Assembly: GCF_021504595.1 (NCBI RefSeq)
Contig: NZ_JACSGT010000001.1
Span: 2,356,001-2,420,000 of the forward strand
DNA length: 64,000 nt
Reading direction: 5' to 3'
Origin: Chryseobacterium indicum
Lineage (GTDB): Bacteria; Bacteroidota; Bacteroidia; Flavobacteriales; Weeksellaceae
In this document: positions 1-64,000 of the stretch, piece after piece
Layout: every line of letters begins with the position of its first letter
How positions within the stretch are numbered: position 1 is the first letter of the stretch
Translations under genes and position numbers: made by a program
The notes under the pieces: generated by a model
The model's input: only the letters and a program-made list of their open reading frames with translations
The model's database searches: none
Told to the model about the DNA's origin: nothing

Positions 1-2
1 AG

Positions 3-320
3 GATATGATGATTTCTATGCTTGGCGTATTGGACGATTTTGAAAGAGCAATTAAAGAAATTGCGAAGAACGGAAATCCTGCTGATCTGCAAGGTGTTGA
101 ATTAATTTACAACAAATTCAAAAATAAACTGACAGAAAAAGGACTGAAAGCAATGGAAGTAAAAGCGGGAGACAGCTTTAATGTGGATTTCCACGAAGCG
201 ATCACTCAGATTCCTGCTCCGTCAGAAGATTTGAAAGGAAAAATCGTAGATGTTATTGAAACAGGATACACTTTAGGAGAGAAAGTAATCCGTTTTGCAA
301 AAGTAGTTACAGGAAATTAA
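3..320 (+). CDS. grpE: GrpE nucleotide exchange factor, C-terminal part
   Basis: The reading frame is open at the left edge, so the N-terminal coiled coil lies outside the window; about 105 C-terminal residues are seen. GrpE is the cytosolic exchange factor that releases ADP from DnaK. Visible family signs are VLDDFERA at the end of the long helix, HEAIT in the beta-wing region and the C-terminal stretch GYTLGEKVIRFAKVV. dnaJ follows on the same strand after 74 bp, the usual co-chaperone pairing. Identification is firm; the true start cannot be given. Confidence 0.95.
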   Translation, partial: DMMISMLGVLDDFERAIKEIAKNGNPADLQGVELIYNKFKNKLTEKGLKAMEVKAGDSFNVDFHEAITQIPAPSEDLKGKIVDVIETGYTLGEKVIRFAKVVTGN

Positions 321-324
321 CATA

Positions 325-378
325 AGCAATAAGTGATGGGTAATAAGCAATTTTTGATATTACTCATTATTCATTACT
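325..378. repeat. Imperfect inverted repeat between grpE and dnaJ
   Basis: Two 21-nt arms (325-345 and 358-378) are inverted copies with about five mismatches, around a 12-nt spacer. Arms of this AT-rich type (TAATGAGTAATGA-like) look like degenerate intergenic repeats. It is not followed by a T-tract, so it is not an obvious terminator, although a hairpin here could shape the grpE-dnaJ transcript. Function unknown. Confidence 0.5.
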
Positions 379-394
379 AATTACTCATATAAAG

Positions 395-1513
395 ATGTCA
401 AAAAGAGATTATTACGAGGTTCTTGAGATCAGCAAATCTGCATCAGCCGACGAAATAAAGAAAGCATACCGTAAAATGGCCATTAAATATCACCCTGATA
501 AAAATCCGGGCGATAAAGAAGCGGAAGAAAAATTTAAAGAAGCTGCAGAAGCTTACGAAGTTCTGAGCGACGAACAGAAACGTGCACGATACGACCAGTT
601 CGGACACGCAGGAATGGGCGGAAACGGAGGCTTCGGAGGAGGCGGTTTCGGTGGCGGAATGAACATGGAAGATATTTTCAGTCAGTTTGGAGATATTTTC
701 GGTGGAGGTTTCGGAGGATTCGGCGGTGGCGGCGGTGGTCGTCAGCAGGTAAAAGGTTCTAATTTAAGAATCAGAATTAAGTTGAATCTTGATGAAATGG
801 TGAACGGAACACAGAAAACCATTAAAGTAAAGAAAATGAAGATGGCAGAAGGTGCCACTTCAAAAACCTGCCCTACCTGTAACGGTTCTGGTGTACAGCT
901 TAAGGTAATGAATACGATGTTCGGACAGATGCAGACCCAGACAACCTGCGGAACATGTCAGGGAATCGGAAAAGTGGCAGATAAAATTCCGGCGGGTGCC
1001 AATGCTCAGGGATTAATTAAAGATGAAGAGGAAGTAACGATCAATATTCCGGCGGGAGCAAGAGACGGTATTCAGTTAAATGTAAGAGGAAAAGGTAATG
1101 ATGCTCCTTTCGGCGGAATTCCGGGAGATTTATTGGTGATTATCGAAGAAGAAGTTGATAAAGTAATCAAAAGAGAAGGCGATAATCTTCATCAGGAATT
1201 GTACATTTCATTTGCTGAAGCAGCTTTGGGAACAAAAAAAGAAGTACCGACAGTTGGCGGAAAAGTAAAAATTACGGTAGATGCAGGCACACAATCCGGA
1301 AAAATTCTGAGATTAGCAGGAAAAGGTCTTCCAAGTATCGACAGTTACGGAAAGGGAGATATGTTTATCCACATCAATGTATGGACTCCGCAAAAGCTGA
1401 CAAAAGATCAAAAAGATTTCTTCGAAAAGCAGATGAACAGCGGAGAAATGGTTGCGGAACCATCCGGCAAGGAAAAAACTTTCTTCGATAAGGTGAAAGA
1501 TCTTTTCAATTAA
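395..1513 (+). CDS. dnaJ: Chaperone DnaJ (Hsp40) with a single zinc centre
   Basis: Type-I J-protein co-chaperone that delivers substrates to DnaK and stimulates its ATPase. The J domain covers about residues 1-70 with the HPD loop (YHPDKNPGD). A long Gly/Phe-rich linker follows, then a cysteine region and two C-terminal beta domains. Length 372 residues is normal. The canonical zinc domain has four CxxCxGxG motifs; only two are present here (CPTCNGSG and CGTCQGIG, motifs 2 and 3). The places for motifs 1 and 4 hold KMKMAEG and [12 protein letters not shown], so zinc centre I is missing. The gene follows grpE and is probably co-transcribed with it. Confidence 0.97.
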
Positions 1514-1582
1514 CTATATTTATAGAGGCTTTCTTTGAAAAGTCTCTTTTTTGAATTTTAAACTACTTTAAATTAAAAACCT

Positions 1583-1596
1583 GTACATATTTGTAC
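1583..1596. promoter_or_regulatory. GTACA-N4-TGTAC palindrome upstream of a small gene
   Basis: A 5-bp inverted repeat GTACA/TGTAC with a 4-nt spacer lies 19 bp before the next start codon. Its position and symmetry fit an operator or a promoter-overlapping site. The binding protein is unknown, and a chance palindrome is possible. Confidence 0.25.
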
Positions 1597-1614
1597 GTAT
1601 TGTAAAAATTTCAC

Positions 1615-1965
1615 ATGAACTACAAGCTTCAACTCCATACACCAGAATCTACGGCGAATCTTATTTTCAATATGATTACTTTTGATGCATTCAAGATTAA
1701 TATTGTTGAGAGATATTTCGGACCTGCTAAAAAATCATGCGAGGTTTTATTTAAAGTAAGAACGCTGGATGACAAAATCGTAGAAAGAAGAGACGGAAAC
1801 ATGAGAGTAAAGATCAAAAATGAAGATCTTGAGACTTACAGACAACTGCTTTCTGTTCTGAAATCGTATGAATATAAAAATCATCTGATCAACAGAAAAA
1901 ACGCAGATCAGGATTATGTGCATTTTATTCTGAGACTGGTGATCATGAATTATGATCTGAACTAG
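1615..1965 (+). CDS. Conserved hypothetical protein, 116 aa
   Basis: A small soluble protein with no signal peptide or membrane segment. It is rich in Lys, Arg and Asn, with an N-terminal part that looks like alternating beta strands and a helical C-terminal half. I do not recognise a family. Codon use and start context resemble neighbouring genes, and the gene ends at a strong bidirectional terminator, which supports it as real. An antisense frame covering the same bases has no such support. No function is proposed. Confidence 0.75.
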   Translation: MNYKLQLHTPESTANLIFNMITFDAFKINIVERYFGPAKKSCEVLFKVRTLDDKIVERRDGNMRVKIKNEDLETYRQLLSVLKSYEYKNHLINRKNADQDYVHFILRLVIMNYDLN

Positions 1966-1989
1966 GTAATTAAATTATCTTCGAAATAA

Positions 1990-2020
1990 AAATTCGCGGC
2001 TTCTACGAAGCCGCGAATTT
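1990..2020. terminator. Bidirectional terminator hairpin
   Basis: Perfect 14-bp stem (1990-2003 with 2007-2020), loop TAC, with A/T tracts on both sides. It lies between two convergent genes, the small hypothetical gene on the plus strand and the DUF808 gene on the minus strand, and can end transcription from both. Confidence 0.9.
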
Positions 2021-2041
2021 TTACTATTATTGATCAATTTT

Positions 2042-2941
2042 CTATGCGCGTTTCACTAAGGAAAACAATGCTTTCCCGATCGTGAAAACAGCCACGGCAA
2101 GCAATCCTCCTGTAAGTCCAAGAATCACTTCTTTAAGAACCATAAGTATTTTATCTGAAGACCAGGATGGTAAAATATGGTGAAAATACTCTATTCGGTG
2201 AGCAAAAATTCCTCCGGCAACCATAATCAGGGCAATCGTTCCGATTACTCCTAAAGCTTTTATAACTATTGGAAGTGCTTTTACAAGAAGATGTCCCAGT
2301 TTTCCGATAATTCCTTTGTCATTACTTTTTCTGATCAGTTTAAATCCTGCATCATCCATTCTTACAATTAAAGCTACAATTCCGTAAACTCCTACTGTTG
2401 CAATAAAAGCCACCAATGAGGTTACCAGAATCTGGGTAATAAAAGGATGACTTTCCTCCAAAACCGTTCCTAAAGCAATAATTACAATTTCAATAGACAG
2501 AATAAAATCCGTTGTAATTGCTGATTTAATCTTTGCCTTTTCGGTTTCTTCAGAATTTAGATCTTCTTCTTCCGCCTCTTCTACGACTTCATGACCTTTT
2601 TTATCCCTGTGAAACAGAAATTCTATAATCTTTTCTACCCCTTCAAAAGCAAGATACAGACCTCCCAAAATCAAAACATAATTAATGGCAGGCGGATACA
2701 GCCAGTTTAACAGAAAAACAATCGGAAGAATAATAAGTTTGTTGATGAAAGATCCTTTTGTGATCGCCCAAAGTACCGGAAGCTCTCGTGAAGAAAGAAA
2801 GCCAGTCGCTTTTTCAGCATTTACAGCAAGATCATCTCCTAAGATTCCAGCCGTTTTCTGAGTTGCTATTTTACTTGTAACCGCTACATCATCCATTAAC
2901 GCAGCAATATCATCCAAGATCGCAAAAAAACCAGATGCCAT
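2042..2941 (-). CDS. DUF808 (YedI-like) inner-membrane protein
   Basis: A 299-residue polytopic membrane protein of the DUF808/YedI family. It starts with the family's typical MASGFFAILDDIAALMDDVA, followed by the soluble N-terminal segment. Hydrophobic segments then occur at about residues 70-100, 150-195 and 225-290. A charged, Glu-rich loop at about 115-135 separates the first membrane segments. The biochemical role of the family is not established. It stands alone and converges on the upstream hypothetical gene through a shared terminator. Family assignment is fairly sure. Confidence 0.88.
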   Translation of the reverse strand: MASGFFAILDDIAALMDDVAVTSKIATQKTAGILGDDLAVNAEKATGFLSSRELPVLWAITKGSFINKLIILPIVFLLNWLYPPAINYVLILGGLYLAFEGVEKIIEFLFHRDKKGHEVVEEAEEEDLNSEETEKAKIKSAITTDFILSIEIVIIALGTVLEESHPFITQILVTSLVAFIATVGVYGIVALIVRMDDAGFKLIRKSNDKGIIGKLGHLLVKALPIVIKALGVIGTIALIMVAGGIFAHRIEYFHHILPSWSSDKILMVLKEVILGLTGGLLAVAVFTIGKALFSLVKRA

Positions 2942-3183
2942 AAAATTTTAATGTTTTTTTAATGTTTGTTAAAGGGCAAAAATAATTATTTAATTCGGTT
3001 TTTCTTATGACTGACCGAGCTTTATTTAAACTTATTTATCGCGTAGTTAATCAAGATTAATTATTTTAAATCTGTATATCAAATTGTATTCCTCATAATT
3101 TGTATATTCGTGATAATCATCAAAAATACCATGAAACTTACACGGCGAATTCTAATTTTTGCCTTTAATATGTAAACATTACC

Positions 3184-3621
3184 ATGTTATATTATACTTT
3201 CGATGTAAAAAACAACAGCAGTGAAATTGTTTCAAAAATAAAAATTGAAACAGAAAAGCTGATAGAAGTCTATGATGACGAAATAAAAAGCTATCATAAA
3301 TATTGCAAAAAATTACCGGATGATGCTCCAAGACATATTGAATATCAAAATATCAACTGTTTACGGAAATTACTTTCGGAAGCAAAAACAGATATTGATT
3401 TTGCAGAAAAGAATGATTATGTACAATCTTTTTCAATTAAAATAATGATTCGTAAAGATTTTCATTCAATATTTTGTAAAAAATGCAGTCAGGAATATTC
3501 TCCTGAAGAAATTATTTACGAAACATGGTCTCAGGGAGAAAGTTTATTTGCTTCGGGAGGAAAAACTTTATCGTGTAAAAACAACCATTTTCTTTTCGGG
3601 TATATGGAATGGAACTCATAA
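3184..3621 (+). CDS. Hypothetical protein with a Cys/His zinc-ribbon-like C-terminus
   Basis: A 145-residue soluble protein. The N-terminal two thirds is charged and helical. Near the C-terminus lie CKKC (about residue 99) and, after about 30 residues, CKNNH; together they could bind one metal ion, which is an inference from spacing. No homologous family is recognised. It sits alone between a divergent DUF808 gene and a lipoprotein esterase gene, with only 62 bp to the latter. Confidence 0.65.
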   Translation: MLYYTFDVKNNSSEIVSKIKIETEKLIEVYDDEIKSYHKYCKKLPDDAPRHIEYQNINCLRKLLSEAKTDIDFAEKNDYVQSFSIKIMIRKDFHSIFCKKCSQEYSPEEIIYETWSQGESLFASGGKTLSCKNNHFLFGYMEWNS

Positions 3622-3683
3622 CAAAAAATAAAAATTTCTGGTATTATTAATTTTTAAATAGTAATTTTCTTTACTTTTATTCT

Positions 3684-4556
3684 ATGAAAAAGCTGATTCT
3701 TCGTTACCATTTCTTTGTTTTAGGGTTAATTGGCTTTATTTTGAGTTCATGCAATACGAGAAAATTTAAAGTCTGGGTGGGAACAAATAACGAACAGAAA
3801 ATTTACAATCTGAAGTACGGGGAACATAAAAGGCAGAAAGCAGACATCTTTCTTCCTTCGAATTATCCTGAAAATTCTCCCGTTGTTTTATTAATTCATG
3901 GCGGAGCATGGACTCTGGGCAAAAAAGAACACATGATCCAAATTCAGAAAATGCTCTTTAAAAATAATATTCCGACCATTAATATGAATTACCGGCTGGT
4001 TTCAAAGTCAAAAAAAATCACGTACCGCGAACAGCTTGAAGACATAAATTTAGTGATTGCCAAATTCAATGAACTGGCGCAGAGAGCAGAACTTCAGCCT
4101 AACAATTATATTCTTCTGGGAGAAAGTGCGGGAGGTCATCTTGCTTTACTCTACGGTTATCAGAATCCTGATAAAGTAAAAAAGATCATTTCCTTAAGCG
4201 GACCGACAGATTTTTATTCTCCGGAATACCTGAATTCATTTTACTCCAAATATTCTTCACCGACTATCCAAAAAGTGGTGGGAACAAAATTCACGCGTGG
4301 AAACTTGTCTGAAGAATTTAAAAAAGCCAGTCCGATTGCCCATATTTCGAATGTTCCTACCCTCCATTTTCAGGGTAATCAGGATTTTTTAGTCAGTCCG
4401 AAACAGGGAATTGCCTTGGATTCTGCTTTAACGGCACAAAATGTCCCGCATAAATTCATTTACATGAAAAATACAGGTCATGTTCCGCGATTTTTTAACA
4501 GAAAGAAAAGAGACAGCATTATTTATCCTAATATTCTGGAGTGGATTAAAAATTAA
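3684..4556 (+). CDS. Lipoprotein alpha/beta hydrolase (esterase/lipase, BD-FAE-like)
   Basis: A 290-residue hydrolase with a lipoprotein signal ending in SSC at Cys22, so it is probably anchored in a membrane facing the periplasm or the surface. The fold markers are in order: HGGAWTLG oxyanion-hole motif (about residue 72), GESAGGH nucleophile elbow with the catalytic Ser (about 155), an Asp in NQDFLV, and a His in TGHVPRF near the end. This matches carboxylesterases of the BD-FAE/Aes type that act on small esters. Substrate unknown. It has its own promoter region and no operon partner. Confidence 0.85.
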   Translation: MKKLILRYHFFVLGLIGFILSSCNTRKFKVWVGTNNEQKIYNLKYGEHKRQKADIFLPSNYPENSPVVLLIHGGAWTLGKKEHMIQIQKMLFKNNIPTINMNYRLVSKSKKITYREQLEDINLVIAKFNELAQRAELQPNNYILLGESAGGHLALLYGYQNPDKVKKIISLSGPTDFYSPEYLNSFYSKYSSPTIQKVVGTKFTRGNLSEEFKKASPIAHISNVPTLHFQGNQDFLVSPKQGIALDSALTAQNVPHKFIYMKNTGHVPRFFNRKKRDSIIYPNILEWIKN

Positions 4557-4637
4557 TCTGGTAAATAACTGAAGAACTGCTTTTGCAGTCTCCCCTTATC
4601 CTTCAAAGAAAAATCTATAATGATTCAGCAAAAAAAT

Positions 4638-4659
4638 AACCCGCTCAGATAAGCGGGTT
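4638..4659. terminator. Hairpin terminator between convergent genes
   Basis: Stem AACCCGCT/AGCGGGTT with a 6-nt loop, A-rich on the left and T/A-rich on the right. It separates the esterase gene from the convergent DedA gene and can serve either. Confidence 0.8.
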
Positions 4660-4681
4660 AAATATATTTTAAAATGAATTC

Positions 4682-5389
4682 TTAGTTGTCTTCTTCATCA
4701 AAATTATGATTTTCATACTTGGAGAAGTCCTGTTTCTTTCCGAATAAAAATTTGATAATAACCGGAACTGTTGTTATCAGAACAATCACAATAATAATCA
4801 GTTCTAATTTTTTCTTAAGATCAATTCCGAACTGATCGATAAATAATTTATCCAGATAATGTCCCGCAAAAATCAATAAAAACGACCAGAGAACCGCCCC
4901 GATAATATTATCTCTTAAGAACGCCTTTTTATCCATCTTTACGATCCCTGCCACAATCGGAGTAAATGTTCTTACTACAGGTAAAAATCTTGCCATTATA
5001 ATAGCCAAAGCGCCATTTTTCTCAAAAAAATCGTGCGCCTGATAAAGATATTTCTTTTTAAAAAGCCATGTATCTTCTTTTTTATATAAAGCAGAACCTG
5101 TCTTTCTCCCAAAATAGTAACCTATTTCATTCCCTATAATAGCTGCCAGAGAAACTGATGCCGCTAAGATAAATGTATCGAAAAAATCGCTCCCTGTAGA
5201 GCCAAAAGTCTCTCTGATGATATCAATTGAATAAATCCCCGAAACGAAAAGCAATGAATCGCCCGGTAAAAAAAATCCTACAAAAAGACCTGTTTCGGCG
5301 AAAATGATAAACAGAATGAGCCAAAATCCTCCAAGCTTGATATAAAACTCCGGATTTAATAAATCTTTCCAGCTATTGAAATCTTCCAT
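4682..5389 (-). CDS. DedA family membrane protein (VTT domain)
   Basis: A 235-residue inner-membrane protein of the DedA family, thought to act as lipid-carrier flippases or proton-coupled transporters needed for envelope homeostasis. Visible features are FVGFFLPGDSLLF in the first membrane hairpin, the conserved GNEIGYYFGRKTG segment, and FLPVVRTFTPIVAG, which carries the conserved Arg. The C-terminal cytosolic tail is acidic. It is a single gene with no linked partner that would suggest a substrate. Confidence 0.92.
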   Translation of the reverse strand: MEDFNSWKDLLNPEFYIKLGGFWLILFIIFAETGLFVGFFLPGDSLLFVSGIYSIDIIRETFGSTGSDFFDTFILAASVSLAAIIGNEIGYYFGRKTGSALYKKEDTWLFKKKYLYQAHDFFEKNGALAIIMARFLPVVRTFTPIVAGIVKMDKKAFLRDNIIGAVLWSFLLIFAGHYLDKLFIDQFGIDLKKKLELIIIVIVLITTVPVIIKFLFGKKQDFSKYENHNFDEEDN

Positions 5390-5473
5390 ACATTTTGATA
5401 AGTAACAAAAATAGGATTAATAAACGTCAATCGGAAATTAATTATAAGATTTTAACGAAATTTAAACATCGTC

Positions 5474-6586
5474 CTACAATTCCATATCATCATCTGAAAC
5501 CGCCGTTCCATCCGCCATCAGGAAAGCTTTCAGGAACGGAGTGATGTTTCCGTTCATTACAGAATCCACATCCGAAGTTTCGAATCCGGAACGCACATCT
5601 TTTACCAGTTTATAAGGATGCATAACGTAGTTTCGGATCTGGCTTCCCCACTCGATCTTCATTTTATTGGCTTCGATCTCGTTACGGGCTTTCATACGCT
5701 CTTCCAATTCCATTTCGTATAGTCTGGAACGAAGCAACTGCATTGCCTTTTCCTTATTCTGAAGCTGGGAACGCGACTCTGAGTTTTCAATAATGATTCC
5801 TGTAGGCGCGTGACGAAGACGAACCGCCGTTTCTACCTTGTTTACGTTCTGACCTCCCGCTCCGGAAGATCTCATGGTTTCAAATGAAATATCGGCAGGA
5901 TTGATGTTGATTTCAATCGTATCATCCACCAAAGGATACACATACACCGAAACGAAACTCGTATGACGCTTCGCATTGGAATCGAAAGGCGAAATTCTTA
6001 CCAGACGGTGAACTCCGTTTTCTCCTCTTAAATAGCCGAATGCAAACTCTCCTTCAATTTCCAGTGTTACGGTTTTTACTCCGGCAACATCCCCTTCCTG
6101 AAAGTTCAGTTCACGGATTTTATACCCTTGTTTTTCCGCCCACATGGTATACATTCTCATCAGCATTGAAGCCCAGTCGCAGCTTTCTGTTCCTCCTGCT
6201 CCTGCAGTAATTTGTAAAACCGCAGAAAGTTCATCCCCTTCATTGGAAAGCATATTCTTGAATTCAAGATCTTCGATTTTTTCTACCAGTTGAGGAAAGG
6301 TTTCGTCCAGTTCTTTCTCAGAATCCGGATCTTCTTTGGCAAATTCTGCCAAAACCTGTAAATCTTCAAACTGGGTATTGATTTCGTCATACGCTTCCAC
6401 CCACTTTTTTTTGGAACGAAGTTGCTTCAGAAATCCTTCAGCTTCTTTAGGATTGTCCCAAAACTCAGGAGCTGCTGTTTTTTCATCATCATTAGAAATT
6501 TCTATCTTCTTTTTATCGATCTGAAGATATTTATGTAAATCATCAATTCTTGACTGAATTTCTTTTATCTGGTCGCTGTTAATCAC
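5474..6586 (-). CDS. prfB: Peptide chain release factor 2
   Basis: RF2 recognises UGA and UAA stop codons and hydrolyses peptidyl-tRNA. The SPF recognition tripeptide is visible in [10 protein letters not shown] and the catalytic GGQ in [11 protein letters not shown]. The frame is continuous from a GTG start; the segment equivalent to the E. coli frameshift site reads CTT CAG ATC (KYLQID) with no in-frame TGA. The autoregulatory +1 frameshift is therefore absent. Total length of 370 residues is normal for RF2. The gene ends with TAG, an RF1 codon. A TATTTTTG element lies about 17 bp before the start codon on the coding strand. Confidence 0.97.
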
Positions 6587-6602
6587 GATTGTTTATTTTT
6601 TG

Positions 6603-6610
6603 CAAAAATA
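6603..6610 (-). promoter_or_regulatory. Putative -7 element for prfB
   Basis: On the minus strand this reads TATTTTTG, matching the Bacteroidota -7 consensus TAnnTTTG. It would place transcription start about a dozen bases before the GTG start of prfB. No clear -33 TTTG was identified. Confidence 0.5.
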
Positions 6611-6724
6611 CGGATAAAATTATGAGTGCAAATTTTTGTCCCGCAGATTTCGCGAATTAGTACAGATTTCTGCTGAAATACACCTTCAGTTTATATGTTG
6701 ATATTCTTAGTTAATTCAAAATTT

Positions 6725-6852
6725 AAACACATCAGTCACCTGAGATTTTAAATCTTTCGTATCGTAGAGAAGAACACATTAGTTTCTGAAAATCTTTGAT
6801 TTTCTTCTTAATTGATTTTTTTACTTTAAAGTAATAAAACTAATGTGACTGA
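6725..6852. repeat. CACATnAGTCAC-type intergenic repeat, copy 1
   Basis: An element bounded by inverted ends (AAACACATCAGTCAC on the left, ATGTGACTGA on the right). Its inside segment AAGAACACATTAGTTTCTGA, continuing AAATCTTTGATTTTC, is shared almost exactly with the second copy on the other side of the FAD oxidoreductase gene. It ends two bases before that gene's stop codon. It looks like a MITE-like or REP-like non-coding element. Confidence 0.75.
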
Positions 6853-6854
6853 AA

Positions 6855-7961
6855 TTAGATCATTTCCGCTACAATCTCTCCGATTTTCGGAGCCAGCGCA
6901 ACGCCCATTCCCGAAAGGCGGACTGCACAAAACTGTCTTTCTGAAAGCTGTTTTACAATCGGAGTTTTTTCGGTTCCCATTGCCATAATTCCTGACCAGC
7001 GATGAGCGATTTCAAAATGCTGATCTGGTAATATCACTTCTTTTAAAAAGTTTTCTAAATGACTTTGTAAGAATTCTGTGGTTTCAAAAGATGTGGTTTC
7101 TTCTGTTTTAAAATCCTGATTTCTTCCGCCTCCGAGTAAAATCCGGTTTCCGAGATTTCTGAAATAATAAAAACCTTCATCATAATGGAATGTTCCTTTT
7201 AATTTCAGATGTTCAATCGGTTCAGTTAAAATAATCTGTCCTCGAGCCGGAATAATTTCTTCCTTGTCTAAAAATCTTGAAGCAAAAGCATTCGTACAGT
7301 GAATTAACTGATGTGCCTTAACAGAAAGATTTTTTGAAAGATGAACTTCAATTTCATCTGAATGTTCCGTGATATTTTCAACTTCGGTTCCGAAGAGAAA
7401 TTCAATTTTTAATTCATGACATTTTTCCAATAACTTCTGAAGCAGTTTCCCGGAATGCAAACTTCCTTCACACGGATTTTCAATCAGATATTGAGATTTT
7501 CCCAAACCGAATTCCTGAATTTTATGCTGGCTTAAAAAATAGGTTTCTTCAACATTGGTAATGGATTTCAGCTTTTGATTCACTTCATCCAACTTTTGTA
7601 AAGGCTCATCATGGTTAAGAATTTCAAAACCGCCATTCAGATCAAAATCTATTTCCGAATTTTTAAAATAATGCTGAATTTTCTGCAAACCGTCAAACCT
7701 CATCTTTACAAGGTCTAGTGTTTTTTTCCAGCCCATTTTTTCAGAATCGACAATCACTTCCGTTAGACTTCCGAAGCAGGCAAATCCTGCATTTCTCGTG
7801 GAAGCGCCCATCGGAACAGCATTTCGCTCAATGATCAAAACAGATTTTTCGGGATATTTTTCCTTAATGGAAATTGCGGTCCAAAGTCCCGTAAAACCGG
7901 CTCCGATAGTAATAACTTCGCGTTTTTTGTAAAAAGTTTCAAGTTCCCAGATGCTGTTCAT
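6855..7961 (-). CDS. FAD-dependent amino-group oxidoreductase (DAO family)
   Basis: A 368-residue flavoprotein of the D-amino-acid oxidase / glycine oxidase / gamma-glutamylputrescine oxidase superfamily. The N-terminal dinucleotide-binding motif is IGAGFTGLWTAISI with a following IIERN (adenosine ribose contact). MGASTRNAGFACFG is the segment where related enzymes hold the flavin. The C-terminal GMGVALAPKIGE closes the FAD domain. No secretion signal, so cytosolic. The substrate (an amino acid or amine) cannot be told. It is bracketed by two copies of one repeat element, in direct orientation, with no operon partner. Confidence 0.85.
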   Translation of the reverse strand: MNSIWELETFYKKREVITIGAGFTGLWTAISIKEKYPEKSVLIIERNAVPMGASTRNAGFACFGSLTEVIVDSEKMGWKKTLDLVKMRFDGLQKIQHYFKNSEIDFDLNGGFEILNHDEPLQKLDEVNQKLKSITNVEETYFLSQHKIQEFGLGKSQYLIENPCEGSLHSGKLLQKLLEKCHELKIEFLFGTEVENITEHSDEIEVHLSKNLSVKAHQLIHCTNAFASRFLDKEEIIPARGQIILTEPIEHLKLKGTFHYDEGFYYFRNLGNRILLGGGRNQDFKTEETTSFETTEFLQSHLENFLKEVILPDQHFEIAHRWSGIMAMGTEKTPIVKQLSERQFCAVRLSGMGVALAPKIGEIVAEMI

Positions 7962-8134
7962 AAGTAATTTGTAGTGAATGGTTAATGGTGAATTTGCTTT
8001 GCTTGTGAATTTTTTTAAACTTTTATCATGAACGTTAGTTTGATTTAAAACAATACAAAAACCTTAATAGAATGAGACTTTAGTCCAAACTCATATTTTA
8101 ATTTTTATTAAACTCAACTTATGGTAATTTATTG

Positions 8135-8272
8135 AAACACATAAGTCACATAAGATTTAAAATCAACTGGAAACTATAGGTAAGAACACTTTAGTTTTTG
8201 AAAATCTTTGATTTTCCTTATGTGATCTTTCTATTCAATATTTAATTAAAAACTCATGTGACTTATGTGTTT
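8135..8272. repeat. CACATnAGTCAC-type intergenic repeat, copy 2
   Basis: A 138-bp element with perfect 17-bp inverted ends (8135-8151 and 8256-8272). Its internal part matches copy 1, including AAGAACAC-TTAGTTT and TGAAAATCTTTGATTTTC. It fills most of the 392-bp gap 7962-8353; the rest is AT-rich, with fragments like GAATTTGCTTTGCTTGTGAA that resemble another degenerate repeat and show no gene. Confidence 0.8.
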
Positions 8273-8353
8273 AAATTAAATATTTTATATAAATCATTTA
8301 AAATCAACCAATAGCCTGCAACGCAAAATTCACAAACAAAGAGAATTCACTTT

Positions 8354-9712
8354 CTATCCCTGACTTCCCTCTTCTTCGCCGTTATGATGAAATCCGATAA
8401 TTCTTCTTGGTTCTTCGACTGCTTTATAAGTATCCAGTTCTTTTTTAAGATTCTGAATTCTCTGCTGGAACTGATCAAAATTATTGATGATCACATCTGC
8501 TAAAAATCTCGCAATCTGATCCAGATATTCTTCCGTGAGTTTTGCTGCTGCATCCCTTAAAGCACCTTTTAAAAGTTTCTGATCAATCTTTAAATTTTCG
8601 TTCCGTGTTTTCTGATATTCGTTTTTAATTCTCTTTTTCAGACTTTGGGTAAAATCGATCAGCATCGTATTGCTGAATACTTTCATCTGTGAAGAAACCT
8701 CATTCCAGAAAGGAATTTTATCGGCTTTGTTGTTTTTTAAAATCTTAAACAGCAGAGAATCCTTCTCCAGATTTTTTGTCATCGCATATAAAATGATTTC
8801 AGATCTTTCCGCAAGATTAGGCGGAAAAACCGGAATCATGACATCGAATCTTCCGGGAGCCAGAATTTCTTCATTAATTTCAGAAACGGAATTTGCAGAT
8901 CCTACCATTAAAAGATTTCCCTGCTCAAATTTCGAAATATAATGCAGAATAAGTTCCTGTGTTTCCAGATTACAGGAAGCCACATTATTTTCAGCTTTTC
9001 TGGACATCATGATGTCATCAAAATCATCCAGAAACATCAGTATTTTTTCTTCTTTCATTACCGTCGCAAGAAAATCACTGAAATTGGTCTGCGTTCCGTC
9101 TACAAAGGAAGTTCCGAGGTAATGTTTTTTAACTTCTTTAAATTGATACCCAATAATTTCCGCAATTTTATTCGCCCAGAAAATCTTTCCGCTTCCGGGA
9201 GGTCCGTACAGAATAATTCCGGCAGGTTTGTTGATTCCCCAGTCTTTAATCTGCTGCGGATTTAAAAACGGTTCCAGAACGCCTGAAATGTAGAAGAAAA
9301 GATCTCTGTAGCCAATAAAATCTCTTTTTTGGAGGCTGGTTTTATGCCCGAAATAATCGTACACAAACTGATAATTTCCACCCAGTTTATTATCGATTCC
9401 GTAGCTTGAAATGGAGGATTTGAAGAAACCGTTGTCGAAAATATTCGGATCTGCTTCTTTAATGGCTTTTTCTATTTTTTCTTTGGACTTATTGATGGTT
9501 TCTGCGATCTGTTCCAAAGTTTTTGTTTTGTCCAGATCTTTTTCGTAAAGTTTTAAAAATTCGATGTTTTCGCGCGCAAACTTTTCAAAATCTTCTTTTA
9601 CTTCAAAATTTGTGCTTATGCATTCTGTAAGCTCAAGATCAAAATCCTGAATAAACTGTTTGATCGCTTCTGCTGAAACGTTAAGTTCTTTTGCCAGTTC
9701 AATTAACTTCAT
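8354..9712 (-). CDS. AAA+ ATPase with an IF2-N-like N-terminal domain
   Basis: A 452-residue protein. Residues 1-55 (KLIELAKELNVSAEAIKQFI...) resemble the small helical IF2-N domain of translation initiation factor 2. A charged linker leads to an AAA+ core: Walker A at GPPGSGKI (about residue 170), Walker B MFLDDFDD, sensor-1 GSANS and a GRFD arginine-finger region, followed by a helical lid and an acidic tail. The Walker A residue after Lys is Ile instead of Thr/Ser, confirmed in the bases (AAG ATT). This removes the usual Mg-coordinating hydroxyl. The cellular role is unknown; spacing to the divergent ABC genes is 117 bp. Confidence 0.8.
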   Translation of the reverse strand: MKLIELAKELNVSAEAIKQFIQDFDLELTECISTNFEVKEDFEKFARENIEFLKLYEKDLDKTKTLEQIAETINKSKEKIEKAIKEADPNIFDNGFFKSSISSYGIDNKLGGNYQFVYDYFGHKTSLQKRDFIGYRDLFFYISGVLEPFLNPQQIKDWGINKPAGIILYGPPGSGKIFWANKIAEIIGYQFKEVKKHYLGTSFVDGTQTNFSDFLATVMKEEKILMFLDDFDDIMMSRKAENNVASCNLETQELILHYISKFEQGNLLMVGSANSVSEINEEILAPGRFDVMIPVFPPNLAERSEIILYAMTKNLEKDSLLFKILKNNKADKIPFWNEVSSQMKVFSNTMLIDFTQSLKKRIKNEYQKTRNENLKIDQKLLKGALRDAAAKLTEEYLDQIARFLADVIINNFDQFQQRIQNLKKELDTYKAVEEPRRIIGFHHNGEEEGSQG

Positions 9713-9813
9713 AATTCCCTATTAATTCTATCAAATTTAATGTTTTTAGAAATTAAATTTTACGGATTGATGATATAATTTGTAACAAAACGCCATTTAT
9801 ATACACTACTACT

Positions 9814-9831
9814 ATGTAAAACAAATTACAT
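9814..9831. promoter_or_regulatory. ATGTAA-N6-TTACAT palindrome over the ABC gene start
   Basis: A 6-bp inverted repeat with a 6-nt spacer; the right arm runs into the ATG of the ABC ATPase gene. Such a site could be an operator for an unlinked regulator. Evidence is symmetry and position only. Confidence 0.3.
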
Positions 9832-10732
9832 GGAAAAAATTTTATCAGTAAAGAATCTGACTAAAAAATTCAAGAGAATCGTGGTAAACAATATCTCCTT
9901 TGATGTGGAAAAGGGGAATGTTTACGGACTTTTAGGACCGAACGGAAGCGGAAAATCCACCACTTTCGGGATGCTGCTTTCTACGATTAACCCGACAAGC
10001 GGAGAATGGTACTGGTTTGGAAAGAAAGGAACTGATCCGGATACGCTGAAAAAAATCGGGGCGATTATAGAACAGCCTAATTTTTATCCTTATCTGAATG
10101 CGGAGACTAATCTTAAAATTGTTGCCGAAATTAAAGGAACACCTTATTCCAGAATTGATGAAGTGCTGAAAACGGTTAATCTTCTGGAAAGAAAAAAAGA
10201 TCCGTTCCGAACGTATTCTCTGGGAATGAAACAGCGTCTTGCGATTGCTTCGGCGATGCTGAACAATCCGGAGGTTCTTATTCTGGATGAGCCGACAAAC
10301 GGTCTTGATCCTGAAGGAATTATCCAGATCAGAGATATCATTAATAATATTGCAAAACAGGGCATTACGATTATCATTGCGAGTCACCTTCTTGATGAAA
10401 TTGAAAAAATATGCAGTCATGTAATTGTTTTGAAGGAGGGAAATTCCATCTATTGCGGAAGGGTGGATGAGATGACCGCCAATAATGGTTATTTTGAATT
10501 GAAAGCAGACAACAACACATTGCTTTTAAATGCACTGAATGAGCTGCAGTGGTTTACTGCGGTAAATCCGGAAGGCGATATTCTGAAAGCACAGATCCGT
10601 GATGATGCTTCTATTTCGGCTTCGGCGCTAAACCAGAAACTGGCTGAAAAAGGGATTTTCCTGTCTCATTTAACAAAGAAAAAACTGTCTCTTGAATCTC
10701 AATTCCTTGAACTTGTAAAAAACACAAAATAA
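9830..10732 (+). CDS. ABC transporter ATP-binding protein (BcrA/CcmA-like)
   Basis: A 300-residue ATPase subunit of an ABC-2 type exporter. Walker A is GLLGPNGSGKSTT (about residue 35), the signature is YSLGMKQRLAIA, Walker B is LILDEPTNGLD, and the switch His is in IIASHLLDE. The C-terminal ~80 residues form the extension typical of bacitracin/lantibiotic-resistance and Na+-export type ATPases. The permease gene begins two bases after the stop, so the two form an operon. The exported substrate is not evident. Confidence 0.92.
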   Translation: MEKILSVKNLTKKFKRIVVNNISFDVEKGNVYGLLGPNGSGKSTTFGMLLSTINPTSGEWYWFGKKGTDPDTLKKIGAIIEQPNFYPYLNAETNLKIVAEIKGTPYSRIDEVLKTVNLLERKKDPFRTYSLGMKQRLAIASAMLNNPEVLILDEPTNGLDPEGIIQIRDIINNIAKQGITIIIASHLLDEIEKICSHVIVLKEGNSIYCGRVDEMTANNGYFELKADNNTLLLNALNELQWFTAVNPEGDILKAQIRDDASISASALNQKLAEKGIFLSHLTKKKLSLESQFLELVKNTK

Positions 10733-10734
10733 TC

Positions 10735-11580
10735 ATGCTGAAATTACTAAAACTAGAATATTACAAAAACCTGAACTACAGACCATTCAAGGTTTTTACG
10801 ATCTTATATTTTGCGATTCTTATTACTTTGCTTTTCGTCGGACTGGTAGATTTTGATGCTTTCGGAGGAAAGATTAATTTGAAAGAGCAGGGAATTTATA
10901 ATTTTCCGGGAATCTGGAATTTTACAACATGGATTGTTGCTTTGCTGAAGATTTTCTTAGGATTAATCATTGTTTTTTCGATTTCGCAGGAATTCAGCAA
11001 CCGGATGTTTAAGCAGAACACGATTGACGGTTTAAGCAGAAAGGAATTCATCAGCTCTAAATTGTTAACGATAAGCATTTTCACAATTATTTCTACGATT
11101 ATCGTTTTTGCGATTACCATGTTTTTAGGGTATCAATATTCTGATACAACAGAATCTGGGAAAGTTTTTGAAGAGGTTTTCTTTATTGGCAACTACTTTA
11201 TAAAGCTATTTACGTTTTTCTGTTTTCTGATGTTTCTTTCGGTTTTATTGAGAAAATCGATTTTCGTATTTTTAGCATTGTTTGTATTATGGCTCGGAGA
11301 ATGGATTATTGGTTTAATTGAAACTTTTTCGAAAGTAAGAGGAACACAGGAAGCGGAACGATTAAAGATTATGAAAGACGATTTCTTCATCAGTCATCTT
11401 CTTCCTCTGGAAAGTATGTCGAGCCTTATTCCCAATCCGATGATGCGTCTAAAAGCGGCACAAATCTTTGGCGGAAAATATGAATTCCACTACCCTACCG
11501 AAAGCTTAGTAGCGTGTCTGGTTTGGTGTGCGATTTTTATTTTCGGGTCGTACTGGATTCTCAGAAAGAAGGACTGGTAA
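10735..11580 (+). CDS. ABC-2 type transporter permease
   Basis: A 281-residue membrane protein with about six hydrophobic segments (around residues 17-40, 58-85, 100-130, 145-185, 250-275). It has the layout of ABC-2 permeases that pair with BcrA-type ATPases, including FSISQEFSNRMFKQNTIDG after the second segment, which is the usual cytosolic coupling region. It follows the ATPase gene directly and is ended by a terminator hairpin. Confidence 0.88.
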   Translation: MLKLLKLEYYKNLNYRPFKVFTILYFAILITLLFVGLVDFDAFGGKINLKEQGIYNFPGIWNFTTWIVALLKIFLGLIIVFSISQEFSNRMFKQNTIDGLSRKEFISSKLLTISIFTIISTIIVFAITMFLGYQYSDTTESGKVFEEVFFIGNYFIKLFTFFCFLMFLSVLLRKSIFVFLALFVLWLGEWIIGLIETFSKVRGTQEAERLKIMKDDFFISHLLPLESMSSLIPNPMMRLKAAQIFGGKYEFHYPTESLVACLVWCAIFIFGSYWILRKKDW

Positions 11581-11624
11581 TTTTTTTGAAACATTCAACA
11601 CAATATATTCAGATTATTTTTTTT

Positions 11625-11656
11625 AGTGGTTCGTTTTTTACGGATCACTTTTTTTG
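11625..11656 (+). terminator. Terminator after the ABC transporter operon
   Basis: Stem AGTGGTTCG (11625-11633) pairs with CGGATCACT (11641-11649), with two wobble pairs, and is followed by a run of seven T. It lies between the permease gene and the paralogous pair, so the latter probably has its own promoter. Confidence 0.7.
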
Positions 11657-11701
11657 TTTTTTGGCTTAAAATTTTCATTCAGATGAAATTAAATTATAAC
11701 C

Positions 11702-12340
11702 ATGAAAAAGATCTATTATTTTCCGGGACTGATCAGTGCTTTGCTGATTCCTGTTTTGTTCTGGTATTACGGTAGCCAAAGAACTCATGAACAATACACC
11801 GTGATGGATCTGGGACTTCCCGCTAAACTAAAAAAAGGAAAGGAAAATTCATTGAATACTTTTGAACCTTACAGAAAATGGAATTACAAAAAGATTGTTG
11901 TAAAGCCCAATACCGCACTTCAGAATCAGCCATATTATGTCTCCGAATTAAAAAAACTTCAGGCAAGAAATGAAAAAGAAACCGGAATTGAATTTGTAAT
12001 TGGAGATAAAAATAATTATCAGGATTTTATCGCTTTAATTGATGCAATGAAGATGGCAAAACAGGAATCCTATGGGGTTGATGTTGAAAAAACCAATCAT
12101 TTTTTTGCTGTTCATATGTACAAAGATCCGAAGGCTGTAGAAAGAGAAGCTATTTGTGGAGGAGTTGTAGGAGGCGAGCATCACGAAAAGAAAATCGCAT
12201 TGAATTTTTTTAATCCAGAGACATTTATTAATCATGTTCCTCAACAAACGTATTACATCATCTTTGGATTTCTACTGTTTTTAAATATTTCCATGTTCAG
12301 CATTAAGGAAAATCTTCAAACTAAAAGAACGTTTGCATGA
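11702..12340 (+). CDS. Membrane-anchored hypothetical protein, paralogue 1
   Basis: A 212-residue protein with a hydrophobic N-terminal segment (residues 5-23) and a second near the C-terminus (YYIIFGFLLFLNISMFSI). It is probably a bitopic inner-membrane protein with a ~150-residue periplasmic or cytosolic domain between them. No family is recognised. Its stop overlaps the start of the next gene in ATGA, and the two proteins are paralogues. The first 69 bases of the two genes are identical, far above the similarity of the rest. Confidence 0.75.
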   Translation: MKKIYYFPGLISALLIPVLFWYYGSQRTHEQYTVMDLGLPAKLKKGKENSLNTFEPYRKWNYKKIVVKPNTALQNQPYYVSELKKLQARNEKETGIEFVIGDKNNYQDFIALIDAMKMAKQESYGVDVEKTNHFFAVHMYKDPKAVEREAICGGVVGGEHHEKKIALNFFNPETFINHVPQQTYYIIFGFLLFLNISMFSIKENLQTKRTFA

Positions 12341-13008
12341 AAAAGATCTATTATTTTCCGGGACTGATCAGTGCTTTGCTGATTCCTGTTTTGTTCTGGT
12401 ATTACATTCATCCATATATTGATAAAACAGTTTATAATGTAGTTGACATTGGACTCCCTGCGAAACTTAGAAAAGACAATTATAATCAGAATGCTACCTT
12501 TGAACCACTAAGAAACTGGAATTACAAGAAAATTGCCGTTCCACCAAATGAAGCCAAAAATAATTCGGATTTTTTTGTTTCCGAAATCAAAGCAATGCAG
12601 AAAAGAAATGAGAAAAATTCCGGAATTGAGTTCATTCTTGATGAAAATAACACTTACGGTGATTTTGTTTCTTTATTAAATGATATGGCTATTGCAAAAC
12701 AGGACACTTATGCTTTTGATATAGAAAAAACAGGGCATGTATTTGCAATCGTAAATTACATTGATCCGAAAGCAGAAAAATCTGAAGAAATAGGTTGCCT
12801 TTTGTGTAATGACGTGATACGTGATTATTATGAACCGACTTTCTCTGATCGAATATACAATCTTATTAACCCGCAATATTATCAGACAATTTTTGAAAAT
12901 GCATCAAAACTTCCAAAAGGCGCATACTACATTTTATTTGCTTTTCTATTGTTTCTGAATATTTCCATGTTAAGCATTAACGAACGATTTCTGCTAAAAC
13001 TCCAATAG
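12337..13008 (+). CDS. Membrane-anchored hypothetical protein, paralogue 2
   Basis: A 223-residue protein of the same architecture as its upstream neighbour: N-terminal hydrophobic segment, a middle domain with shared motifs (LPAKLRK, NWNYKKI, RNEKNSGIEF, YAFDIEKTGH) and a C-terminal segment AYYILFAFLLFLNISMLSI. It differs from paralogue 1 by an insertion near residues 145-175. Translation is probably coupled through the ATGA overlap. Function unknown; both may act together at the membrane. Confidence 0.75.
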   Translation: MKKIYYFPGLISALLIPVLFWYYIHPYIDKTVYNVVDIGLPAKLRKDNYNQNATFEPLRNWNYKKIAVPPNEAKNNSDFFVSEIKAMQKRNEKNSGIEFILDENNTYGDFVSLLNDMAIAKQDTYAFDIEKTGHVFAIVNYIDPKAEKSEEIGCLLCNDVIRDYYEPTFSDRIYNLINPQYYQTIFENASKLPKGAYYILFAFLLFLNISMLSINERFLLKLQ

Positions 13009-13084
13009 ATTCTTCAATGCGCTCCACTTCGTTCCGCTCCTTTCTGAATGACGGGGTACTCAATTTAAAGTATAAACATAAAAA

Positions 13085-13102
13085 GGCTGCCTTTCGGCAG
13101 CC
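13085..13102 (-). terminator. Terminator of the msrAB operon
   Basis: Stem GGCTGCC/GGCAGCC with loop TTTC, followed on the minus strand by a T-run (TTTTTATG). It sits between the convergent paralogue pair and msrAB and best fits the minus-strand operon. Confidence 0.85.
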
Positions 13103-13128
13103 CCTTCAATCACCTCTTCACTTAACAC

Positions 13129-14262
13129 TTACTTTTTATCTTTATCGAGTAAAGAAATATATTCTCCATAACCTTTTTCCTGCATTTCTGCTTTCGGAAT
13201 AAACTTCAGGGAAGCAGAATTGATGCAGTAACGAAGTCCGCCTTTGTCTGCAGGTCCGTCATTGAAAACGTGTCCCAAATGCGCATCTCCTGTTTTACTT
13301 CTCACCTCCACTCTCGTCATTCCGTGAGAACGGTCTAACTTCTCTTCGATTAATTTTTTGGTAATCGGTTTAGAAAAACTTGGCCATCCACAACCGGATT
13401 CGAATTTATCGGTGGAGATAAATAAAGGTTCTCCTGTCGTAATATCTACATAAATTCCCTCTCTGGTTTCATCCCAGTATTCGTTCTGGAAAGCTCTTTC
13501 CGTACCGTTTTCCTGAGTAACGTTATACTGTTCGGCAGTCAGTTTTTCTTTTAAAGCTTTTTTATCCTGCTTCTGATATTTGGTTTCGTTAGTTCCCTTT
13601 GTTTCTTTTTTTGGCGGATTGGCGTTTCTTGCCATTTCAAACAATCCCGGTTCGATGTGGCAGTAACCTCCCGGATTTTTATCCAGATAATCCTGATGAT
13701 AATCTTCCGCTTTATAGAAATTCTTTAAAGGAATGGTTTCCACCACGACTGGTTTGCTGTAATTTTTAGCCAGTTTTGCCACTTCAGCTTTTACGATCGC
13801 TTCCGTTTCTTTATCTGTTGAATAAATTCCCGTTCTGTATTGGTTTCCTCTGTCATTTCCCTGTTTGTCAATGCTTGTAGGATCTATGGTTTTAAAATAC
13901 AGATCAATTAATAGTTTTAAATCTACTACTTCAGGATCGTATTTCACTTTTACGGTTTCGGCAAAACCTGTGGTATGACTTACTACTTCTTCATATGTAG
14001 GATTCTTTTTATTTCCGTTGGCATAGCCTACTTCTGTTCCTACCACTCCGCGAATCTGCTGAAAAAAATGCTCGGTTCCCCAGAAACATCCTCCTGCAAA
14101 ATAAACTTCTTTTACATTTTTGTTGTCCATAACGGTCTCATTTTCTTTTTTTGTATCTGTGGATTTTTGTCTGGCATCCCCGCAGCTTGTCGCAAAAACT
14201 GCTATTCCCAGTACCACACTGAGTAAAATTAGTATGTTTTTCATTTTTATTTTATTTTTCAT
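13129..14262 (-). CDS. msrAB: Fused methionine sulfoxide reductase MsrA-MsrB lipoprotein
   Basis: A bifunctional enzyme reducing both S- and R-methionine sulfoxide. A lipoprotein signal ends in ATSC, so it acts outside the cytoplasm. The MsrA domain follows, with GGCFWGTEH (catalytic Cys), then a linker rich in Lys/Thr. The MsrB domain holds [19 protein letters not shown] and the catalytic Cys in RYCINS; the CxxC zinc pairs of zinc-type MsrB are absent. The start at 14262 is chosen because it overlaps the stop of the DUF417 gene as ATGA; an internal ATG at 14244 gives a shorter, equally good signal peptide. A longer in-frame extension runs into the DUF417 gene and is rejected. Confidence 0.93.
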
Positions 14263-14708
14263 TTTTTCACATTTAAAATCATTAAACCAAATCCTAAAAG
14301 CATCAGATCCTTCAGAATGAAAAAGTCTGTAACCGGAATTCCATCGACCACTTTCCAAACTCCCGGAGTTGTAAACAAATAGCTTAAGGTAGTAAGAAAA
14401 GTAATAATCATTCCGATGGCGGCGTACTTTCTGAGTGATGCAAATTTCACACTAAAAATTAAAAGTAATGCAATGATAATTTCTATCACTCCGATAGTAT
14501 CAGACACTGCCTGAACGCTTACAATATCATATACGAAAAAAGTAAGGAAATGGTTTTCTACCAAAGGTTTTATCGCGTTTGCTTCTGTGGGTGTGAATTT
14601 GAAGATTCCGATCCAGAGCAGAATAAGAGCAGCTCCGAAAAGTGAGAGGTAATACCCTGCTTTTCCGGCAAGGTTTTCGTTATCGATTTTAAGTGCAGTT
14701 CCGTTCAT
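14259..14708 (-). CDS. DUF417 (YkgB/RclC-like) membrane protein
   Basis: A 149-residue protein with four predicted membrane segments. The family marks are [22 protein letters not shown] near the first segment and [24 protein letters not shown] near the last. E. coli RclC, in a reactive-chlorine response operon, belongs to this family. Here the gene overlaps msrAB by four bases and lies behind a sigma/anti-sigma pair, which supports an oxidative or hypochlorous-acid stress role (inference from context). The molecular activity of the family is not known. Confidence 0.82.
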
Positions 14709-14787
14709 TTTTTAAGATTTTGAGTTAATACTTTATTATTTTCAAAAGTATAGTCGGAACGTTTTCAAAATCCTGACAAAAATTTTA

Positions 14788-15060
14788 TTAAAGATCTAAA
14801 TTTTTAACCATTTTTTCTTTAAAATCCTGAATTTCAGAATCATTAATTTTATCTTTCTGTTCGTTGAGAAGTTTTCTTTTTAAAATTTCATCTAAAATTT
14901 CCAGCTTTTCTTTATACGCTCTGCACCATTTGCAGATTTTCAGATGCATGGAAAGTTTTCGATTCTCTTTTGAAGAAATTGTACCTGCGTTTCTTTTTTC
15001 CATGAGCATGGTTGCCTGGCTGCATGGTAAAAATAGGATATGGATTAGTTTTTTTAACAT
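14788..15060 (-). CDS. Putative zinc-finger anti-sigma factor
   Basis: A 90-residue protein with the H-x3-C-x2-C pattern of zinc anti-sigma domains (HLKICKWC, residues 39-46) and an upstream Cys at residue 13. A helical, highly charged C-terminal half follows; no membrane segment is seen. It starts 12 bp after the ECF sigma gene, the standard arrangement for a cognate anti-sigma factor. Cys/His zinc sites of this type often sense oxidants, which would fit the downstream methionine sulfoxide reductase. Partner specificity is inferred from position. Confidence 0.7.
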   Translation of the reverse strand: MLKKLIHILFLPCSQATMLMEKRNAGTISSKENRKLSMHLKICKWCRAYKEKLEILDEILKRKLLNEQKDKINDSEIQDFKEKMVKNLDL

Positions 15061-15072
15061 TTTAAAATCATT

Positions 15073-15627
15073 TTAAGACTTGGCAAACCAGTTAAATTCC
15101 AGACATTCTCTCAGTTGCATTCTGCTTCTCTGCAGAATCTTCCAGAGATTAGTCGTAGAAATATTGAGTTCCTGACTTACTTCGGGTGCTTTTTTTTCTT
15201 GAAGATAATACATTTTCATCGGAAGTTTCCACCGAACGGGCAATTCTTCCAGACAATCCTCCAATGTTGTATTAAATTCTGTATCGTTTAAAAGTTCTGT
15301 TTCTTTATTTTCAGCATTCCAGTCATTAAGCACATCGTTATTTTTCCATGATCCGGTTTCATCAAAAAAATGATCCAGTCTTATCTGTGGTTCCGATTTG
15401 TATTTTTTGCGGTAAAAATCGGCAACCTTTCGGTTTAGAATTGTCATTAACCACGTTAAAGGATGACTTTTCCCTTCAAAAGATTCGTATGACGAAAAAG
15501 CCGAGATAAAAACTTCCTGAACAATGTCTTCCGCCTCTACTCTATCCGACAGCAGATAAACAGCTCTTCTCAGCAACTGCCCGGAATACTGATTGATCCA
15601 GCTTTTAATGGTTTCATTTTTTGTCAT
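15073..15627 (-). CDS. ECF-type RNA polymerase sigma factor
   Basis: A 184-residue sigma-70 family protein. Region 2 (about residues 15-75) contains DRVEAEDIVQEVFISAF and TWLMTILNRKVADFYRKK. Region 4 (about 125-175) contains LPVRWKLPMKMYYLQEK and a helix-turn-helix SQELNISTTNLWKILQRSR. It heads a minus-strand cluster with an anti-sigma factor, DUF417 and msrAB, and probably controls it together with other stress genes. The upstream region carries repeat elements and no -7 element that I can assign with confidence. Confidence 0.9.
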   Translation of the reverse strand: MTKNETIKSWINQYSGQLLRRAVYLLSDRVEAEDIVQEVFISAFSSYESFEGKSHPLTWLMTILNRKVADFYRKKYKSEPQIRLDHFFDETGSWKNNDVLNDWNAENKETELLNDTEFNTTLEDCLEELPVRWKLPMKMYYLQEKKAPEVSQELNISTTNLWKILQRSRMQLRECLEFNWFAKS

Positions 15628-15743
15628 ATCGAATATTATCTTATTCCCTTAAGTTTTAAATCTTTAGGTTTTCTAATATTAAAACGAATATAGAAAGTTA
15701 AATGATAAACTGCAAAGTTTTCATCAAACTTATCTGAACGTTG

Positions 15744-15874
15744 CATTTGTCATGCTGAAAGCATCTAAGCAATAATATCAAACACAAATGCCACAAATCC
15801 TGACACCAATAACACGATTCTGATAAAATTAGATCTTGTGTTGCGCAATTTAAATGCTTTCAGCATGACAAATG
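15744..15874. repeat. TGTCATGCTGA-type inverted repeat element
   Basis: Perfect 21-nt inverted arms (15744-15764 and 15854-15874), containing TGTCATGCTGAAAGCAT, enclose 89 nt without a gene. The ends belong to the same motif family as elements near 39.7 kb and 60.3 kb (TGTCAT[G/T]CTGA...). It occupies part of the 505-bp gap 15628-16132 between the sigma factor and alaS. Probably a REP/MITE-like element; any RNA product is unproven. Confidence 0.75.
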
Positions 15875-15914
15875 ATGGTTTATATGATAAATAGTGAAAA
15901 TTATAATCGTGATT

Positions 15915-16014
15915 TAGCCCCGATTGCAATGAAAATCCCGCAGTGAAGCGGCGGAGCAAAGCGGAGCCGCGCAATGAGGAATTGCAATGGAAAGCGGGAA
16001 AAAGCTCCTGAAAA
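15915..16014 (+). repeat. TAGCCC...GGAAAAAGCTCCTGAAAA element, copy 1
   Basis: A ~100-bp element with termini TAGCCCCGATTGCA and GGAAAGCGGGAAAAAGCTCC, continuing into TGAAAA. It is shared with a copy near 34.5 kb. Between the ends lie GC-rich hairpin-forming sequences (GCGGC...GCCGC) and an ATTGCAAT palindrome on each side. It points toward alaS, about 120 bp away. The terminal stem changes in a compensatory way between the two copies, suggesting a structured RNA or hairpin DNA. Confidence 0.75.
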
Positions 16015-16082
16015 TGTTTCAGATTATTATACAAATCTTAGCAAAAGTATCAAATATTTAAAACTAAATCACTCAAAAACAT

Positions 16083-16090
16083 TAAATTTG
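16083..16090 (+). promoter_or_regulatory. Putative -7 element for alaS
   Basis: TAAATTTG matches TAnnTTTG exactly and lies 42 bp before the alaS start, just after the repeat element. No convincing -33 TTTG at the usual distance. Confidence 0.45.
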
Positions 16091-16132
16091 CATCTTATCA
16101 AAATTGTAAAAAGCAAAGCAATATATAGTATT

Positions 16133-18736
16133 ATGACATCACAAGAGATTCGTCAAAAATTTTTAGATTATTTTAAAAGTAAAGAACACCTTATAGTTCC
16201 TTCGGCTCCTATTGTGCTGAAAGACGATCCTACCCTTATGTTTTCCAACTCGGGAATGACGCAGTTTAAAGATTATTTTTTAGGTTATAAAGAGCCTAAA
16301 GCCCCAAGAATTGCCGATACCCAGAAATGTTTAAGAGTTTCCGGAAAGCACAATGATCTGGATGATGTAGGTAGAGATACCTATCACCACACCATGTTTG
16401 AAATGTTGGGGAACTGGTCTTTTGGTGATTATTTTAAAAAAGATGCTATTGCTTTTGCCTGGGAATTGCTGACGGAAGTGTACGGAATTCCTAAAGAAAA
16501 TCTTTACGTAACGATTTTTGAAGGAGATGCTTCCGAGAATCTGGAAAGAGATCAGGATGCTTATGATTTCTGGAAATCCCATATTTCTGAAGACAGAATC
16601 ATCAACGGAAACAAAAAAGATAATTTCTGGGAAATGGGCGCAAGCGGACCTTGCGGACCGTGTTCTGAAATTCATGTTGACTTAAGAACTCCGGAAGAAA
16701 AAGCTAAAGTTTCCGGTCTTGAATTGGTGAACAATGACCATCCTCAAGTGGTGGAAGTCTGGAATCTCGTTTTTATGGAATTCAACAGAAAAGCTGATGG
16801 TTCTTTGGAAAAACTTCCTGCACAACATGTTGATACCGGAATGGGCTTCGAACGTCTTTGTATGGCGCTTCAGGGAAAATCCTCCAATTATGACACGGAT
16901 GTTTTTACCCCTTTAATTGCTAAAGTAGAAGAACTTTCAGGAAAAAAATATACCGGAATTTTAAAAGACGAAAAGGATATTGCAATTCGTGTTGTAGTAG
17001 ACCACATCAGAGCGGTTTCTTTTGCGATTGCAGACGGACAATTGCCATCCAACGGAGGTGCAGGTTACGTTATCCGAAGAATTTTAAGAAGAGGAATTTC
17101 TTATTCTTACAGATTCTTAGATATGAAGGAACCTTTCCTCTATAAGTTGGTTGCTGTTCTTCAGGAGCAAATGGGTAAATTCTTCCCGGAACTTGAAAAA
17201 CAGGGAACTTTGGTTACAGAAGTAATCAAAAGCGAGGAGGAATCTTTTTTAAGAACCATTGAAAGAGGGTTACTTCGATTAGACGCCATCATTAAAGAAA
17301 CTCAAGAAAAGGGAGAGAAAGTTCTTTCTGGAGAAAAAATCTTTGAATTATATGACACTTATGGATTCCCTGCTGATCTTTCGAGAATCATTGCTGAAGA
17401 AAAGGAATTAACAATTGATGAAGATGGCTTTGAGAGGCAAATGGAAATAAGAATCGAGGACAGTAGAAATGATTCTGCACAGAAAGTCCACGACTGGGTA
17501 ATTCTTGAGGAAAAAGCAGAAAATTTCGTAGGCTACGATCAATTAGAATCTGAAACTTACATTACAAGATACCGAAAAATAGAAAATAAAGACGGAGAAT
17601 TTTATCAGGTGGTTCTAAGTGAAACGCCTTTCTATCCGGATGGCGGCGGACAGGTTGGAGATAAAGGTCTTCTTGAAAACGCGACAGAAAGTTTTGAGGT
17701 TCTGGAAACCAAAAAAGAAAACGGACTGATTATTTCGTTAATTAACGGTCTTCCGAAAGATGCAGGAGCAGTTTTCTATGCTAAAGTAAATGTCGCGGAA
17801 AGAAAAAATTCTCAGGCAAACCATTCGGTAACACACTTACTGCATGAAGCATTAAGAGAAGTTCTGGGAACGCACGTTGAACAGAAAGGTTCTTACGTAG
17901 GTCCCGATTACCTGCGTTTCGACTTCTCTCATTTCAATAAAATGACGGAAGAAGAACTGACTTTGGTTGAAAATAAAGTGAATGCTAAAATCAAAGAAAG
18001 TATTGCTTTGCAGGAGTTCAGAAGCATCCCGATTCAGGAAGCTTTAGACAAGGGAGCGATGGCTTTGTTTGGGGAAAAATACGGAGACAATGTAAGAATG
18101 ATCCAGTTTGGAAGCTCAAAAGAGCTTTGCGGTGGAACTCACGTAAAAAACACCAGCGAAATCGGTCATTTTAAAATTCTTTCCGAAAGTTCTGCCGCAG
18201 CAGGAATCAGAAGAATTGAAGCGATCTCCGGAGACGAATCTGAAAAATATTTCAAAAATCTTGAAAAACAGGTTGCTGAACTTTCTCAGTTGTTAAAATC
18301 CAAAGACATCATCCGTTCGATTGAAAAGCTGATGGAAGAAAATGCTTCTTTAAAATCGGAAGTGGAAGCTTTCAAGAAAGAAAAAGCAAAAGGAGAAATT
18401 GGCGACTGGAAAAATGCTTACGAACAAAAAGGAGACAAACAGCTTTTGGTAAAGAAAACATCTCTTGATGCAGGTTCTGTAAAAGATATCGTATTCCAGT
18501 TGAAGAGAGAAATCCCAACTTCCGTAACGGTAATTCTTTCTGATGCGGACGGAAAACCAATGATTACGGTGGGTGTTTCAGATGATCTGGCTGCAAATTA
18601 TCAGGCAGGAGCTATCGTAAAAGATTTAGCGAAAGAAATCCAAGGCGGCGGCGGCGGAAATCCGGGCTTTGCAACGGCAGGAGGAAAAAATCTTGATGGA
18701 TTAGAAAATGCTTATCAGAAGGCTTTGAATATTTAA
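16133..18736 (+). CDS. alaS: Alanyl-tRNA synthetase
   Basis: Class II synthetase charging tRNA-Ala in the cytosol; 867 residues, close to the usual 870-880. The protein begins [19 protein letters not shown], the classic N-terminus. The catalytic domain includes [16 protein letters not shown] and [21 protein letters not shown]. The editing domain carries [16 protein letters not shown] with the HxxxH metal site and CGGTHVKNT. The C-terminal oligomerisation part ends with the glycine-rich [14 protein letters not shown]. An in-frame extension upstream passes through the repeat element and is rejected. Confidence 0.98.
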
Positions 18737-18746
18737 TAGAGATAAC

Positions 18747-19727
18747 ATGCAGTGTAAAAATTTGTTCCTATTTATTTTCACATTTTTATATTTAATCTTT
18801 CCGGCGCAAAAGGTTCAGTATGATATTCCGGATATGTTAAAAAGTGAGATAAATATGGACAAATATAAATTGATTGTCGATTTGGCAGTTTTGGAAATTT
18901 CCAAACATGAAAAAGTTCTTTCTGTAGAAAATGGGATTTTTAAAACTGATAAAAATACAAACTACGGCATTGATAATTTAATTTATAAATCCAAAGACAT
19001 CAATGAAAAAGCTGCTCTAAACTCCATTATCAAAGAGCATTTTAATGCACTTTTTGATTCAAGGAACTTTTCAGATAATCTGGATCTTAAAAACTTTGAA
19101 AAAATCAGGCAATATTTAAGTTTACGTTTATATCCGAAGTCATATTTTGAGGAATATTTGAATAAAAAAAACTGTATTTATAAAATAGATTTAGAAGACG
19201 TCTATACTGTTTTAATGCTTGATCTGCCTACGGCTTTTACGAATGTACAGAGAGAAGCATTTGAAAGCTGGAAGAAAAATGAATTGGAGGTTTTTTCAAT
19301 AGCACAGGAAAATATCAATAAGCAAAACGTTGAAAAAGTGACCCAGACTGTTGAATTCGGAGGCACAAATGTTCAAATAAATTTTATTGGTGATGAAACA
19401 TACGCAGCAAGCTACGGACTGGATTTAATTCATAATTCGCCAGATTTTGTTGGAAATCTGGGAGCTGTAGTTGCATTTCCAAACAAAGGAATCATTAATG
19501 TCTGCAAAATTACAAATGATCATCCGCTGGATTTCGTAAAATTCATACAGGGAACAAAAAGTTTGGTCAAAAAATTTCATGATGATCATCCTTACCCTGT
19601 TTCAACTGATTTTTTCTGGTATTACAAAGGAAAATTTAAAAAGATAAATGTTTTTGAAAATTCGGACGGAAAAATAGATGTTACCGCTCCTAACGAACTT
19701 TCTGATCTTTTGGTGAAGCTAAAATAA
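18747..19727 (+). CDS. Secreted protein resembling DUF1444
   Basis: A 326-residue protein with an N-terminal signal peptide (LFLFIFTFLYLIFPAQ). The middle and C-terminal parts resemble the DUF1444 pattern: YTVLMLDLPTAFTNVQREAFESW..., then IAQENI and a later GDETYAASYGLDL. That match is weak and from memory. It begins only 10 bp after alaS, so it may be read through from it, and it ends at a strong terminator. No enzymatic motif is visible. Confidence 0.6.
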   Translation: MQCKNLFLFIFTFLYLIFPAQKVQYDIPDMLKSEINMDKYKLIVDLAVLEISKHEKVLSVENGIFKTDKNTNYGIDNLIYKSKDINEKAALNSIIKEHFNALFDSRNFSDNLDLKNFEKIRQYLSLRLYPKSYFEEYLNKKNCIYKIDLEDVYTVLMLDLPTAFTNVQREAFESWKKNELEVFSIAQENINKQNVEKVTQTVEFGGTNVQINFIGDETYAASYGLDLIHNSPDFVGNLGAVVAFPNKGIINVCKITNDHPLDFVKFIQGTKSLVKKFHDDHPYPVSTDFFWYYKGKFKKINVFENSDGKIDVTAPNELSDLLVKLK

Positions 19728-19763
19728 TCTGATTTTATAATCCGCTTAAGAATTATTAATAAA

Positions 19764-19798
19764 AAACCATCTGTATTTCTTTTACATACAGATGGTTT
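19764..19798 (+). terminator. Terminator hairpin after the alaS unit
   Basis: Perfect 13-bp stem AAACCATCTGTAT/ATACAGATGGTTT with a 9-nt loop followed by TTATTTT. Confidence 0.88.
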
Positions 19799-19832
19799 TA
19801 TTTTAACAAAAGATTATATTTTTTCGTACCGT

Positions 19833-19859
19833 TTTGTAACCTTCTTATTTTTAGTTTTG
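19833..19859 (+). promoter_or_regulatory. Putative promoter of the first DUF5686 gene
   Basis: A -33-like TTTG (19833-19836) and a -7 TAGTTTTG (19852-19859) match the Bacteroidota consensus, with a slightly short 15-nt spacer. Transcription would start about 18 bp before the ATG. Confidence 0.5.
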
Positions 19860-19880
19860 TCTTATCTATAAAAAAGACTA

Positions 19881-22337
19881 ATGACAAAATATCTATCTTC
19901 CCTGTTTTTGTTTGTTTCGGTAGTATTTTTCGCGCAGAATCAACTGAAAGTTATCAGTAAAGCGGACAAAAAGCCTGTTCACAATGCAGCAGTTTACTGT
20001 GACGATGCACTTCTTGGGAAAACCGATTTCAACGGCAATCTATCCTTCAAAACAAAATGTAAAAAGGTAGAAATTCTTGCCAGCAATTTTCAGGATGTGA
20101 TGGCGGATGTAAAACCTTCTATGGAAGTTTCTATGCAGCCTTTATCTGAAAAAATGGGAAATATCGATAAAATCGTTATTCAGGATAAAAGTGATCCGAG
20201 AGCGCTGAGGATTTTGGATGAAGTGAATAAAAGAGCCAAGGAAAATTCACCCAAATCATTGGACTCCTACAATTTTAAATCGTATTCCAAGTTTTCTATT
20301 GATGTAGATAAAGATTCTGTGGATACGTACAAAAACTTTTTGGCAGTAAGAAAAGACTCGCTTTCGAAAGTTGATAAAAAAGACCTTAAGCAAACGGAAA
20401 AAGAGAAAAAAGATTCTTTAATCGGAGAAGATCTTATTCAGGCGACCACCGAAAGCCAGCTGTTTCTTTGGGAAAAAGCAACAGAATACAAATATTCTAA
20501 AAGTTTCGGAGAAAAAACCAATATCATTGATAACAGAATGTCGGGATTCAAAAATCCGATTTACGAAGCTTTAGCCATTAATATTTCTAATCTTGACAGA
20601 ACGCCAAGACAGCTCAGACCGGAGAACAGAAAATTATTTAATTTTTATCTTTCTGATACTTTACAGCTTGACGGAAGAAAAACTTTTGTGATTAAATTCA
20701 AAGAAATCACCGATAAAAAGAAGCAGAATCCGAGAAAATTCAACGGCAAAATCTATATTGATTCGGAAACTTATGCTTTGAAAAAATTTGAAAGCCAGAG
20801 TAAAAAGCAGAATGAAGGAGATATTGTTTCTGTCTGGAAGCCTATCGATGGAAAGTGGTTTTTAGACTATGAAAACATCAAAGTAAAAATGGGAAGCCAG
20901 AGTTTTGAGACTTCGAAAAAAGACAGTCTGAAACCCGGAGAAAAAACAAAATACAACAAAAAGAATTTCGGAAACTACCTGTATGTGAAAAACCGTTTCT
21001 TCGATTTTGAAATCAATAAAGAACAAAAAGCATCCGACTTCAAAGGGTATTCTCTTGAAATGAAAAACTCGGACGGAAGTCTTCTTTCCCAGTACAGAAC
21101 CGATAGTCTTACGGCGAGAGAAAGTGCTACTTATACAAAAATCGACAATTTTGTAGAAAAACATGATTTTGAAAAAAAACTGAATACATTAACGCAGCTT
21201 TTAAGAGGAAATCTGCGGTATAAATTCATCGATTTCGATCTTACAAAGTTCTTCAGTTACGATAAATACCAAGGTCTTCGTTTGGGAGCAGGAATCAAGC
21301 TGAATGAAAAATTCAACAAAACATTTTCACCGGACGGTTATTTCGGGTATGGATTTAAAGATCATACGTGGAAATACGGTTTAGGTCTTGATGTGAAATT
21401 ATCAGATAAAAGAACTTCCATTTTCAGGATCGACTATGTGGATGATGTATTCGCAGCCGGAAGATTCAGCAACCATATGTGGGACATGATGATGAAATTT
21501 TCAGATATCAATCTGGATCTTCACAACTCAACTTTCTACAAAAACCAGAAATGGGGAGCTTCTTTCCTTTATGATATTTCGAATTCTTTAAGTGTGAAAA
21601 TTGCGGTGAATAAAGAGAAACAACAGGCTCTTTTTGATTATCAGTACAAAAATCTGGGCAACAGTTTCGACAATACAAGCGCTACTTTATCCTTAAAATT
21701 CTCACCAAATGATAAAAACATCATGACACCAAGCGGAAAATTCACTTATGAAAAAGGATATCCCCAAATCTTCATGAATTATGAAAAAGGATTCAAAACT
21801 TTAGGAGGAGATCTGGATTATCACAGAGTGGATGCATTAATTATTCATCAGTTCAGATCAAAATTAGGATACACGAACGTTAAACTTTTCGGTGGATTTT
21901 CCTCAGGCAATGCACCGATCTGGAAAAACTTTGAAATTGCGGGACAAACTGATGCAGACAGAGACAAATGGACTTCAAGCATTACCACACCTTCCAATCT
22001 GGGATTTGCAACCATGCCTTCCGGAATTTTCTTTACCGATAAATTTGCAGCCTTCAAGGTATCCCAGTCTCTTCCTTTCAGGTTTAAAACTTTCGGATCA
22101 AGATATTCCAGTATCGAACTCGAATATCAGGCGGCGATCGGAAACATGAAAAACAGACAGGATCATCAGTTCCAGTTTCAGGTGCTGGATCATTATTATC
22201 AGGAAGCCGGAGTTATCTGGAACCGTTTCTTGGGAAGAAATTTTGGGGTAGGATTTTCTTACCGTTTAGGATATTATCAGACCTCAGAATTTAAAGATAA
22301 TTTTGCTGTTAAGTTTAGATTTAACCTGTTAAACTAA
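19881..22337 (+). CDS. DUF5686 outer-membrane protein with carboxypeptidase-like regulatory domain
   Basis: An 818-residue exported protein: signal peptide ending in FFAQ, then a short beta-sandwich resembling the carboxypeptidase regulatory fold (residues ~20-85). Next comes the DUF5686 body starting at VIQDKSDPRALRILDEVNKR and a C-terminal half rich in alternating aromatic beta strands ending in FAVKFRFNLLN, as in outer-membrane barrels. Members of the family sit in the outer membrane; substrate and function are unknown. A paralogue without the N-terminal domain lies about 1.6 kb downstream. It is not a TonB receptor: no plug domain is seen. Confidence 0.85.
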   Translation: MTKYLSSLFLFVSVVFFAQNQLKVISKADKKPVHNAAVYCDDALLGKTDFNGNLSFKTKCKKVEILASNFQDVMADVKPSMEVSMQPLSEKMGNIDKIVIQDKSDPRALRILDEVNKRAKENSPKSLDSYNFKSYSKFSIDVDKDSVDTYKNFLAVRKDSLSKVDKKDLKQTEKEKKDSLIGEDLIQATTESQLFLWEKATEYKYSKSFGEKTNIIDNRMSGFKNPIYEALAINISNLDRTPRQLRPENRKLFNFYLSDTLQLDGRKTFVIKFKEITDKKKQNPRKFNGKIYIDSETYALKKFESQSKKQNEGDIVSVWKPIDGKWFLDYENIKVKMGSQSFETSKKDSLKPGEKTKYNKKNFGNYLYVKNRFFDFEINKEQKASDFKGYSLEMKNSDGSLLSQYRTDSLTARESATYTKIDNFVEKHDFEKKLNTLTQLLRGNLRYKFIDFDLTKFFSYDKYQGLRLGAGIKLNEKFNKTFSPDGYFGYGFKDHTWKYGLGLDVKLSDKRTSIFRIDYVDDVFAAGRFSNHMWDMMMKFSDINLDLHNSTFYKNQKWGASFLYDISNSLSVKIAVNKEKQQALFDYQYKNLGNSFDNTSATLSLKFSPNDKNIMTPSGKFTYEKGYPQIFMNYEKGFKTLGGDLDYHRVDALIIHQFRSKLGYTNVKLFGGFSSGNAPIWKNFEIAGQTDADRDKWTSSITTPSNLGFATMPSGIFFTDKFAAFKVSQSLPFRFKTFGSRYSSIELEYQAAIGNMKNRQDHQFQFQVLDHYYQEAGVIWNRFLGRNFGVGFSYRLGYYQTSEFKDNFAVKFRFNLLN

Positions 22338-22369
22338 ACGAATTCAGAAATCATAACAAGAAAAATAAG

Positions 22370-22393
22370 AACAGAAGCTTTCGGGTTTCTGTT
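22370..22393 (+). terminator. Terminator after the first DUF5686 gene
   Basis: Stem AACAGAA/TTCTGTT with a loop of about 9 nt followed by a long T-run. Confidence 0.75.
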
Positions 22394-22421
22394 TTTTTAT
22401 TATCTTTCCGGAAAAATAATC

Positions 22422-23174
22422 ATGAAGCACTTATTTATTGCCTGTTTCACAGCAATAGTACTGACAGCCTGTCAATCTAAAAATGACAAAATCAATGACT
22501 TTGTAAATATGTATAACAGATCATCCTCCATGATGAACAGTTATATGATAAAATCTACAAAAGCCACCAATTCCGGAAAAGACGAAATCACGATAGAAGT
22601 AAATACAGCAAGTAACGGAGAAGACGAAATGCAGACAGAACTTATAAAGTCTTCCCTTCCCGAACTTTTAGGACAGGTGATTAAAAGTCAGCCCGAAGGA
22701 AAAGAGCTGCTTGATAAAGGCGTAAAATTCAACATCAAAATTTACGGAGCCGGAGCAAGAGTTATTGCAGATGAGGTCATAGACAGTAAAACCATTAAAG
22801 GAGATATCTCGAAGGATATCCAATCTATTGCAGACGGAAATTCCGGATCTTCCGAACTTAATACGGTACTGGAAGTTTTCAATAAAAATCTTCCTTCCGA
22901 AGACAAAGCAACCGGAATTAAAATCATGAGCATTAAAGCAGACGAAGAAAATAATATTGTCTACACAGCACAGGTTCCTACCGAGATTAAAGAAATGCTT
23001 GCCATTGAAGGATCTGAACAGATCCTGAAAGATGAAATGCTGAGATCGCCACAGGTTCAGCAGATTTTCTCAAAGACAGGCGCTTTAGGCGTAAAAAATC
23101 TGAAATACCGTTACACCGATACCAATGGTAAAACGTTAAAAGAAATTACAATCACTAAAGCAGACATCAAATAA
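22422..23174 (+). CDS. Lipoprotein of unknown function, 250 aa
   Basis: Starts with a lipoprotein signal MKHLFIACFTAIVLTAC, with the lipid-carrying Cys at residue 17. The mature part is charged, with alternating helices and strands, and has no motif I can name. The stop overlaps the next start in TAATG, implying translational coupling with the downstream 226-residue protein, so the two probably act together at the envelope. Between two DUF5686 genes. Confidence 0.7.
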   Translation: MKHLFIACFTAIVLTACQSKNDKINDFVNMYNRSSSMMNSYMIKSTKATNSGKDEITIEVNTASNGEDEMQTELIKSSLPELLGQVIKSQPEGKELLDKGVKFNIKIYGAGARVIADEVIDSKTIKGDISKDIQSIADGNSGSSELNTVLEVFNKNLPSEDKATGIKIMSIKADEENNIVYTAQVPTEIKEMLAIEGSEQILKDEMLRSPQVQQIFSKTGALGVKNLKYRYTDTNGKTLKEITITKADIK

Positions 23175-23854
23175 TGGATAACCGACCGGTTTGGAAAACC
23201 GTTTTAAGTGTGGCTGTCTGTTTAATTGCCGTCATAAGACTTGCCATTACCTGCAGTAAATCTTCAAGATCATCAGATTACGATAATACTTTCCGAAATG
23301 CTAATGCTTTATACGAACAGAACAGCTATAATGCTGCAGGTTACAGATCTGTAAGAGACAAAAGCCTTTCTAATGATCTTTTGTATGAAGATTATGACAG
23401 CATCAGCAAAATGAATAGCTCTCAAAAAGAAGCGATGAGCGTTAGAAAAGTACAGAAAGATACCCTAGTTCCGATTACTGTTAACTCTAAGATCAATATT
23501 GAAGCCGGCAGTTTTGTTCAGAAAAACTATGACGATTCTCTGAAGATTGCGATCAAGTTTCCGGACAACACTACTCTTTTCATGCACAGTTACATCTCAA
23601 AAGAGGATATGGTAGAAAATTTGAAGGCAATAAAAAAGAAGAAAGGAATAGAAAATGTGGATATTATGATGGACGAGCCGGATTCTAAATTCATAAGCTA
23701 TACCTACAAATCCTCAGGCAAAAAATACAATGGTTGCGCATTGCTGGCAAGAGAACAGGATCTGTTCACTTCGCTGGAGTTTGAAAATGACAAAATTTCG
23801 AAAAAAGATCTCCAGAAAAAAGCTGCCGAATATATACTACAGGTTGCGAAATAA
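23174..23854 (+). CDS. Hypothetical protein with an N-terminal membrane anchor, 226 aa
   Basis: One hydrophobic segment at residues ~10-27 (VLSVAVCLIAVIRLAITC), with a Cys at its end that could be a lipobox, though ITCS is a poor match. The rest is a hydrophilic domain rich in Lys, Asp and Ser. It starts inside the stop codon of the preceding lipoprotein gene and is closed by a terminator. No family recognised. Confidence 0.65.
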   Translation: MDNRPVWKTVLSVAVCLIAVIRLAITCSKSSRSSDYDNTFRNANALYEQNSYNAAGYRSVRDKSLSNDLLYEDYDSISKMNSSQKEAMSVRKVQKDTLVPITVNSKINIEAGSFVQKNYDDSLKIAIKFPDNTTLFMHSYISKEDMVENLKAIKKKKGIENVDIMMDEPDSKFISYTYKSSGKKYNGCALLAREQDLFTSLEFENDKISKKDLQKKAAEYILQVAK

Positions 23855-23855
23855 A

Positions 23856-23880
23856 AAATTCCCGATTGTTTCGGGAGTTT
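23856..23880 (+). terminator. Terminator after the lipoprotein pair
   Basis: Stem of ten pairs (AAATTCCCGA with TCGGGAGTTT, one wobble), 5-nt loop, followed by TATCTTTTC. Confidence 0.7.
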
Positions 23881-23938
23881 TATCTTTTCTGAAAGATATT
23901 TCCAATCAATAACCACATTAATATCAATTAACAAAACT

Positions 23939-23968
23939 TTTGCGGGACAATAAATATTAGTAATTTTG
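23939..23968 (+). promoter_or_regulatory. Bacteroidota-type promoter of the second DUF5686 gene
   Basis: TTTG (23939-23942), an 18-nt spacer, then TAATTTTG (23961-23968): both elements match the TTTG / TAnnTTTG consensus at the expected distance. The predicted transcript starts about 9 nt before the ATG. Confidence 0.7.
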
Positions 23969-23980
23969 GCAAGGTTTTCT

Positions 23981-26179
23981 ATGAAAAGGATTTTACTGTT
24001 TCTATGTTTTTCAATCTGTATTTTTGGTTTTTCACAATCGAAAGTTACTTCTATTGAAACTGTTATCATAGAAGACAAAAGTGATCCCAAAGCATTGGAA
24101 ATCCTCAATAAAGTGAACCAGCGCTTCCATGAAAACTCTCCGAAAACACTGGACTCCTATTATTATAAATCTTACGAAAAAATTTCTCTGGACATCGACG
24201 AAGACAGCATTGCACAGTACAATAAGTTCTTCGAAGAAACCAGAATGTTCAAAAAAAGGAGAGAAAAAGATTCATTAAACAACATTACCGCACGAAAAAT
24301 TTTCTCGAAAAGCAAACTGTTTCTCTGGGAAAGAGCTCAGGAATTTCTGTATTCTAAAAAATACGGCGAGAAGATCAATATTCTGGATAACAGAATTTCC
24401 GGTCTTAAACAGCCCATCTATGAAATGATTTCGCTTCAGCAGAGCAACAGGGACAAAATTCCGGATCAGCTGAAAAAAGAAAACCGCGGACTTTACAGGT
24501 TCTTTCTCACAGATACGATTGAAATCGACGGAAGAAAAAATTTCGTTATCCGTTTCAGGGAAGTGAATTACAAAAAACCCGATAAAAAAAGGAAATACAA
24601 CGGAGCCATTTATGTGGATACCGAAACCTACGGCGTAAAAAAAATTGAAAATTTCAGCAAAAATAAAAACGACGGCATTATTACCAGTTCGTGGATTTTC
24701 TTCAACAACAAATGGTTTCTGGCATACGAAACCGTAAAGCTGAAGATGAGCAATATGCAGATGGAAAACGAAAATTCCGAGCAAAAAATTGACAGAAAAA
24801 GCAAAAAGACCTTCGGAACTTATGCGTTTCTCACGTCTAGATATTTCGATTATCGTTCCCCTGCAGAAAATAATCAGAATGACTTTAAAGGCTACACTTT
24901 TTCAGTAAAAAATATTGATGGAAAAACCTTAGACCAATACAGAACCGATCCTCTCACCGAAAGGGAAAGAAATACGTATAAAACCATTGACAGCCTTGGA
25001 AAAATTTACAACATCGATCAAAAAGCAAGGGTTTTGGGCGGTCTTTTTCTTAACGGACAGATTAAAGTCGGTGTCGTTGATTTTGCAGTGGATGAGATCG
25101 TTAATTATAATCTTTATGAAGGCTTCAGAGTCGGGTTAAAAGCAAAACTTAATGAAAATTTCAATCCGTATTTTTCTCCGGATTACATTTTTGCCTACGG
25201 TTTTAAAGATGATAAATGGAAATACAGAATCGGGCTCGACATCAAAACAACACTGGAAAAAGATTCTTATTTCCGGTTGGATTATTACGATGATGTGACG
25301 GCTTCCGGCGAGTTCTACAGAAGGCTCTGGAGCTTTAAAATGAGGACGGCAAACTATGGAAATAATCTCAATAACGACCGTTATTACCGTTATAAAGGAG
25401 CTTCTGTTTCTTATCTGAATGATGTTACCAACGGATTAACCCTGGTTTTTGCTGCACGCAGAAATCTGGAAGAAGCAATGTTTGATTATTCTTTCCGCGG
25501 AAGAGGTCCGTCTTTTGATAATTTTAACACCTTATTTACGCTAAAATACTCACCCAATTCTACAAATATTATGACGCCGCAGGGAAAATCGCTGATCGAT
25601 CAGAAATATCCCGAAGTGTACTTTAATTATGAACAGAGCTACAAAATTTTTGGCGGAGATTTCGATTATACCCGGTTTGATGCGCTTTTGGTTCATAATT
25701 TCAAAACAATGTTTGGAACCACCGGTTTCAGACTGTATGGCGGAATGGTTTTCGGAGAGGCTCCAATCTGGAAAAATTTTACAATGAACGGTCTTGCTTC
25801 TTCAAGGAAAGATTTCAATTTTAACTTAACTTCCTTCTTAGGATTTGCTACTCTGGAAGGCGGTAAATATTACAATGACCATTTTATTGCCTATTATTTT
25901 ACACACAAAATTCCGTGGTATTTTAAAAGTTTCGGGCAGAATATTTCAAGCTTCGACTTTGTTTTAAGAGGAACAACGGGAAATATGAGGCATCCTGATT
26001 ACCATCAGTTCAGATTCCGTCCTTTGAATCATTTATATCAGGAAGTCGGTCTGGAATGGAATAATTTTCTTTCAACCTACTTTAATCTGGGATTATTTTA
26101 CAGAGTAGGATATTATACTACTCCTAATTTTAAACAAAACTTTGCGATTCAGTTTAAATTAAAGATTCTGGATTTTTAA
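23981..26179 (+). CDS. DUF5686 outer-membrane protein, short form
   Basis: A 732-residue paralogue of the earlier DUF5686 protein, beginning MKRILLFLCFSICIFGFSQS, a clear signal peptide. This ATG is preferred over an upstream in-frame TTG because it lies properly behind the promoter. It goes directly from the signal into the DUF5686 body (IIEDKSDPKALEILNKVNQR), lacking the regulatory-like domain. The C-terminal half is barrel-like and ends in FAIQFKLKILDF, an outer-membrane-type final strand. Many stretches align with the paralogue (SPKTLDSYYYKSYEK, YGEKINILDNRISGLKQPIYE). Function unknown. Confidence 0.85.
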   Translation: MKRILLFLCFSICIFGFSQSKVTSIETVIIEDKSDPKALEILNKVNQRFHENSPKTLDSYYYKSYEKISLDIDEDSIAQYNKFFEETRMFKKRREKDSLNNITARKIFSKSKLFLWERAQEFLYSKKYGEKINILDNRISGLKQPIYEMISLQQSNRDKIPDQLKKENRGLYRFFLTDTIEIDGRKNFVIRFREVNYKKPDKKRKYNGAIYVDTETYGVKKIENFSKNKNDGIITSSWIFFNNKWFLAYETVKLKMSNMQMENENSEQKIDRKSKKTFGTYAFLTSRYFDYRSPAENNQNDFKGYTFSVKNIDGKTLDQYRTDPLTERERNTYKTIDSLGKIYNIDQKARVLGGLFLNGQIKVGVVDFAVDEIVNYNLYEGFRVGLKAKLNENFNPYFSPDYIFAYGFKDDKWKYRIGLDIKTTLEKDSYFRLDYYDDVTASGEFYRRLWSFKMRTANYGNNLNNDRYYRYKGASVSYLNDVTNGLTLVFAARRNLEEAMFDYSFRGRGPSFDNFNTLFTLKYSPNSTNIMTPQGKSLIDQKYPEVYFNYEQSYKIFGGDFDYTRFDALLVHNFKTMFGTTGFRLYGGMVFGEAPIWKNFTMNGLASSRKDFNFNLTSFLGFATLEGGKYYNDHFIAYYFTHKIPWYFKSFGQNISSFDFVLRGTTGNMRHPDYHQFRFRPLNHLYQEVGLEWNNFLSTYFNLGLFYRVGYYTTPNFKQNFAIQFKLKILDF

Positions 26180-26207
26180 AAAATGAAACAGCTAAAAATA
26201 AAGATAA

Positions 26208-26444
26208 ATGCAGAAAATCGAAATAAAAGCAGATCAGTTTTTTGAATTGCTGAAATTAAAAGATACTTCAATGTGGGAAATTTTTACCCAAATGATTGAC
26301 GGAAACGAAAAGGAAATTATTTTTCTGGATAACGAAGATAAAATCCTTTTTAATTATATTCTTCCTTCCACACCGGAGAAAATGGAGGAAGACCGAAAAG
26401 AATTTTCAAAACAGTTTGCAGATAAGCTTGCGAATCTGAATTAA
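26208..26444 (+). CDS. Small hypothetical protein, 78 aa
   Basis: A short acidic soluble protein with no signal peptide. It begins 28 bp after the DUF5686 gene and could share its transcript. Predicted fold is helix-strand-strand-helix with a coiled C-terminal helix. No family recognised. Composition and start context look normal for the neighbourhood, so I treat it as real. Confidence 0.6.
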   Translation: MQKIEIKADQFFELLKLKDTSMWEIFTQMIDGNEKEIIFLDNEDKILFNYILPSTPEKMEEDRKEFSKQFADKLANLN

Positions 26445-26557
26445 ACTTTTAGAAACGTATTTCTTCTTATTTAAAGTTTAACCTCAACTTAAACTTCATT
26501 TTTTGTTTATTTTGTGTTAAATTTTAAAAGTGTAATCAAATCATTAAAAAATTCAGG

Positions 26558-28024
26558 ATGAAAAATTACCTATTATCTACAATCAGTGTGTTTGTTTTCG
26601 GGACTTTTACTGCTCAATCCTATCAAAAACCTCTGGTTTCTGCTATTAAAGAAAGCGATCTTCGCAAAGATATGTATGATCTTGCAGCCGATCAGTTTCT
26701 GGGGCGTGAAGCAGGAACTTTAGATGAACTTAAAGTATCAATGTGGTTAGCTGACAGAGCTAAAGAAGCAGGAATGAAACCAGCCGGAGCTAACGGAACT
26801 TTCTTTCAGTTTTTCGATATGTACAGACATCAGGTAATTCCGCAGAGCAGCCTGAAAATTGGTGACAATTCTTTAAAATTATGGAAAGATTTTCTTGTTG
26901 CAGAACCCGTAAATGCAGACATCGATTCTGAAATTGTTTATGCCGGAAATGCCAAACCCGAAGATTTATCAAAATTAAATATTAAGGGGAAAATTCTCGC
27001 CGTAAATGCGTCTGACAAGAATATTGAAAAGGAAATGACACTTTTCGTAAGAAGATATCCCGGTTTTGTAAGAACAAAATACTATAACAAAGCATTTGAA
27101 CTGGGAGCAAAAGGAATCATCTTCATTACAGACGAAACATCAGACAAAAGCTGGGTTGAAGTTTTACCGCAAATGACGAGAGGTTCTTACGGAGTTGAAG
27201 GTTTAAGAGAAAGTGTAACGAATAATATTCCGGTTTTATGGATTAAAAGAGAAAATTCTGACTGGGTAAAAAACAATCCTAAAATTTCGCTGCACCTCAT
27301 CACAGAAACTTATAAATATCCTTCCGTAAACATCATCGGAAAAATAGACGGTACAGATCCGAAACTTAAAAGCGAGTATGTCTTAATCAGCGGACATCAG
27401 GATCATGACGGAATAAGACATCCCGTAAAAAACGATACGATCTACAACGGCGCAGATGATAACGCAAGTACCTGTGTTGCGATGCTGGCAATGGCAAGAG
27501 CTTATAAAAAACAACCTTCAAAACGCAGTATTCTTTTTGTTTTTCATGGTGCTGAAGAACGAGGTTTATTGGGGTCGAGATGGCATGCAGCGCATCCTGT
27601 TGTGCCAAAAGAAAATATTGTTGCCGTTCTTAATGGTGATATGATCGGGAGAAATGATAATAATGAAGCTGCGCTTCTCGGCGGAAACGCGCCTCACAAA
27701 AATTCTGAAGAATTGGTAAAAATGGCTGAAGATGCCAATAATGAGAGTACGAAATTCAGGTATCTAAAAGATTGGGATTCGCCGAAGCATGCAGAATATT
27801 TTTATTTCAGAAGCGATCATTTACCCTACGCAAAAGCAGGAATTCCTGCAATATTTTTCACGAGTGTTCTGCACGACCAGTATCACACACCGCAAGATGA
27901 ATCGGAAAATATTAATTATAAAAAGCTGTACAAAATGACGGAATGGATGTACCGAACTTCATGGAAAGCAGCCAATGAAACCGAACGTCCGAAAGTGATT
28001 TCTAATTTTACACTGGAAAGATAA
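26558..28024 (+). CDS. Secreted M28 family metallopeptidase
   Basis: A 488-residue exported peptidase with signal peptide MKNYLLSTISVFVFGTFTAQ. A PA-like insert lies around residues 130-240. The M28 catalytic core has all expected ligands in order: SGHQDHDG (His), NGADDNAS (bridging Asp), GAEERGLLGS (Glu general base and ligand), LNGDMIGR (Asp), and LHDQYHTPQD (His). It likely cleaves N-terminal residues from peptides as a di-zinc aminopeptidase in the periplasm or outside the cell. Single gene, ended by a long perfect hairpin. Confidence 0.93.
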   Translation: MKNYLLSTISVFVFGTFTAQSYQKPLVSAIKESDLRKDMYDLAADQFLGREAGTLDELKVSMWLADRAKEAGMKPAGANGTFFQFFDMYRHQVIPQSSLKIGDNSLKLWKDFLVAEPVNADIDSEIVYAGNAKPEDLSKLNIKGKILAVNASDKNIEKEMTLFVRRYPGFVRTKYYNKAFELGAKGIIFITDETSDKSWVEVLPQMTRGSYGVEGLRESVTNNIPVLWIKRENSDWVKNNPKISLHLITETYKYPSVNIIGKIDGTDPKLKSEYVLISGHQDHDGIRHPVKNDTIYNGADDNASTCVAMLAMARAYKKQPSKRSILFVFHGAEERGLLGSRWHAAHPVVPKENIVAVLNGDMIGRNDNNEAALLGGNAPHKNSEELVKMAEDANNESTKFRYLKDWDSPKHAEYFYFRSDHLPYAKAGIPAIFFTSVLHDQYHTPQDESENINYKKLYKMTEWMYRTSWKAANETERPKVISNFTLER

Positions 28025-28037
28025 ATTTAGTGACATA

Positions 28038-28086
28038 AAAAAGCTGTCTCAAAAGCCAAAAAAATTGACTTTTGAGACAGCTTTTT
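28038..28086. terminator. Strong bidirectional terminator
   Basis: Perfect 18-bp stem (28038-28055 with 28069-28086) around a 13-nt loop. A-tract on the left and T-tract on the right; it separates the peptidase gene from convergent folP. Confidence 0.92.
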
Positions 28087-28123
28087 ATTTTTTAATCATG
28101 AAAATCCGAAGATTCGGATCATT

Positions 28124-28969
28124 TTAGCTCCTCAAAAATATATCCAGAGTTTTCTTGGCTTCCATAACATCATGAACTCTCAAAATTTTTGCACCCTGCT
28201 GCAAAACTTTTAGATGCAATTTCTGAGTTTCTTCATTAATGTCCAAAGGAGATTTCCCTAAAGGTTTGTAAATGAAAGATTTTCTCGAAATACCGATCAG
28301 TAAGGGAAATTTTCCAAATCCTAAATATTGTACTTCGTCAGTCATCTTCATTTGATCTTCCACCGTTTTACCAAACCCGAAACCGGGATCAAGGATCAGA
28401 TCTTTTACTCCTGACTTGAGCAATTCTGCCGTTTTCTCTGAAAAATATCGGTTTTCTGAAAGAATAATATCTTCAAATTGTATCTTATCGTGCATCGTCT
28501 CATACGTAGGATTTACATGCATAAGAATATACGGAAGTTTTGTTTTCGCCGCAGTTTCAAACATTTTATCATCATACTGACCGCCGGAAATATCGTTAAT
28601 CAGATCAATGCCTTCGTTGAAACCAAACTTTACGGTTTCCGAGTAAAATGTATCCAGAGAGATTAAAGCTTCCGGAAATTCTTTTTTAATGAAAGAGATC
28701 ATATTTCCGATTCTTCGGATTTCCTCTGCGGAAGTCAGAAATTCTGCATTTGGTCTTGTAGACTGAGGTCCGATGTCGATTATTTCCGCTCCTTCTTTCA
28801 ACATTTTTTCGGTCTGTTCCAAAGCTGATTTCTCACTGTTGAATTTTCCGCCGTCTGAAAAAGAATCCGGAGTGAGATTGAGAATTCCCATGATTTTCGG
28901 AGCCGACAAATCTACGATTCTTCCGTTGCAGTTTATTGAATGATAATTATTTGATGGTAAATATGCCAT
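28124..28969 (-). CDS. folP: Dihydropteroate synthase
   Basis: Condenses p-aminobenzoate with hydroxymethyl-dihydropterin diphosphate in folate synthesis; the target of sulfonamides. The 281 residues are typical. Visible signatures: IMGILNLTPDSFSDGGKF (loop 1), IDIGPQSTRPNA (loop 2), ISLDTF, LINDISGG and DLILDPGFGFGKT, and the C-terminal RVHDV. It is followed (upstream in coordinates) by the convergent peptidase gene and preceded by hxlR on the same strand, 29 bp away. Confidence 0.96.
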   Translation of the reverse strand: MAYLPSNNYHSINCNGRIVDLSAPKIMGILNLTPDSFSDGGKFNSEKSALEQTEKMLKEGAEIIDIGPQSTRPNAEFLTSAEEIRRIGNMISFIKKEFPEALISLDTFYSETVKFGFNEGIDLINDISGGQYDDKMFETAAKTKLPYILMHVNPTYETMHDKIQFEDIILSENRYFSEKTAELLKSGVKDLILDPGFGFGKTVEDQMKMTDEVQYLGFGKFPLLIGISRKSFIYKPLGKSPLDINEETQKLHLKVLQQGAKILRVHDVMEAKKTLDIFLRS

Positions 28970-28998
28970 AATAAATGTAAGGTAAATAAAGATAGAGT

Positions 28999-29322
28999 TT
29001 AAACCGTAAGAAACTGATTTCCCCAGTTTTTCATTTCAACTAAAACACTTTTCAGGGCTTTGCCTTTCTCTGTAAGTGAATATTCAACCTTAGGAGGAAC
29101 TTCTGCATAAACTTTTCGCAAAACGATCCCGTTTTCTTCAAGCTGTTTCAGTTCTTTTACAAGCATTCGGGTATTTATTCCTTCAATTTTTCTTTCCAGT
29201 TCTTTAAAGCGACTTGTTTCTTTCATGAGCGCAAAAATAATTGGCAAAGACCATTTTCCACCCAGAACTTCCGCCGTTCTTGTGATAGGACAATCTGTAA
29301 ATTTAGATTTTTTTTCGTTCAT
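28999..29322 (-). CDS. HxlR family transcriptional regulator
   Basis: A 107-residue winged-helix regulator: CPITRTAEVLGGKWSLPIIFALM, RFKELERKIEGINTRMLVKELKQLEENG and VEYSLTEKGKALKSVL are the standard HxlR segments. One Cys, near the start, is at the place used for redox sensing in some family members. It is divergent from a flavodoxin-fold quinone reductase gene, the common arrangement for a HxlR regulator controlling its neighbour in response to electrophiles. Two direct repeats between the genes are candidate binding sites. Confidence 0.92.
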   Translation of the reverse strand: MNEKKSKFTDCPITRTAEVLGGKWSLPIIFALMKETSRFKELERKIEGINTRMLVKELKQLEENGIVLRKVYAEVPPKVEYSLTEKGKALKSVLVEMKNWGNQFLTV

Positions 29323-29347
29323 AACCGCTGAATATCAACAATACATT

Positions 29348-29392
29348 ACATTTTGTTACTACTTCACATTTTGATAACTACTTGCAAATATA
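29348..29392. promoter_or_regulatory. Direct-repeat operator candidate and hxlR -7 element
   Basis: ACATTTTGTTACTACTT (29348-29364) is followed, with an 18-bp period, by ACATTTTGATAACTACTT (29366-29383), a tandem direct repeat. Directly next to it, 29385-29392 reads TATATTTG on the minus strand, a perfect -7 element for hxlR. The repeats therefore lie just downstream of the hxlR -7 and upstream of the divergent promoter, where a repressor would act on both. Confidence 0.55.
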
Positions 29393-29412
29393 AAGTAATG
29401 GATTTAATTTTG
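29382..29412 (+). promoter_or_regulatory. Promoter of the quinone reductase gene
   Basis: CTTG with TTG at 29382-29384, a 20-nt spacer and TAATTTTG (29405-29412) match the Bacteroidota promoter pattern. The predicted 5' leader is about 50 nt. Confidence 0.6.
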
Positions 29413-29467
29413 TAACTGAAATTTTTTTAATCTTAATTATATTTAAATATTTAAAACTATTAAAATA

Positions 29468-30034
29468 ATGAAAGCTTTAGTAATAAACGGACACGTACGA
29501 TGGCCACAAATAGCCGAAGGTAAACTTAACCAGACAATTTTTGAAGAAAGTATAACCGCATTCAGAGAAAAAGGATACGAAATCCTGGAAACAACCATAG
29601 ACAAACGATATGATGTGCCACAGGAAGTAGAAAAATGGATAAATGCAGATTTTATTTTGTTTCATTTCCCTATTAACTGGTTCGGAATGCCCGCAAAAAC
29701 CAAAGCATATATAGATACTGTACTGATGAGCGGCTATGGAAAAATATACGCAGGAGACGGAAGAAATAACGGCGGGAAATATGGTACCGGCGGATTATTA
29801 AAAAGCAGGGGAATGATTGTGAATACATGGAATGCTCCAGAAGAAACTTTCGAAACTCCGGAACAATTATTAAGTGATATCTCCATGGAAGATTTTACAA
29901 AACCATTTACGGCAGCTTTGCAGTTTCTTGGTGTAGAACCGCAGCCTACCTTTGCTTTTTATGATGTTTTCAAAAACCCTGATATAGAAAACGATCTAAA
30001 GAAATATAAAGAACATATAACAAAATATATTTAA
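29468..30034 (+). CDS. NAD(P)H quinone oxidoreductase (MdaB/flavodoxin-like fold)
   Basis: A 188-residue flavodoxin-fold protein of the NQO1/MdaB group that reduces quinones or other electrophiles by two electrons, using FMN or FAD. Marks: LVINGHVRWPQIAEGKLNQT at the flavin phosphate loop, DFILFHFPINWFGMPAKTKAYID, and GKYGTGGLLKSRGMIVNTWNAP. It is divergent from hxlR and followed after 6 bp by a small gene broken by a stop codon. Regulation by the HxlR protein is an inference from position. Confidence 0.88.
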   Translation: MKALVINGHVRWPQIAEGKLNQTIFEESITAFREKGYEILETTIDKRYDVPQEVEKWINADFILFHFPINWFGMPAKTKAYIDTVLMSGYGKIYAGDGRNNGGKYGTGGLLKSRGMIVNTWNAPEETFETPEQLLSDISMEDFTKPFTAALQFLGVEPQPTFAFYDVFKNPDIENDLKKYKEHITKYI

Positions 30035-30040
30035 CATATC

Positions 30041-30307
30041 ATGAACAGAATACAGGTAATTTTAGCCATAGACACAAACAATCTCCCTGAGAATTTTCAG
30101 CAGATCCTGAAACACGAACAGGAAATATTAGCAGACTGGAAAGAAAAAGGAATTCTGGAACATCTGTTTTTAACATAGACCAAAGATGCAGCCGTTATCA
30201 TTCTGAAAGAGGTTGATGAAGCAAAAGCAAAAGAACTTATTGAAACTTTACCACTTTATCAGATAAAAAAAAGTGTGGAGTACTTAAACTTAGTGAAACA
30301 GTTTTAA
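30041..30307 (+). pseudogene. Small muconolactone-isomerase/YciI-like gene with an in-frame amber codon
   Basis: Translation from the ATG gives MNRIQVILAIDTNNLPENFQ... up to codon 45. Codon 46 is TAG (30176-30178), and the same frame then runs on for 42 more codons (TKDAAVIILKEVDEAKAKEL...VEYLNLVKQF) to a TAA. The joined product of about 88 residues has the size and pattern of small ferredoxin-fold proteins resembling muconolactone isomerase. A single C-to-T change (CAG to TAG) would explain it. It may be a true pseudogene, a sequencing error, or an expressed short peptide. It lies 6 bp after the quinone reductase gene, so it was part of that operon. Confidence 0.8.
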
Positions 30308-30443
30308 AATACAGTAAAAGAGTAAGAAGTAATTTTTACTCTTTTTTATTTGAATGGCTTTTATAGTCATTGAATTTATCTGCGGTATACCAATTAATGA
30401 TAATTCATAACTCAAAAAAACCTATTGATTCCTGCCTATTTTG

Positions 30444-30451
30444 TATATTTG
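30444..30451 (+). promoter_or_regulatory. Putative -7 element for the DUF1599 gene
   Basis: TATATTTG fits TAnnTTTG; an upstream ATTG (30424-30427) is 16 nt away. The predicted start of transcription lies about a dozen bases before the chosen ATG, which supports that start over longer in-frame extensions. Confidence 0.5.
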
Positions 30452-30468
30452 AAAGATTAAGAGAATTT

Positions 30469-31023
30469 ATGTCAGAAACATCAGTACAGTTCGGGAAAGT
30501 TATCAGTCAGTGCCGCGAATTATTCAGCAAAAAATTACAGGATTACGGTGCAGCGTGGAGGGTTTTAAGACCAAGCTCAATTACGGATCAGATTTATATT
30601 AAAGTGAACAGAATCCGTACGCTACAAATGACTGACAAAAAAATGGTAGATGAAAGTGAAGAAGATGAATTCATCGCCATTGTGAACTATTCCATTATCG
30701 GACTGATTCAGCTTGAAAAAGGTTTTTCCAACGATTTTAACGAAAATAAGGAAGAGATTTTAGAGCTTTACAATCATTATGCGACCGAAGCACAGCAATT
30801 AATGGAAAGAAAAAACCATGATTACGGGGAGGCTTGGAGAGATATGAGAATTTCCTCTATAACAGATCTTATTTACCAGAAAGTTTTGAGAACTAAGCAA
30901 ATCGAAGACAATCAAGGCGTTACTCTTGTTTCAGAAGGTTTGGACGCCAATTATTTTGATATGCTGAATTATGCGGTTTTCTGCCTGATTAAATTTTCTG
31001 AAAAAGCAGCCAGTGTAGAATAA
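30469..31023 (+). CDS. DUF1599 family protein
   Basis: A 184-residue cytosolic protein made of two similar halves of about 85 residues. Each has a DYG-AWR motif (KLQDYGAAWRVLRPSSITDQIYIK and KNHDYGEAWRDMRISSITDLIYQK). This internal duplication is typical of DUF1599, an all-helical family that resembles nucleotide-pyrophosphatase-like folds; that relationship is from memory and its activity is unproven. The start MSETSVQFG is chosen because the promoter overlaps the longer frame. It begins a plus-strand run of genes up to tpiA. Confidence 0.82.
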   Translation: MSETSVQFGKVISQCRELFSKKLQDYGAAWRVLRPSSITDQIYIKVNRIRTLQMTDKKMVDESEEDEFIAIVNYSIIGLIQLEKGFSNDFNENKEEILELYNHYATEAQQLMERKNHDYGEAWRDMRISSITDLIYQKVLRTKQIEDNQGVTLVSEGLDANYFDMLNYAVFCLIKFSEKAASVE

Positions 31024-31038
31024 AAAAACAAATTAATT

Positions 31039-32151
31039 ATGATAAAAGGTTTATTACGATTTCTTCTTGCGGTTATTTTCATCCTTTCAGGGTTTGTAAA
31101 AGCAGTTGATCTGGTTGGTTTTTCCTTTAAAATGGAAGAATATTTTGCCCCGAATGTTTTTAATATGCCGTTTTTTGAAAAGTTTGCACTGCCGCTTTCG
31201 ATATTTGTTGTGGTGCTGGAACTTCTTCTGGGCTTTATGCTTTTGATTAAACTAAAACTTAAATTCACGCTTTCTGCATTAATTGCACTGTGTATTTTCT
31301 TTGGTTTTCTTACCTTTTATTCTGCCTATTACAATGTGGTTACCGATTGCGGATGTTTCGGGGATGCCATTAAATTTACGCCGTGGCAGAGTTTCATGAA
31401 AGATATTGTACTTCTGGTAGGATTAATTGCTGTTTTTATTCTTTACAGAAAAGATTTTAAGAAAAAAGATGCGTACAGCTACAGTGCAAAAAAAGAGACA
31501 GGAAATAAATTCAAATATATTCTTCTGGGCGTTTTTTCTGTTGCCATGATTGTGGTGGGTGCTTATGGAATAGTTCATGAACCTGTTATCGATTTCCGCG
31601 ATTATAAAATCGGAACCGATCTGAGAGCTGAAAAAGCTAAAATTGCTAAAAATCCGTCCCAGTATAAGACGTTTTATTCCCTGAAAAACTCTAAGACCGG
31701 AGAAGTTCTGAAAGTGAATCAGGACGATTATATCAAAAAGACAGAATATTGGGCAGAAGGATCGCCATGGAAAATTGAGGAAGGAAAGAATGAATCTGTT
31801 CTGGTAAAAGAAGGCTACAAATCTGAAATTGCAAAATTCAAGCTTGAAGATACTACGGGAATGGATATGACTCAGGAAGTTATCAATGCTCCGAAAGCTA
31901 TTTTAATTTTCACGTACTATCCGCAAAACGTTTCTCCGGAACTTATTAAACAGCTTGAAACTAAAATAAAAACTCAGGGTACAACTGCTGTTTACGGGGT
32001 TTCGACGCTTCCGAATACTTTCAAAACGATTAAAAACATGATGATGGATGCTACAGCCATTAAAACCATCGCAAGAAGCAATCCTTTTGTACTGGTTCTG
32101 GAAAACGGAAAAATTATTGACAAACAGCCTGCAAAAGATTATCTGAAATAA
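31039..32151 (+). CDS. BT_3928 family (DoxX/MauE-like) membrane protein
   Basis: A 370-residue protein. The N-terminal ~150 residues hold four membrane segments with GLLRFLLAVIFILSGFVKAVD and a Cys pair in VVTDCGCFGDAIKF, the pattern of DoxX/MauE redox-associated membrane proteins. A fifth segment (~160-180) leads to a C-terminal soluble domain that looks thioredoxin-like in layout but has no CxxC. BT_3928 proteins are conserved in Bacteroidota and usually sit next to tpiA, as here. The role may concern disulfide or quinone chemistry at the membrane, which is an inference. Confidence 0.83.
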   Translation: MIKGLLRFLLAVIFILSGFVKAVDLVGFSFKMEEYFAPNVFNMPFFEKFALPLSIFVVVLELLLGFMLLIKLKLKFTLSALIALCIFFGFLTFYSAYYNVVTDCGCFGDAIKFTPWQSFMKDIVLLVGLIAVFILYRKDFKKKDAYSYSAKKETGNKFKYILLGVFSVAMIVVGAYGIVHEPVIDFRDYKIGTDLRAEKAKIAKNPSQYKTFYSLKNSKTGEVLKVNQDDYIKKTEYWAEGSPWKIEEGKNESVLVKEGYKSEIAKFKLEDTTGMDMTQEVINAPKAILIFTYYPQNVSPELIKQLETKIKTQGTTAVYGVSTLPNTFKTIKNMMMDATAIKTIARSNPFVLVLENGKIIDKQPAKDYLK

Positions 32152-32178
32152 AAAAACACTAAAATTTAAACTATATCA

Positions 32179-32532
32179 ATGCAAAAGTCTAACAAACCCA
32201 TTGCCGGTTATCATTTATTGATGATTCTTTCTTCTGTAGACGGAGAATTTGCTCCGGAAGAAGGAATGCTTGTTCAGCAGTATTTAGCCGATGAATTTCC
32301 TTTTAAAATGAATCTTGATAATGAGCTTGAAACCATTGCCCTGCTTCAGCCGGAAGAATGGAAAGATCATTTTGAATTTCACGCGCGTTGTTTCTACGAC
32401 GATTCTACAGAAGAGGAAAGAACAAGTTTCATCCAGTTTGCGAAAACGCTGATTAAGGCGGATAATAAAGTAACGGATGAAGAGCATACTTTTTATACGC
32501 TTTTGAAAAATCTTTGGAATATTAATCGATAA
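32179..32532 (+). CDS. TerB-like (tellurite-resistance fold) protein
   Basis: A 117-residue all-helical acidic protein. IAGYHLLMILSSVDGEFAPEEG and FAKTLIKADNKVTDEEHTFYTLL are the two repeat halves of the TerB fold, each with an acidic residue group suited to bind a metal ion. No other ter genes are nearby, so a real tellurite role is unlikely. It lies between the BT_3928 gene and tpiA and is probably co-transcribed with them. Confidence 0.75.
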   Translation: MQKSNKPIAGYHLLMILSSVDGEFAPEEGMLVQQYLADEFPFKMNLDNELETIALLQPEEWKDHFEFHARCFYDDSTEEERTSFIQFAKTLIKADNKVTDEEHTFYTLLKNLWNINR

Positions 32533-32598
32533 TTGAGTCATTAAAAGTTAGAAATCCGTTTCTGACTTTTAGTTTTTAACTTTAAAATAAAAGAAACT

Positions 32599-33357
32599 AT
32601 GAGAAGAAAAATAGTTGCAGGAAACTGGAAAATGAACAAAAATGTAATTGATGCCCAACAGTTAATGGTTCAGTTACTAAGCTATAAAAACAATAATACT
32701 ACGAACTGCGAAGTATGGATCGCTCCTCCGTCTCTGTATCTGATGATGGCAAAAGATGTTTTTGAAAAAGATGAAATCGGCGTTTTCGCACAGGACATCA
32801 GCGAACATGAAAGCGGAGCGTACACAGGAGAAATCTCTGTGGATATGCTTGAATCGATTGATGCAACAGGTTCTTTAATCGGGCATTCTGAAAGAAGACA
32901 ATATCACGGCGAAACAGATTCTCACTGCAACAGAAAGGTAAAATTAGCTTTGGATAAAGGTCTGATTCCGGTTTACTGTAACGGGGAAACTTTGGAACAG
33001 AGAAAAGCAGGGCAGCATTTTGAAGTGGTAAAAAACCAGACTGAAGTAGCTCTTTTCACACTTTCAGCAGAGGAAATTAAAAAAGTAGTGATCGCTTACG
33101 AACCGGTTTGGGCAATCGGAACAGGAGAAACTGCAACCCCGGAACAGGCACAGGAAATCCACGCTCACATCAGAAGCATTATCGCTGCAAAATACGGACA
33201 GGAAGTTGCTGATGAAGTTTCTATTCTTTACGGAGGTTCTGTAAAACCGGATAATGCAAAGGAAATATTCTCTCAGCCGGATATTGATGGAGGTCTGATC
33301 GGCGGAGCCGCTTTAAAACTGGAAGATTTTTCTAAGATTATTGAAGCTTTTAATTAA
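32599..33357 (+). CDS. tpiA: Triosephosphate isomerase
   Basis: Interconverts dihydroxyacetone phosphate and glyceraldehyde-3-phosphate in glycolysis. The 252 residues have the full TIM-barrel set: GNWKMNKN at the N-terminus (substrate Lys), GHSERR (catalytic His), AYEPVWAIGTGETATPEQAQE (catalytic Glu and loop 6), and YGGSVKPDNA with GGLIGGAAL (phosphate binding). Probably the core gene of the plus-strand operon running from DUF1599. Confidence 0.98.
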   Translation: MRRKIVAGNWKMNKNVIDAQQLMVQLLSYKNNNTTNCEVWIAPPSLYLMMAKDVFEKDEIGVFAQDISEHESGAYTGEISVDMLESIDATGSLIGHSERRQYHGETDSHCNRKVKLALDKGLIPVYCNGETLEQRKAGQHFEVVKNQTEVALFTLSAEEIKKVVIAYEPVWAIGTGETATPEQAQEIHAHIRSIIAAKYGQEVADEVSILYGGSVKPDNAKEIFSQPDIDGGLIGGAALKLEDFSKIIEAFN

Positions 33358-33371
33358 TCGAAAATAAGGCT

Positions 33372-33659
33372 GTGAAAAAATTTATACTGCTGTTTCTGGG
33401 AATATTATTATTTGATATTCTTTATGTGTTTATCTACGACCAGTTTTTCATCGGTATAAAACCTGAATTTTTGCAGTACCCGTTGTCAGTCATAAAAGTT
33501 TTGGCGAGCTCACTTGCAGTATTGTTTGATCCGTTACTGCCCTTTTATGCGCCAATTGCTTTTTATAAGGTATTCCTGATACTTTTAGGAAATGTTTTCA
33601 TACAGACGTTTTTAATTTACAGGATGTTCTATAAAAAGACAAGATCTACAGAAAATTAA
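33372..33659 (+). CDS. Small membrane protein, 95 aa, GTG start
   Basis: Starts with GTG 14 bp after tpiA. It has an N-terminal hydrophobic segment (FILLFLGILLFDILYVFIYD), a middle segment (LASSLAVLFDPLLPFYAPIAFY) and a third (FLILLGNVFIQTFLIYRMF), so about three membrane spans. No family recognised. It is the last gene before a strong terminator and probably belongs to the tpiA transcript. Confidence 0.65.
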   Translation: MKKFILLFLGILLFDILYVFIYDQFFIGIKPEFLQYPLSVIKVLASSLAVLFDPLLPFYAPIAFYKVFLILLGNVFIQTFLIYRMFYKKTRSTEN

Positions 33660-33664
33660 AAAAT

Positions 33665-33697
33665 AAATCCGGCGGCATCTTCGATGCCGCCGGATTT
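33665..33697. terminator. Bidirectional terminator of the tpiA operon
   Basis: Perfect 15-bp stem AAATCCGGCGGCATC/GATGCCGCCGGATTT with loop TTC and a T-run. It lies between the tpiA operon and the convergent PfpI gene. Confidence 0.93.
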
Positions 33698-33741
33698 TTT
33701 ATAATCAGAGTTTGTAAAATTAAAGTTTGTGCTTTTATATT

Positions 33742-34290
33742 TTAGATGGTCTGTTCTTCATGTTTGCCTTCTTTTATTTCTTCTACCATCTTTGCATTAA
33801 AGGCGGGAAGATCTTTCGGAGTACGGCTTGTTACCAAACCCTGATCTACTACAACTTCGCTGTCTTCCCAATTCGCTCCCGCATTTTTAAGATCTTTGCT
33901 GATTGAATCTACCGATGTCATTTTCCTTCCTTCTACCACTTCCGCGTTAATAAGAATCTGCGGTCCGTGACAAATAGCTGCAACAGGTTTATGCTGCTGG
34001 AAAAAATCTCTTACGAAAGATAAAGCAGTTTCGTTGGTTCTTAACTGATCAGGATTGATAACGCCACCTGGTAAAACCAATGCATCATAGTCTGAAGCGT
34101 TGGCTTCATCCAGCATTTTATCGACATTGTATTCTTGTCCCCAGTCTTTTTCTGCCCATGCTTTAATGGTTCCGGATTCCGGACTGATGATGTGGGCTGT
34201 CCAGCCTTGCTGTTCCAAATGTTCTTTTGGAGATTTCAATTCGCTTTCTTCAAATCCGTGTGTTGCTAAAATTGCAATTTTCTTTGACAT
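33742..34290 (-). CDS. PfpI/DJ-1 family protein (YhbO-like)
   Basis: A 182-residue protein of the DJ-1/PfpI superfamily. The nucleophile elbow AICHGPQ has the catalytic Cys and His. ATHGFEESELKSPKEHLEQQG is the N-terminal pattern with the conserved Glu, and DALVLPGGVINPDQLR follows. Members act as glyoxalases, deglycases (disputed) or stress chaperones; the old intracellular protease label is uncertain. No linked genes. Its upstream region holds a repeat element. Confidence 0.9.
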   Translation of the reverse strand: MSKKIAILATHGFEESELKSPKEHLEQQGWTAHIISPESGTIKAWAEKDWGQEYNVDKMLDEANASDYDALVLPGGVINPDQLRTNETALSFVRDFFQQHKPVAAICHGPQILINAEVVEGRKMTSVDSISKDLKNAGANWEDSEVVVDQGLVTSRTPKDLPAFNAKMVEEIKEGKHEEQTI

Positions 34291-34444
34291 AATTTTTATG
34301 ATTTAAGTGTTGTACTCATCATCTTGAAAAAATGATACCGTTTTTACCCTTACATTTTATAAAATTTGTTAAAGTGTTTATTTTCGGTCTGTAAATTACT
34401 TTTATCGATATTGAGGTGAAAATTGATAAATCCGACTTCGATCC

Positions 34445-34565
34445 TAGCCCGGATTGCAGCAATTGTCTGAGCTCGTTTCTAATATTTGAGGGGTTGCGGC
34501 GGCCGCCGCCCAACCCCTCAAATATTAAAACAGCGAGTGCGGAAAGCCGGAAAAAGCTCCTGAAA
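34445..34565 (+). repeat. TAGCCC...GGAAAAAGCTCCTGAAAA element, copy 2
   Basis: Shares its ends with the element near 15.9 kb: TAGCCCGGATTGCA at the left and GGAAAGCCGGAAAAAGCTCC plus TGAAAA at the right. The inside differs completely and holds a GC-rich palindrome. It fills most of the 347-bp gap 34291-34637; the remainder carries a terminator for clpP and no gene. Confidence 0.75.
34480..34527. repeat. 48-bp near-perfect palindrome with GCGGCCGC centre
   Basis: Perfect 17-nt arms TAATATTTGAGGGGTTG / CAACCCCTCAAATATTA enclose a 14-nt GC-only centre that is itself nearly palindromic and contains GCGGCCGC. This is exceptional in such an AT-rich genome. It forms the inside of the copy 2 repeat element and could extrude as a cruciform or fold as an RNA hairpin. 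Confidence 0.85.
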
Positions 34566-34593
34566 AAATTCATAAAAGCTTCAATAAAAAAAA

Positions 34594-34617
34594 ACGCACC
34601 AAAAACAATTGATGCGT
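34594..34617 (-). terminator. Terminator of clpP
   Basis: On the minus strand ACGCATC pairs with GGTGCGT across a 10-nt loop (one wobble) and is followed by a run of eight or more T. Confidence 0.7.
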
Positions 34618-34637
34618 CTTTATTATTTTTACAAAAT

Positions 34638-35324
34638 TTATTTTTTGTCTTTGGATCTCTGTAAAACTTCGTCTACCATTCCGTATCCTTTTGCTTCTTC
34701 GGAAGTCATCCAGTAATCTCTGTCTGAAGCTTTTTCTACCCAGTCATAAGTCTGTCCTGAGTGCTCGGAAATGATCTCGTAAAGCTCTTTTTTAAGCTTT
34801 AACATCTCTCTCAAGTTGATCTCCATATCAGAAGCTACCCCTTGCGCACCTCCGGAAGGCTGGTGAATCATTACTCTTGAGTGCTTTAAAGCAGAACGCT
34901 TACCGCTTTCTCCGGCAACCAAAAGAACCGCTCCCATTGAAGCTGCAATACCTGTACAGATTGTTGCTACATCCGGCTTAATGATCTGCATCGTATCATA
35001 GATTCCTAAACCTGCGTAAACACTTCCACCCGGAGAATTGATGTAAATCTGAATATCTTTTGAAGGATCTGCACTCTCTAAGAAAAGTAGCTGAGCGGTT
35101 ACGATATTCGCCACCTGATCATCAATTCCTGTTCCCAAGAAAATAATTCTGTCCATCATTAAACGGGAGAAAACGTCCATTTGTGCAACGTTTAATCTTC
35201 TTTCCTCCATGATGTACGGCGTAAGACCTGTAGGACCGTACATTCCCATATACTGATCGGTTACCAAACCGTTATTTCCTAAATGTTTTACAGAGAAATC
35301 TCTGAATTCTTTTTTAATGTCCAT
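34638..35324 (-). CDS. clpP: ATP-dependent Clp protease proteolytic subunit
   Basis: Serine protease subunit forming the tetradecameric ClpP barrel that works with ClpX or ClpA/C. A catalytic Ser lies in GIAASMGAVLL, the His in MIHQPSGGAQG, and the Asp follows in the handle region. IYINSPGGSVYAGLGIYDTMQ is the usual segment before the active site. The 228 residues include an N-terminal extension of about 20 residues beyond E. coli ClpP's mature start, probably processed. Transcribed alone, with a hairpin terminator. Confidence 0.97.
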   Translation of the reverse strand: MDIKKEFRDFSVKHLGNNGLVTDQYMGMYGPTGLTPYIMEERRLNVAQMDVFSRLMMDRIIFLGTGIDDQVANIVTAQLLFLESADPSKDIQIYINSPGGSVYAGLGIYDTMQIIKPDVATICTGIAASMGAVLLVAGESGKRSALKHSRVMIHQPSGGAQGVASDMEINLREMLKLKKELYEIISEHSGQTYDWVEKASDRDYWMTSEEAKGYGMVDEVLQRSKDKK

Positions 35325-35435
35325 ATGTTTGCTTTGTGTATTAAATTTTTACAAGGTTGAATTTACAACTTTTATTCCTAAAATTTTATAAGACTTTTTG
35401 TCATAAAGTTTTAATAATTAAAAAATTATTTGCCA

Positions 35436-37415
35436 TTATCTGTCAGTATAAATACCTGTAATTGCAGAATAATTTAAAATTTTAGCCAATTCTTTGGAAA
35501 CCATCGTGAGCATCTGAATTTTCTTAAGCTGTTCAAAATATTTAGATTCATCGGATTCTGCATATTCTGCCAATTCTCCTTTTGCTTTTGATATCAGGAA
35601 ATTAACATATCTGAATTTATGAATCAGAATATCTCCTGCAACCTGCTCCGGAATTTTATCTCCGTAATTGGGTGAAAAAATATTTCTTGTGGTCCAGTCG
35701 TTCAGCTCACTGTAAATATTCATGGAATTAACGGCTGCTTTACTAAGTTCTTCATCCATTAATCCGAAAAAGAAATTTCCTTTTCGGAGTTCCTCTTTTT
35801 CAATTCCTTCTTTTATATAGTCTACGATTTTTTTATTCAGTTCTACCTGAAATTCATAATCGTCTTCTTCAAAATGGTGGAGAATTTCTTCAATCACCGT
35901 AATATCATACTTCTGCTGATCCGCCGCAGTGCGGTGAAGGACAACATCTCCGTAATTGAGCATATGGTTGATGAGATCATTTTCAAGTTTCGTTACATTA
36001 AAAAGTACCGGATCAATATAATCTCTCGGATCATTAACTACTTCAAGCTTTGCCGGTTGTTGCGCTTCAGCTTTAATTTGTGCTTTATGCGTCTGATTTT
36101 GGGTGATTTGCTTCTGAACATCCAGCTCATTAAACAGACTCTGCTCAGAAAGTCCGAATTTTGTAGAGACCTGCTTCAGATAAACCTCCCTTTTCAAAGC
36201 ATTTTGAACAAAGGAAACCGACTTCACAATGTCTCTGATCGCCTCAGCTTTCTTAATTGGATCGTCTCCAATTTCCTTGAAAAGAATTTCGGCTTTAAAA
36301 TCAATAAAATCCATCGCTTCATTTTCGATGAATTTTTCCACGTATTCCTGCGGATGTTTTCTGGCGAAAGAATCGGGATCGTCTCCGTCCGGAAACAGCA
36401 TTACCCGAATATTCATTCCTTCTGTTAGAAGCATATCAATACTTCTGAAACTGGCTTTGATTCCTGCATTATCTCCGTCAAAAAGAATGGTTACATTCTC
36501 CGTTAATCTTTTGATAAGCTTAATCTGCTCCGTTGTTAAAGAAGTTCCGGAACTTGCCACCACATTTTCGATTCCCGACATGTGAAGCGAAATAACATCC
36601 ATGTAACCTTCCACCAAAAGACAGACATTCTTACGCGAAATTGCCTGTTTGCTCTGGTTTAAACCGTAAAGAACATTGGATTTATGATAAATTTCCGTTT
36701 CCGGAGAGTTAAGATATTTCGCTGTTTTTACGTTATTTTTAAGAATTCTGGCCCCGAATCCTAAAACCCTGCCCGAAAAACTGTGAATCGGGAATATTAC
36801 TCTTTCACGGAAACGGTCGATTCCGGCGGGAGAATTTTCAGGAAAAATCGAAAGTCCCGATTTCTCCAAAATTTCTTTTGAATAGCCTTTTTCCAAAGCA
36901 TATTCTGTAAAAGCGTTCTTTTTTTCAGGCGAATATCCGAGCTGGAATTTTTTAATGATATCATCACGAAGTTCACGCTCTTTAAAATAAGAAAGACCGA
37001 TTGATCTCCCCTCTTCCACTTCCCAAAGGAAATTCTGGAAAAAGTCATTGGCAACTTCATGAATTTTGTACAATAAATCTCTTTCCGACTGTGCATTTTT
37101 CGCTTCTTCGGAAAAATCTTTCTGATCTTCCTCAATTTCAATTCCGTATTTTTTTGCCGCGTGACGAAGTGCTTCAGGATAGGTGAAATTTTCGATTTCC
37201 ATTAAGAAAGAGATCGCTGTTCCTCCTTTTCCTGTGGAGAAATCTTTCCAGATCTGTTTACTTGCCGAAACAACGAAACTCGGTGTTTTTTCGTCATGAA
37301 AAGGACTTAATCCCTTGAAATTAGACCCCGCTCTTTTGAGCTGCACATACTCTCCAACGATTTCTTCTACCCGAATCGTGGAAAATATTTTATCTATGGT
37401 CTGTTTGGAAATCAT
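35436..37415 (-). CDS. dnaG: DNA primase with a cysteine-less zinc-binding domain
   Basis: Makes RNA primers for replication; 659 residues. The start at 37415 (MISKQTIDKIFSTIRVEEIVGEYV) is the family N-terminus; longer in-frame codons are rejected. The TOPRIM core is present: VLLVEGYMDVISLH (Glu) and TILFDGDNAGIKA (Asp pair), with RFRERVIFPIHSFSGRVLGFGAR before it. The N-terminal CHC2 domain has lost its ligands. Where CPFH...HCFGCG normally stand, the sequence reads GLSPFHDEKTPSF and WKDFSTGKGG, with no cysteine. The C-terminal helicase-binding region is helical. The gene is divergent from tsaE. Confidence 0.96.
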   Translation of the reverse strand: MISKQTIDKIFSTIRVEEIVGEYVQLKRAGSNFKGLSPFHDEKTPSFVVSASKQIWKDFSTGKGGTAISFLMEIENFTYPEALRHAAKKYGIEIEEDQKDFSEEAKNAQSERDLLYKIHEVANDFFQNFLWEVEEGRSIGLSYFKERELRDDIIKKFQLGYSPEKKNAFTEYALEKGYSKEILEKSGLSIFPENSPAGIDRFRERVIFPIHSFSGRVLGFGARILKNNVKTAKYLNSPETEIYHKSNVLYGLNQSKQAISRKNVCLLVEGYMDVISLHMSGIENVVASSGTSLTTEQIKLIKRLTENVTILFDGDNAGIKASFRSIDMLLTEGMNIRVMLFPDGDDPDSFARKHPQEYVEKFIENEAMDFIDFKAEILFKEIGDDPIKKAEAIRDIVKSVSFVQNALKREVYLKQVSTKFGLSEQSLFNELDVQKQITQNQTHKAQIKAEAQQPAKLEVVNDPRDYIDPVLFNVTKLENDLINHMLNYGDVVLHRTAADQQKYDITVIEEILHHFEEDDYEFQVELNKKIVDYIKEGIEKEELRKGNFFFGLMDEELSKAAVNSMNIYSELNDWTTRNIFSPNYGDKIPEQVAGDILIHKFRYVNFLISKAKGELAEYAESDESKYFEQLKKIQMLTMVSKELAKILNYSAITGIYTDR

Positions 37416-37585
37416 GCTGCAAAAATATACAAAAAAATTCATTAAGAACAGCATAATTTCAGTGTGAATACATCTTAAAATTATCCTGAAAAGTTTTGTA
37501 AATTTAATTGATTTGAATGACCTCAAAAATTGAAAATACAATTATTTGATCTAATTTTACATCCGGATTTTTTACTGTAATTAAT

Positions 37586-37593
37586 TATCTTTG
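37586..37593 (+). promoter_or_regulatory. -7 element of tsaE
   Basis: TATCTTTG is a perfect TAnnTTTG match ending 9 bp before the tsaE ATG, so the mRNA leader is very short. This favours the ATG at 37603 over an in-frame TTG that lies inside the element. Confidence 0.6.
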
Positions 37594-37602
37594 TTTAAAA
37601 AT

Positions 37603-38010
37603 ATGCAATTCACGATTCAACATATGGAAGACTGGCAGAATATTGCCGAAACCGTCATTTCAAAATTAGAGCATAACATTTTACTTTTAAAAGGAAATCT
37701 GGGCGCCGGAAAAACAACTTTTACCCAGTTTCTCCTTAAAAACTTGGGAAGTACAGATGAAGTAAACTCTCCTACCTATTCCATTGTTAACGAATACAGT
37801 ACCCCGAAAGGAAAAGTGTATCATTTCGATTTATACCGTTTAAAAAATATTGATGAAGTCTATGATATCGGAATGGAAGAATATTTAGACCATTCATTTC
37901 TCTGCATTATCGAATGGCCTGAAGTATATGAAGAAGATCTTTACGGTCTTAAATACCACGAAATGAGCATCATTAATACCGGAGAAAACAGAGAAATTTC
38001 ATTCGAGTAA
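37603..38010 (+). CDS. tsaE: tRNA threonylcarbamoyladenosine biosynthesis ATPase TsaE
   Basis: A 135-residue ATPase partner of TsaB/TsaD in forming t6A at position 37 of ANN-decoding tRNAs. Walker A is LKGNLGAGKTTFTQFLL, then SPTYSIVNEYS (switch region) and HFDLYRLKNIDE, and IIEWPE (Walker B-like acidic). Length is normal. It begins directly behind a promoter and is followed by ald 70 bp later, which has its own -7 element. Confidence 0.96.
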   Translation: MQFTIQHMEDWQNIAETVISKLEHNILLLKGNLGAGKTTFTQFLLKNLGSTDEVNSPTYSIVNEYSTPKGKVYHFDLYRLKNIDEVYDIGMEEYLDHSFLCIIEWPEVYEEDLYGLKYHEMSIINTGENREISFE

Positions 38011-38018
38011 ATATTATG

Positions 38019-38026
38019 TATATTTG
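38019..38026 (+). promoter_or_regulatory. Putative -7 element of ald
   Basis: TATATTTG, a perfect consensus match, in the gap between tsaE and ald; predicted leader about 50 nt. Confidence 0.45.
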
Positions 38027-38080
38027 CTCCTGAATTTGAATGTAAAATAACGATCTGTAAGAACCTAATTATTTAAAAGG

Positions 38081-39274
38081 ATGAGTACTACAAACATTTT
38101 TACTCCTTTTACCGAAGAGGAACTGATGCCGAAAGAAGAAAAACTGGAGGTCATTAAAAAAGGAAAACAATTCAGCATAGGAATTCCTAAGGAAACTTCC
38201 CTGAATGAAAGAAGAACCTGCATTACGCCCGATGCGGTACAGGTTTTGGTAGAAAGTGGTCACGAAATTATCATAGAATCCGGAGCCGGACAAGGTTCGT
38301 TCTTTACAGATCTTCAATATTCTGAATCGGGAGCCAGAATTACAAACGATCCTAAAGAAGCTTTCGGACAGGATTTAATTTTAAAAGTAAATCCGCCGAC
38401 AGAAGAAGAAATTGATTATATGCGTCCGAATACCTATCTGGTTTCCGCATTACAGATCAACCTGAGGGATAAGAATTATTTCCTGAAACTGGCAGAGAAA
38501 AAAGTAAATGCCATTGCATTCGAATTCATTGTAGACGAATACAAACAATTAGCTTTAGTAAGATTAGTCGGCGAAATTGCAGGAACGGTTTCCATTCTTT
38601 ATGCTTCCGAGCTTCTAGCTTTATCCAATGGTTTAATGTTGGGCGGAATCACAGGAGTAAGACCCGCTGAAGTGGTTATTTTGGGAGCAGGAATCGTTGG
38701 AGAATTTGCCACAAAAGCAGCTATTGGTTTAGGTGCAAGTGTAAGAGTTTTCGATAACTCTCTTTCAAAATTAAGACGACTTCACACTTTGGTCGACAGC
38801 AGAGTTCCGACTTCTATTATTGATCCGAAAGAACTTAAAAAAGCCTTAAGGAGAGCCGATGTTGTGATCGGAGCTCTTCCAAGACTGAATATGACCCCCA
38901 TCGTTACCGAAGATATGGTAATGAAAATGAAAAAAGGAAGTGTGATTATCGATATTACCATCGACAACGGAAAAGTAATTGAGACTTCCGAACTTACCAC
39001 CATGGAAGATCCGTACATCATCAAACACGGCGTAATCCACTGCGGACTTCCGAATCTTACTTCAAGAATGCCGAGAACCACCACAAAAGCGATCTCAAAT
39101 TTCTTTCTTTCCTATATTTTAAATTACGACGAAGAAGGCGGTTTCGAAAATATGCTGGTTCGCAAAAACGAAATGAAGCAAAGTCTTTATATGTACAAAG
39201 GCAGACACACGAAGAAAATCATCTGCGACCGTTTCGGACTTACTTATCACGATATCAATCTTTTAATTTTCTAA
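38081..39274 (+). CDS. ald: Alanine dehydrogenase
   Basis: NAD-dependent oxidative deamination of L-alanine to pyruvate (or reverse). The 397 residues hold the N-terminal AlaDH/PNT domain: IGIPKETSLNERRTCITPDAVQVL with a substrate Lys, then ILKVNPPTEEEID. The nucleotide-binding fold is VVILGAGIVGEFATKAAIGLGA. An N-terminal extension of about 35 residues compared with classic AlaDH is typical of the Bacteroidota form. The next gene starts within its stop codon (TAATG). Confidence 0.93.
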   Translation: MSTTNIFTPFTEEELMPKEEKLEVIKKGKQFSIGIPKETSLNERRTCITPDAVQVLVESGHEIIIESGAGQGSFFTDLQYSESGARITNDPKEAFGQDLILKVNPPTEEEIDYMRPNTYLVSALQINLRDKNYFLKLAEKKVNAIAFEFIVDEYKQLALVRLVGEIAGTVSILYASELLALSNGLMLGGITGVRPAEVVILGAGIVGEFATKAAIGLGASVRVFDNSLSKLRRLHTLVDSRVPTSIIDPKELKKALRRADVVIGALPRLNMTPIVTEDMVMKMKKGSVIIDITIDNGKVIETSELTTMEDPYIIKHGVIHCGLPNLTSRMPRTTTKAISNFFLSYILNYDEEGGFENMLVRKNEMKQSLYMYKGRHTKKIICDRFGLTYHDINLLIF

Positions 39275-39645
39275 TGAAAAAACTGAAATTCTATGCAATC
39301 GGTCTTGTACCGGGATGTATTATTGTATTTTTTATCTTAAACAAAAAAGGTGCAAGCTGCAGCGGTTATCTACCTAACAGCCGCGTTATTGCAGAAACCC
39401 TGTCTAAAGATTTTAAATATTCTGAAACAGCAAAAGCAGAAATGGCGACATTAAAAGTTGATGAAAAATTTCTGAAAGACAGTATCATCACCAAAGGAAA
39501 GATTGATTTCGACAGAAGCCACGCACAGAAAAAACCCTGTCCTGATTATCTTCTCACCTATCCCGAAGAAAAACCAACTTTCGAAATTACTTTCGAAAAA
39601 TGCGAGGAAAATGTAACAGTGAATTCTTTGAAGAAACTGAAATAA
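39274..39645 (+). CDS. Hypothetical protein translationally coupled to ald, 123 aa
   Basis: An N-terminal hydrophobic segment (FYAIGLVPGCIIVFFIL) suggests a membrane anchor; the following domain has three cysteines (two near residues 26-30, others toward the C-terminus), e.g. KKPCPDY and FEKCEEN. It begins in the stop codon of ald, so they are translated together. No family I can name. A role linked to alanine metabolism is only guilt by position. Confidence 0.65.
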   Translation: MKKLKFYAIGLVPGCIIVFFILNKKGASCSGYLPNSRVIAETLSKDFKYSETAKAEMATLKVDEKFLKDSIITKGKIDFDRSHAQKKPCPDYLLTYPEEKPTFEITFEKCEENVTVNSLKKLK

Positions 39646-39652
39646 ATTATCA

Positions 39653-39765
39653 GTCCGCTTTGCGAAGCATTTATGCCTTTGCTCCTTTTGAATTTAGAAT
39701 TATCTTTATTAAAACTTTACGTTTAATAAAATACAAAAAATGCTTCGACTCCGCTCAGCATGACA
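39653..39765. repeat. TGTCATGCTGAGCGGAGTCGAAGCA-type inverted element
   Basis: Left part 39653-39675 and right part 39736-39765 are imperfect inverted copies sharing GAAGCATTT. The right end on the minus strand reads TGTCATGCTGAGCGGAGTCG followed by AAGCA, of the same family as the elements near 15.8 kb and 60.3 kb. No gene lies inside. Confidence 0.65.
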
Positions 39766-39784
39766 TTGCTAATACTACATGTTA

Positions 39785-39792
39785 TATGTTTG
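39785..39792 (+). promoter_or_regulatory. Putative -7 element of the two-component pair
   Basis: TATGTTTG matches TAnnTTTG, with a TTG 16 nt upstream. It lies 39 bp before the histidine kinase start, just after the repeat element. Confidence 0.45.
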
Positions 39793-39831
39793 GCTTAAAA
39801 TAAAAGAAATAAGTAAATAAATTTTCAATCC

Positions 39832-40602
39832 ATGGAAGGCAATTACTACATGATTCATGATTATTGGATATTCATCGGAGTATTTGCGGTTTTCTTTTTT
39901 TTAACGGTAAGCATTTATTTATTCAGCCAAAATCAGAAATTCAAAGTAAAAAATGCCAAGCTTTCGACTGCCAATAAAATGATTCAGCAGAGACTCAATG
40001 AAGTACAGCTTGAACACATCGGAACAAAACTGAATCCACATTTATTTAAAAACATCCTGAATTCGGTGCAGTCTCACGCCTATCAGACGTACATGTCGCT
40101 CGATAAACTTGCGAATGTTTTAGACTATATTCTATATGAAAGTAATAACAAATTCGTAAGTCCGAAAGAAGAATTAAATTTTGCTTTAAGTTTAATTGAG
40201 ATCAACAAAATTAAAGTAAATCCGCTTTTTGATTTCAGAATTAAATCAAAGATCAACAAAGCAGATGAAATTTACGAAGAGAAAGTTTTTGCCCCTCTTC
40301 TTTCGGTAGATTTGATTGAAAATGCCTTTAAACACACCGATTTCCTTGCTTCAGACTCTTTTATTTCCATTCAGCTTGAATTTGAAAAAAGAATTTTCAC
40401 GATGAAAGTAAGCAATAAAGCTTCTCTGAAAAATATTCTCGAAAAAGAAAAAAGCGGCTTCGGAAGCCAGTCTCTGGATCAAAGGCTGAAAATGATCTAC
40501 AATAATTTTTACACGCTTCAGAAAAGTTCAAAAAACGGTATCTTCACGGCAGAATTAACAATCAATTTGGGAGATTTCTATGATAAAATGCGTTATTCTT
40601 GA
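39832..40602 (+). CDS. LytS-type sensor histidine kinase
   Basis: A 256-residue kinase with one N-terminal membrane segment (YWIFIGVFAVFFFLTVSIYLF), a short coiled linker and the His_kinase domain. The phosphorylated His is in GTKLNPHLFKNILNSVQ. The ATP-binding part shows LIENAFKHTDF (N box) and a G box GFGSQSLDQRL. It has no extracellular sensor domain, so the signal is probably membrane-borne or from a partner. Its last 23 bases overlap the response regulator gene, implying translational coupling. Confidence 0.88.
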   Translation: MEGNYYMIHDYWIFIGVFAVFFFLTVSIYLFSQNQKFKVKNAKLSTANKMIQQRLNEVQLEHIGTKLNPHLFKNILNSVQSHAYQTYMSLDKLANVLDYILYESNNKFVSPKEELNFALSLIEINKIKVNPLFDFRIKSKINKADEIYEEKVFAPLLSVDLIENAFKHTDFLASDSFISIQLEFEKRIFTMKVSNKASLKNILEKEKSGFGSQSLDQRLKMIYNNFYTLQKSSKNGIFTAELTINLGDFYDKMRYS

Positions 40603-41290
40603 TGATGAATTACTGGCAATCAGCTATTTAAAACTTCTATGCGAACAGATTGAAAATGTGGAAGTTGTAAAAGCCTTCAATGATCCTAAAATTTTCCTGA
40701 ACGAAATTGAAAATATCGACTGCAACGTCTGTATTTTAGACATCGAAATGCCCGGAATGAACGGCCTTCAGGTTGCAGAAGCCATTTCAGGCTCAAAAAA
40801 AATCATCTTTACCACCGCTTACAAAGAATATGCAGCCGAAGCATTTGATTTAAATGTGGTTGATTACGTTCGAAAACCCATCAAAAAAGAAAGATTAGTA
40901 CAGGCTTTCGAAAAAGCAGCAGAATTGCTCCAAAAGACCCATAAAAAAGATTTTATCGAGTGGAATACCAACATCGGCAAAACCGTAATTTTTACAGACC
41001 AGATCGCCTACATCAAAACTTCGGAAATCGACAGTCGGGACAAAGAAATTCTTCTTAAGGACGGAACCAATATTGTTTTAAAAAACCTGAACTTTAAAAA
41101 TCTGCTGGAAATGCTTCCTGCAAAAGATTTTGCGCAGGTCAACAAAAAAGAAATTATTGCTTTATCTGCCGTCAAAATATTCTCCACCAACGAAATTATT
41201 ACCACTGTTTCTCTGGAAAATGACCGGTTCTTAAAACTTCAGATTGGGGAAACCTACAGGAAATCTCTTTCCGATTTATTGGGACATTAG
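40580..41290 (+). CDS. LytTR-type response regulator
   Basis: A 236-residue regulator. The receiver domain (about 1-120) has the acidic pocket VILDDE, the phospho-acceptor Asp in CILDIEMPGMNG, Thr in IIFTTAYKEY and Lys in VRKPIKKERL. The C-terminal LytTR DNA-binding domain follows (IAYIKTSEIDSRDKEILLKDG..., FAQVNKKEIIALSAV). It is the cognate partner of the overlapping LytS-like kinase. Targets are not deducible. Confidence 0.93.
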   Translation: MIKCVILDDELLAISYLKLLCEQIENVEVVKAFNDPKIFLNEIENIDCNVCILDIEMPGMNGLQVAEAISGSKKIIFTTAYKEYAAEAFDLNVVDYVRKPIKKERLVQAFEKAAELLQKTHKKDFIEWNTNIGKTVIFTDQIAYIKTSEIDSRDKEILLKDGTNIVLKNLNFKNLLEMLPAKDFAQVNKKEIIALSAVKIFSTNEIITTVSLENDRFLKLQIGETYRKSLSDLLGH

Positions 41291-41384
41291 ATTTCACTGC
41301 AAAATTCTTTCTTTTCATTACATTTGATTAAAAATCATCTTTTTTTTCCGATTTTCTTAGCAATTTTGTCTAAAATTTGGAATC

Positions 41385-43661
41385 ATGAATTGGGGAAAAT
41401 ACAGAAATATCATCTTTTATATTTCTACCATTATTGTTTTTTCTTCTCTGATGTATTTTTTCATCATTGAAGGACAGACTTTGGAAATCGGAGAAAAGAT
41501 CATTACAAAAACAAACAACAGTTCCAGTTGGGACAACTTTTTAGAATCATTCAAGACCAATCTTCACCATCCTTTAGCATTATTATTAGCACAGATTGTT
41601 ACGATTATTCTTGTTGCAAGACTTTTCGGCTGGATTTGTATGAAGATCAAGCAGCCTTCCGTGATCGGTGAAATGATTGCGGGAATTGTTCTTGGACCTT
41701 CCCTTGTAGGAATGTACTTCCCGGAATTTTCGGCATTTCTTTTCCCGAAAGAATCTTTAGGAAATCTGCAGTTTTTAAGCCAGATCGGATTAATTCTCTT
41801 CATGTATATTGTAGGAATGGAACTGGATCTAAGTGTTTTAAGAAAAAAAGCACACGATGCAGTTGTAATTAGTCATGCAAGTATTATAATCCCTTTTGCG
41901 TTGGGAATTGGTCTGTCTTATTTCATTTATAAAGAATTTGCGCCGGAAGGAATTCAGTTTACTTCTTTCGCGCTATTCATCGCTATTGCTATGAGTATCA
42001 CTGCGTTTCCTGTTTTGGCAAGAATCGTTCAGGAAAGAAATCTTCAGAAAACCAAACTGGGAACTGTGGTTATCACCTGTGCTGCAGCCGATGATATTAC
42101 GGCATGGTGTATTTTGGCAGCCGTAATTGCTATTGTAAAAGCAGGATCGTTCGAAAGTTCACTCTATGTAATTCTGATGGCAATTGCCTATGTATTTTTC
42201 ATGATTAAAATTGTAAGACCGTTCCTGAAAAGAATCGGTGACTTACAGGCAGGAAAAAGTACCATCAACAAACCCATGGTTGCGATTTTCTTTTTAACCC
42301 TGATTCTTTCGGCTTATGCTACTGAAGTTATTGGAATTCATGCGCTTTTCGGAGCTTTTATGGCAGGAGCGATTATGCCTGAAAATGCAAAATTCAGAAC
42401 GCTGTTTATTGATAAGGTGGAAGATGTGGCGTTGGTTCTTCTTCTGCCTCTTTTCTTTGTATTTACAGGACTTCGTACCCAAATCGGGCTATTGAATGAC
42501 AGTCATCTCTGGATTACGGCAGGATTTATCATTTTGACCGCAGTGATCGGGAAATTTGCAGGAAGTGCGTTAACCGCAAAATTTTTAGGCATCAACTGGA
42601 AAGAAAGTTTAACGATCGGAGCTTTGATGAACACCAGAGGTTTGATGGAGCTTATTGTCCTGAATATCGGTTATGATCTGGGCGTTTTAAGTCCTCAGAT
42701 ATTTGCTATGATGGTAATTATGGCGCTGTTTACAACTTTCATGACGGGACCGGCACTGGATTTCATTAATTTTATTTTTAAATCTAAAAAAGATGAAGAC
42801 GAATCTCCGGAAAATGATGCGAAATACAGAGTCTTATTGTCTTTTGACCATCCGGAATCCGGAAGCACGCTGCTGAAACTGGCTCATGATTTTACCAATA
42901 AAATGAACGGCAACAAAAGCATAACCGCCATGAATATTGCTCCCGTGAACGAAATGCACGCTTATGATATTAATGAATACGAAAATGAGCAGTTTAAAAA
43001 TGTAATAGAAACGTCCAATGATCTCAATCTTGAAGTCACAACGCTTTTCAAAGCATCCAATGATATTGAAAACGACCTTACGCATATTACCAACAAAGGA
43101 AATTATGACCTTCTTCTCATCATGCTCGGAAAATCCATGTATGAAGGAAGTTTACTGGGAAGACTGCTTGGTTTCACGACAAAAATTATTAATCCTGAAA
43201 AACTTTTAAATACGGTAAAAGGGAAAGGCAACATTTTCAACAACTCGCCTTTTGACGATTTTACGTTACAGATTCTGGATAAAACCCATATTCCTGTTGG
43301 GATTCTGGTTGAAAAAGAATTCACGTCCGCAGACAAAGTTTTTGTCCCGATCTTTAATTTAAGTGATTTTTATCTGCTTGAATATGCGAAAAGACTCATC
43401 AATAATAACAATTCTCAGATTATTATCTTAGATGTTGCAGGACAGATCCGGAATAATATTGAAGTGAAAGAACTCATCCGAAGCATCGAACAGGTTGCGC
43501 CCAATCACATCACGCTATACAATGAGAAAAAAATTGAGAAAGAATTTCTGAATTCGCAGGATTTAATGCTCATCAGCAGCAAAAGCTGGAAAAACCTCAT
43601 CGATACGAAAAGTATCTGGTTATCGGATATTCCGTCAACAGTGATTATCAGCAATCCTTAA
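41385..43661 (+). CDS. CPA2 family cation/proton antiporter with a C-terminal USP-like domain
   Basis: A 758-residue protein. One N-terminal segment is followed by about twelve membrane helices of the CPA2 type (Kef/Nap-like). VIGEMIAGIVLGPSLVG is typical of helix 2; AAADDITAWCILA carries the acidic pair of the ion-binding site; FGAFMAGAIMP and NTRGLMELIVLNIG follow. Residues ~470-750 are cytosolic and resemble one or two universal-stress-protein-like domains. It likely exchanges Na+ or K+ for H+. Single gene. Confidence 0.9.
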   Translation: MNWGKYRNIIFYISTIIVFSSLMYFFIIEGQTLEIGEKIITKTNNSSSWDNFLESFKTNLHHPLALLLAQIVTIILVARLFGWICMKIKQPSVIGEMIAGIVLGPSLVGMYFPEFSAFLFPKESLGNLQFLSQIGLILFMYIVGMELDLSVLRKKAHDAVVISHASIIIPFALGIGLSYFIYKEFAPEGIQFTSFALFIAIAMSITAFPVLARIVQERNLQKTKLGTVVITCAAADDITAWCILAAVIAIVKAGSFESSLYVILMAIAYVFFMIKIVRPFLKRIGDLQAGKSTINKPMVAIFFLTLILSAYATEVIGIHALFGAFMAGAIMPENAKFRTLFIDKVEDVALVLLLPLFFVFTGLRTQIGLLNDSHLWITAGFIILTAVIGKFAGSALTAKFLGINWKESLTIGALMNTRGLMELIVLNIGYDLGVLSPQIFAMMVIMALFTTFMTGPALDFINFIFKSKKDEDESPENDAKYRVLLSFDHPESGSTLLKLAHDFTNKMNGNKSITAMNIAPVNEMHAYDINEYENEQFKNVIETSNDLNLEVTTLFKASNDIENDLTHITNKGNYDLLLIMLGKSMYEGSLLGRLLGFTTKIINPEKLLNTVKGKGNIFNNSPFDDFTLQILDKTHIPVGILVEKEFTSADKVFVPIFNLSDFYLLEYAKRLINNNNSQIIILDVAGQIRNNIEVKELIRSIEQVAPNHITLYNEKKIEKEFLNSQDLMLISSKSWKNLIDTKSIWLSDIPSTVIISNP

Positions 43662-43676
43662 TGATTTGAATAATGA

Positions 43677-43792
43677 ATTTTGCTTTGCAAGCAATGATTA
43701 ATTCTTAAATTCATTGAAATAAATTAACTACACAGCGAATTGACAACGAAATTAATTGACCTGTAAAAATTTGACTCGCGAAGCAAAATTCA
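43677..43792. repeat. GAATTTTGCTTTGC inverted repeat
   Basis: GAATTTTGCTTTGC (43677-43690) returns in reverse complement with one mismatch as GCGAAGCAAAATTC (43779-43792). AT-rich sequence without a gene lies between them. Fragments of the same motif occur near 7990 and 8330, so this is probably another degenerate intergenic repeat family. Confidence 0.5.
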
Positions 43793-43828
43793 CAATTCAC
43801 TTTTTAATCCTGATTAAAAAAAATTATT

Positions 43829-43836
43829 TACCTTTG
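43829..43836 (+). promoter_or_regulatory. -7 element of the tyrA leader transcript
   Basis: TACCTTTG is a perfect TAnnTTTG match. Transcription should start about 4-6 nt further on, at or next to the GTG of the leader peptide, which would make the leader transcript leaderless. Confidence 0.6.
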
Positions 43837-43840
43837 TCTC

Positions 43841-43897
43841 GTGATTACAAACAACGGAACATATTATTACGGAATTTTTAACTCAGATCTGGGATAA
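43841..43897 (+). CDS. Putative Tyr-rich leader peptide (attenuator) upstream of tyrA
   Basis: An 18-residue open frame from GTG: M-I-T-N-N-G-T-Y-Y-Y-G-I-F-N-S-D-L-G, then TAA. Three consecutive Tyr codons (43862-43870) plus one Phe codon, just ahead of an intrinsic terminator and of prephenate dehydrogenase, are what an amino-acid attenuator needs. AAGGA at 43896-43900 can pair with TCCTT at 43927-43931, opening the terminator stem. A ribosome stalled on the Tyr codons would leave AAGGA free, while one at the stop codon would cover it. The start codon is inferred; no other start fits. Too short for ordinary gene finding. Confidence 0.7.
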   Translation: MITNNGTYYYGIFNSDLG

Positions 43898-43917
43898 GGA
43901 TTTCTTATAGATAAAAC

Positions 43918-43945
43918 AAAACCTCGTCCTTGGGCGGGGTTTTTT
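43918..43945 (+). terminator. Attenuator terminator in the tyrA leader
   Basis: AAAACCTCGTC pairs with GGCGGGGTTTT (11 bp, two G-T wobbles) around loop CTTG, followed by a T-run. It lies 17 bp before the tyrA start and 20 bp after the leader-peptide stop, so it can only act on tyrA expression. Confidence 0.8.
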
Positions 43946-43962
43946 ATTTTAAAATTTAAACG

Positions 43963-44808
43963 ATGAAAATAAGTATAATTGGTGTAGGATTAATCGGGGG
44001 CTCGATTGCATTAAAATTAAGACAAAAAGGAATTGCCGATTTCGTCTACGGTATTGATAACAGCAATGAGCATCTGAACGAAGCGTTAGAACTCAAAATA
44101 ATCGATGCAAAAGTAGATCTGGAATACGGAATCAAAAATTCTGATCTGGTGATTCTTGCCATTCCTGTAGATGCCGCAAGAAAATTACTGCCGAATGTTT
44201 TAGACCTGATTTCGGAAAATCAGACGGTAATGGATGCAGGATCTACCAAAGCGGGAATTGTAAATGCGGTAAAAAATCATCCGAAAAGATCGAGATTTGT
44301 GGCTTTCCATCCGATGTGGGGAACGGAAAATAACGGACCAAAATCGGCAGTTTCAGAAAGTTTCTCTGGAAAAGCAGGCGTAATCTGTGATAAGGAAGAA
44401 TCAGCAGAAGATGCTTTACAACTGGTTAAAAAAATTGTCGAAAGTCTTGATATGCATCTGATTTACATGAATGCGGAAGATCATGATGTTCACACCGCTT
44501 ATATTTCGCATATTTCCCACATCACTTCATACGCTTTGGCAAATACGGTTTTAGAAAAGGAGAAAGAAGAAGAAACTATTTTTCAACTGGCAAGTTCCGG
44601 TTTTTCCAGCACCGTTCGTCTGGCAAAGTCTCATCCTGAAATGTGGGTTCCGATTTTCAGACAAAATAAAGAAAATGTTCTGGATGTTCTGAACGAACAT
44701 ATTGCCCAGTTAAGAAAGTTTAAAGCCGCTCTGGAAAAAGAGAATTTCGAATATCTTGGAGAACTGATTTCCAATGCGAATAAAATCAGGGGAATCTTAG
44801 ATAAATAG
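43963..44808 (+). CDS. tyrA: Prephenate dehydrogenase
   Basis: Oxidative decarboxylation of prephenate to 4-hydroxyphenylpyruvate, the committed step to tyrosine. The 281 residues begin with a Rossmann motif IIGVGLIGGSIALKLR. DAGSTKAGIV, FHPMWGTENNGPKSA and the catalytic His in HDVHTAYISHISH follow, and the helical dimerisation domain ends the protein. There is no fused chorismate mutase or ACT domain, so feedback control must be elsewhere or through the leader. Preceded by a Tyr-codon attenuator. Confidence 0.93.
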   Translation: MKISIIGVGLIGGSIALKLRQKGIADFVYGIDNSNEHLNEALELKIIDAKVDLEYGIKNSDLVILAIPVDAARKLLPNVLDLISENQTVMDAGSTKAGIVNAVKNHPKRSRFVAFHPMWGTENNGPKSAVSESFSGKAGVICDKEESAEDALQLVKKIVESLDMHLIYMNAEDHDVHTAYISHISHITSYALANTVLEKEKEEETIFQLASSGFSSTVRLAKSHPEMWVPIFRQNKENVLDVLNEHIAQLRKFKAALEKENFEYLGELISNANKIRGILDK

Positions 44809-44816
44809 ATAAAAAT

Positions 44817-44849
44817 AGGGTTAAAGATTTTAAGTATGTCTTTAACCCT
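44817..44849. terminator. Bidirectional terminator between tyrA and mvaD
   Basis: Perfect 11-bp stem AGGGTTAAAGA/TCTTTAACCCT, 11-nt loop, T-rich on the right and A-rich on the left. Confidence 0.85.
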
Positions 44850-44865
44850 TATATTTTTTCACAAA

Positions 44866-45921
44866 TTAAAACTTCATCACATCTTTCACCACTCCGTTAT
44901 TCTGTGTATGCTGTAGCAGTTCGGCTTCGATAAAAGATTTTATTGTTTCTTCTGAGCCGTCGTTCGGGAAGAGAAGGTGAACGTTGGCTCCTGCATCTAA
45001 CGTAAAAAACAACGGCAAATTGGTTTCTCTTCTGAAATCCCAGATTTTATTGATGACTTCCAAAGTCCCTGTTTTCATTAAAATAAATGCAGGATCACTC
45101 ATCATCATCATGGCATGAAGTGTTAATGCTTCGTGTTCTACCAGTTTAATAAAACGCTGCAAGTCTCCGCTGGCTAACATTTCCTTCATCGGACCGAAGT
45201 TTTCCCTTGCTTCCTGAAATCTTCTGTCTGCGTAAGGATTGGTATTCATCAAACCATGACCAACAGTGGAAGAAACGCTTTTCTGCCCTTCATGAATGAG
45301 TAAAACCCAGTCGTTAAAATCTTTAAAAATTTCATGGATTTCTTCGTTGGGGTATTGTACTGCAAAAAGATCAGAACTTCCTTTTACCTGAGATTCACCC
45401 CACACAACCAATCCGTTGTAAAGGCTTCTGCAGGCGCTTCCGCTTCCTAATCTTGCTAAGAACGATGCTTTTCTCAACGATTCTTCATCCGAAGTTTTTC
45501 CTGAAAATGTTTCGTCAAGATTCATCAGACATTTAGCTATCGCCCCGAAACCTGAAGCCGAGCTTGCAATTCCTGAGCTGTGAGGAAAGGTATTTTCGGT
45601 TCTGATGATGTATTTTCCCTGTAAAATCCATGGAAGATACTGTTCGATATTTCTGAAGTATTTTTCAATTTTTTCAGCAAATTTTACTTCCTCATTTCCG
45701 GCAAGAAAAGTCTGCACAGAAAAAGATTCATTGGCAGAAAACTCCATCGAAGTATTGGTTTTGCAATGATTTAATGTAAAACTGATGCTGGGATTAGCGG
45801 GAATCTGATTGTCGTATTTCCCCCAGTATTTGATTAAGGCAATATTCGAAGGACAGCTTTCCGAAACTGTCTGATTATGTATTGTAAATTCGTTATTTCC
45901 TAAAAACTCCTGTGTTGTCAT
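44866..45921 (-). CDS. mvaD: Diphosphomevalonate decarboxylase
   Basis: GHMP-kinase-fold enzyme forming isopentenyl diphosphate in the mevalonate pathway, which Flavobacteriia use instead of the MEP route. The 351 residues show CPSNIALIKYWGKYD at the N-terminus (the family hallmark), the ATP-binding FPHSSGIASSASGFGAIA, and the C-terminal FTLDAGANVHLLFP. No other mevalonate gene is next to it. The downstream side is a shared terminator with tyrA. Confidence 0.95.
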   Translation of the reverse strand: MTTQEFLGNNEFTIHNQTVSESCPSNIALIKYWGKYDNQIPANPSISFTLNHCKTNTSMEFSANESFSVQTFLAGNEEVKFAEKIEKYFRNIEQYLPWILQGKYIIRTENTFPHSSGIASSASGFGAIAKCLMNLDETFSGKTSDEESLRKASFLARLGSGSACRSLYNGLVVWGESQVKGSSDLFAVQYPNEEIHEIFKDFNDWVLLIHEGQKSVSSTVGHGLMNTNPYADRRFQEARENFGPMKEMLASGDLQRFIKLVEHEALTLHAMMMMSDPAFILMKTGTLEVINKIWDFRRETNLPLFFTLDAGANVHLLFPNDGSEETIKSFIEAELLQHTQNNGVVKDVMKF

Positions 45922-45994
45922 AATTTTAATTCTTGTAAGATGGAATGCAGCCTGATTTACCGTTATCGCTTAATCTTAAGCTTAGCCTTAAAAT

Positions 45995-47764
45995 TTAATA
46001 CATCTTCTCAATAAGTTCTGCATATTTTTTAAGCACTACATTTCTTTTCACCTTTAATGTCGGAGTAATTTCTCCTGTATTGATATCAAATTCCGAAGGC
46101 ATCAATGTGAATTTTTTCACTTTTTCGTAATCGGATAAATGGCTTTGCAGTTCTTTAATTTTGTCTTTGTAAAAATCGTGTATCTTTTCGTTTTTTACAA
46201 TTTCCTCCCAATTGGTGAAAGGAATATTATTTTTTTTGAGATATTCTTTTAAAAATTCAAAGTTCGGAACAACCAACGCGGAAACAAACTGTTTTCCTTC
46301 CGCAATCAGGACAATCTGCTGAATGAAATTATTGTTGGTTAAAATATTTTCAATCTGCTGCGGTGCGATGTATTTTCCGTTGGAAGTCTTCATGAGATCT
46401 TTCAATCGGTCTGTAATGGTAAGATTTCCTTTGCTGTCGATGGTTCCGGCATCTCCGGTTTTAAACCAGCCGTCTTCTGTGAAAACTTTCTGCGTTTCTT
46501 CAGGCTTTTTATAGTATCCCTTCATGATTCCGTTTCCTTTTGCCTGAATTTCATCGTTCTCCCCGATTCGGATTTCTACGCCCGGAAGAGGTTTTCCACA
46601 GCTTCCGTGTTCGAAATGCGTCAAAGGAAAAGCGGTTAAGGTTGCCGTAGTTTCCGTTAAACCGTAGCCAACCGTCACATGAATTCCAACCGACTCAAAA
46701 AACTTCGTCACTTCCGGAGATAACGAAGCTCCGCCACAAGGCAGAAACCATAATCTTCCGCCCATTTTTTCTTTAATTTTACTGAAAACCAAAGACTCAG
46801 CAATGTTTTCTTTTATTTTTAATCCAAACGGAACCTGCTTTTCGTTTCTTCTTAATTCTGCGGTCTGCGAACCGGTTTCCAAAGCCCATTTAAAGATTTT
46901 TTTCTTCAGCGATGAACCTTCTTCTGCCTTTTCCAACACTCCGGCGTAGACTTTCTGGAAAAATCTTGGCACCGCGCACATCATGGTCGGTTTTACTTCT
47001 TCCAAAGCTTCGGCGATATTCTTCGGATCTTCAAGGAAATAAACTCTTGCGCCTCCGTAAAGACACAAAAGACTCCAGCTTCTTTCGAAAACGTGGGTTA
47101 ATGGTAAAAATGCCAGAGAAAGTTCTTCTTCGAAGTTTTTAAACTTAAAAAATTCAAAATGGGCATCAAAAGCTTTTATGAAATTTCCATGGGTGAGAAT
47201 GACTCCTTTCGGCGTTCCTGTTGTTCCGGAAGTGTAGATAAGCGTAGCAATATCTTCATATTCTTTCTTGCAGAATTCTAGTTTGGGAGCGCTCTTGGCA
47301 ATGAAATCTTCAAGATAAAAACTGCTGAATTCTTTTTTAATCCAGACAGCTTTTTTAGAAATAATAATCGTTTGCAGATTTGTACTTTCTTTTTTCAGAA
47401 TTTCCAGACACGCATCGTACTGAGCCTGATCGCCCACCAAAATAGCCTTTGCTTCCGAATCGCTGATGATATATTCTGCCTGTTCTGCATTATTAGTAGA
47501 ATAGATTGGAACCGTAATGGCTCCGATTGCTAACACTGCGAGATCAAAAATCATCCATTCTGATGAGTTATCCGAATAAATGGCTACTTTATCATTTTCC
47601 TGAATGCCTGCATTTTTAAGCGCATTGGCTGTTTTATATACAATTTCACTGAATTTTTTCCAGCTCAGTTCTTTCCAGCCCGCATCTTTCTTTTTAAATC
47701 CGATAGCAGATTTTATGGGATGCTTTTCTGTATTTTTTAAGATAATTGCCTCTGCAAGATTCAT
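45995..47764 (-). CDS. Long-chain acyl-CoA synthetase (AMP-binding)
   Basis: A 589-residue ligase that activates long-chain fatty acids through an acyl-AMP to acyl-CoA. Motifs: LIYTSGTTGTPKGVILTHGN (P-loop), YGLTETTATLTAFP, WFKTGDAGTIDSKGNLTITDRLKDLMKTSNGKYI (A8-A9 hinge), with a long C-terminal region typical of FadD15-like proteins. It overlaps the upstream epimerase gene by four bases, so the two are co-translated. Specific fatty-acid range cannot be told. Confidence 0.93.
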   Translation of the reverse strand: MNLAEAIILKNTEKHPIKSAIGFKKKDAGWKELSWKKFSEIVYKTANALKNAGIQENDKVAIYSDNSSEWMIFDLAVLAIGAITVPIYSTNNAEQAEYIISDSEAKAILVGDQAQYDACLEILKKESTNLQTIIISKKAVWIKKEFSSFYLEDFIAKSAPKLEFCKKEYEDIATLIYTSGTTGTPKGVILTHGNFIKAFDAHFEFFKFKNFEEELSLAFLPLTHVFERSWSLLCLYGGARVYFLEDPKNIAEALEEVKPTMMCAVPRFFQKVYAGVLEKAEEGSSLKKKIFKWALETGSQTAELRRNEKQVPFGLKIKENIAESLVFSKIKEKMGGRLWFLPCGGASLSPEVTKFFESVGIHVTVGYGLTETTATLTAFPLTHFEHGSCGKPLPGVEIRIGENDEIQAKGNGIMKGYYKKPEETQKVFTEDGWFKTGDAGTIDSKGNLTITDRLKDLMKTSNGKYIAPQQIENILTNNNFIQQIVLIAEGKQFVSALVVPNFEFLKEYLKKNNIPFTNWEEIVKNEKIHDFYKDKIKELQSHLSDYEKVKKFTLMPSEFDINTGEITPTLKVKRNVVLKKYAELIEKMY

Positions 47765-48774
47765 TGCTTTATCTTTTTATCGTTGATATAATTATTTAAA
47801 TGAAAATCAATACTTTCCGAAAGAGGAATGAACTGATAATTCAATCTGCTTTTTATTTTTTCGTTGGAAACAATATTCATCTCAGAAATTGCTTTTACAT
47901 TGGATCTTGTCGCCATTCTTAAAGCCGGAATCAGCCATCCGAATAATGCATTTGCCAAAACTCCAATATTCAGCTGAAATTGTGACAGGAGCTTCGCTTC
48001 CTTCAGCCCCAGTTTCTTTCGGATCTGCTTTCCTAATTCTGCATATCTTCTGTTCTCGGAAATGATGATGAACCGTTCTCCAAAAATATTTTTCTCCATC
48101 AGTTCAACAGAAATTGCGGCAACATCTCTCACGTCCGCATAGCTTGTTCCTCCTGAAAAAGTAAAACTGTTTTTTTCGAATGTGGGAAAAATATCGCCAC
48201 TGCTGTTTCCCCAGTTTCCGCTTCCGATAATCATTCCCGGATTTACAATAACGACGTTTAACCCTTCAGCAGAAGCTCTCCAGACTTCCATTTCAGAAAT
48301 ATGTTTTGAGATCGCATAGGCAGAATGGTCTTCTTTCGGGTTAAAATCGGATTCTTCATCCAGCTCGCCTTTTTCATTAAAATTATCGAGAACAGCAATA
48401 GAACTTACATGAAGGAATTTTTTCACCTCAGCTCCTTCACAGGCATAAAGTAAATTTTCTGTTCCCTTAATGTTCGTGTGGTAAATTTCTTTGCTGTCTT
48501 TGGGATTGAACCCCACTTTAGCAGCGCAGTGATACACCTCATCAATTCCTTTTAAGGCTTCCTGAAGAGAGAGAATATCATCAAAATCTACATCGATCCA
48601 TTCGATTCGGTTGAAAAAATCATCGGGATTTTCCGTATAAAATGTATAGGAATGCCTTACTTCGTTTAAATTGCTCGTCGGTCTTTTTGCAGCACGAACG
48701 TTTTTTCCCTTTTTCAGAAGTTCTAAAACGATTACTCTGCCTAAAATTCCGGTTGCTCCCGTTACAAAAACCAT
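47761..48774 (-). CDS. NAD-dependent epimerase/dehydratase family protein
   Basis: An extended short-chain dehydrogenase of 337 residues. It starts MVFVTGATGILGRVIVLELL (NAD motif TGATGxxG), with VYHCAAKVGF, SSIAVL and the catalytic YAISKH (Tyr-x3-Lys). The C-terminal substrate domain ends in a basic tail. The ATG at 48774 is used; an extra codon upstream is TTG. It heads an operon with the acyl-CoA ligase, which suggests a lipid-related substrate such as a sterol-like or polyprenyl compound, but this is only inference. Confidence 0.85.
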   Translation of the reverse strand: MVFVTGATGILGRVIVLELLKKGKNVRAAKRPTSNLNEVRHSYTFYTENPDDFFNRIEWIDVDFDDILSLQEALKGIDEVYHCAAKVGFNPKDSKEIYHTNIKGTENLLYACEGAEVKKFLHVSSIAVLDNFNEKGELDEESDFNPKEDHSAYAISKHISEMEVWRASAEGLNVVIVNPGMIIGSGNWGNSSGDIFPTFEKNSFTFSGGTSYADVRDVAAISVELMEKNIFGERFIIISENRRYAELGKQIRKKLGLKEAKLLSQFQLNIGVLANALFGWLIPALRMATRSNVKAISEMNIVSNEKIKSRLNYQFIPLSESIDFHLNNYINDKKIKQ

Positions 48775-49247
48775 CAATTTTTTTTACTTGATTGCTTACT
48801 AAATTATGATAATATTCTACGTTATGCAAATTTGCGATTTTTAAGGGAGATTTTGTGTTTTTTAAATGGATAAAAACAGCAAAAGTTTTGATGTTTCTGT
48901 TTTGAGCAATAGATAAGATGATCATTAAATTAACCTGATTTCGGGATAAGTCTTCTTAAAAGCAAGGTTAAACAAAGAGATTCAATTATCAGGAATACAG
49001 CTTTTAAGATATACAAAGGCGTAAAATTGATCAAAGTAATACCATTTTTGTTTTTTTTAAATAAACGAAGTGCCTTTGTTTAGCTTACCAACTTTCAATA
49101 AGTAAAAAAATCTTTTGTTTTTCTTTGCGATCAACTAATATAATGCTATAAATCAATTTTTTAAATTTATTTCTTATCCCGAACTGAGAATAAATTAAAA
49201 AAACGGACTTTCGCCCGTTTTCTGTATTATCTTGTGTTAGAAGAATT
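48775..49247. other. 473-bp gene-free gap with nested inverted repeats
   Basis: No credible gene. It contains TTCGGGATAAG (48940-48950) and its perfect reverse complement (49173-49183), and inside them ACAAAGGC (49013-49020) with GCCTTTGT (49072-49079). TTAACC/GGTTAA flank the left arm. The nested order suggests a decayed mobile or MITE-like element. The right end holds the terminator of the grasp operon. Confidence 0.5.
49200..49221 (-). terminator. Terminator of the graspetide operon
   Basis: Stem AAAACGG/CCGTTTT with an 8-nt loop; on the minus strand it is followed by a T-run. It comes 27 bp after the stop of the last ATP-grasp gene. Confidence 0.8.
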
Positions 49248-50252
49248 TTAGACCAAAACCATATTGTTTCTTCTTGGAGCTTTATCGCATAAGATATCGG
49301 CAATACTTTTGGAAATAAGGTTTCCTTCGGTGAGATTATCCAGCCAGAAGAATTCTCCGGCACAGTTGATCTCAATGAAATAATATTTATCTTCGGGCGA
49401 AACGATCATATCTATCGCTCCGTAATCGATATTGTAAACGTCTAACAGTTCCAGCAATTTTGCTTCAATGTCTGTCGGAAGTTCCGCAGGAATCCATTTA
49501 TCGATAAGATTTACCCCGTCTTTTCGCCAGTCTATTTTTGCGGCTTCCGACTGTTGGGAATCGATTTCAAAAGCGTAAACTTCTCTTCCTACAATGGTAA
49601 TGCGGAGCTCTTTTTTCTTTTCAATTTTTTTCTGAAACTGCATCGGACAGTATAAAAGCGTATCCAGTTCTTCCAGTTTATCTTCCTTTACCACATTAGT
49701 GAATACAACACTTTCAACACCGTCTTCATAAATAGCAAATCCGGTCTGCATTTTGGCAACTACATTTTTATGTTTTACAATGAACTGTTTCGCTTCTTCC
49801 GGATTGTTCGTAAGGCAGGATTCCGGAATTTTAAGTCCAATTTTATGAGCTATTTTCAATTGTTCTTCCTTGCTGTCTACTCTTCTGTAAACACTTGGTT
49901 TCCCTAATGCATAAACATCAATAGACTCTAAAAACCCAAATAGTGTCGTTCTGATCTCTCCCATCGCAGCACCGTAAAATTTAGAATCCAGCTCTTCTTT
50001 CAGACCAGATCCAATATTGTAGGCTCTTCTGTACCAGACTGCGGAAATATCGTCCAAACGATGTTTTTTTTCATGAGTTTCTAAAATACTGATCCATTTT
50101 CCGTCTTCAAAACGGGTAGATAATTTATTTTGCAAAGGGTATAAATCGACATCGAAACGGATGACTTCACAATGGTTTTCAGCAATATATTCTGTTACTT
50201 TTTCTATGGAAAAATTATCTCCTGTATGGGTAATTATTAAAATTTTATTCAT
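49248..50252 (-). CDS. ATP-grasp ribosomal peptide maturase, MvdD-like
   Basis: A 334-residue ATP-grasp ligase of the graspetide class that closes side-chain lactone or lactam rings in a precursor peptide. It starts ILIITHTGDNFSIEKVTEYI; SAVWYRRAYNIGSGLKEELD and SVYRRVDSKEEQLKIAHKIGLKIPESCLTNN are typical maturase segments. The Mg-ATP site is seen in DMIVSPEDKYYFIEINCAGEF. It overlaps the preceding ligase gene by eight bases. By analogy with microviridin, one ligase makes esters and one makes the amide; assigning this one to the MvdD (ester) side is tentative. Confidence 0.88.
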   Translation of the reverse strand: MNKILIITHTGDNFSIEKVTEYIAENHCEVIRFDVDLYPLQNKLSTRFEDGKWISILETHEKKHRLDDISAVWYRRAYNIGSGLKEELDSKFYGAAMGEIRTTLFGFLESIDVYALGKPSVYRRVDSKEEQLKIAHKIGLKIPESCLTNNPEEAKQFIVKHKNVVAKMQTGFAIYEDGVESVVFTNVVKEDKLEELDTLLYCPMQFQKKIEKKKELRITIVGREVYAFEIDSQQSEAAKIDWRKDGVNLIDKWIPAELPTDIEAKLLELLDVYNIDYGAIDMIVSPEDKYYFIEINCAGEFFWLDNLTEGNLISKSIADILCDKAPRRNNMVLV

Positions 50253-51201
50253 TGGTTTTCATTCTTTTTATAAGGTTATCGGCAATTCTTTCCGCAATTG
50301 GGAAATTGAGTTCTTTCTGAAGCATTCCCCATTCTCCCTGCGGATTTACTTCCAGGAAATAGTAGTTTCCGTCTTTGCTTTTTATCATATCGATTGCTCC
50401 GATGTACAGTCCCATTTCTTTCATCATTGAGGTAAGACCGGTTTTAATACGTTCCGGTAAATGATATTCTGACCAAAAATAATTCTCATTGGCTATTCTC
50501 CAGTCGGTATTTTCGCTGTTATTGATTTTTCCGGTAAAAAATTCTCTGTCAAGATAAAGTATTCTAAGTTCATATTCTTTTTCAATGTAGGGTTGAAAAA
50601 TCATGGGACAGTATTCTATATCGTCTATATTTTCGAGAGAATTTTCATCGATAATATTGGTAGAGAGGAAATTTTCTGCGTTCATTGATTTGGAAAGCGC
50701 ACCATGAAGTTTTGCCACCATTTTTCCGTTGCATTTCTTATGGAAAAACTCGGTTATTTGTTCTGAATCGTTTGAAAAAATAGTTTCGGGAATAGTAAGG
50801 TTGTTTTTTTTGGCAATCTTTAGTTGATACATTTTATTACCGTCAATCTTATTTTCATTCTCAAACGGATTGATCCACGGAATGTCTTCCAGTAAAGTGA
50901 AAAGATTGTTTCTGAGGGCAGCATATTCTTTCAGGAAAATTTTTGTGTAGCTTTCATCCAGTTCTTCAGGAACAGTGATGCCCCACGATTTTCTGTGCCA
51001 TACTGCTTTAATTTCGTTTGAATTTACGGTATTGCCGGATTCATCGGTTAATTCAAAACAGCTTTCGTTGATGCTGATTTTCTGGTAATGACTGATTTTA
51101 TCTGAATTCAGTCGGAAACATGGAATATTTTTAGATTTTAAATATTCAAAAAAGATATTAATATTGTAAAAGTCCTGAGAATGCGTTATACAAAGAATCA
51201 T
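50245..51201 (-). CDS. ATP-grasp ribosomal peptide maturase, MvdC-like
   Basis: A 318-residue paralogous ATP-grasp ligase and the first enzyme gene after the precursor genes. It begins ILCITHSQDFYNINIFFEYL, with AVWHRKSWGITVPEEL and YQLKIAKKNNLTIPETIFSN. The C-terminal catalytic part reads GAIDMIKSKDGNYYFLEVNPQGEWGML, where Glu and Asn bind Mg-ATP. Its pairing with a second maturase and with PFFASFL precursors defines a microviridin-like system. Which linkage it makes is unproven. A hairpin with a T-tract precedes it. Confidence 0.88.
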   Translation of the reverse strand: MILCITHSQDFYNINIFFEYLKSKNIPCFRLNSDKISHYQKISINESCFELTDESGNTVNSNEIKAVWHRKSWGITVPEELDESYTKIFLKEYAALRNNLFTLLEDIPWINPFENENKIDGNKMYQLKIAKKNNLTIPETIFSNDSEQITEFFHKKCNGKMVAKLHGALSKSMNAENFLSTNIIDENSLENIDDIEYCPMIFQPYIEKEYELRILYLDREFFTGKINNSENTDWRIANENYFWSEYHLPERIKTGLTSMMKEMGLYIGAIDMIKSKDGNYYFLEVNPQGEWGMLQKELNFPIAERIADNLIKRMKTNE

Positions 51202-51219
51202 CTGCTGTTTTTTATTAAA

Positions 51220-51248
51220 AAAGGAAACTTAGAGTGTAAGTTTCCTTT
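51220..51248 (-). terminator. Intercistronic terminator/attenuator between precursor and ligase genes
   Basis: Perfect 12-bp stem AAAGGAAACTTA/TAAGTTTCCTTT, 5-nt loop; on the minus strand it is followed by TTTTTTTAAT. It lies inside the operon, after the last precursor gene and 18 bp before the first ligase gene. It would lower enzyme mRNA relative to precursor mRNA. Confidence 0.85.
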
Positions 51249-51286
51249 AATATGATTTTTTAATGCGATCTGAAAATAAAAATCCA

Positions 51287-51505
51287 TTAAACAGATGGAG
51301 AATCATCATCTCCGTCGGAAGGATATTTCATTGTTTGCGCCATATCATAGATTGGCTTTGTAACTGTATCTACAGCGGGTTTTGTAATGCTGTCCTGTGA
51401 TGCAATAGTTACATCTCCACCTCCTTTAATTTTTTCAGGATCCTGTAATTGTTTCTCTAAAAATGAAGCGAAGAAAGGCTTCTTTTTTGAATCTTTGTTT
51501 TTCAT
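51287..51505 (-). CDS. Graspetide precursor peptide 3 (microviridin-like)
   Basis: A 72-residue precursor. Leader: basic start, then KKPFFASFLEKQL, the maturase recognition helix known as PFFARFL in microviridins, and a Gly-Gly-Gly end (KIKGGG). Core: repeats of eight residues DSITKPAV and DTVTKPIY, then TMKYPSDGDDDSPSV. TxKYPSD followed by acidic residues is the microviridin-type macrocyclisation motif (Thr, Ser and Lys joined to Asp/Glu). The third gene of three in the cluster; the core tail differs from the other two (GDDD instead of SDEGG). Confidence 0.9.
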   Translation of the reverse strand: MKNKDSKKKPFFASFLEKQLQDPEKIKGGGDVTIASQDSITKPAVDTVTKPIYDMAQTMKYPSDGDDDSPSV

Positions 51506-51532
51506 AGTTGTTTATTTTGGGTATTTTTATGG

Positions 51533-51805
51533 CTATTCAATTCCCGGAGGATTACCCGGATTAAATCCTCCCTCGTCACTGTCTGAAGGATATTTCAGTG
51601 TGACAGGAGTATCTGTAATCGGTGTTGTGGTTACTGGTCCGTCCAGCGTTTTTAAAGTAAAAACAGAATCTTTTGCGGGTAACGTAACAGAATCATCCAT
51701 TAATCCTGTTATTATTCCGCCACCGCCCTGAACTTCTTCAGGATTCTGAATCTGCTTCTCTAAAAACGAAGCAAAAAACGGTTTTTTCTTATCGCTTCTT
51801 TTCAT
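51533..51805 (-). CDS. Graspetide precursor peptide 2 (microviridin-like)
   Basis: The longest precursor, 90 residues. Leader KKKPFFASFLEKQIQNPEEV ends in GGGG. The core includes DDSVTLPAK, DSVFTLKTLD and DTPVTLKYPSDSDEGG, with a C-terminal follower FNPGNPPGIE. TLKYPSD is the ring-forming motif. It differs from its neighbours by longer, Thr-rich spacing between units and the Pro-rich tail. Placed between precursors 1 and 3, 27-38 bp from each. Confidence 0.9.
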   Translation of the reverse strand: MKRSDKKKPFFASFLEKQIQNPEEVQGGGGIITGLMDDSVTLPAKDSVFTLKTLDGPVTTTPITDTPVTLKYPSDSDEGGFNPGNPPGIE

Positions 51806-51843
51806 AATGTCTGTGATTAGAGTTTATACAGTTAAATCATTTT

Positions 51844-52062
51844 TTAGATTTCTGTACCCCCTTCATCACTGTCTGAAGGATACTTCATGGTAACATTATC
51901 ATTGGAAGGTTTTGTAACGCTGTCCTGAAGTGCTGTTGTAACATTATCTCTCAATGGAGCTGTCGCAACAGTTTCAGATCCTCCTTTGATTTTTTCCGGT
52001 TCTGTGATCTGTCTTTCTAAAAATGATGCAAAAAACGGCTTTTTGTTTTTCTTATTTTCCAT
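51844..52062 (-). CDS. Graspetide precursor peptide 1 (microviridin-like)
   Basis: A 72-residue precursor starting MENKKNKKPFFASFLERQ; a longer in-frame ATG upstream is rejected because it breaks the size and leader pattern shared with the others. The leader ends KIKGG. The core shows three units with eight-residue spacing, DNVTTALQ, DSVTKPSN and DNVTMKYP, the last opening the TMKYPSDSDE ring motif, and ends GGTEI. It is the promoter-proximal gene of the cluster. Export and leader removal genes are not seen nearby. Confidence 0.9.
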   Translation of the reverse strand: MENKKNKKPFFASFLERQITEPEKIKGGSETVATAPLRDNVTTALQDSVTKPSNDNVTMKYPSDSDEGGTEI

Positions 52063-52178
52063 GATATTAATATTTAGTGATTTAGCTTCGACTAAAATAT
52101 TAAAAAATATCACACAAAGTAGAATAAATTTATATTTTAAGAAAATTTTAACAAATAACCCTCAATAAACGCATTATG

Positions 52179-52958
52179 TTACACAATATTCAAAAATTCT
52201 TTTACAATTTTAGCAAAATCTACAGGATTTTCAGCCTGAACCCAATGTCCTGCATTTTTAACTGTTGAAAACTGAGCTTTGGGAAACTGCTGTTTAATAG
52301 CAAACTCATCCTGAGGAAGAATATAATTGGATTTTTCGCCTGCAATAAACAACGTCTCTCCTTCGAAAACACCGAATTTTATCGCATTGGAAACAAACTG
52401 ATTGTATTTTTCAGAAAGAGTTTTCAGGTTAAATCTCCAGTTCAGTTTTTTATTATCATCCCAATACAGATTTTTTGTAAGGAATTGTATTGTAGATCTT
52501 TCAGGAATATACTGGCTTAAAACAGTTTCCACATCATTTCTGGAATTTACCGTATTAAAATCCACAGTTTCCAAAGCTTTGATAATCCCCTGATGATGCG
52601 GAGGATATGCTTTCGGAGAAATATCCACAACAATAAGTTTTTCCACTTTTTCAGGATATTTAATAGCAAACTGCATTACTGCTTTTCCACCTAAAGAATG
52701 TCCCAGAATATGAGCTTTCTGTATCCCGTAATGCTCCATATACCGAAGAATATCATCCGCTAAATCGTCGTGAGACATCTCAGCCGAATGAAAACTTCTT
52801 CCGTGGTTGCGGAGATCAATAAGGTACGTCGGCAAAAACTCTCCAAAATCTTTCCCGAAAGTTCCCCAGTTATCGAGCATTCCAAATAAACCGTGAAATA
52901 CCAAAAGCGGTGTAGACGAAAGATTTTCGCCAAATATTTTTGAATTTAAAATTTCCAT
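52179..52958 (-). CDS. Alpha/beta hydrolase (YbfF-like esterase)
   Basis: A 259-residue cytosolic alpha/beta hydrolase. HGLFGMLDNWG carries the oxyanion loop, DLRNHGRSFHS follows, GHSLGGKAVM is the nucleophile elbow with Ser, and NAGHWVQAENP provides the His. The pattern matches YbfF-type acyl-CoA or short ester hydrolases. It sits upstream of the graspetide precursors on the same strand with a 116-bp gap, so read-through is possible but a functional link is not shown. Confidence 0.88.
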   Translation of the reverse strand: MEILNSKIFGENLSSTPLLVFHGLFGMLDNWGTFGKDFGEFLPTYLIDLRNHGRSFHSAEMSHDDLADDILRYMEHYGIQKAHILGHSLGGKAVMQFAIKYPEKVEKLIVVDISPKAYPPHHQGIIKALETVDFNTVNSRNDVETVLSQYIPERSTIQFLTKNLYWDDNKKLNWRFNLKTLSEKYNQFVSNAIKFGVFEGETLFIAGEKSNYILPQDEFAIKQQFPKAQFSTVKNAGHWVQAENPVDFAKIVKEFLNIV

Positions 52959-53054
52959 ACGTTTTGTTTTTAGGATAGAAGCGGGTTCTGGAAGCAGATA
53001 GTTCAGACAACACTTATCAAACCTTTGGCTTTACACATCCAGCTTCCAGCCTAT

Positions 53055-53774
53055 TTACCATTTTGCCAGTCTCTTCAAATAAGCCTGAACTGTATTTTCC
53101 ATTCCCATATATAATGCTTCTGAAATCAAGGCATGACCGATGGAAACTTCGAGCAAATTCGGGATGGTATCTGCAAAATATTTTAAATTTTCTAAACTTA
53201 AATCGTGTCCGGCATTAATTCCCAATCCAAAATCTGTAGCAACAACCGCCGTATCATAATAAGGTTTTATGGCAGATTCTTTATTTTGGGTATAATTTTT
53301 AGCGTAAGCTTCGGTGTAGAGTTCAATTCTGTCGGTTCCTGTTTTGGCAGCATATTCTACCAGTTCAGGAGTCGGATCTAAGAAAATTGAAGTACGGATT
53401 CCTGCATTTTTAAATTCTGCGATAATTTCCGTAAGAAAATCCAGATGTTTTTTCGTGTCCCAACCCGCATTTGAAGTAATGGCATCATCTGCATCGGGAA
53501 CCAACGTTACCTGTTCCGGTTTTACCTCAAGAACCATATCGATAAAAGAACGGTGAGGATTTCCTTCGATATTGAATTCCGTGGTTACCAAAGGTTTCAG
53601 ATCATAAACATCTTTTCTTGTGATGTGTCTTTCATCGGGTCTTGGATGGATGGTAATGCCCTGTCCTCCGAATTCCTGAATTTTTACGGCTGCTTCCGTT
53701 ACACTGGGTGTTTCTCCTCCTCTTGCATTTCTCAGCGTCGCAATTTTATTAATGTTTACACTTAGTTTTGTCAT
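53055..53774 (-). CDS. pdxJ: Pyridoxine 5'-phosphate synthase
   Basis: Joins 1-deoxyxylulose-5-phosphate and aminoacetone-phosphate in the last step of de novo pyridoxine phosphate synthesis. The 239 residues are the usual size; SVNINKIATLRNARGG and GGQGITIHPRPDERHI (active site His/Arg) are the family signatures, then FNIEGNP, LVPDADDA and GINAGHDLSLENL. A hairpin terminator (53790-53813) precedes its start on the upstream side, so it is probably transcribed alone. Confidence 0.97.
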   Translation of the reverse strand: MTKLSVNINKIATLRNARGGETPSVTEAAVKIQEFGGQGITIHPRPDERHITRKDVYDLKPLVTTEFNIEGNPHRSFIDMVLEVKPEQVTLVPDADDAITSNAGWDTKKHLDFLTEIIAEFKNAGIRTSIFLDPTPELVEYAAKTGTDRIELYTEAYAKNYTQNKESAIKPYYDTAVVATDFGLGINAGHDLSLENLKYFADTIPNLLEVSIGHALISEALYMGMENTVQAYLKRLAKW

Positions 53775-53789
53775 ACTGCAAAAATAAAA

Positions 53790-53813
53790 AAACCCAACTT
53801 AAAAGTGGGTTTA
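53790..53813 (-). terminator. Terminator of the DUF2085 gene pair
   Basis: AAACCC-ACTT pairs with AAGT-GGGTTT with one bulge, just downstream of the minus-strand small membrane gene; T-rich on the far side. Confidence 0.65.
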
Positions 53814-53830
53814 TAGTCTTAAGATTTTTC

Positions 53831-54055
53831 CTATTTCTGTAAGGTAAGTCTTATAATGGTAAGAACTATATTTACGGCAAGTCCTATAAGTGCCATATTA
53901 CACGCAGATTTCGCTGCCATAGGTTCTTTGTCTTTTTTAACGAAGTAAATGATTGCACCTGCCAAAGGAATACAGAATGATAAAATCTTTAATCCTATAT
54001 GCAAGTCTTCATTAGACTGATTAGGCTTTTGGTAATTTTGATTAAAATCGCTCAT
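53831..54055 (-). CDS. Small two-span membrane protein, 74 aa
   Basis: After a hydrophilic Asn/Gln-rich N-terminus of ~20 residues come two hydrophobic segments (ILSFCIPLAGAIIYFV and MALIGLAVNIVLTIIRLTL) separated by KKDKEPMAAKSACN. The layout resembles small DUF4870-like proteins, but the match is not certain. It starts 3 bp after the stop of the DUF2085 gene and is probably co-transcribed with it. Confidence 0.65.
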   Translation of the reverse strand: MSDFNQNYQKPNQSNEDLHIGLKILSFCIPLAGAIIYFVKKDKEPMAAKSACNMALIGLAVNIVLTIIRLTLQK

Positions 54056-54058
54056 AGT

Positions 54059-54394
54059 TTAAGTTATTAATGTTTCAATGAATTTATAAGTATGATAAGT
54101 AATTCTTTCACTAAGACCACTCATTCCTATTCCGGCGAGAATTCCGGTAAAACAACGGATAAAGTTGGTACTTTCTCTGTTGAGATAAGCCTGAGTTAAG
54201 CCATCAACAAACGTAGGAAGAACAAGGACAACACTTAACAGAATACTTATCTGATAAAACCATAATAAAGGAATCATGACAAAATATCCTAAGTAAATAC
54301 CGGTACATCTTGCACATACCGGAAATTGTTTATTCTTGTAAAAAAATGATCTTGAGGGCATTCTATGACAGTCTACCCATTGTATTTTAGTCAT
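54059..54394 (-). CDS. DUF2085 membrane protein
   Basis: A 111-residue protein with the DUF2085 pattern: [29 protein letters not shown], in which three Cys and a His near the membrane could bind metal. Three hydrophobic segments follow. The ATG at 54394 is chosen over an upstream TTG. Family function is unknown. First gene of a two-gene unit. Confidence 0.82.
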
Positions 54395-54483
54395 AAAGCT
54401 AAAATACAAAAAAATTCTTCTGAGAAATTATTTTTTTGATTTTCTAGAGTTTAGTTGACAAACTACTCTGAAAACAAATTTCA

Positions 54484-55752
54484 TTACACCTTCACACTGA
54501 TCTGCATTACCTGAAGATCGAATTCTTTAGAAGCAACCAGTAAATGATCAAAAATATCTGCCTGAATCTGCTCAAAATGTTCCCAACGCGAATCATTGGC
54601 GAAACAGTAGATTTCCAAAGGCAGACCTTGCGGAGTAATATCCAACTGACGAACCATCATTGCCCCATCCTGATCCACATCGGGATCATTCTGCAGGTAC
54701 TTTTCTGCGTAGTATCTGAAAACACCAATGTTAGTAAGCTGTCTTCCGTTCACTATTTTATCACTGTGCTTCAAAGTCTCTTTTTCTTTTTTCAGCTCAA
54801 TGCTTTTTCCTTCAAGATATTCTGAGATCAGATTAATGTCTTTCAGGCGATCAATGTCTTCTTCTGTTAAAAATTTAAAGGAATTGATATTAAAGTAGAT
54901 TGATTTTTTAATTCTTCTGGTATTGGATTCCGACATCACCTGAAGATTTTTAATCTCAGTGGTTAAAAGATCATAGGTGGGAATCGATGAAATGGTTTTA
55001 TCAAAATTCATGATCTTCGTCGTTAAAAGACTGATGTCTGAAATATTTCCTTCGATATTGTATTTGGGAATACTGATCCAGTCCCCTACTTTAAGACTTT
55101 TAGAAGTTGAAACATGGATTCCGGTTACAAATCCAAGAATGGTATCGCGGAAAACCAGTACCAGAACAGCAGTAATTGCCCCTAAACTTCCAACAATGGT
55201 AGCTCCTTTAATCCCAAAAATCACACAGATTCCTACAATGGAGAAAATGAAAATTCCTAAGATTTTCATTGTTTCAGAGATCGCATTCAAAGCCATGATT
55301 TTGTAATAATCCTGTTTAATGGCGAAATAGTTTCTGAAAGCAGTAAGACCACGATAGAGCATTCCGGCAAGAATTAATACAAGTCCTAAATTAATGGAAC
55401 GTATAATAAAAATGTTGGTTCTGGGAATTGCTTTTGGCGGAAATATAGAAGTCTGAATCCCCAGTACAATTGCCAAAGCAAAAAGATGAGCTACGGAATT
55501 TGTTATTCTTGACTGATAAATTGATTTTATCACCGGATATTTTTCTTCATTATGAAAAAAACGGAAGATAAGATTAATCACAGGTTTTACAAGAAAGTCT
55601 ACCAGCAAAAATAAAATAACAAGTATAGCAAGTTTTGTAAAGGCATGAAAAATCCAATCCAGACCCGCCGGAGAAATTTTGGTGATGTATATATAAAGCT
55701 GTTCGCTTAAATCCTGTATAAAATTTTTAGTTTCCTGTAACTGATCATTCAT
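54484..55752 (-). CDS. MscS family mechanosensitive ion channel
   Basis: A 422-residue channel. Several N-terminal membrane helices (about residues 25-175) precede the pore helix and the MscS beta domain: LGAITAVLVLVFRDTILGFVTGIHV and LKVGDWISIPKYNIEGNISDISLLTTKI. A mixed alpha/beta C-terminal domain ends the protein. It resembles the YbdG/MscM subgroup of longer MscS proteins that release solutes on osmotic downshock. Single gene. Confidence 0.92.
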   Translation of the reverse strand: MNDQLQETKNFIQDLSEQLYIYITKISPAGLDWIFHAFTKLAILVILFLLVDFLVKPVINLIFRFFHNEEKYPVIKSIYQSRITNSVAHLFALAIVLGIQTSIFPPKAIPRTNIFIIRSINLGLVLILAGMLYRGLTAFRNYFAIKQDYYKIMALNAISETMKILGIFIFSIVGICVIFGIKGATIVGSLGAITAVLVLVFRDTILGFVTGIHVSTSKSLKVGDWISIPKYNIEGNISDISLLTTKIMNFDKTISSIPTYDLLTTEIKNLQVMSESNTRRIKKSIYFNINSFKFLTEEDIDRLKDINLISEYLEGKSIELKKEKETLKHSDKIVNGRQLTNIGVFRYYAEKYLQNDPDVDQDGAMMVRQLDITPQGLPLEIYCFANDSRWEHFEQIQADIFDHLLVASKEFDLQVMQISVKV

Positions 55753-55917
55753 TATAACAAATTTAATAAAATTTTAAATCCTCCCAACACCGATTAAATA
55801 AGAATTTTTCACAAAACAATCAAAAATTACTTAATAATTATTCAAAATTATTTTAAAAATAAAACATATTTGATAATAAAATCATTAATTTAGTCTTTTA
55901 ATTAAAAACTGTAATTT

Positions 55918-57096
55918 ATGAAAAAATTTAACCTCTTCTTTATTTTTATCATTCTTTTTTCTCTGGGTTCCTGTCACTCAGATTCTTCTTCTCCCACAGA
56001 AGCAACGGCAGACAATACGGTAAAAACCGGAAAGGTAACCGGTAAAGTAATGTCACAAAACGGCGCAAAAGCCATTGGCGGTGCCTCTGTTTTTACTTTC
56101 GATGATAAATATAAGATCTACTACACAACTTCCGATGCGGATGGTAATTTTACACTGGACGCTCCGGTCGGCAATCACACCATTCACATTCAGACAGGGA
56201 ATGGAAGCAATTTCCGTACAGAAGTTGCTACGACTGTAAAAAATAACGAAACTTTAACGCTTGATCTGTCCCAGACCAAACTGAATCAGGTGGCTAAAAT
56301 TGCTTATGTAAAAGGCTCGTATGATAAAATTGAAGATATTATTCTTTCTTTAGGATATACCGCAACAGAAATCACGAATAATGATCTTACGAATTTAAAT
56401 ACCATTGCACAATATGATATCATTTTTCTGAACTGCGGTTCGAGAAAATATTCCACCAATCAGGCACTTTTCCCTGCAATCGATGCAAATCTTGCCATTT
56501 TTGTTGCTAATGGAGGAAGTATCTATGCTTCGGACTGGGATGTTTCTTATCTGGTAGGCGGAACAGATAATACTTCGGGTTGCGCTCCAGCCGGAGGATT
56601 TGTTCCCGATTCAAAACTATGTTCTGTGAATAACGGAAATTCGGGAATTGTTCCGGCTGTGGTAAGCAACGCAGGATTGTCTTCAGCTCTTGGTTTCAGC
56701 AATCTTAATATCGATTTTGATTTGGGAGCATGGCAAAAAATTACCAGTTATGATTCTTCATACTGGGAAGTTCTGGTAAAAGACGGAGCCAATCAGGCAT
56801 TGATGCTGAGAACGAATCATTTTACAGCTACAGGAATTCCTGTAACTCCAATCGGAAATGCACCGAACACCACTTTTGTTCCGGTTTGCGTTACAATTCC
56901 GGGAACTAATATCCAGATCACGATCTCAGTTCCGCAGACTCTGGTTCCTTATCTTGTTGCATTAGGAGCAACTGTAGGTCCTTGCTCCGGCTCATCCAAC
57001 AGCGGCTTTATTTATTATACGAGTTTCCACAACCATGCTGCAGGAAACATCGGCAATGCAGGTGTTATTCTACAGTATGTAATCCTGAATCTTTAA
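55918..57096 (+). CDS. Lipoprotein with carboxypeptidase regulatory-like domain
   Basis: A 392-residue surface or periplasmic lipoprotein: signal ending in LGSCHSD (lipid Cys about residue 19), a Ser/Thr-rich linker, then a beta-sandwich carboxypeptidase-regulatory-like domain (VTGKVMSQNGAKAIGGASVFTF..., residues ~38-115). The rest looks like a Rossmann-like module with FLNCGSRKYSTNQALFPAIDANL and NGGSIYASDWDVSYL, similar to trehalose-utilisation or glutamine-amidotransferase-like surface domains. Function unknown. Ends at a hairpin terminator. Confidence 0.75.
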   Translation: MKKFNLFFIFIILFSLGSCHSDSSSPTEATADNTVKTGKVTGKVMSQNGAKAIGGASVFTFDDKYKIYYTTSDADGNFTLDAPVGNHTIHIQTGNGSNFRTEVATTVKNNETLTLDLSQTKLNQVAKIAYVKGSYDKIEDIILSLGYTATEITNNDLTNLNTIAQYDIIFLNCGSRKYSTNQALFPAIDANLAIFVANGGSIYASDWDVSYLVGGTDNTSGCAPAGGFVPDSKLCSVNNGNSGIVPAVVSNAGLSSALGFSNLNIDFDLGAWQKITSYDSSYWEVLVKDGANQALMLRTNHFTATGIPVTPIGNAPNTTFVPVCVTIPGTNIQITISVPQTLVPYLVALGATVGPCSGSSNSGFIYYTSFHNHAAGNIGNAGVILQYVILNL

Positions 57097-57118
57097 TCCA
57101 TTTTTTTCATTATTATAT

Positions 57119-57142
57119 AAAGTGGCTCTTTGGAGTCACTTT
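57119..57142 (+). terminator. Terminator after the lipoprotein gene
   Basis: AAAGTGGCTC pairs with GAGTCACTTT (10 bp, one wobble), loop TTTG, followed by TGTTAT. Confidence 0.78.
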
Positions 57143-57171
57143 TGTTATATACTGTCAATAAATTTCAACTT

Positions 57172-57189
57172 ATGGACACAACATTAATT
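57172..57189 (+). pseudogene. Severed 5' end of the DUF456 gene
   Basis: ATG GAC ACA ACA TTA ATT (M-D-T-T-L-I) directly precedes the insertion sequence. Joined to the sequence beyond the right end (AAT ATC CTT TGT...) it restores one frame, M-D-T-T-L-I-N-I-L-C, the natural N-terminus of the DUF456 protein. Confidence 0.8.
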
Positions 57190-59132
<1,943 letters not shown>

Positions 59133-59143
59133 AATAAAAAATT

Positions 59144-59635
59144 ATGTTTCATAAAATCCTTATCCTGAGTTTAAGTTCGTTATTTTTAATGAACTGCAAT
59201 GCTCAAAAGAAAAATAAATTAAAAGTGAACACGGATAAAACAGGCGTTACAAAAGTAACCAATAAAGATGGCGAAATCATTTATTTCAATGAAGGAGAAA
59301 ATAAATTTCTGAAAGAATATGAAATGAATGTAACCTTTAAAGGAATATCGGAAGACAGCCGCTGTCCAAAAGGAGTAAACTGCATTTGGGCGGGAGTTGC
59401 CGTAGCGCAGGTTGAAGTAATGGGAACTGCAACCCGACCAATGGTTCTTAATTTAGCTACTATGGATAATGAAGGCAGAAACTATCATCTGTCGGCTGCA
59501 TTTAACGGATATACTATTTCTTTAACGGATGTTCAGCCTTATCCTTCTTCAGAAGACGGTGCAAAAGCTTTGAACGGGAAATATAAAATAGGAATTACCA
59601 TTAAAAAAGGAGGAGAAAATCCTACCATGAAATAG
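59144..59635 (+). CDS. Lipoprotein with SRCPKGVNCIWAG motif
   Basis: A 163-residue exported protein with lipobox FLMNCNAQ (Cys18). The mature part carries DSRCPKGVNCIWAGVAVAQVEV, a pattern I have seen in many Bacteroidota exported proteins, whose two Cys probably form a disulfide; the function is unknown. It begins 11 bp after the DUF456 gene and probably shared its transcript before the insertion. Convergent with ung and overlapping it by 14 bp. Confidence 0.7.
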   Translation: MFHKILILSLSSLFLMNCNAQKKNKLKVNTDKTGVTKVTNKDGEIIYFNEGENKFLKEYEMNVTFKGISEDSRCPKGVNCIWAGVAVAQVEVMGTATRPMVLNLATMDNEGRNYHLSAAFNGYTISLTDVQPYPSSEDGAKALNGKYKIGITIKKGGENPTMK

Positions 59636-60263
59636 GTTTCTTCCCTTTTGAAACCAGATATTCATTAATTTTTGAAAAAGGTCTGCTTCCGAAGAATCCT
59701 CTATACACGGAAAACGGAGAGGGATGAGCAGATTTTAAAATAAAATGTTTAGCCGGATCGATGAGTTCGGCTTTTTTTTGTGCAAAAGCGCCCCAAAGAA
59801 CAAAAACAACGTTTTCTTTTTTATCTGAAATTTCTTTGATGATGAAATCTGTAAATTTTTCCCATCCCAAATCTTTGTGTGAATTAGGAGAATGCGCACG
59901 AACGGTTAAAGTTGCATTCAACAGTAAAACTCCTTGTTTTCCCCAATCGTCCAATTCTTTTGAAGTTCTTTCAACACCTAAATCATCTTTTAATTCAATA
60001 AAAATATTTTTCAGAGAAGGCGGCGCGGCAACCTGTTCAGAAACAGAAAAACATAAACCATTCGCCTGATAATCATTATGATAAGGATCCTGTCCGATGA
60101 TCACTACTTCAATATCTTCAAAAGGCGTAATTTCCAACGCTCTGAAAATCTGATTTTTTGGTGGAAAAACTTTAGTGGCTGCATATTCCTGCTTTACTTT
60201 TTCCCAAAGGTTGGTAAAGTATGGGGTGTTTTTTATGGGGGCTAATATTTCTGTCCAGGTCAT
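59622..60263 (-). CDS. ung: Uracil-DNA glycosylase
   Basis: Removes uracil from DNA in base-excision repair. The 213-residue protein starting MTWTEILAPIKNTPYF has the family-1 motifs: VIIGQDPYHNDYQANGLCFSV (water-activating Asp and Tyr) and AHPSPFSVYRGFFGSRPF (catalytic His and Leu-loop region). A longer in-frame start is rejected because the extra residues are not family-like. The 3' ends of ung and the convergent lipoprotein gene overlap. Confidence 0.97.
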   Translation of the reverse strand: MTWTEILAPIKNTPYFTNLWEKVKQEYAATKVFPPKNQIFRALEITPFEDIEVVIIGQDPYHNDYQANGLCFSVSEQVAAPPSLKNIFIELKDDLGVERTSKELDDWGKQGVLLLNATLTVRAHSPNSHKDLGWEKFTDFIIKEISDKKENVVFVLWGAFAQKKAELIDPAKHFILKSAHPSPFSVYRGFFGSRPFSKINEYLVSKGKKPISW

Positions 60264-60322
60264 TTTTTTAATTTGAAAATTTGAGAATGAATTAATTTGA
60301 AAATTCAATTTTTACGCCAACC

Positions 60323-60412
60323 TGTCATTCTGAATGAAGCAAAGCGTAATGAAGAATCTATGCAAATTTAATGATTAAAATAAAAAGAGATTTCTCCTCC
60401 GTCGAAATGACA
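60323..60412. repeat. TGTCATTCTGAA ... ATGACA inverted element
   Basis: Left end TGTCATTCTGAATGAAGC; right end, on the minus strand, TGTCATTTCGACGGAGGAGA followed by AATCTCT. Both kinds of ends are frequent in flavobacterial genomes as I recall them, as a pair of intergenic repeat halves. It lies between ung and the GNAT gene and shows no gene. Confidence 0.7.
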
Positions 60413-60419
60413 AAGAAAT

Positions 60420-60923
60420 TTATTTCTTCAAACTAAAAACCAGATTCTCCGGAAAGTCTTCATCCTTCCTATCTTCATGCAATACAAAATCATGTTTTAA
60501 AAGAAGTCCTTTTGAATTTTCGTTGAGTTTGTGCGTCATCGCAACAATTTCCTGCAAATGTAAATTTTTAAATGCAAAATCCACTACTGCAGCCAAAGCT
60601 TCCGACATGATACCTTTTCTGTGATACTCCGGCAATAACTCATAACCGACTTCTGCTTCTTTTCGGTCTTCGGAAAAATTCCATAGACAAATGGTTCCAA
60701 TCAGATTCGGATGGTCTTTTAAAGAAATTCCCCAATAAAAAGATGTCTGATTTTGGGTATTTTCTTTAATGGTTAAAATAAACTGAAGCGCATCATAATT
60801 GTTTTTAGGAGGATTTCGGTGTACGAACTGGTTGATGGTTTCATTGCTTCTGATCTTTAGAATGTCTTCTGTATAACTCTCGTCGATGGGTTTGAGAATT
60901 AATCTTTCGGTTTCTAGCTTCAT
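60420..60923 (-). CDS. GNAT family N-acetyltransferase (RimJ/RimL-like)
   Basis: A 167-residue acetyltransferase. It starts KLETERLILKPIDESYTEDI, the usual opening of RimJ/RimL-type enzymes; the acetyl-CoA site is EVGYELLPEYHRKGIMSEALAAVV (Q/RxxGxG/A-like as RKGIMS). The C-terminal part is VAMTHKLNENSKGLLLKHDF. Substrate unknown: an N-terminal alpha-amino group or an antibiotic-like amine. It is about 11 kb from the graspetide cluster, so I do not link it to that system. Confidence 0.9.
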   Translation of the reverse strand: MKLETERLILKPIDESYTEDILKIRSNETINQFVHRNPPKNNYDALQFILTIKENTQNQTSFYWGISLKDHPNLIGTICLWNFSEDRKEAEVGYELLPEYHRKGIMSEALAAVVDFAFKNLHLQEIVAMTHKLNENSKGLLLKHDFVLHEDRKDEDFPENLVFSLKK

Positions 60924-60940
60924 AGTTCAAACTTACATAA

Positions 60941-61522
60941 ATTTAGTAAATTAACTTATTAATTTCGACCAAAAAAACACGAAAATTTTATTCGAAAAGT
61001 CAACCTAAAGTTCAAAAATTAAATCTAATTGTTAAAAAGTTGTAAACAAACCTCACAGGTTTTTGAAACCTGTGAGGTTTTAAAAGAAATTTAGTAATTA
61101 AACTCATTAATTTCTGACTCAAAAATCACAAAAAATTTTATTAAAAGAAGTCAACTCAAAGTTCAAAAATTAAATCTAATTGTTAAATAGTGGTAAACCT
61201 CACAGGTTTTCGAAACCTGTGAGGTTTTAAATAAACTTAGTAATTAAACTCATTAATTTTTGACTCAAAAATCACAAAAAATTTTATTAAAAAAAATCAG
61301 CCTAAAGTTCAAATTAAATCTAATTGTTAAATAGTGGTAAACCTCACAGGTTTTCGAAACCTGTGAGGTTTTAAAATAAACTTAGTAATCAAACTCATTA
61401 ATTTCTGACTCAAAAATCACACAAAATTTTATTAAAAAAAATTTTAAAATTCAAAAATTAAATCTAGTTGTTAAACAATGCTAAACCTCACAGGTTTCAA
61501 AAACCTGTGAGGTTTTAAAATT
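60941..61522. repeat. Four-unit tandem ~145-bp repeat, each unit with a perfect hairpin
   Basis: Units start near 60941, 61089, 61235 and 61380. Each has an AT-rich body (TTTAGTAATTAAACTCATTA, then CTGACTCAAAAATCACA..., then GTTCAAAAATTAAATCTA) and ends in the stem AAACCTCACAGGTTT / AAACCTGTGAGGTTT. All four 15-bp stems are perfect, with loops TTG, TCG, TCG and CAA. Stem spacing is 147, 144 and 144 bp. It lies between divergent GNAT and mutS2 genes, where gene terminators are not needed, and fills most of the 797-bp gap. The rest of the gap holds the mutS2 promoter. Confidence 0.93.
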
Positions 61523-61708
61523 AAATCAGCCATTACTTAATTATACAGCACATTAATGATTTCAAAAAACTTTTTACAAAAAGTAACATTCCGAATACAA
61601 TCGAAGCGTTAAAAGTATAGACTGCACTTGCCGAAGCTTATATTGATAAAAGAGATCAAATCAATAAATCATTTTCACATTCTCAAATTATTTCATTTTC
61701 AAATTAAT

Positions 61709-61716
61709 TATCTTTG
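61709..61716 (+). promoter_or_regulatory. -7 element of mutS2
   Basis: TATCTTTG, a perfect TAnnTTTG match ending 4 bp before the GTG start. Transcription would begin at or next to the GTG, giving a leaderless mRNA. Confidence 0.6.
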
Positions 61717-61720
61717 CAGT

Positions 61721-63868
61721 GTGTATATAAATAAAGAAGATTTAAACGAATTAGAGTTTCCGCAATTGCTCGCGGAAATTTCTCCCTTTGCGTATTCTCC
61801 GAAAACAAGAGAAAAAATTCTTCAACTTCGTCCGATGGAAATAGACGAGGCAGAACTTTCATTGAAAAAAACTTCCGAATATCTTTCGAGTTTTGAAAGT
61901 TCAAATGCAATTCCGTTTGATGAATATGAAGATATCGAAAGTGAGCTGAAGCTAATGCTGATCGAAAATTACCGACTGGAAAACAGCGCTTTCATCAAAA
62001 TCAAAACCATCACGGAGCAAATCGGGAAATTGCAGAAGTTCTTCCCGACCATGCCGGAAACCTTTCCTACTCTAATGGAAGATGTTTCTGTTCTGGAATT
62101 CAGAAAAGAGATTATTGATAAAGTTGATAAAGTATTCAACCGTTTTGGTGAGGTGAAAAGCGAAGCTTCCCCTGCTTTAAAAGGGTTAAGAAGTGAAATT
62201 CAGCACGCCAAAAAAGCGATTCAGGAAAACTTTAACCGTGCGTTAACAACTTATGGACAGAGTGATTTTCTGGATGATATTCGCGAAACGATTATTGATG
62301 ACCAAAGAGTTTTAGCGGTAAAATCGGGTTTCAAAAGAAGAGTTCCGGGAAGAGTTTTGGGACTTTCAAAAACCGGTTCTATCACTTATATTCAGCCGGA
62401 TTCCGTAGTAAAGCATTATTTCAAGCTTCGTGAAAGCGAGGAGGAAGAGAAAAAGGAAATTGATAAGATTTTAAGACAGCTTACCGCAGAACTGGCGGAA
62501 TTTCAACCTCAGCTCTGGAGATATCAGAAGTATATTTTCGACCTTGATTTAACGAGAGCGAAGGCTAAATTTGCAGAGCTCATTAATGGTGTTTTACCAA
62601 AAATCAACCGCCATAAAACATTAAGATTAAGAGAAGCGTTCCATCCTTTGCTGTTTTTAAGAAATAAAGCGGAAAATAAAACGATCTATCCTCAAACGCT
62701 GAGTTTAACGGAACACAACAGAATCATCTGTATTTCCGGACCGAATGCGGGAGGAAAATCTATTACGCTGAAAACGGTTGGTCTGCTTCAACTGATGATC
62801 CAGAGCGGAATTCTGGTTCCTACCCATCCCAAATCGGAAATGTTTTTCTTTGATAAGATCATGACCGATATTGGGGATAATCAGTCGATTGAAAACCATC
62901 TTTCAACGTATTCATCAAGATTGAAGAAAATGTCCGGAATCATTCGTGAAGCAGAAGCCAATACGCTTTTACTGATTGATGAATTCGGTACAGGTTCCGA
63001 TCCTGAACTGGGAGGTGCTTTAGCAGAAAGTTTCCTTGAGTTTTTCTATGACAAAAAAAGTTTTGCGATCATTACGACGCACTACACCAATATTAAACTT
63101 GTTGTGGAACAGCTTCCGAATGCGCAGAATGCAGCAATGTTATTCAATGAAGAAACATTGGAACCGATGTACAAACTGGAAGTGGGACAAGCGGGAAGTT
63201 CATTTACTTTTGAGGTGGCGGAAAAGAATAAAATTCCGAGATTTATTATTCATTCTGCCAAGAAAAAGGTGGAACATGATATTGTAAATCTGGATAAAAC
63301 GATTGTAAAGCTTCAGCAGGAGAAATACGAAGTGGAAAAGCTTAAAACCGATCTTGCCGAAAGAAAGGAATCTGTAGAAGATAAGCGCGATAACCTTCAG
63401 AAACTGAATGAGCAGCTTCAGCAGAAGCTATTCAATTTCCAGAAATTATATGAAGAAGAGCATCGTAAACTGCAGTTCGGGAATAAAATTGAGGCTTTTA
63501 TCGACAGCTACGTAAAAGGAAAGTCCAGAAAAGATGTGGTAAAAGATTTTGTAAAAATTCTTGAGCAGGAAAAATTCAGAAAACTGGGTACAGATAAAGA
63601 TGAATCCAAACGTCTGCAGGTTGTAAAAAGAAAGATAACCCAACAGCTTAAAAAGGAGGAAGTAATTGAAAAAATTACGGAAACCAATGAAAAACTGGAG
63701 GAAAAACGCAAAACCGACCGCGCTCTCTGGATGAAAGTCGGGCAACGCGTCCGTATTTCCGGCAGCACAAGTGTGGGAACGATTGAAAAAATTTCACGGA
63801 ATAAAGTGATCGTAAATTACGGAACATTCAAAACAACGATTGACGCAGACGAACTGGAAAGAATTTAA
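61721..63868 (+). CDS. mutS2: MutS2-type DNA-binding ATPase lacking the Smr domain
   Basis: A 715-residue protein from a GTG start (VYINKEDLNELEFPQLLAEIS); codons upstream lie before the promoter and are rejected. Central core and clamp regions lead to the MutS ATPase: CISGPNAGGKSITLKTVGLLQLM (Walker A) and TLLLIDEFGTGSDPELGGALAE (Walker B and signature), STYSSRL, and TTHYTN. A long coiled coil and a KOW-like end (VGTIEKISRNKVIVNYG) follow. Classic MutS2 adds a C-terminal Smr endonuclease domain of ~80 residues; here translation stops without it. It may act in recombination control or stalled-ribosome rescue, as reported for other MutS2 proteins. Confidence 0.9.
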   Translation: MYINKEDLNELEFPQLLAEISPFAYSPKTREKILQLRPMEIDEAELSLKKTSEYLSSFESSNAIPFDEYEDIESELKLMLIENYRLENSAFIKIKTITEQIGKLQKFFPTMPETFPTLMEDVSVLEFRKEIIDKVDKVFNRFGEVKSEASPALKGLRSEIQHAKKAIQENFNRALTTYGQSDFLDDIRETIIDDQRVLAVKSGFKRRVPGRVLGLSKTGSITYIQPDSVVKHYFKLRESEEEEKKEIDKILRQLTAELAEFQPQLWRYQKYIFDLDLTRAKAKFAELINGVLPKINRHKTLRLREAFHPLLFLRNKAENKTIYPQTLSLTEHNRIICISGPNAGGKSITLKTVGLLQLMIQSGILVPTHPKSEMFFFDKIMTDIGDNQSIENHLSTYSSRLKKMSGIIREAEANTLLLIDEFGTGSDPELGGALAESFLEFFYDKKSFAIITTHYTNIKLVVEQLPNAQNAAMLFNEETLEPMYKLEVGQAGSSFTFEVAEKNKIPRFIIHSAKKKVEHDIVNLDKTIVKLQQEKYEVEKLKTDLAERKESVEDKRDNLQKLNEQLQQKLFNFQKLYEEEHRKLQFGNKIEAFIDSYVKGKSRKDVVKDFVKILEQEKFRKLGTDKDESKRLQVVKRKITQQLKKEEVIEKITETNEKLEEKRKTDRALWMKVGQRVRISGSTSVGTIEKISRNKVIVNYGTFKTTIDADELERI

Positions 63869-64000
63869 ATGATAACGGTAAAAACTCATATCAGTTTTAA
63901 GGATTTTCTGATGTTTCATCTCAAAAGTTCTTTAATAAGGCTTATTGCTTTTCCTTTGCTGATTTTGCTTTTCTTTATTGTAAAACTGTTTGCGGATGGC
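63869..64000 (+). CDS. YcxB-like membrane protein, N-terminal part only
   Basis: Starts with ATG directly after the mutS2 stop codon and runs off the right edge after 44 codons. MITVKTHISFKDFLMFHLKS followed by a hydrophobic span (LIRLIAFPLLILLFFIVKLF) resembles the N-terminus of YcxB-like proteins. Zero-base spacing to mutS2 implies co-transcription. Identification rests on a short stretch. Confidence 0.55.
   Translation, partial: MITVKTHISFKDFLMFHLKSSLIRLIAFPLLILLFFIVKLFADG

Follow-up and report, generated by a model that had tools for sequence, protein, structure and literature searches.

A predicted chryseoviridin-type graspetide operon of Chryseobacterium indicum and its conserved hairpin

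Does the five-gene locus at positions 49248-52062 of the window (the whole 64,000-nucleotide stretch of Chryseobacterium indicum DNA that was analysed) encode a new kind of peptide, or does it belong to a family already described in this genus? The locus lies on the minus strand throughout, with three tandem precursor genes followed by two ATP-grasp ligase genes that overlap by 8 bases. None of the five genes is interrupted or truncated. Between the flanking genes there are only the precursors and the two ligases, and a SPASM gene is absent. A terminator-like hairpin directly 3' of cdnC (49198..49223, minus strand), found in a terminator scan, probably marks where the operon ends. Searching 48800-52300 against Rfam returned a single match, a plant snoRNA below the gathering score (E 0.14), which was taken as chance. 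Judged from its sequence, the locus is very probably an intact chryseoviridin-type (cdn) graspetide operon with a ring-peptide product.

The precursors, all on the minus strand, are A1 (72 aa, 51844..52062), A2 (90 aa, 51533..51805), and A3 (72 aa, 51287..51505). They match NCBIfam NF033738 at 69, 64, and 74 bits, respectively (overall range 62-74 bits, cut-off 26). These are the only three matches in this genome, and 0/14 control genomes had one. As the earlier note had described, KKPFFASFL is found in the leader of each precursor, two glycines mark the junction, and acidic residues come after a T[ML]KYPSD motif; the PFFxxFL leader that marks the microviridin/chryseoviridin group is present as PFFASFL in A1, A2, and A3. 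The cores consist of repeated T-x4-D units and then a terminal TxKYPSDxD[DE] unit. A1 has a KGG junction and the units TAPLRD, TTALQD, and TKPSND, and ends in TMKYPSDSDEGG. A2 has TGLMDD, TLPAKD, TLKTLD, and TTPITD before the terminal TLKYPSDSDEGG and a Pro-rich tail, while A3 has TIASQD, TKPAVD, and TKPIYD before the terminal TMKYPSDGDDD. The chryseoviridin core motif TxxxxDxxxTxKxPSDxD[DE], as given in the available text of PMC8939145, is exact in A2 and A3, and we counted it as present, whereas the gap from D to the next T in A1 is two residues instead of three. Among 142 distinct precursors, 466 T-to-D pairs have an offset of 5, versus 86 +/- 9 in shuffles, and the Lys is conserved in 145/149 terminal units. 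The lactam acceptor position of A3 is Asp instead of Glu, making its lactam less certain. A PDB search with A1 gave no match up to E 10. The related loci contain one to four precursors (59 loci; the sixtieth, L041, whose contig starts inside cdnC, is left out, as are four short hits on the leader pattern, in L003, L038, L045, and L046, that were put down to chance). The multi-precursor design had been thought possibly new, but several precursors per locus, four of them in C. gregarium, are already published (available text of PMC8939145). The strand, the T-x4-D repeats upstream of the KYPSD unit, and a hairpin between A3 and ligase 1 are observations beyond the earlier note.

The two overlapping maturase genes that the note had pointed out encode a CdnB-like (MdnB/MvdC-type) ligase 1 of 318 aa (50245..51201, minus strand) and a CdnC-like (MdnC/MvdD-type) ligase 2 of 334 aa (49248..50252, minus strand), both assigned by family models and PDB matches. 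A pair of paralogous ATP-grasp ligases of the MvdC/MdnB and MvdD/MdnC types also marks the group. The CdnC-like ligase scores 481 bits with the MvdD model (cut-off 475), and the CdnB-like ligase scores 405 bits with the MvdC model, which is just under the cut-off of 425 and still its best family. The best solved match of the latter is AMdnB (7m4s, 207 bits), and the former scores 638 bits with 7mgv, the solved structure of CdnC, and is 84% identical to the C. gregarium cdnC (locus L038). Both ligases also match TIGR04192 at 129 bits each, which could suggest an origin in a graspetide system outside the microviridin type, such as grasp-with-spasm. However, 129 bits is below the TIGR04192 cut-off of 230 and far under the MvdC/MvdD scores, and three other ATP-grasp ligases of the genome, located elsewhere, exceed that cut-off. 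These scores and the absent SPASM gene between the flanks rule out grasp-with-spasm membership, and we regard such an origin as practically negligible. In microviridin biosynthesis, MdnB forms lactams and MdnC forms lactones, PFFARFL is the docking motif, and position 5 sets specificity (available part of PMC7823629). The CdnB-like ligase is predicted to form lactam rings, possibly further rings, and the CdnC-like ligase is predicted to form omega-ester rings. A CdnC able to make both single-ring and bicyclic omega-esters marks the chryseoviridin locus, and ligase 2, by its sequence match to 7mgv, is a candidate for this activity.

The gene order in the window is alpha/beta hydrolase, cdnA genes, cdnB, cdnC, and epimerase, the same as that of the Chryseobacterium chryseoviridin loci published in 2022 with these two flanks (available text of PMC8939145). 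The published order and flanks, together with the 84% identity of CdnC, support the microviridin/chryseoviridin-like identity and the link to Chryseobacterium that the note had suggested. We found cdnC in 142/173 Chryseobacterium genomes, one of which (G016) has a partial copy with a stop. Among 60 related loci, all 52 having the four marker genes showed the order hydrolase-precursors-B-C-epimerase. The lowest cdnB identity (31%) was assigned to L041, whose contig begins inside cdnC, and cdnB is therefore present in 59/60 loci. Among the 31 genomes without cdnC, 20 were tested, and in all 20 the hydrolase and epimerase genes adjoin at an empty site, with a spacing of roughly 120-465 bases by match coordinates (one epimerase match, in G118, begins only at residue 53). 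Neither a motif search nor tblastn (E <= 0.01) found a cdn remnant at these 20 sites. The five cdn genes therefore behave as a cassette. Because the hydrolase and epimerase genes are neighbors in these cdnC-less genomes, a role for their products as biosynthetic partners was rejected.

The cluster is one more case of a described Chryseobacterium gene-cluster family, and its single unexpected feature is a conserved RNA hairpin (51220..51248, minus strand, z -3.8) between the last precursor gene, A3, and cdnB. In a scan of 60 loci that relaxed the T-run rule and shuffled single bases, it was located between precursors and ligases in 60/60. The 9-bp stem is nearly invariant, the loop is hypervariable, and a T-run lies 3' of the stem. 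We favor, with moderate confidence, an attenuator that sets the precursor-to-enzyme ratio, perhaps acting as a partial terminator. The same palindrome could instead be a DNA operator for a dimeric regulator. The half-sites GGAAACTTA and TAAGTTTCC are invariant at 1059/1062 positions although the fourfold sites of cdnC show only 43% identity to the window, which would suit an operator, and eight of the twelve pairs never vary and are thus mute on pairing. The cells paired, the cells with double changes, and the covariation score all exceeded 500/500 shuffles. In contrast, 112/500 shuffles reached the observed number of doubly changed pairs, and sliding the alignment by +2 left the covariation score unchanged, so these two controls also fit an operator. 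The terminator consensus scan likewise reported the hairpin for the plus strand alone, with no terminator-like site on the operon strand, because part of the operon-strand T-run is inside the stem. However, the spacer varies from 3 to 6 by single bases (59 loci), a variation poorly compatible with a rigid dimer site. One outer pair changes from A-U to G-C in 11/48 distinct sequences, and the stem is followed by the T-run.

The copies of the hairpin outside cdn loci also argue against the operator. The exact pattern occurs in 6/147 other-genus genomes of a family sample, so a hairpin special to cdn loci was ruled out. Five of these six were fetched; no cdn relatives were found in the vicinity. 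The stem occupies intergenic gaps at gene ends in these five, between convergent genes in three and tandem genes in two, and six or more T come after it in 4/5. Taken together, we consider the operator unlikely. Within the genus, among the matches listed, G092 has an exact copy on a different contig from cdnC in an unrelated place, and G061 has two copies on contigs other than the one beginning inside cdnC. The exact pattern is absent from 13/140 searched cdnC-bearing genomes, two of which (G030, locus L051, and G037, locus L047) have a one-base variant in their fetched loci, and it is present in 2/31 cdnC-less genomes (G135 and G156), both fragmented assemblies. The nearly invariant stem, the freely changing loop, and the mostly single copy per genome would point to recognition by a specific factor. 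An attenuator whose stem is bound by such a factor, as a regulated switch of the precursor-to-enzyme ratio across the cdn operons of the genus, is a speculative extension to which we give little probability. In the literature searched, a genus-conserved hairpin splitting precursor genes from enzyme genes was not found.

No exporter or protease gene was found at the cdn locus. C39 transporters often occur alongside class III precursors (available text of PMC13039773), and a C39 domain is present in 142/142 cdnC-bearing genomes. The association is weak because 27/31 cdnC-less genomes also have C39, and the statistics ignore phylogeny. This genome has three C39 domains, all elsewhere, each within about 7 kb of a grasp-with-spasm-type ATP-grasp ligase. 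Cleavage and export of the cdn peptides by such an unlinked C39 exporter appears somewhat probable; borrowing of this kind from unlinked loci was not found in the literature searched. The lack of a C39 exporter in the locus would also fit a silent or decaying cluster whose peptide is not made in the strain, as would a dispensable cassette missing from 31/173 genomes. However, the open, full-length genes, the genus-wide conservation of motifs, ring residues, and hairpin, and the retention of cdnC in most of the genus make this very unlikely.

For an active operon, the three precursors would be transcribed first, and the hairpin 3' of A3 would pass only some transcripts into cdnB-cdnC, or protect the precursor mRNA, leaving substrate in excess of enzyme. 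The PFFASFL leader helix would be the docking site for both CdnB and CdnC. CdnC would then form Thr-Asp side-chain esters, one ring per T-x4-D unit and two esters in the terminal TxKYPSDxD unit, and CdnB would probably make the Lys-to-acid amide in the terminal unit. Both linkages are predictions assigned second-hand. Cleavage behind Gly-Gly would then remove the leader, the likeliest enzyme for this being a C39 exporter with its gene at another place in the genome, and three multi-ring peptides would result. From the motif count, A1, A2, and A3 are predicted to lose 18.011 Da up to 6, 7, and 6 times, respectively. For a cut behind the first GG, the monoisotopic core masses come to 4653.19, 6358.16, and 4558.13 Da without rings and 4545.12, 6232.09, and 4450.06 Da with every ring closed; A2 and A3 contain additional Gly at this point, so their cut sites may differ. 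The peptides are probably protease inhibitors, and the Met or Leu next after the terminal Thr leads us to expect subtilisin-, elastase-, or chymotrypsin-like serine proteases as targets and little inhibition of trypsin. The cluster adds three concrete core sequences to a characterised family of ring-peptide systems that are potential sources of protease inhibitors, and testing is straightforward because the ester-forming enzyme is so close to that of a characterised species. The deeply conserved hairpin and the possible borrowing of C39 exporters are two leads from the comparison across the genus.

The C. gregarium cdn cluster resembles the present one in its ligases (CdnB 79% and CdnC 84% identical), leader motif, GG junction, T-x4-D units with TxKYPSDxD[DE], gene order, and flanking genes. 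It has four precursors instead of three, and its cores differ from those here, with best precursor matches of 61-78% identity; the nearest relative of A2 is the third of the four. Chryseobacterium sp. ZHDP1 (L001, G050), listed as the same species, shows 96.7% DNA identity over 9 kb. Its A3, which is also identical in L003, and its A1 core are identical to those here, whereas A1 differs at two leader residues and A2 at one core residue. Thus the precursors do not repeat the C. gregarium set, the identity that the note had named as a refutation, and they nearly repeat that of ZHDP1. Along with the common occurrence of cdnC, this makes the cluster an added member of a known family. Microviridins (MdnA-B-C) share the PFFxxFL leader, the TxKYPSD core, and the paralogous pair of lactam and lactone ATP-grasp ligases. 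Unlike microviridins, the precursors here have multi-unit cores and a GG junction, as do class III precursors (available text of PMC13039773). GNAT and ABC transporter genes, a further difference from microviridins, are absent between the flanks. The terminal unit TMKYPSDSDE presumably resembles the marinostatin core. The two share a hydrophobic P1 Met (available part of PMC9623506), and marinostatin is described as having no amide bond in the available part of PMC7823629. In contrast to marinostatin, the locus here includes a CdnB-type ligase, and the terminal unit has Lys in place of Arg, which makes a lactam possible.

The locus belongs to the chryseoviridin family, as an unremarkable member that is intact and well supported. 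Its core sequences are new, and a conserved regulatory feature is its one unexpected trait. Three precursor genes (A1, A2 and A3 in transcription order) and two ligase genes run on the minus strand from 52062 to 49248. The small ORFs have 72, 90 and 72 codons. All three encoded proteins combine KKPFFASFL and a Gly-Gly junction with T[ML]KYPSD and the acidic residues that come after it, and they score 64-74 bits against NF033738 (NCBIfam; cut-off 26). In a whole-genome search, the three precursors were the only matches to this model, and 14 control genomes gave none (0/14). The ligase genes (318 and 334 codons) overlap by 8 bases. Ligase 2 scored 481 bits against MvdD (cut-off 475), and the top family of ligase 1 was MvdC with 405 bits, yet slightly under the cut-off of 425. 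In the PDB search, ligase 2 matched CdnC (7mgv) over its full length with 638 bits, and ligase 1 matched AMdnB (7m4s) best with 207 bits. Judged by sequence, the two ligases are assigned as a CdnB/CdnC pair. The ORFs, NF033738 and the MvdD/MvdC scores thus confirm the three motif-bearing small genes and two overlapping ATP-grasp genes described in the earlier note.

The core analysis covered 149 precursors from 59 loci, and Thr-to-Asp offsets were counted on the 142 distinct sequences. Upstream of the terminal unit, an offset of 5 occurred 466 times versus 86 ± 9 in 200 shuffles, and no other offset from 1 to 11 surpassed its own largest shuffled value. The cores are built from units, with two T/S-based units in 10 precursors, three in 72 and four in 67. 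In the window, A1, A2 and A3 carry three, four and three T-x4-D units and end in TMKYPSDSDE, TLKYPSDSDE and TMKYPSDGDD, respectively. Position 5 of the microviridins is the residue after the core Thr; the residue following the first T/S of the terminal unit is Met in 104 precursors, Leu in 40, Gln in 3 and Lys in 2. According to the cited portions of PMC7823629, position 5 governs microviridin specificity, and microviridin L in a Met variant inhibited subtilisin at 0.09 μM. Marinostatin has Met at P1 (PMC9623506, in part). Because MdnC is known to form lactones and MdnB a lactam (PMC7823629, same portions), the predicted maximum is 6 rings for A1, 7 for A2 and 6 for A3. The terminal unit has Lys in 145/149 precursors and Arg in 4/149. 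The first precursors of four loci (L008, L010, L016 and L029) end in TMRYPSDSD or TLRYPSDSD. With Arg replacing the lactam Lys, their ends should be marinostatin-like and lactam-free despite the presence of a CdnB gene. In another locus, L030, the search detected a single precursor, and 342 bases separate it from cdnB; a second precursor may have been frameshifted or lost there.

No leader-removal gene is encoded in the cdn locus. The genome has three C39 peptidase domains unlinked to it, and all three lie no more than about 7 kb from an ATP-grasp ligase above the grasp-with-spasm cut-off. C39 was found in 169/173 genus genomes, including 142/142 with cdnC (P 0.0009 in a hypergeometric test without phylogenetic correction), and the four genomes lacking it are all cdnC-less. 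C39 is also common in cdnC-less genomes (27/31), so this co-occurrence, though compatible with an unlinked C39 exporter doing the cutting, supports it weakly. In the sections of PMC8939145 drawn on here, ATP-grasp loci are said not to encode the C39 peptidase as a rule, the enzyme that cleaves graspetides is called unknown, and C39/ABC transporters rank first among the associated families (Table 1). The excerpted PMC13039773 reports that C39 transporters often accompany class III precursors and that one graspetide C39 transporter cuts after GG. Three unlinked loci of the same genome, L072 (around 2421-7114), L073 and L074, contain ATP-grasp ligases above the grasp-with-spasm cut-off, C39 exporters and small GG-leader peptides. 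Each of the three also has a putative exporter partner, HlyD-like by eye, and the N-terminal sequences of these partners are nearly identical. The SPASM partner in L072 scored 138 bits, under its cut-off of 175.

The regulatory feature is a hairpin at 51220-51248, between the precursors and the ligases. The 85-base gap between A3 and cdnB has a folding z of -3.8. On the operon strand, the stem enters a six-T run, and because three of those T pair with A, the automated scan reports this hairpin solely for the plus strand. Our own scan, with a looser T-run rule and single-base shuffles, located a hairpin scoring at least 14 in the gap that separates cdnB from the last precursor, in 60/60 loci (59 relatives and the window). 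None of the 92 gaps between precursors reached that score, and 1/1200 single-base shuffles matched the hairpin score of its own locus. The two 9-base arms of the 59 relatives agree with the window at 1059/1062 positions, compared with 2231/5200 (43%) at fourfold-degenerate cdnC sites and a median identity of 58% in the gap upstream. The loop varies, with 29 different sequences of 3-6 bases. Eight of the 12 stem pairs are invariant, and two outer pairs change on both sides, and at one of these, 11 of the 48 distinct sequences have G-C in place of A-U. The controls for covariation gave a mixed picture: three measures lay above all 500 shuffles, the number of double-changed pairs (two) was reached in 112/500, and the covariation score was equalled by a slide of +2.

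The exact hairpin pattern occurs once in the window's genome. It was present in 129/171 genus genomes, in single copy except for one genome (G061) with two; by cdnC status, 127/140 genomes with the gene and 2/31 without it had the pattern. In other genera it was rare (6/147 genomes). In five of those six, which were fetched, the stem lies in gaps at gene ends, at least six T follow it in four, and no cdn relatives were found nearby. In two other genera of the family, in regions L101 (4056-4079) and L102 (4039-4063), the same stem lies within a tandem gene pair, with another gene continuing beyond; the gene before the stem encodes a small YtxH-like protein (named by eye). Taken together, these results suggest a partial terminator or mRNA-protecting element that would keep precursor above enzyme, and we lean modestly toward an attenuator role. 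Other RiPP operons also have a hairpin between precursor and enzyme genes that keeps the precursor in excess. The main text of PMC8939145 contains none of the words terminator, attenuat- and promoter.

cdnC was detected in 142/173 Chryseobacterium genomes (E <= 1e-120; one of the 142 partial with a stop) and was absent from other genera in the family sample (197 genomes, 33 genera; E <= 1e-80). The five cdn genes seem to come and go as one cassette: in all 20 cdnC-less genomes tested (out of 31), the hydrolase and epimerase genes adjoin, about 120-465 bases apart, and no precursor or ligase remnant was found. This makes it unlikely that the two flanking genes belong to the pathway.

The comparison covered 60 related loci, all from records titled Chryseobacterium except one titled Weeksellaceae bacterium, and the order hydrolase-precursors-B-C-epimerase held in 52/52 loci having all four marker genes. 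The cited parts of PMC8939145 trace chryseoviridin loci in C. gregarium-related species (47 selected), give the core motif as TxxxxDxxxTxKxPSDxD[DE], and describe flanking alpha/beta hydrolase and epimerase genes as in the window. They also describe loci with more than one precursor gene; C. gregarium has four. The locus type is thus already described there, and of the novelty proposed in the earlier note, that of the core sequences stands and that of the multi-precursor design is not supported. Its chryseoviridin-like assignment agrees with these flanks and with the enzymes at the same locus of C. gregarium, the characterized chryseoviridin species, whose CdnC and CdnB are 84% and 79% identical to those of the window. 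The closest record is strain ZHDP1, with 96.7% identity across 9 kb; its A3 is identical, its A1 has two substitutions, both in the leader, and its A2 has a single one, in the core.
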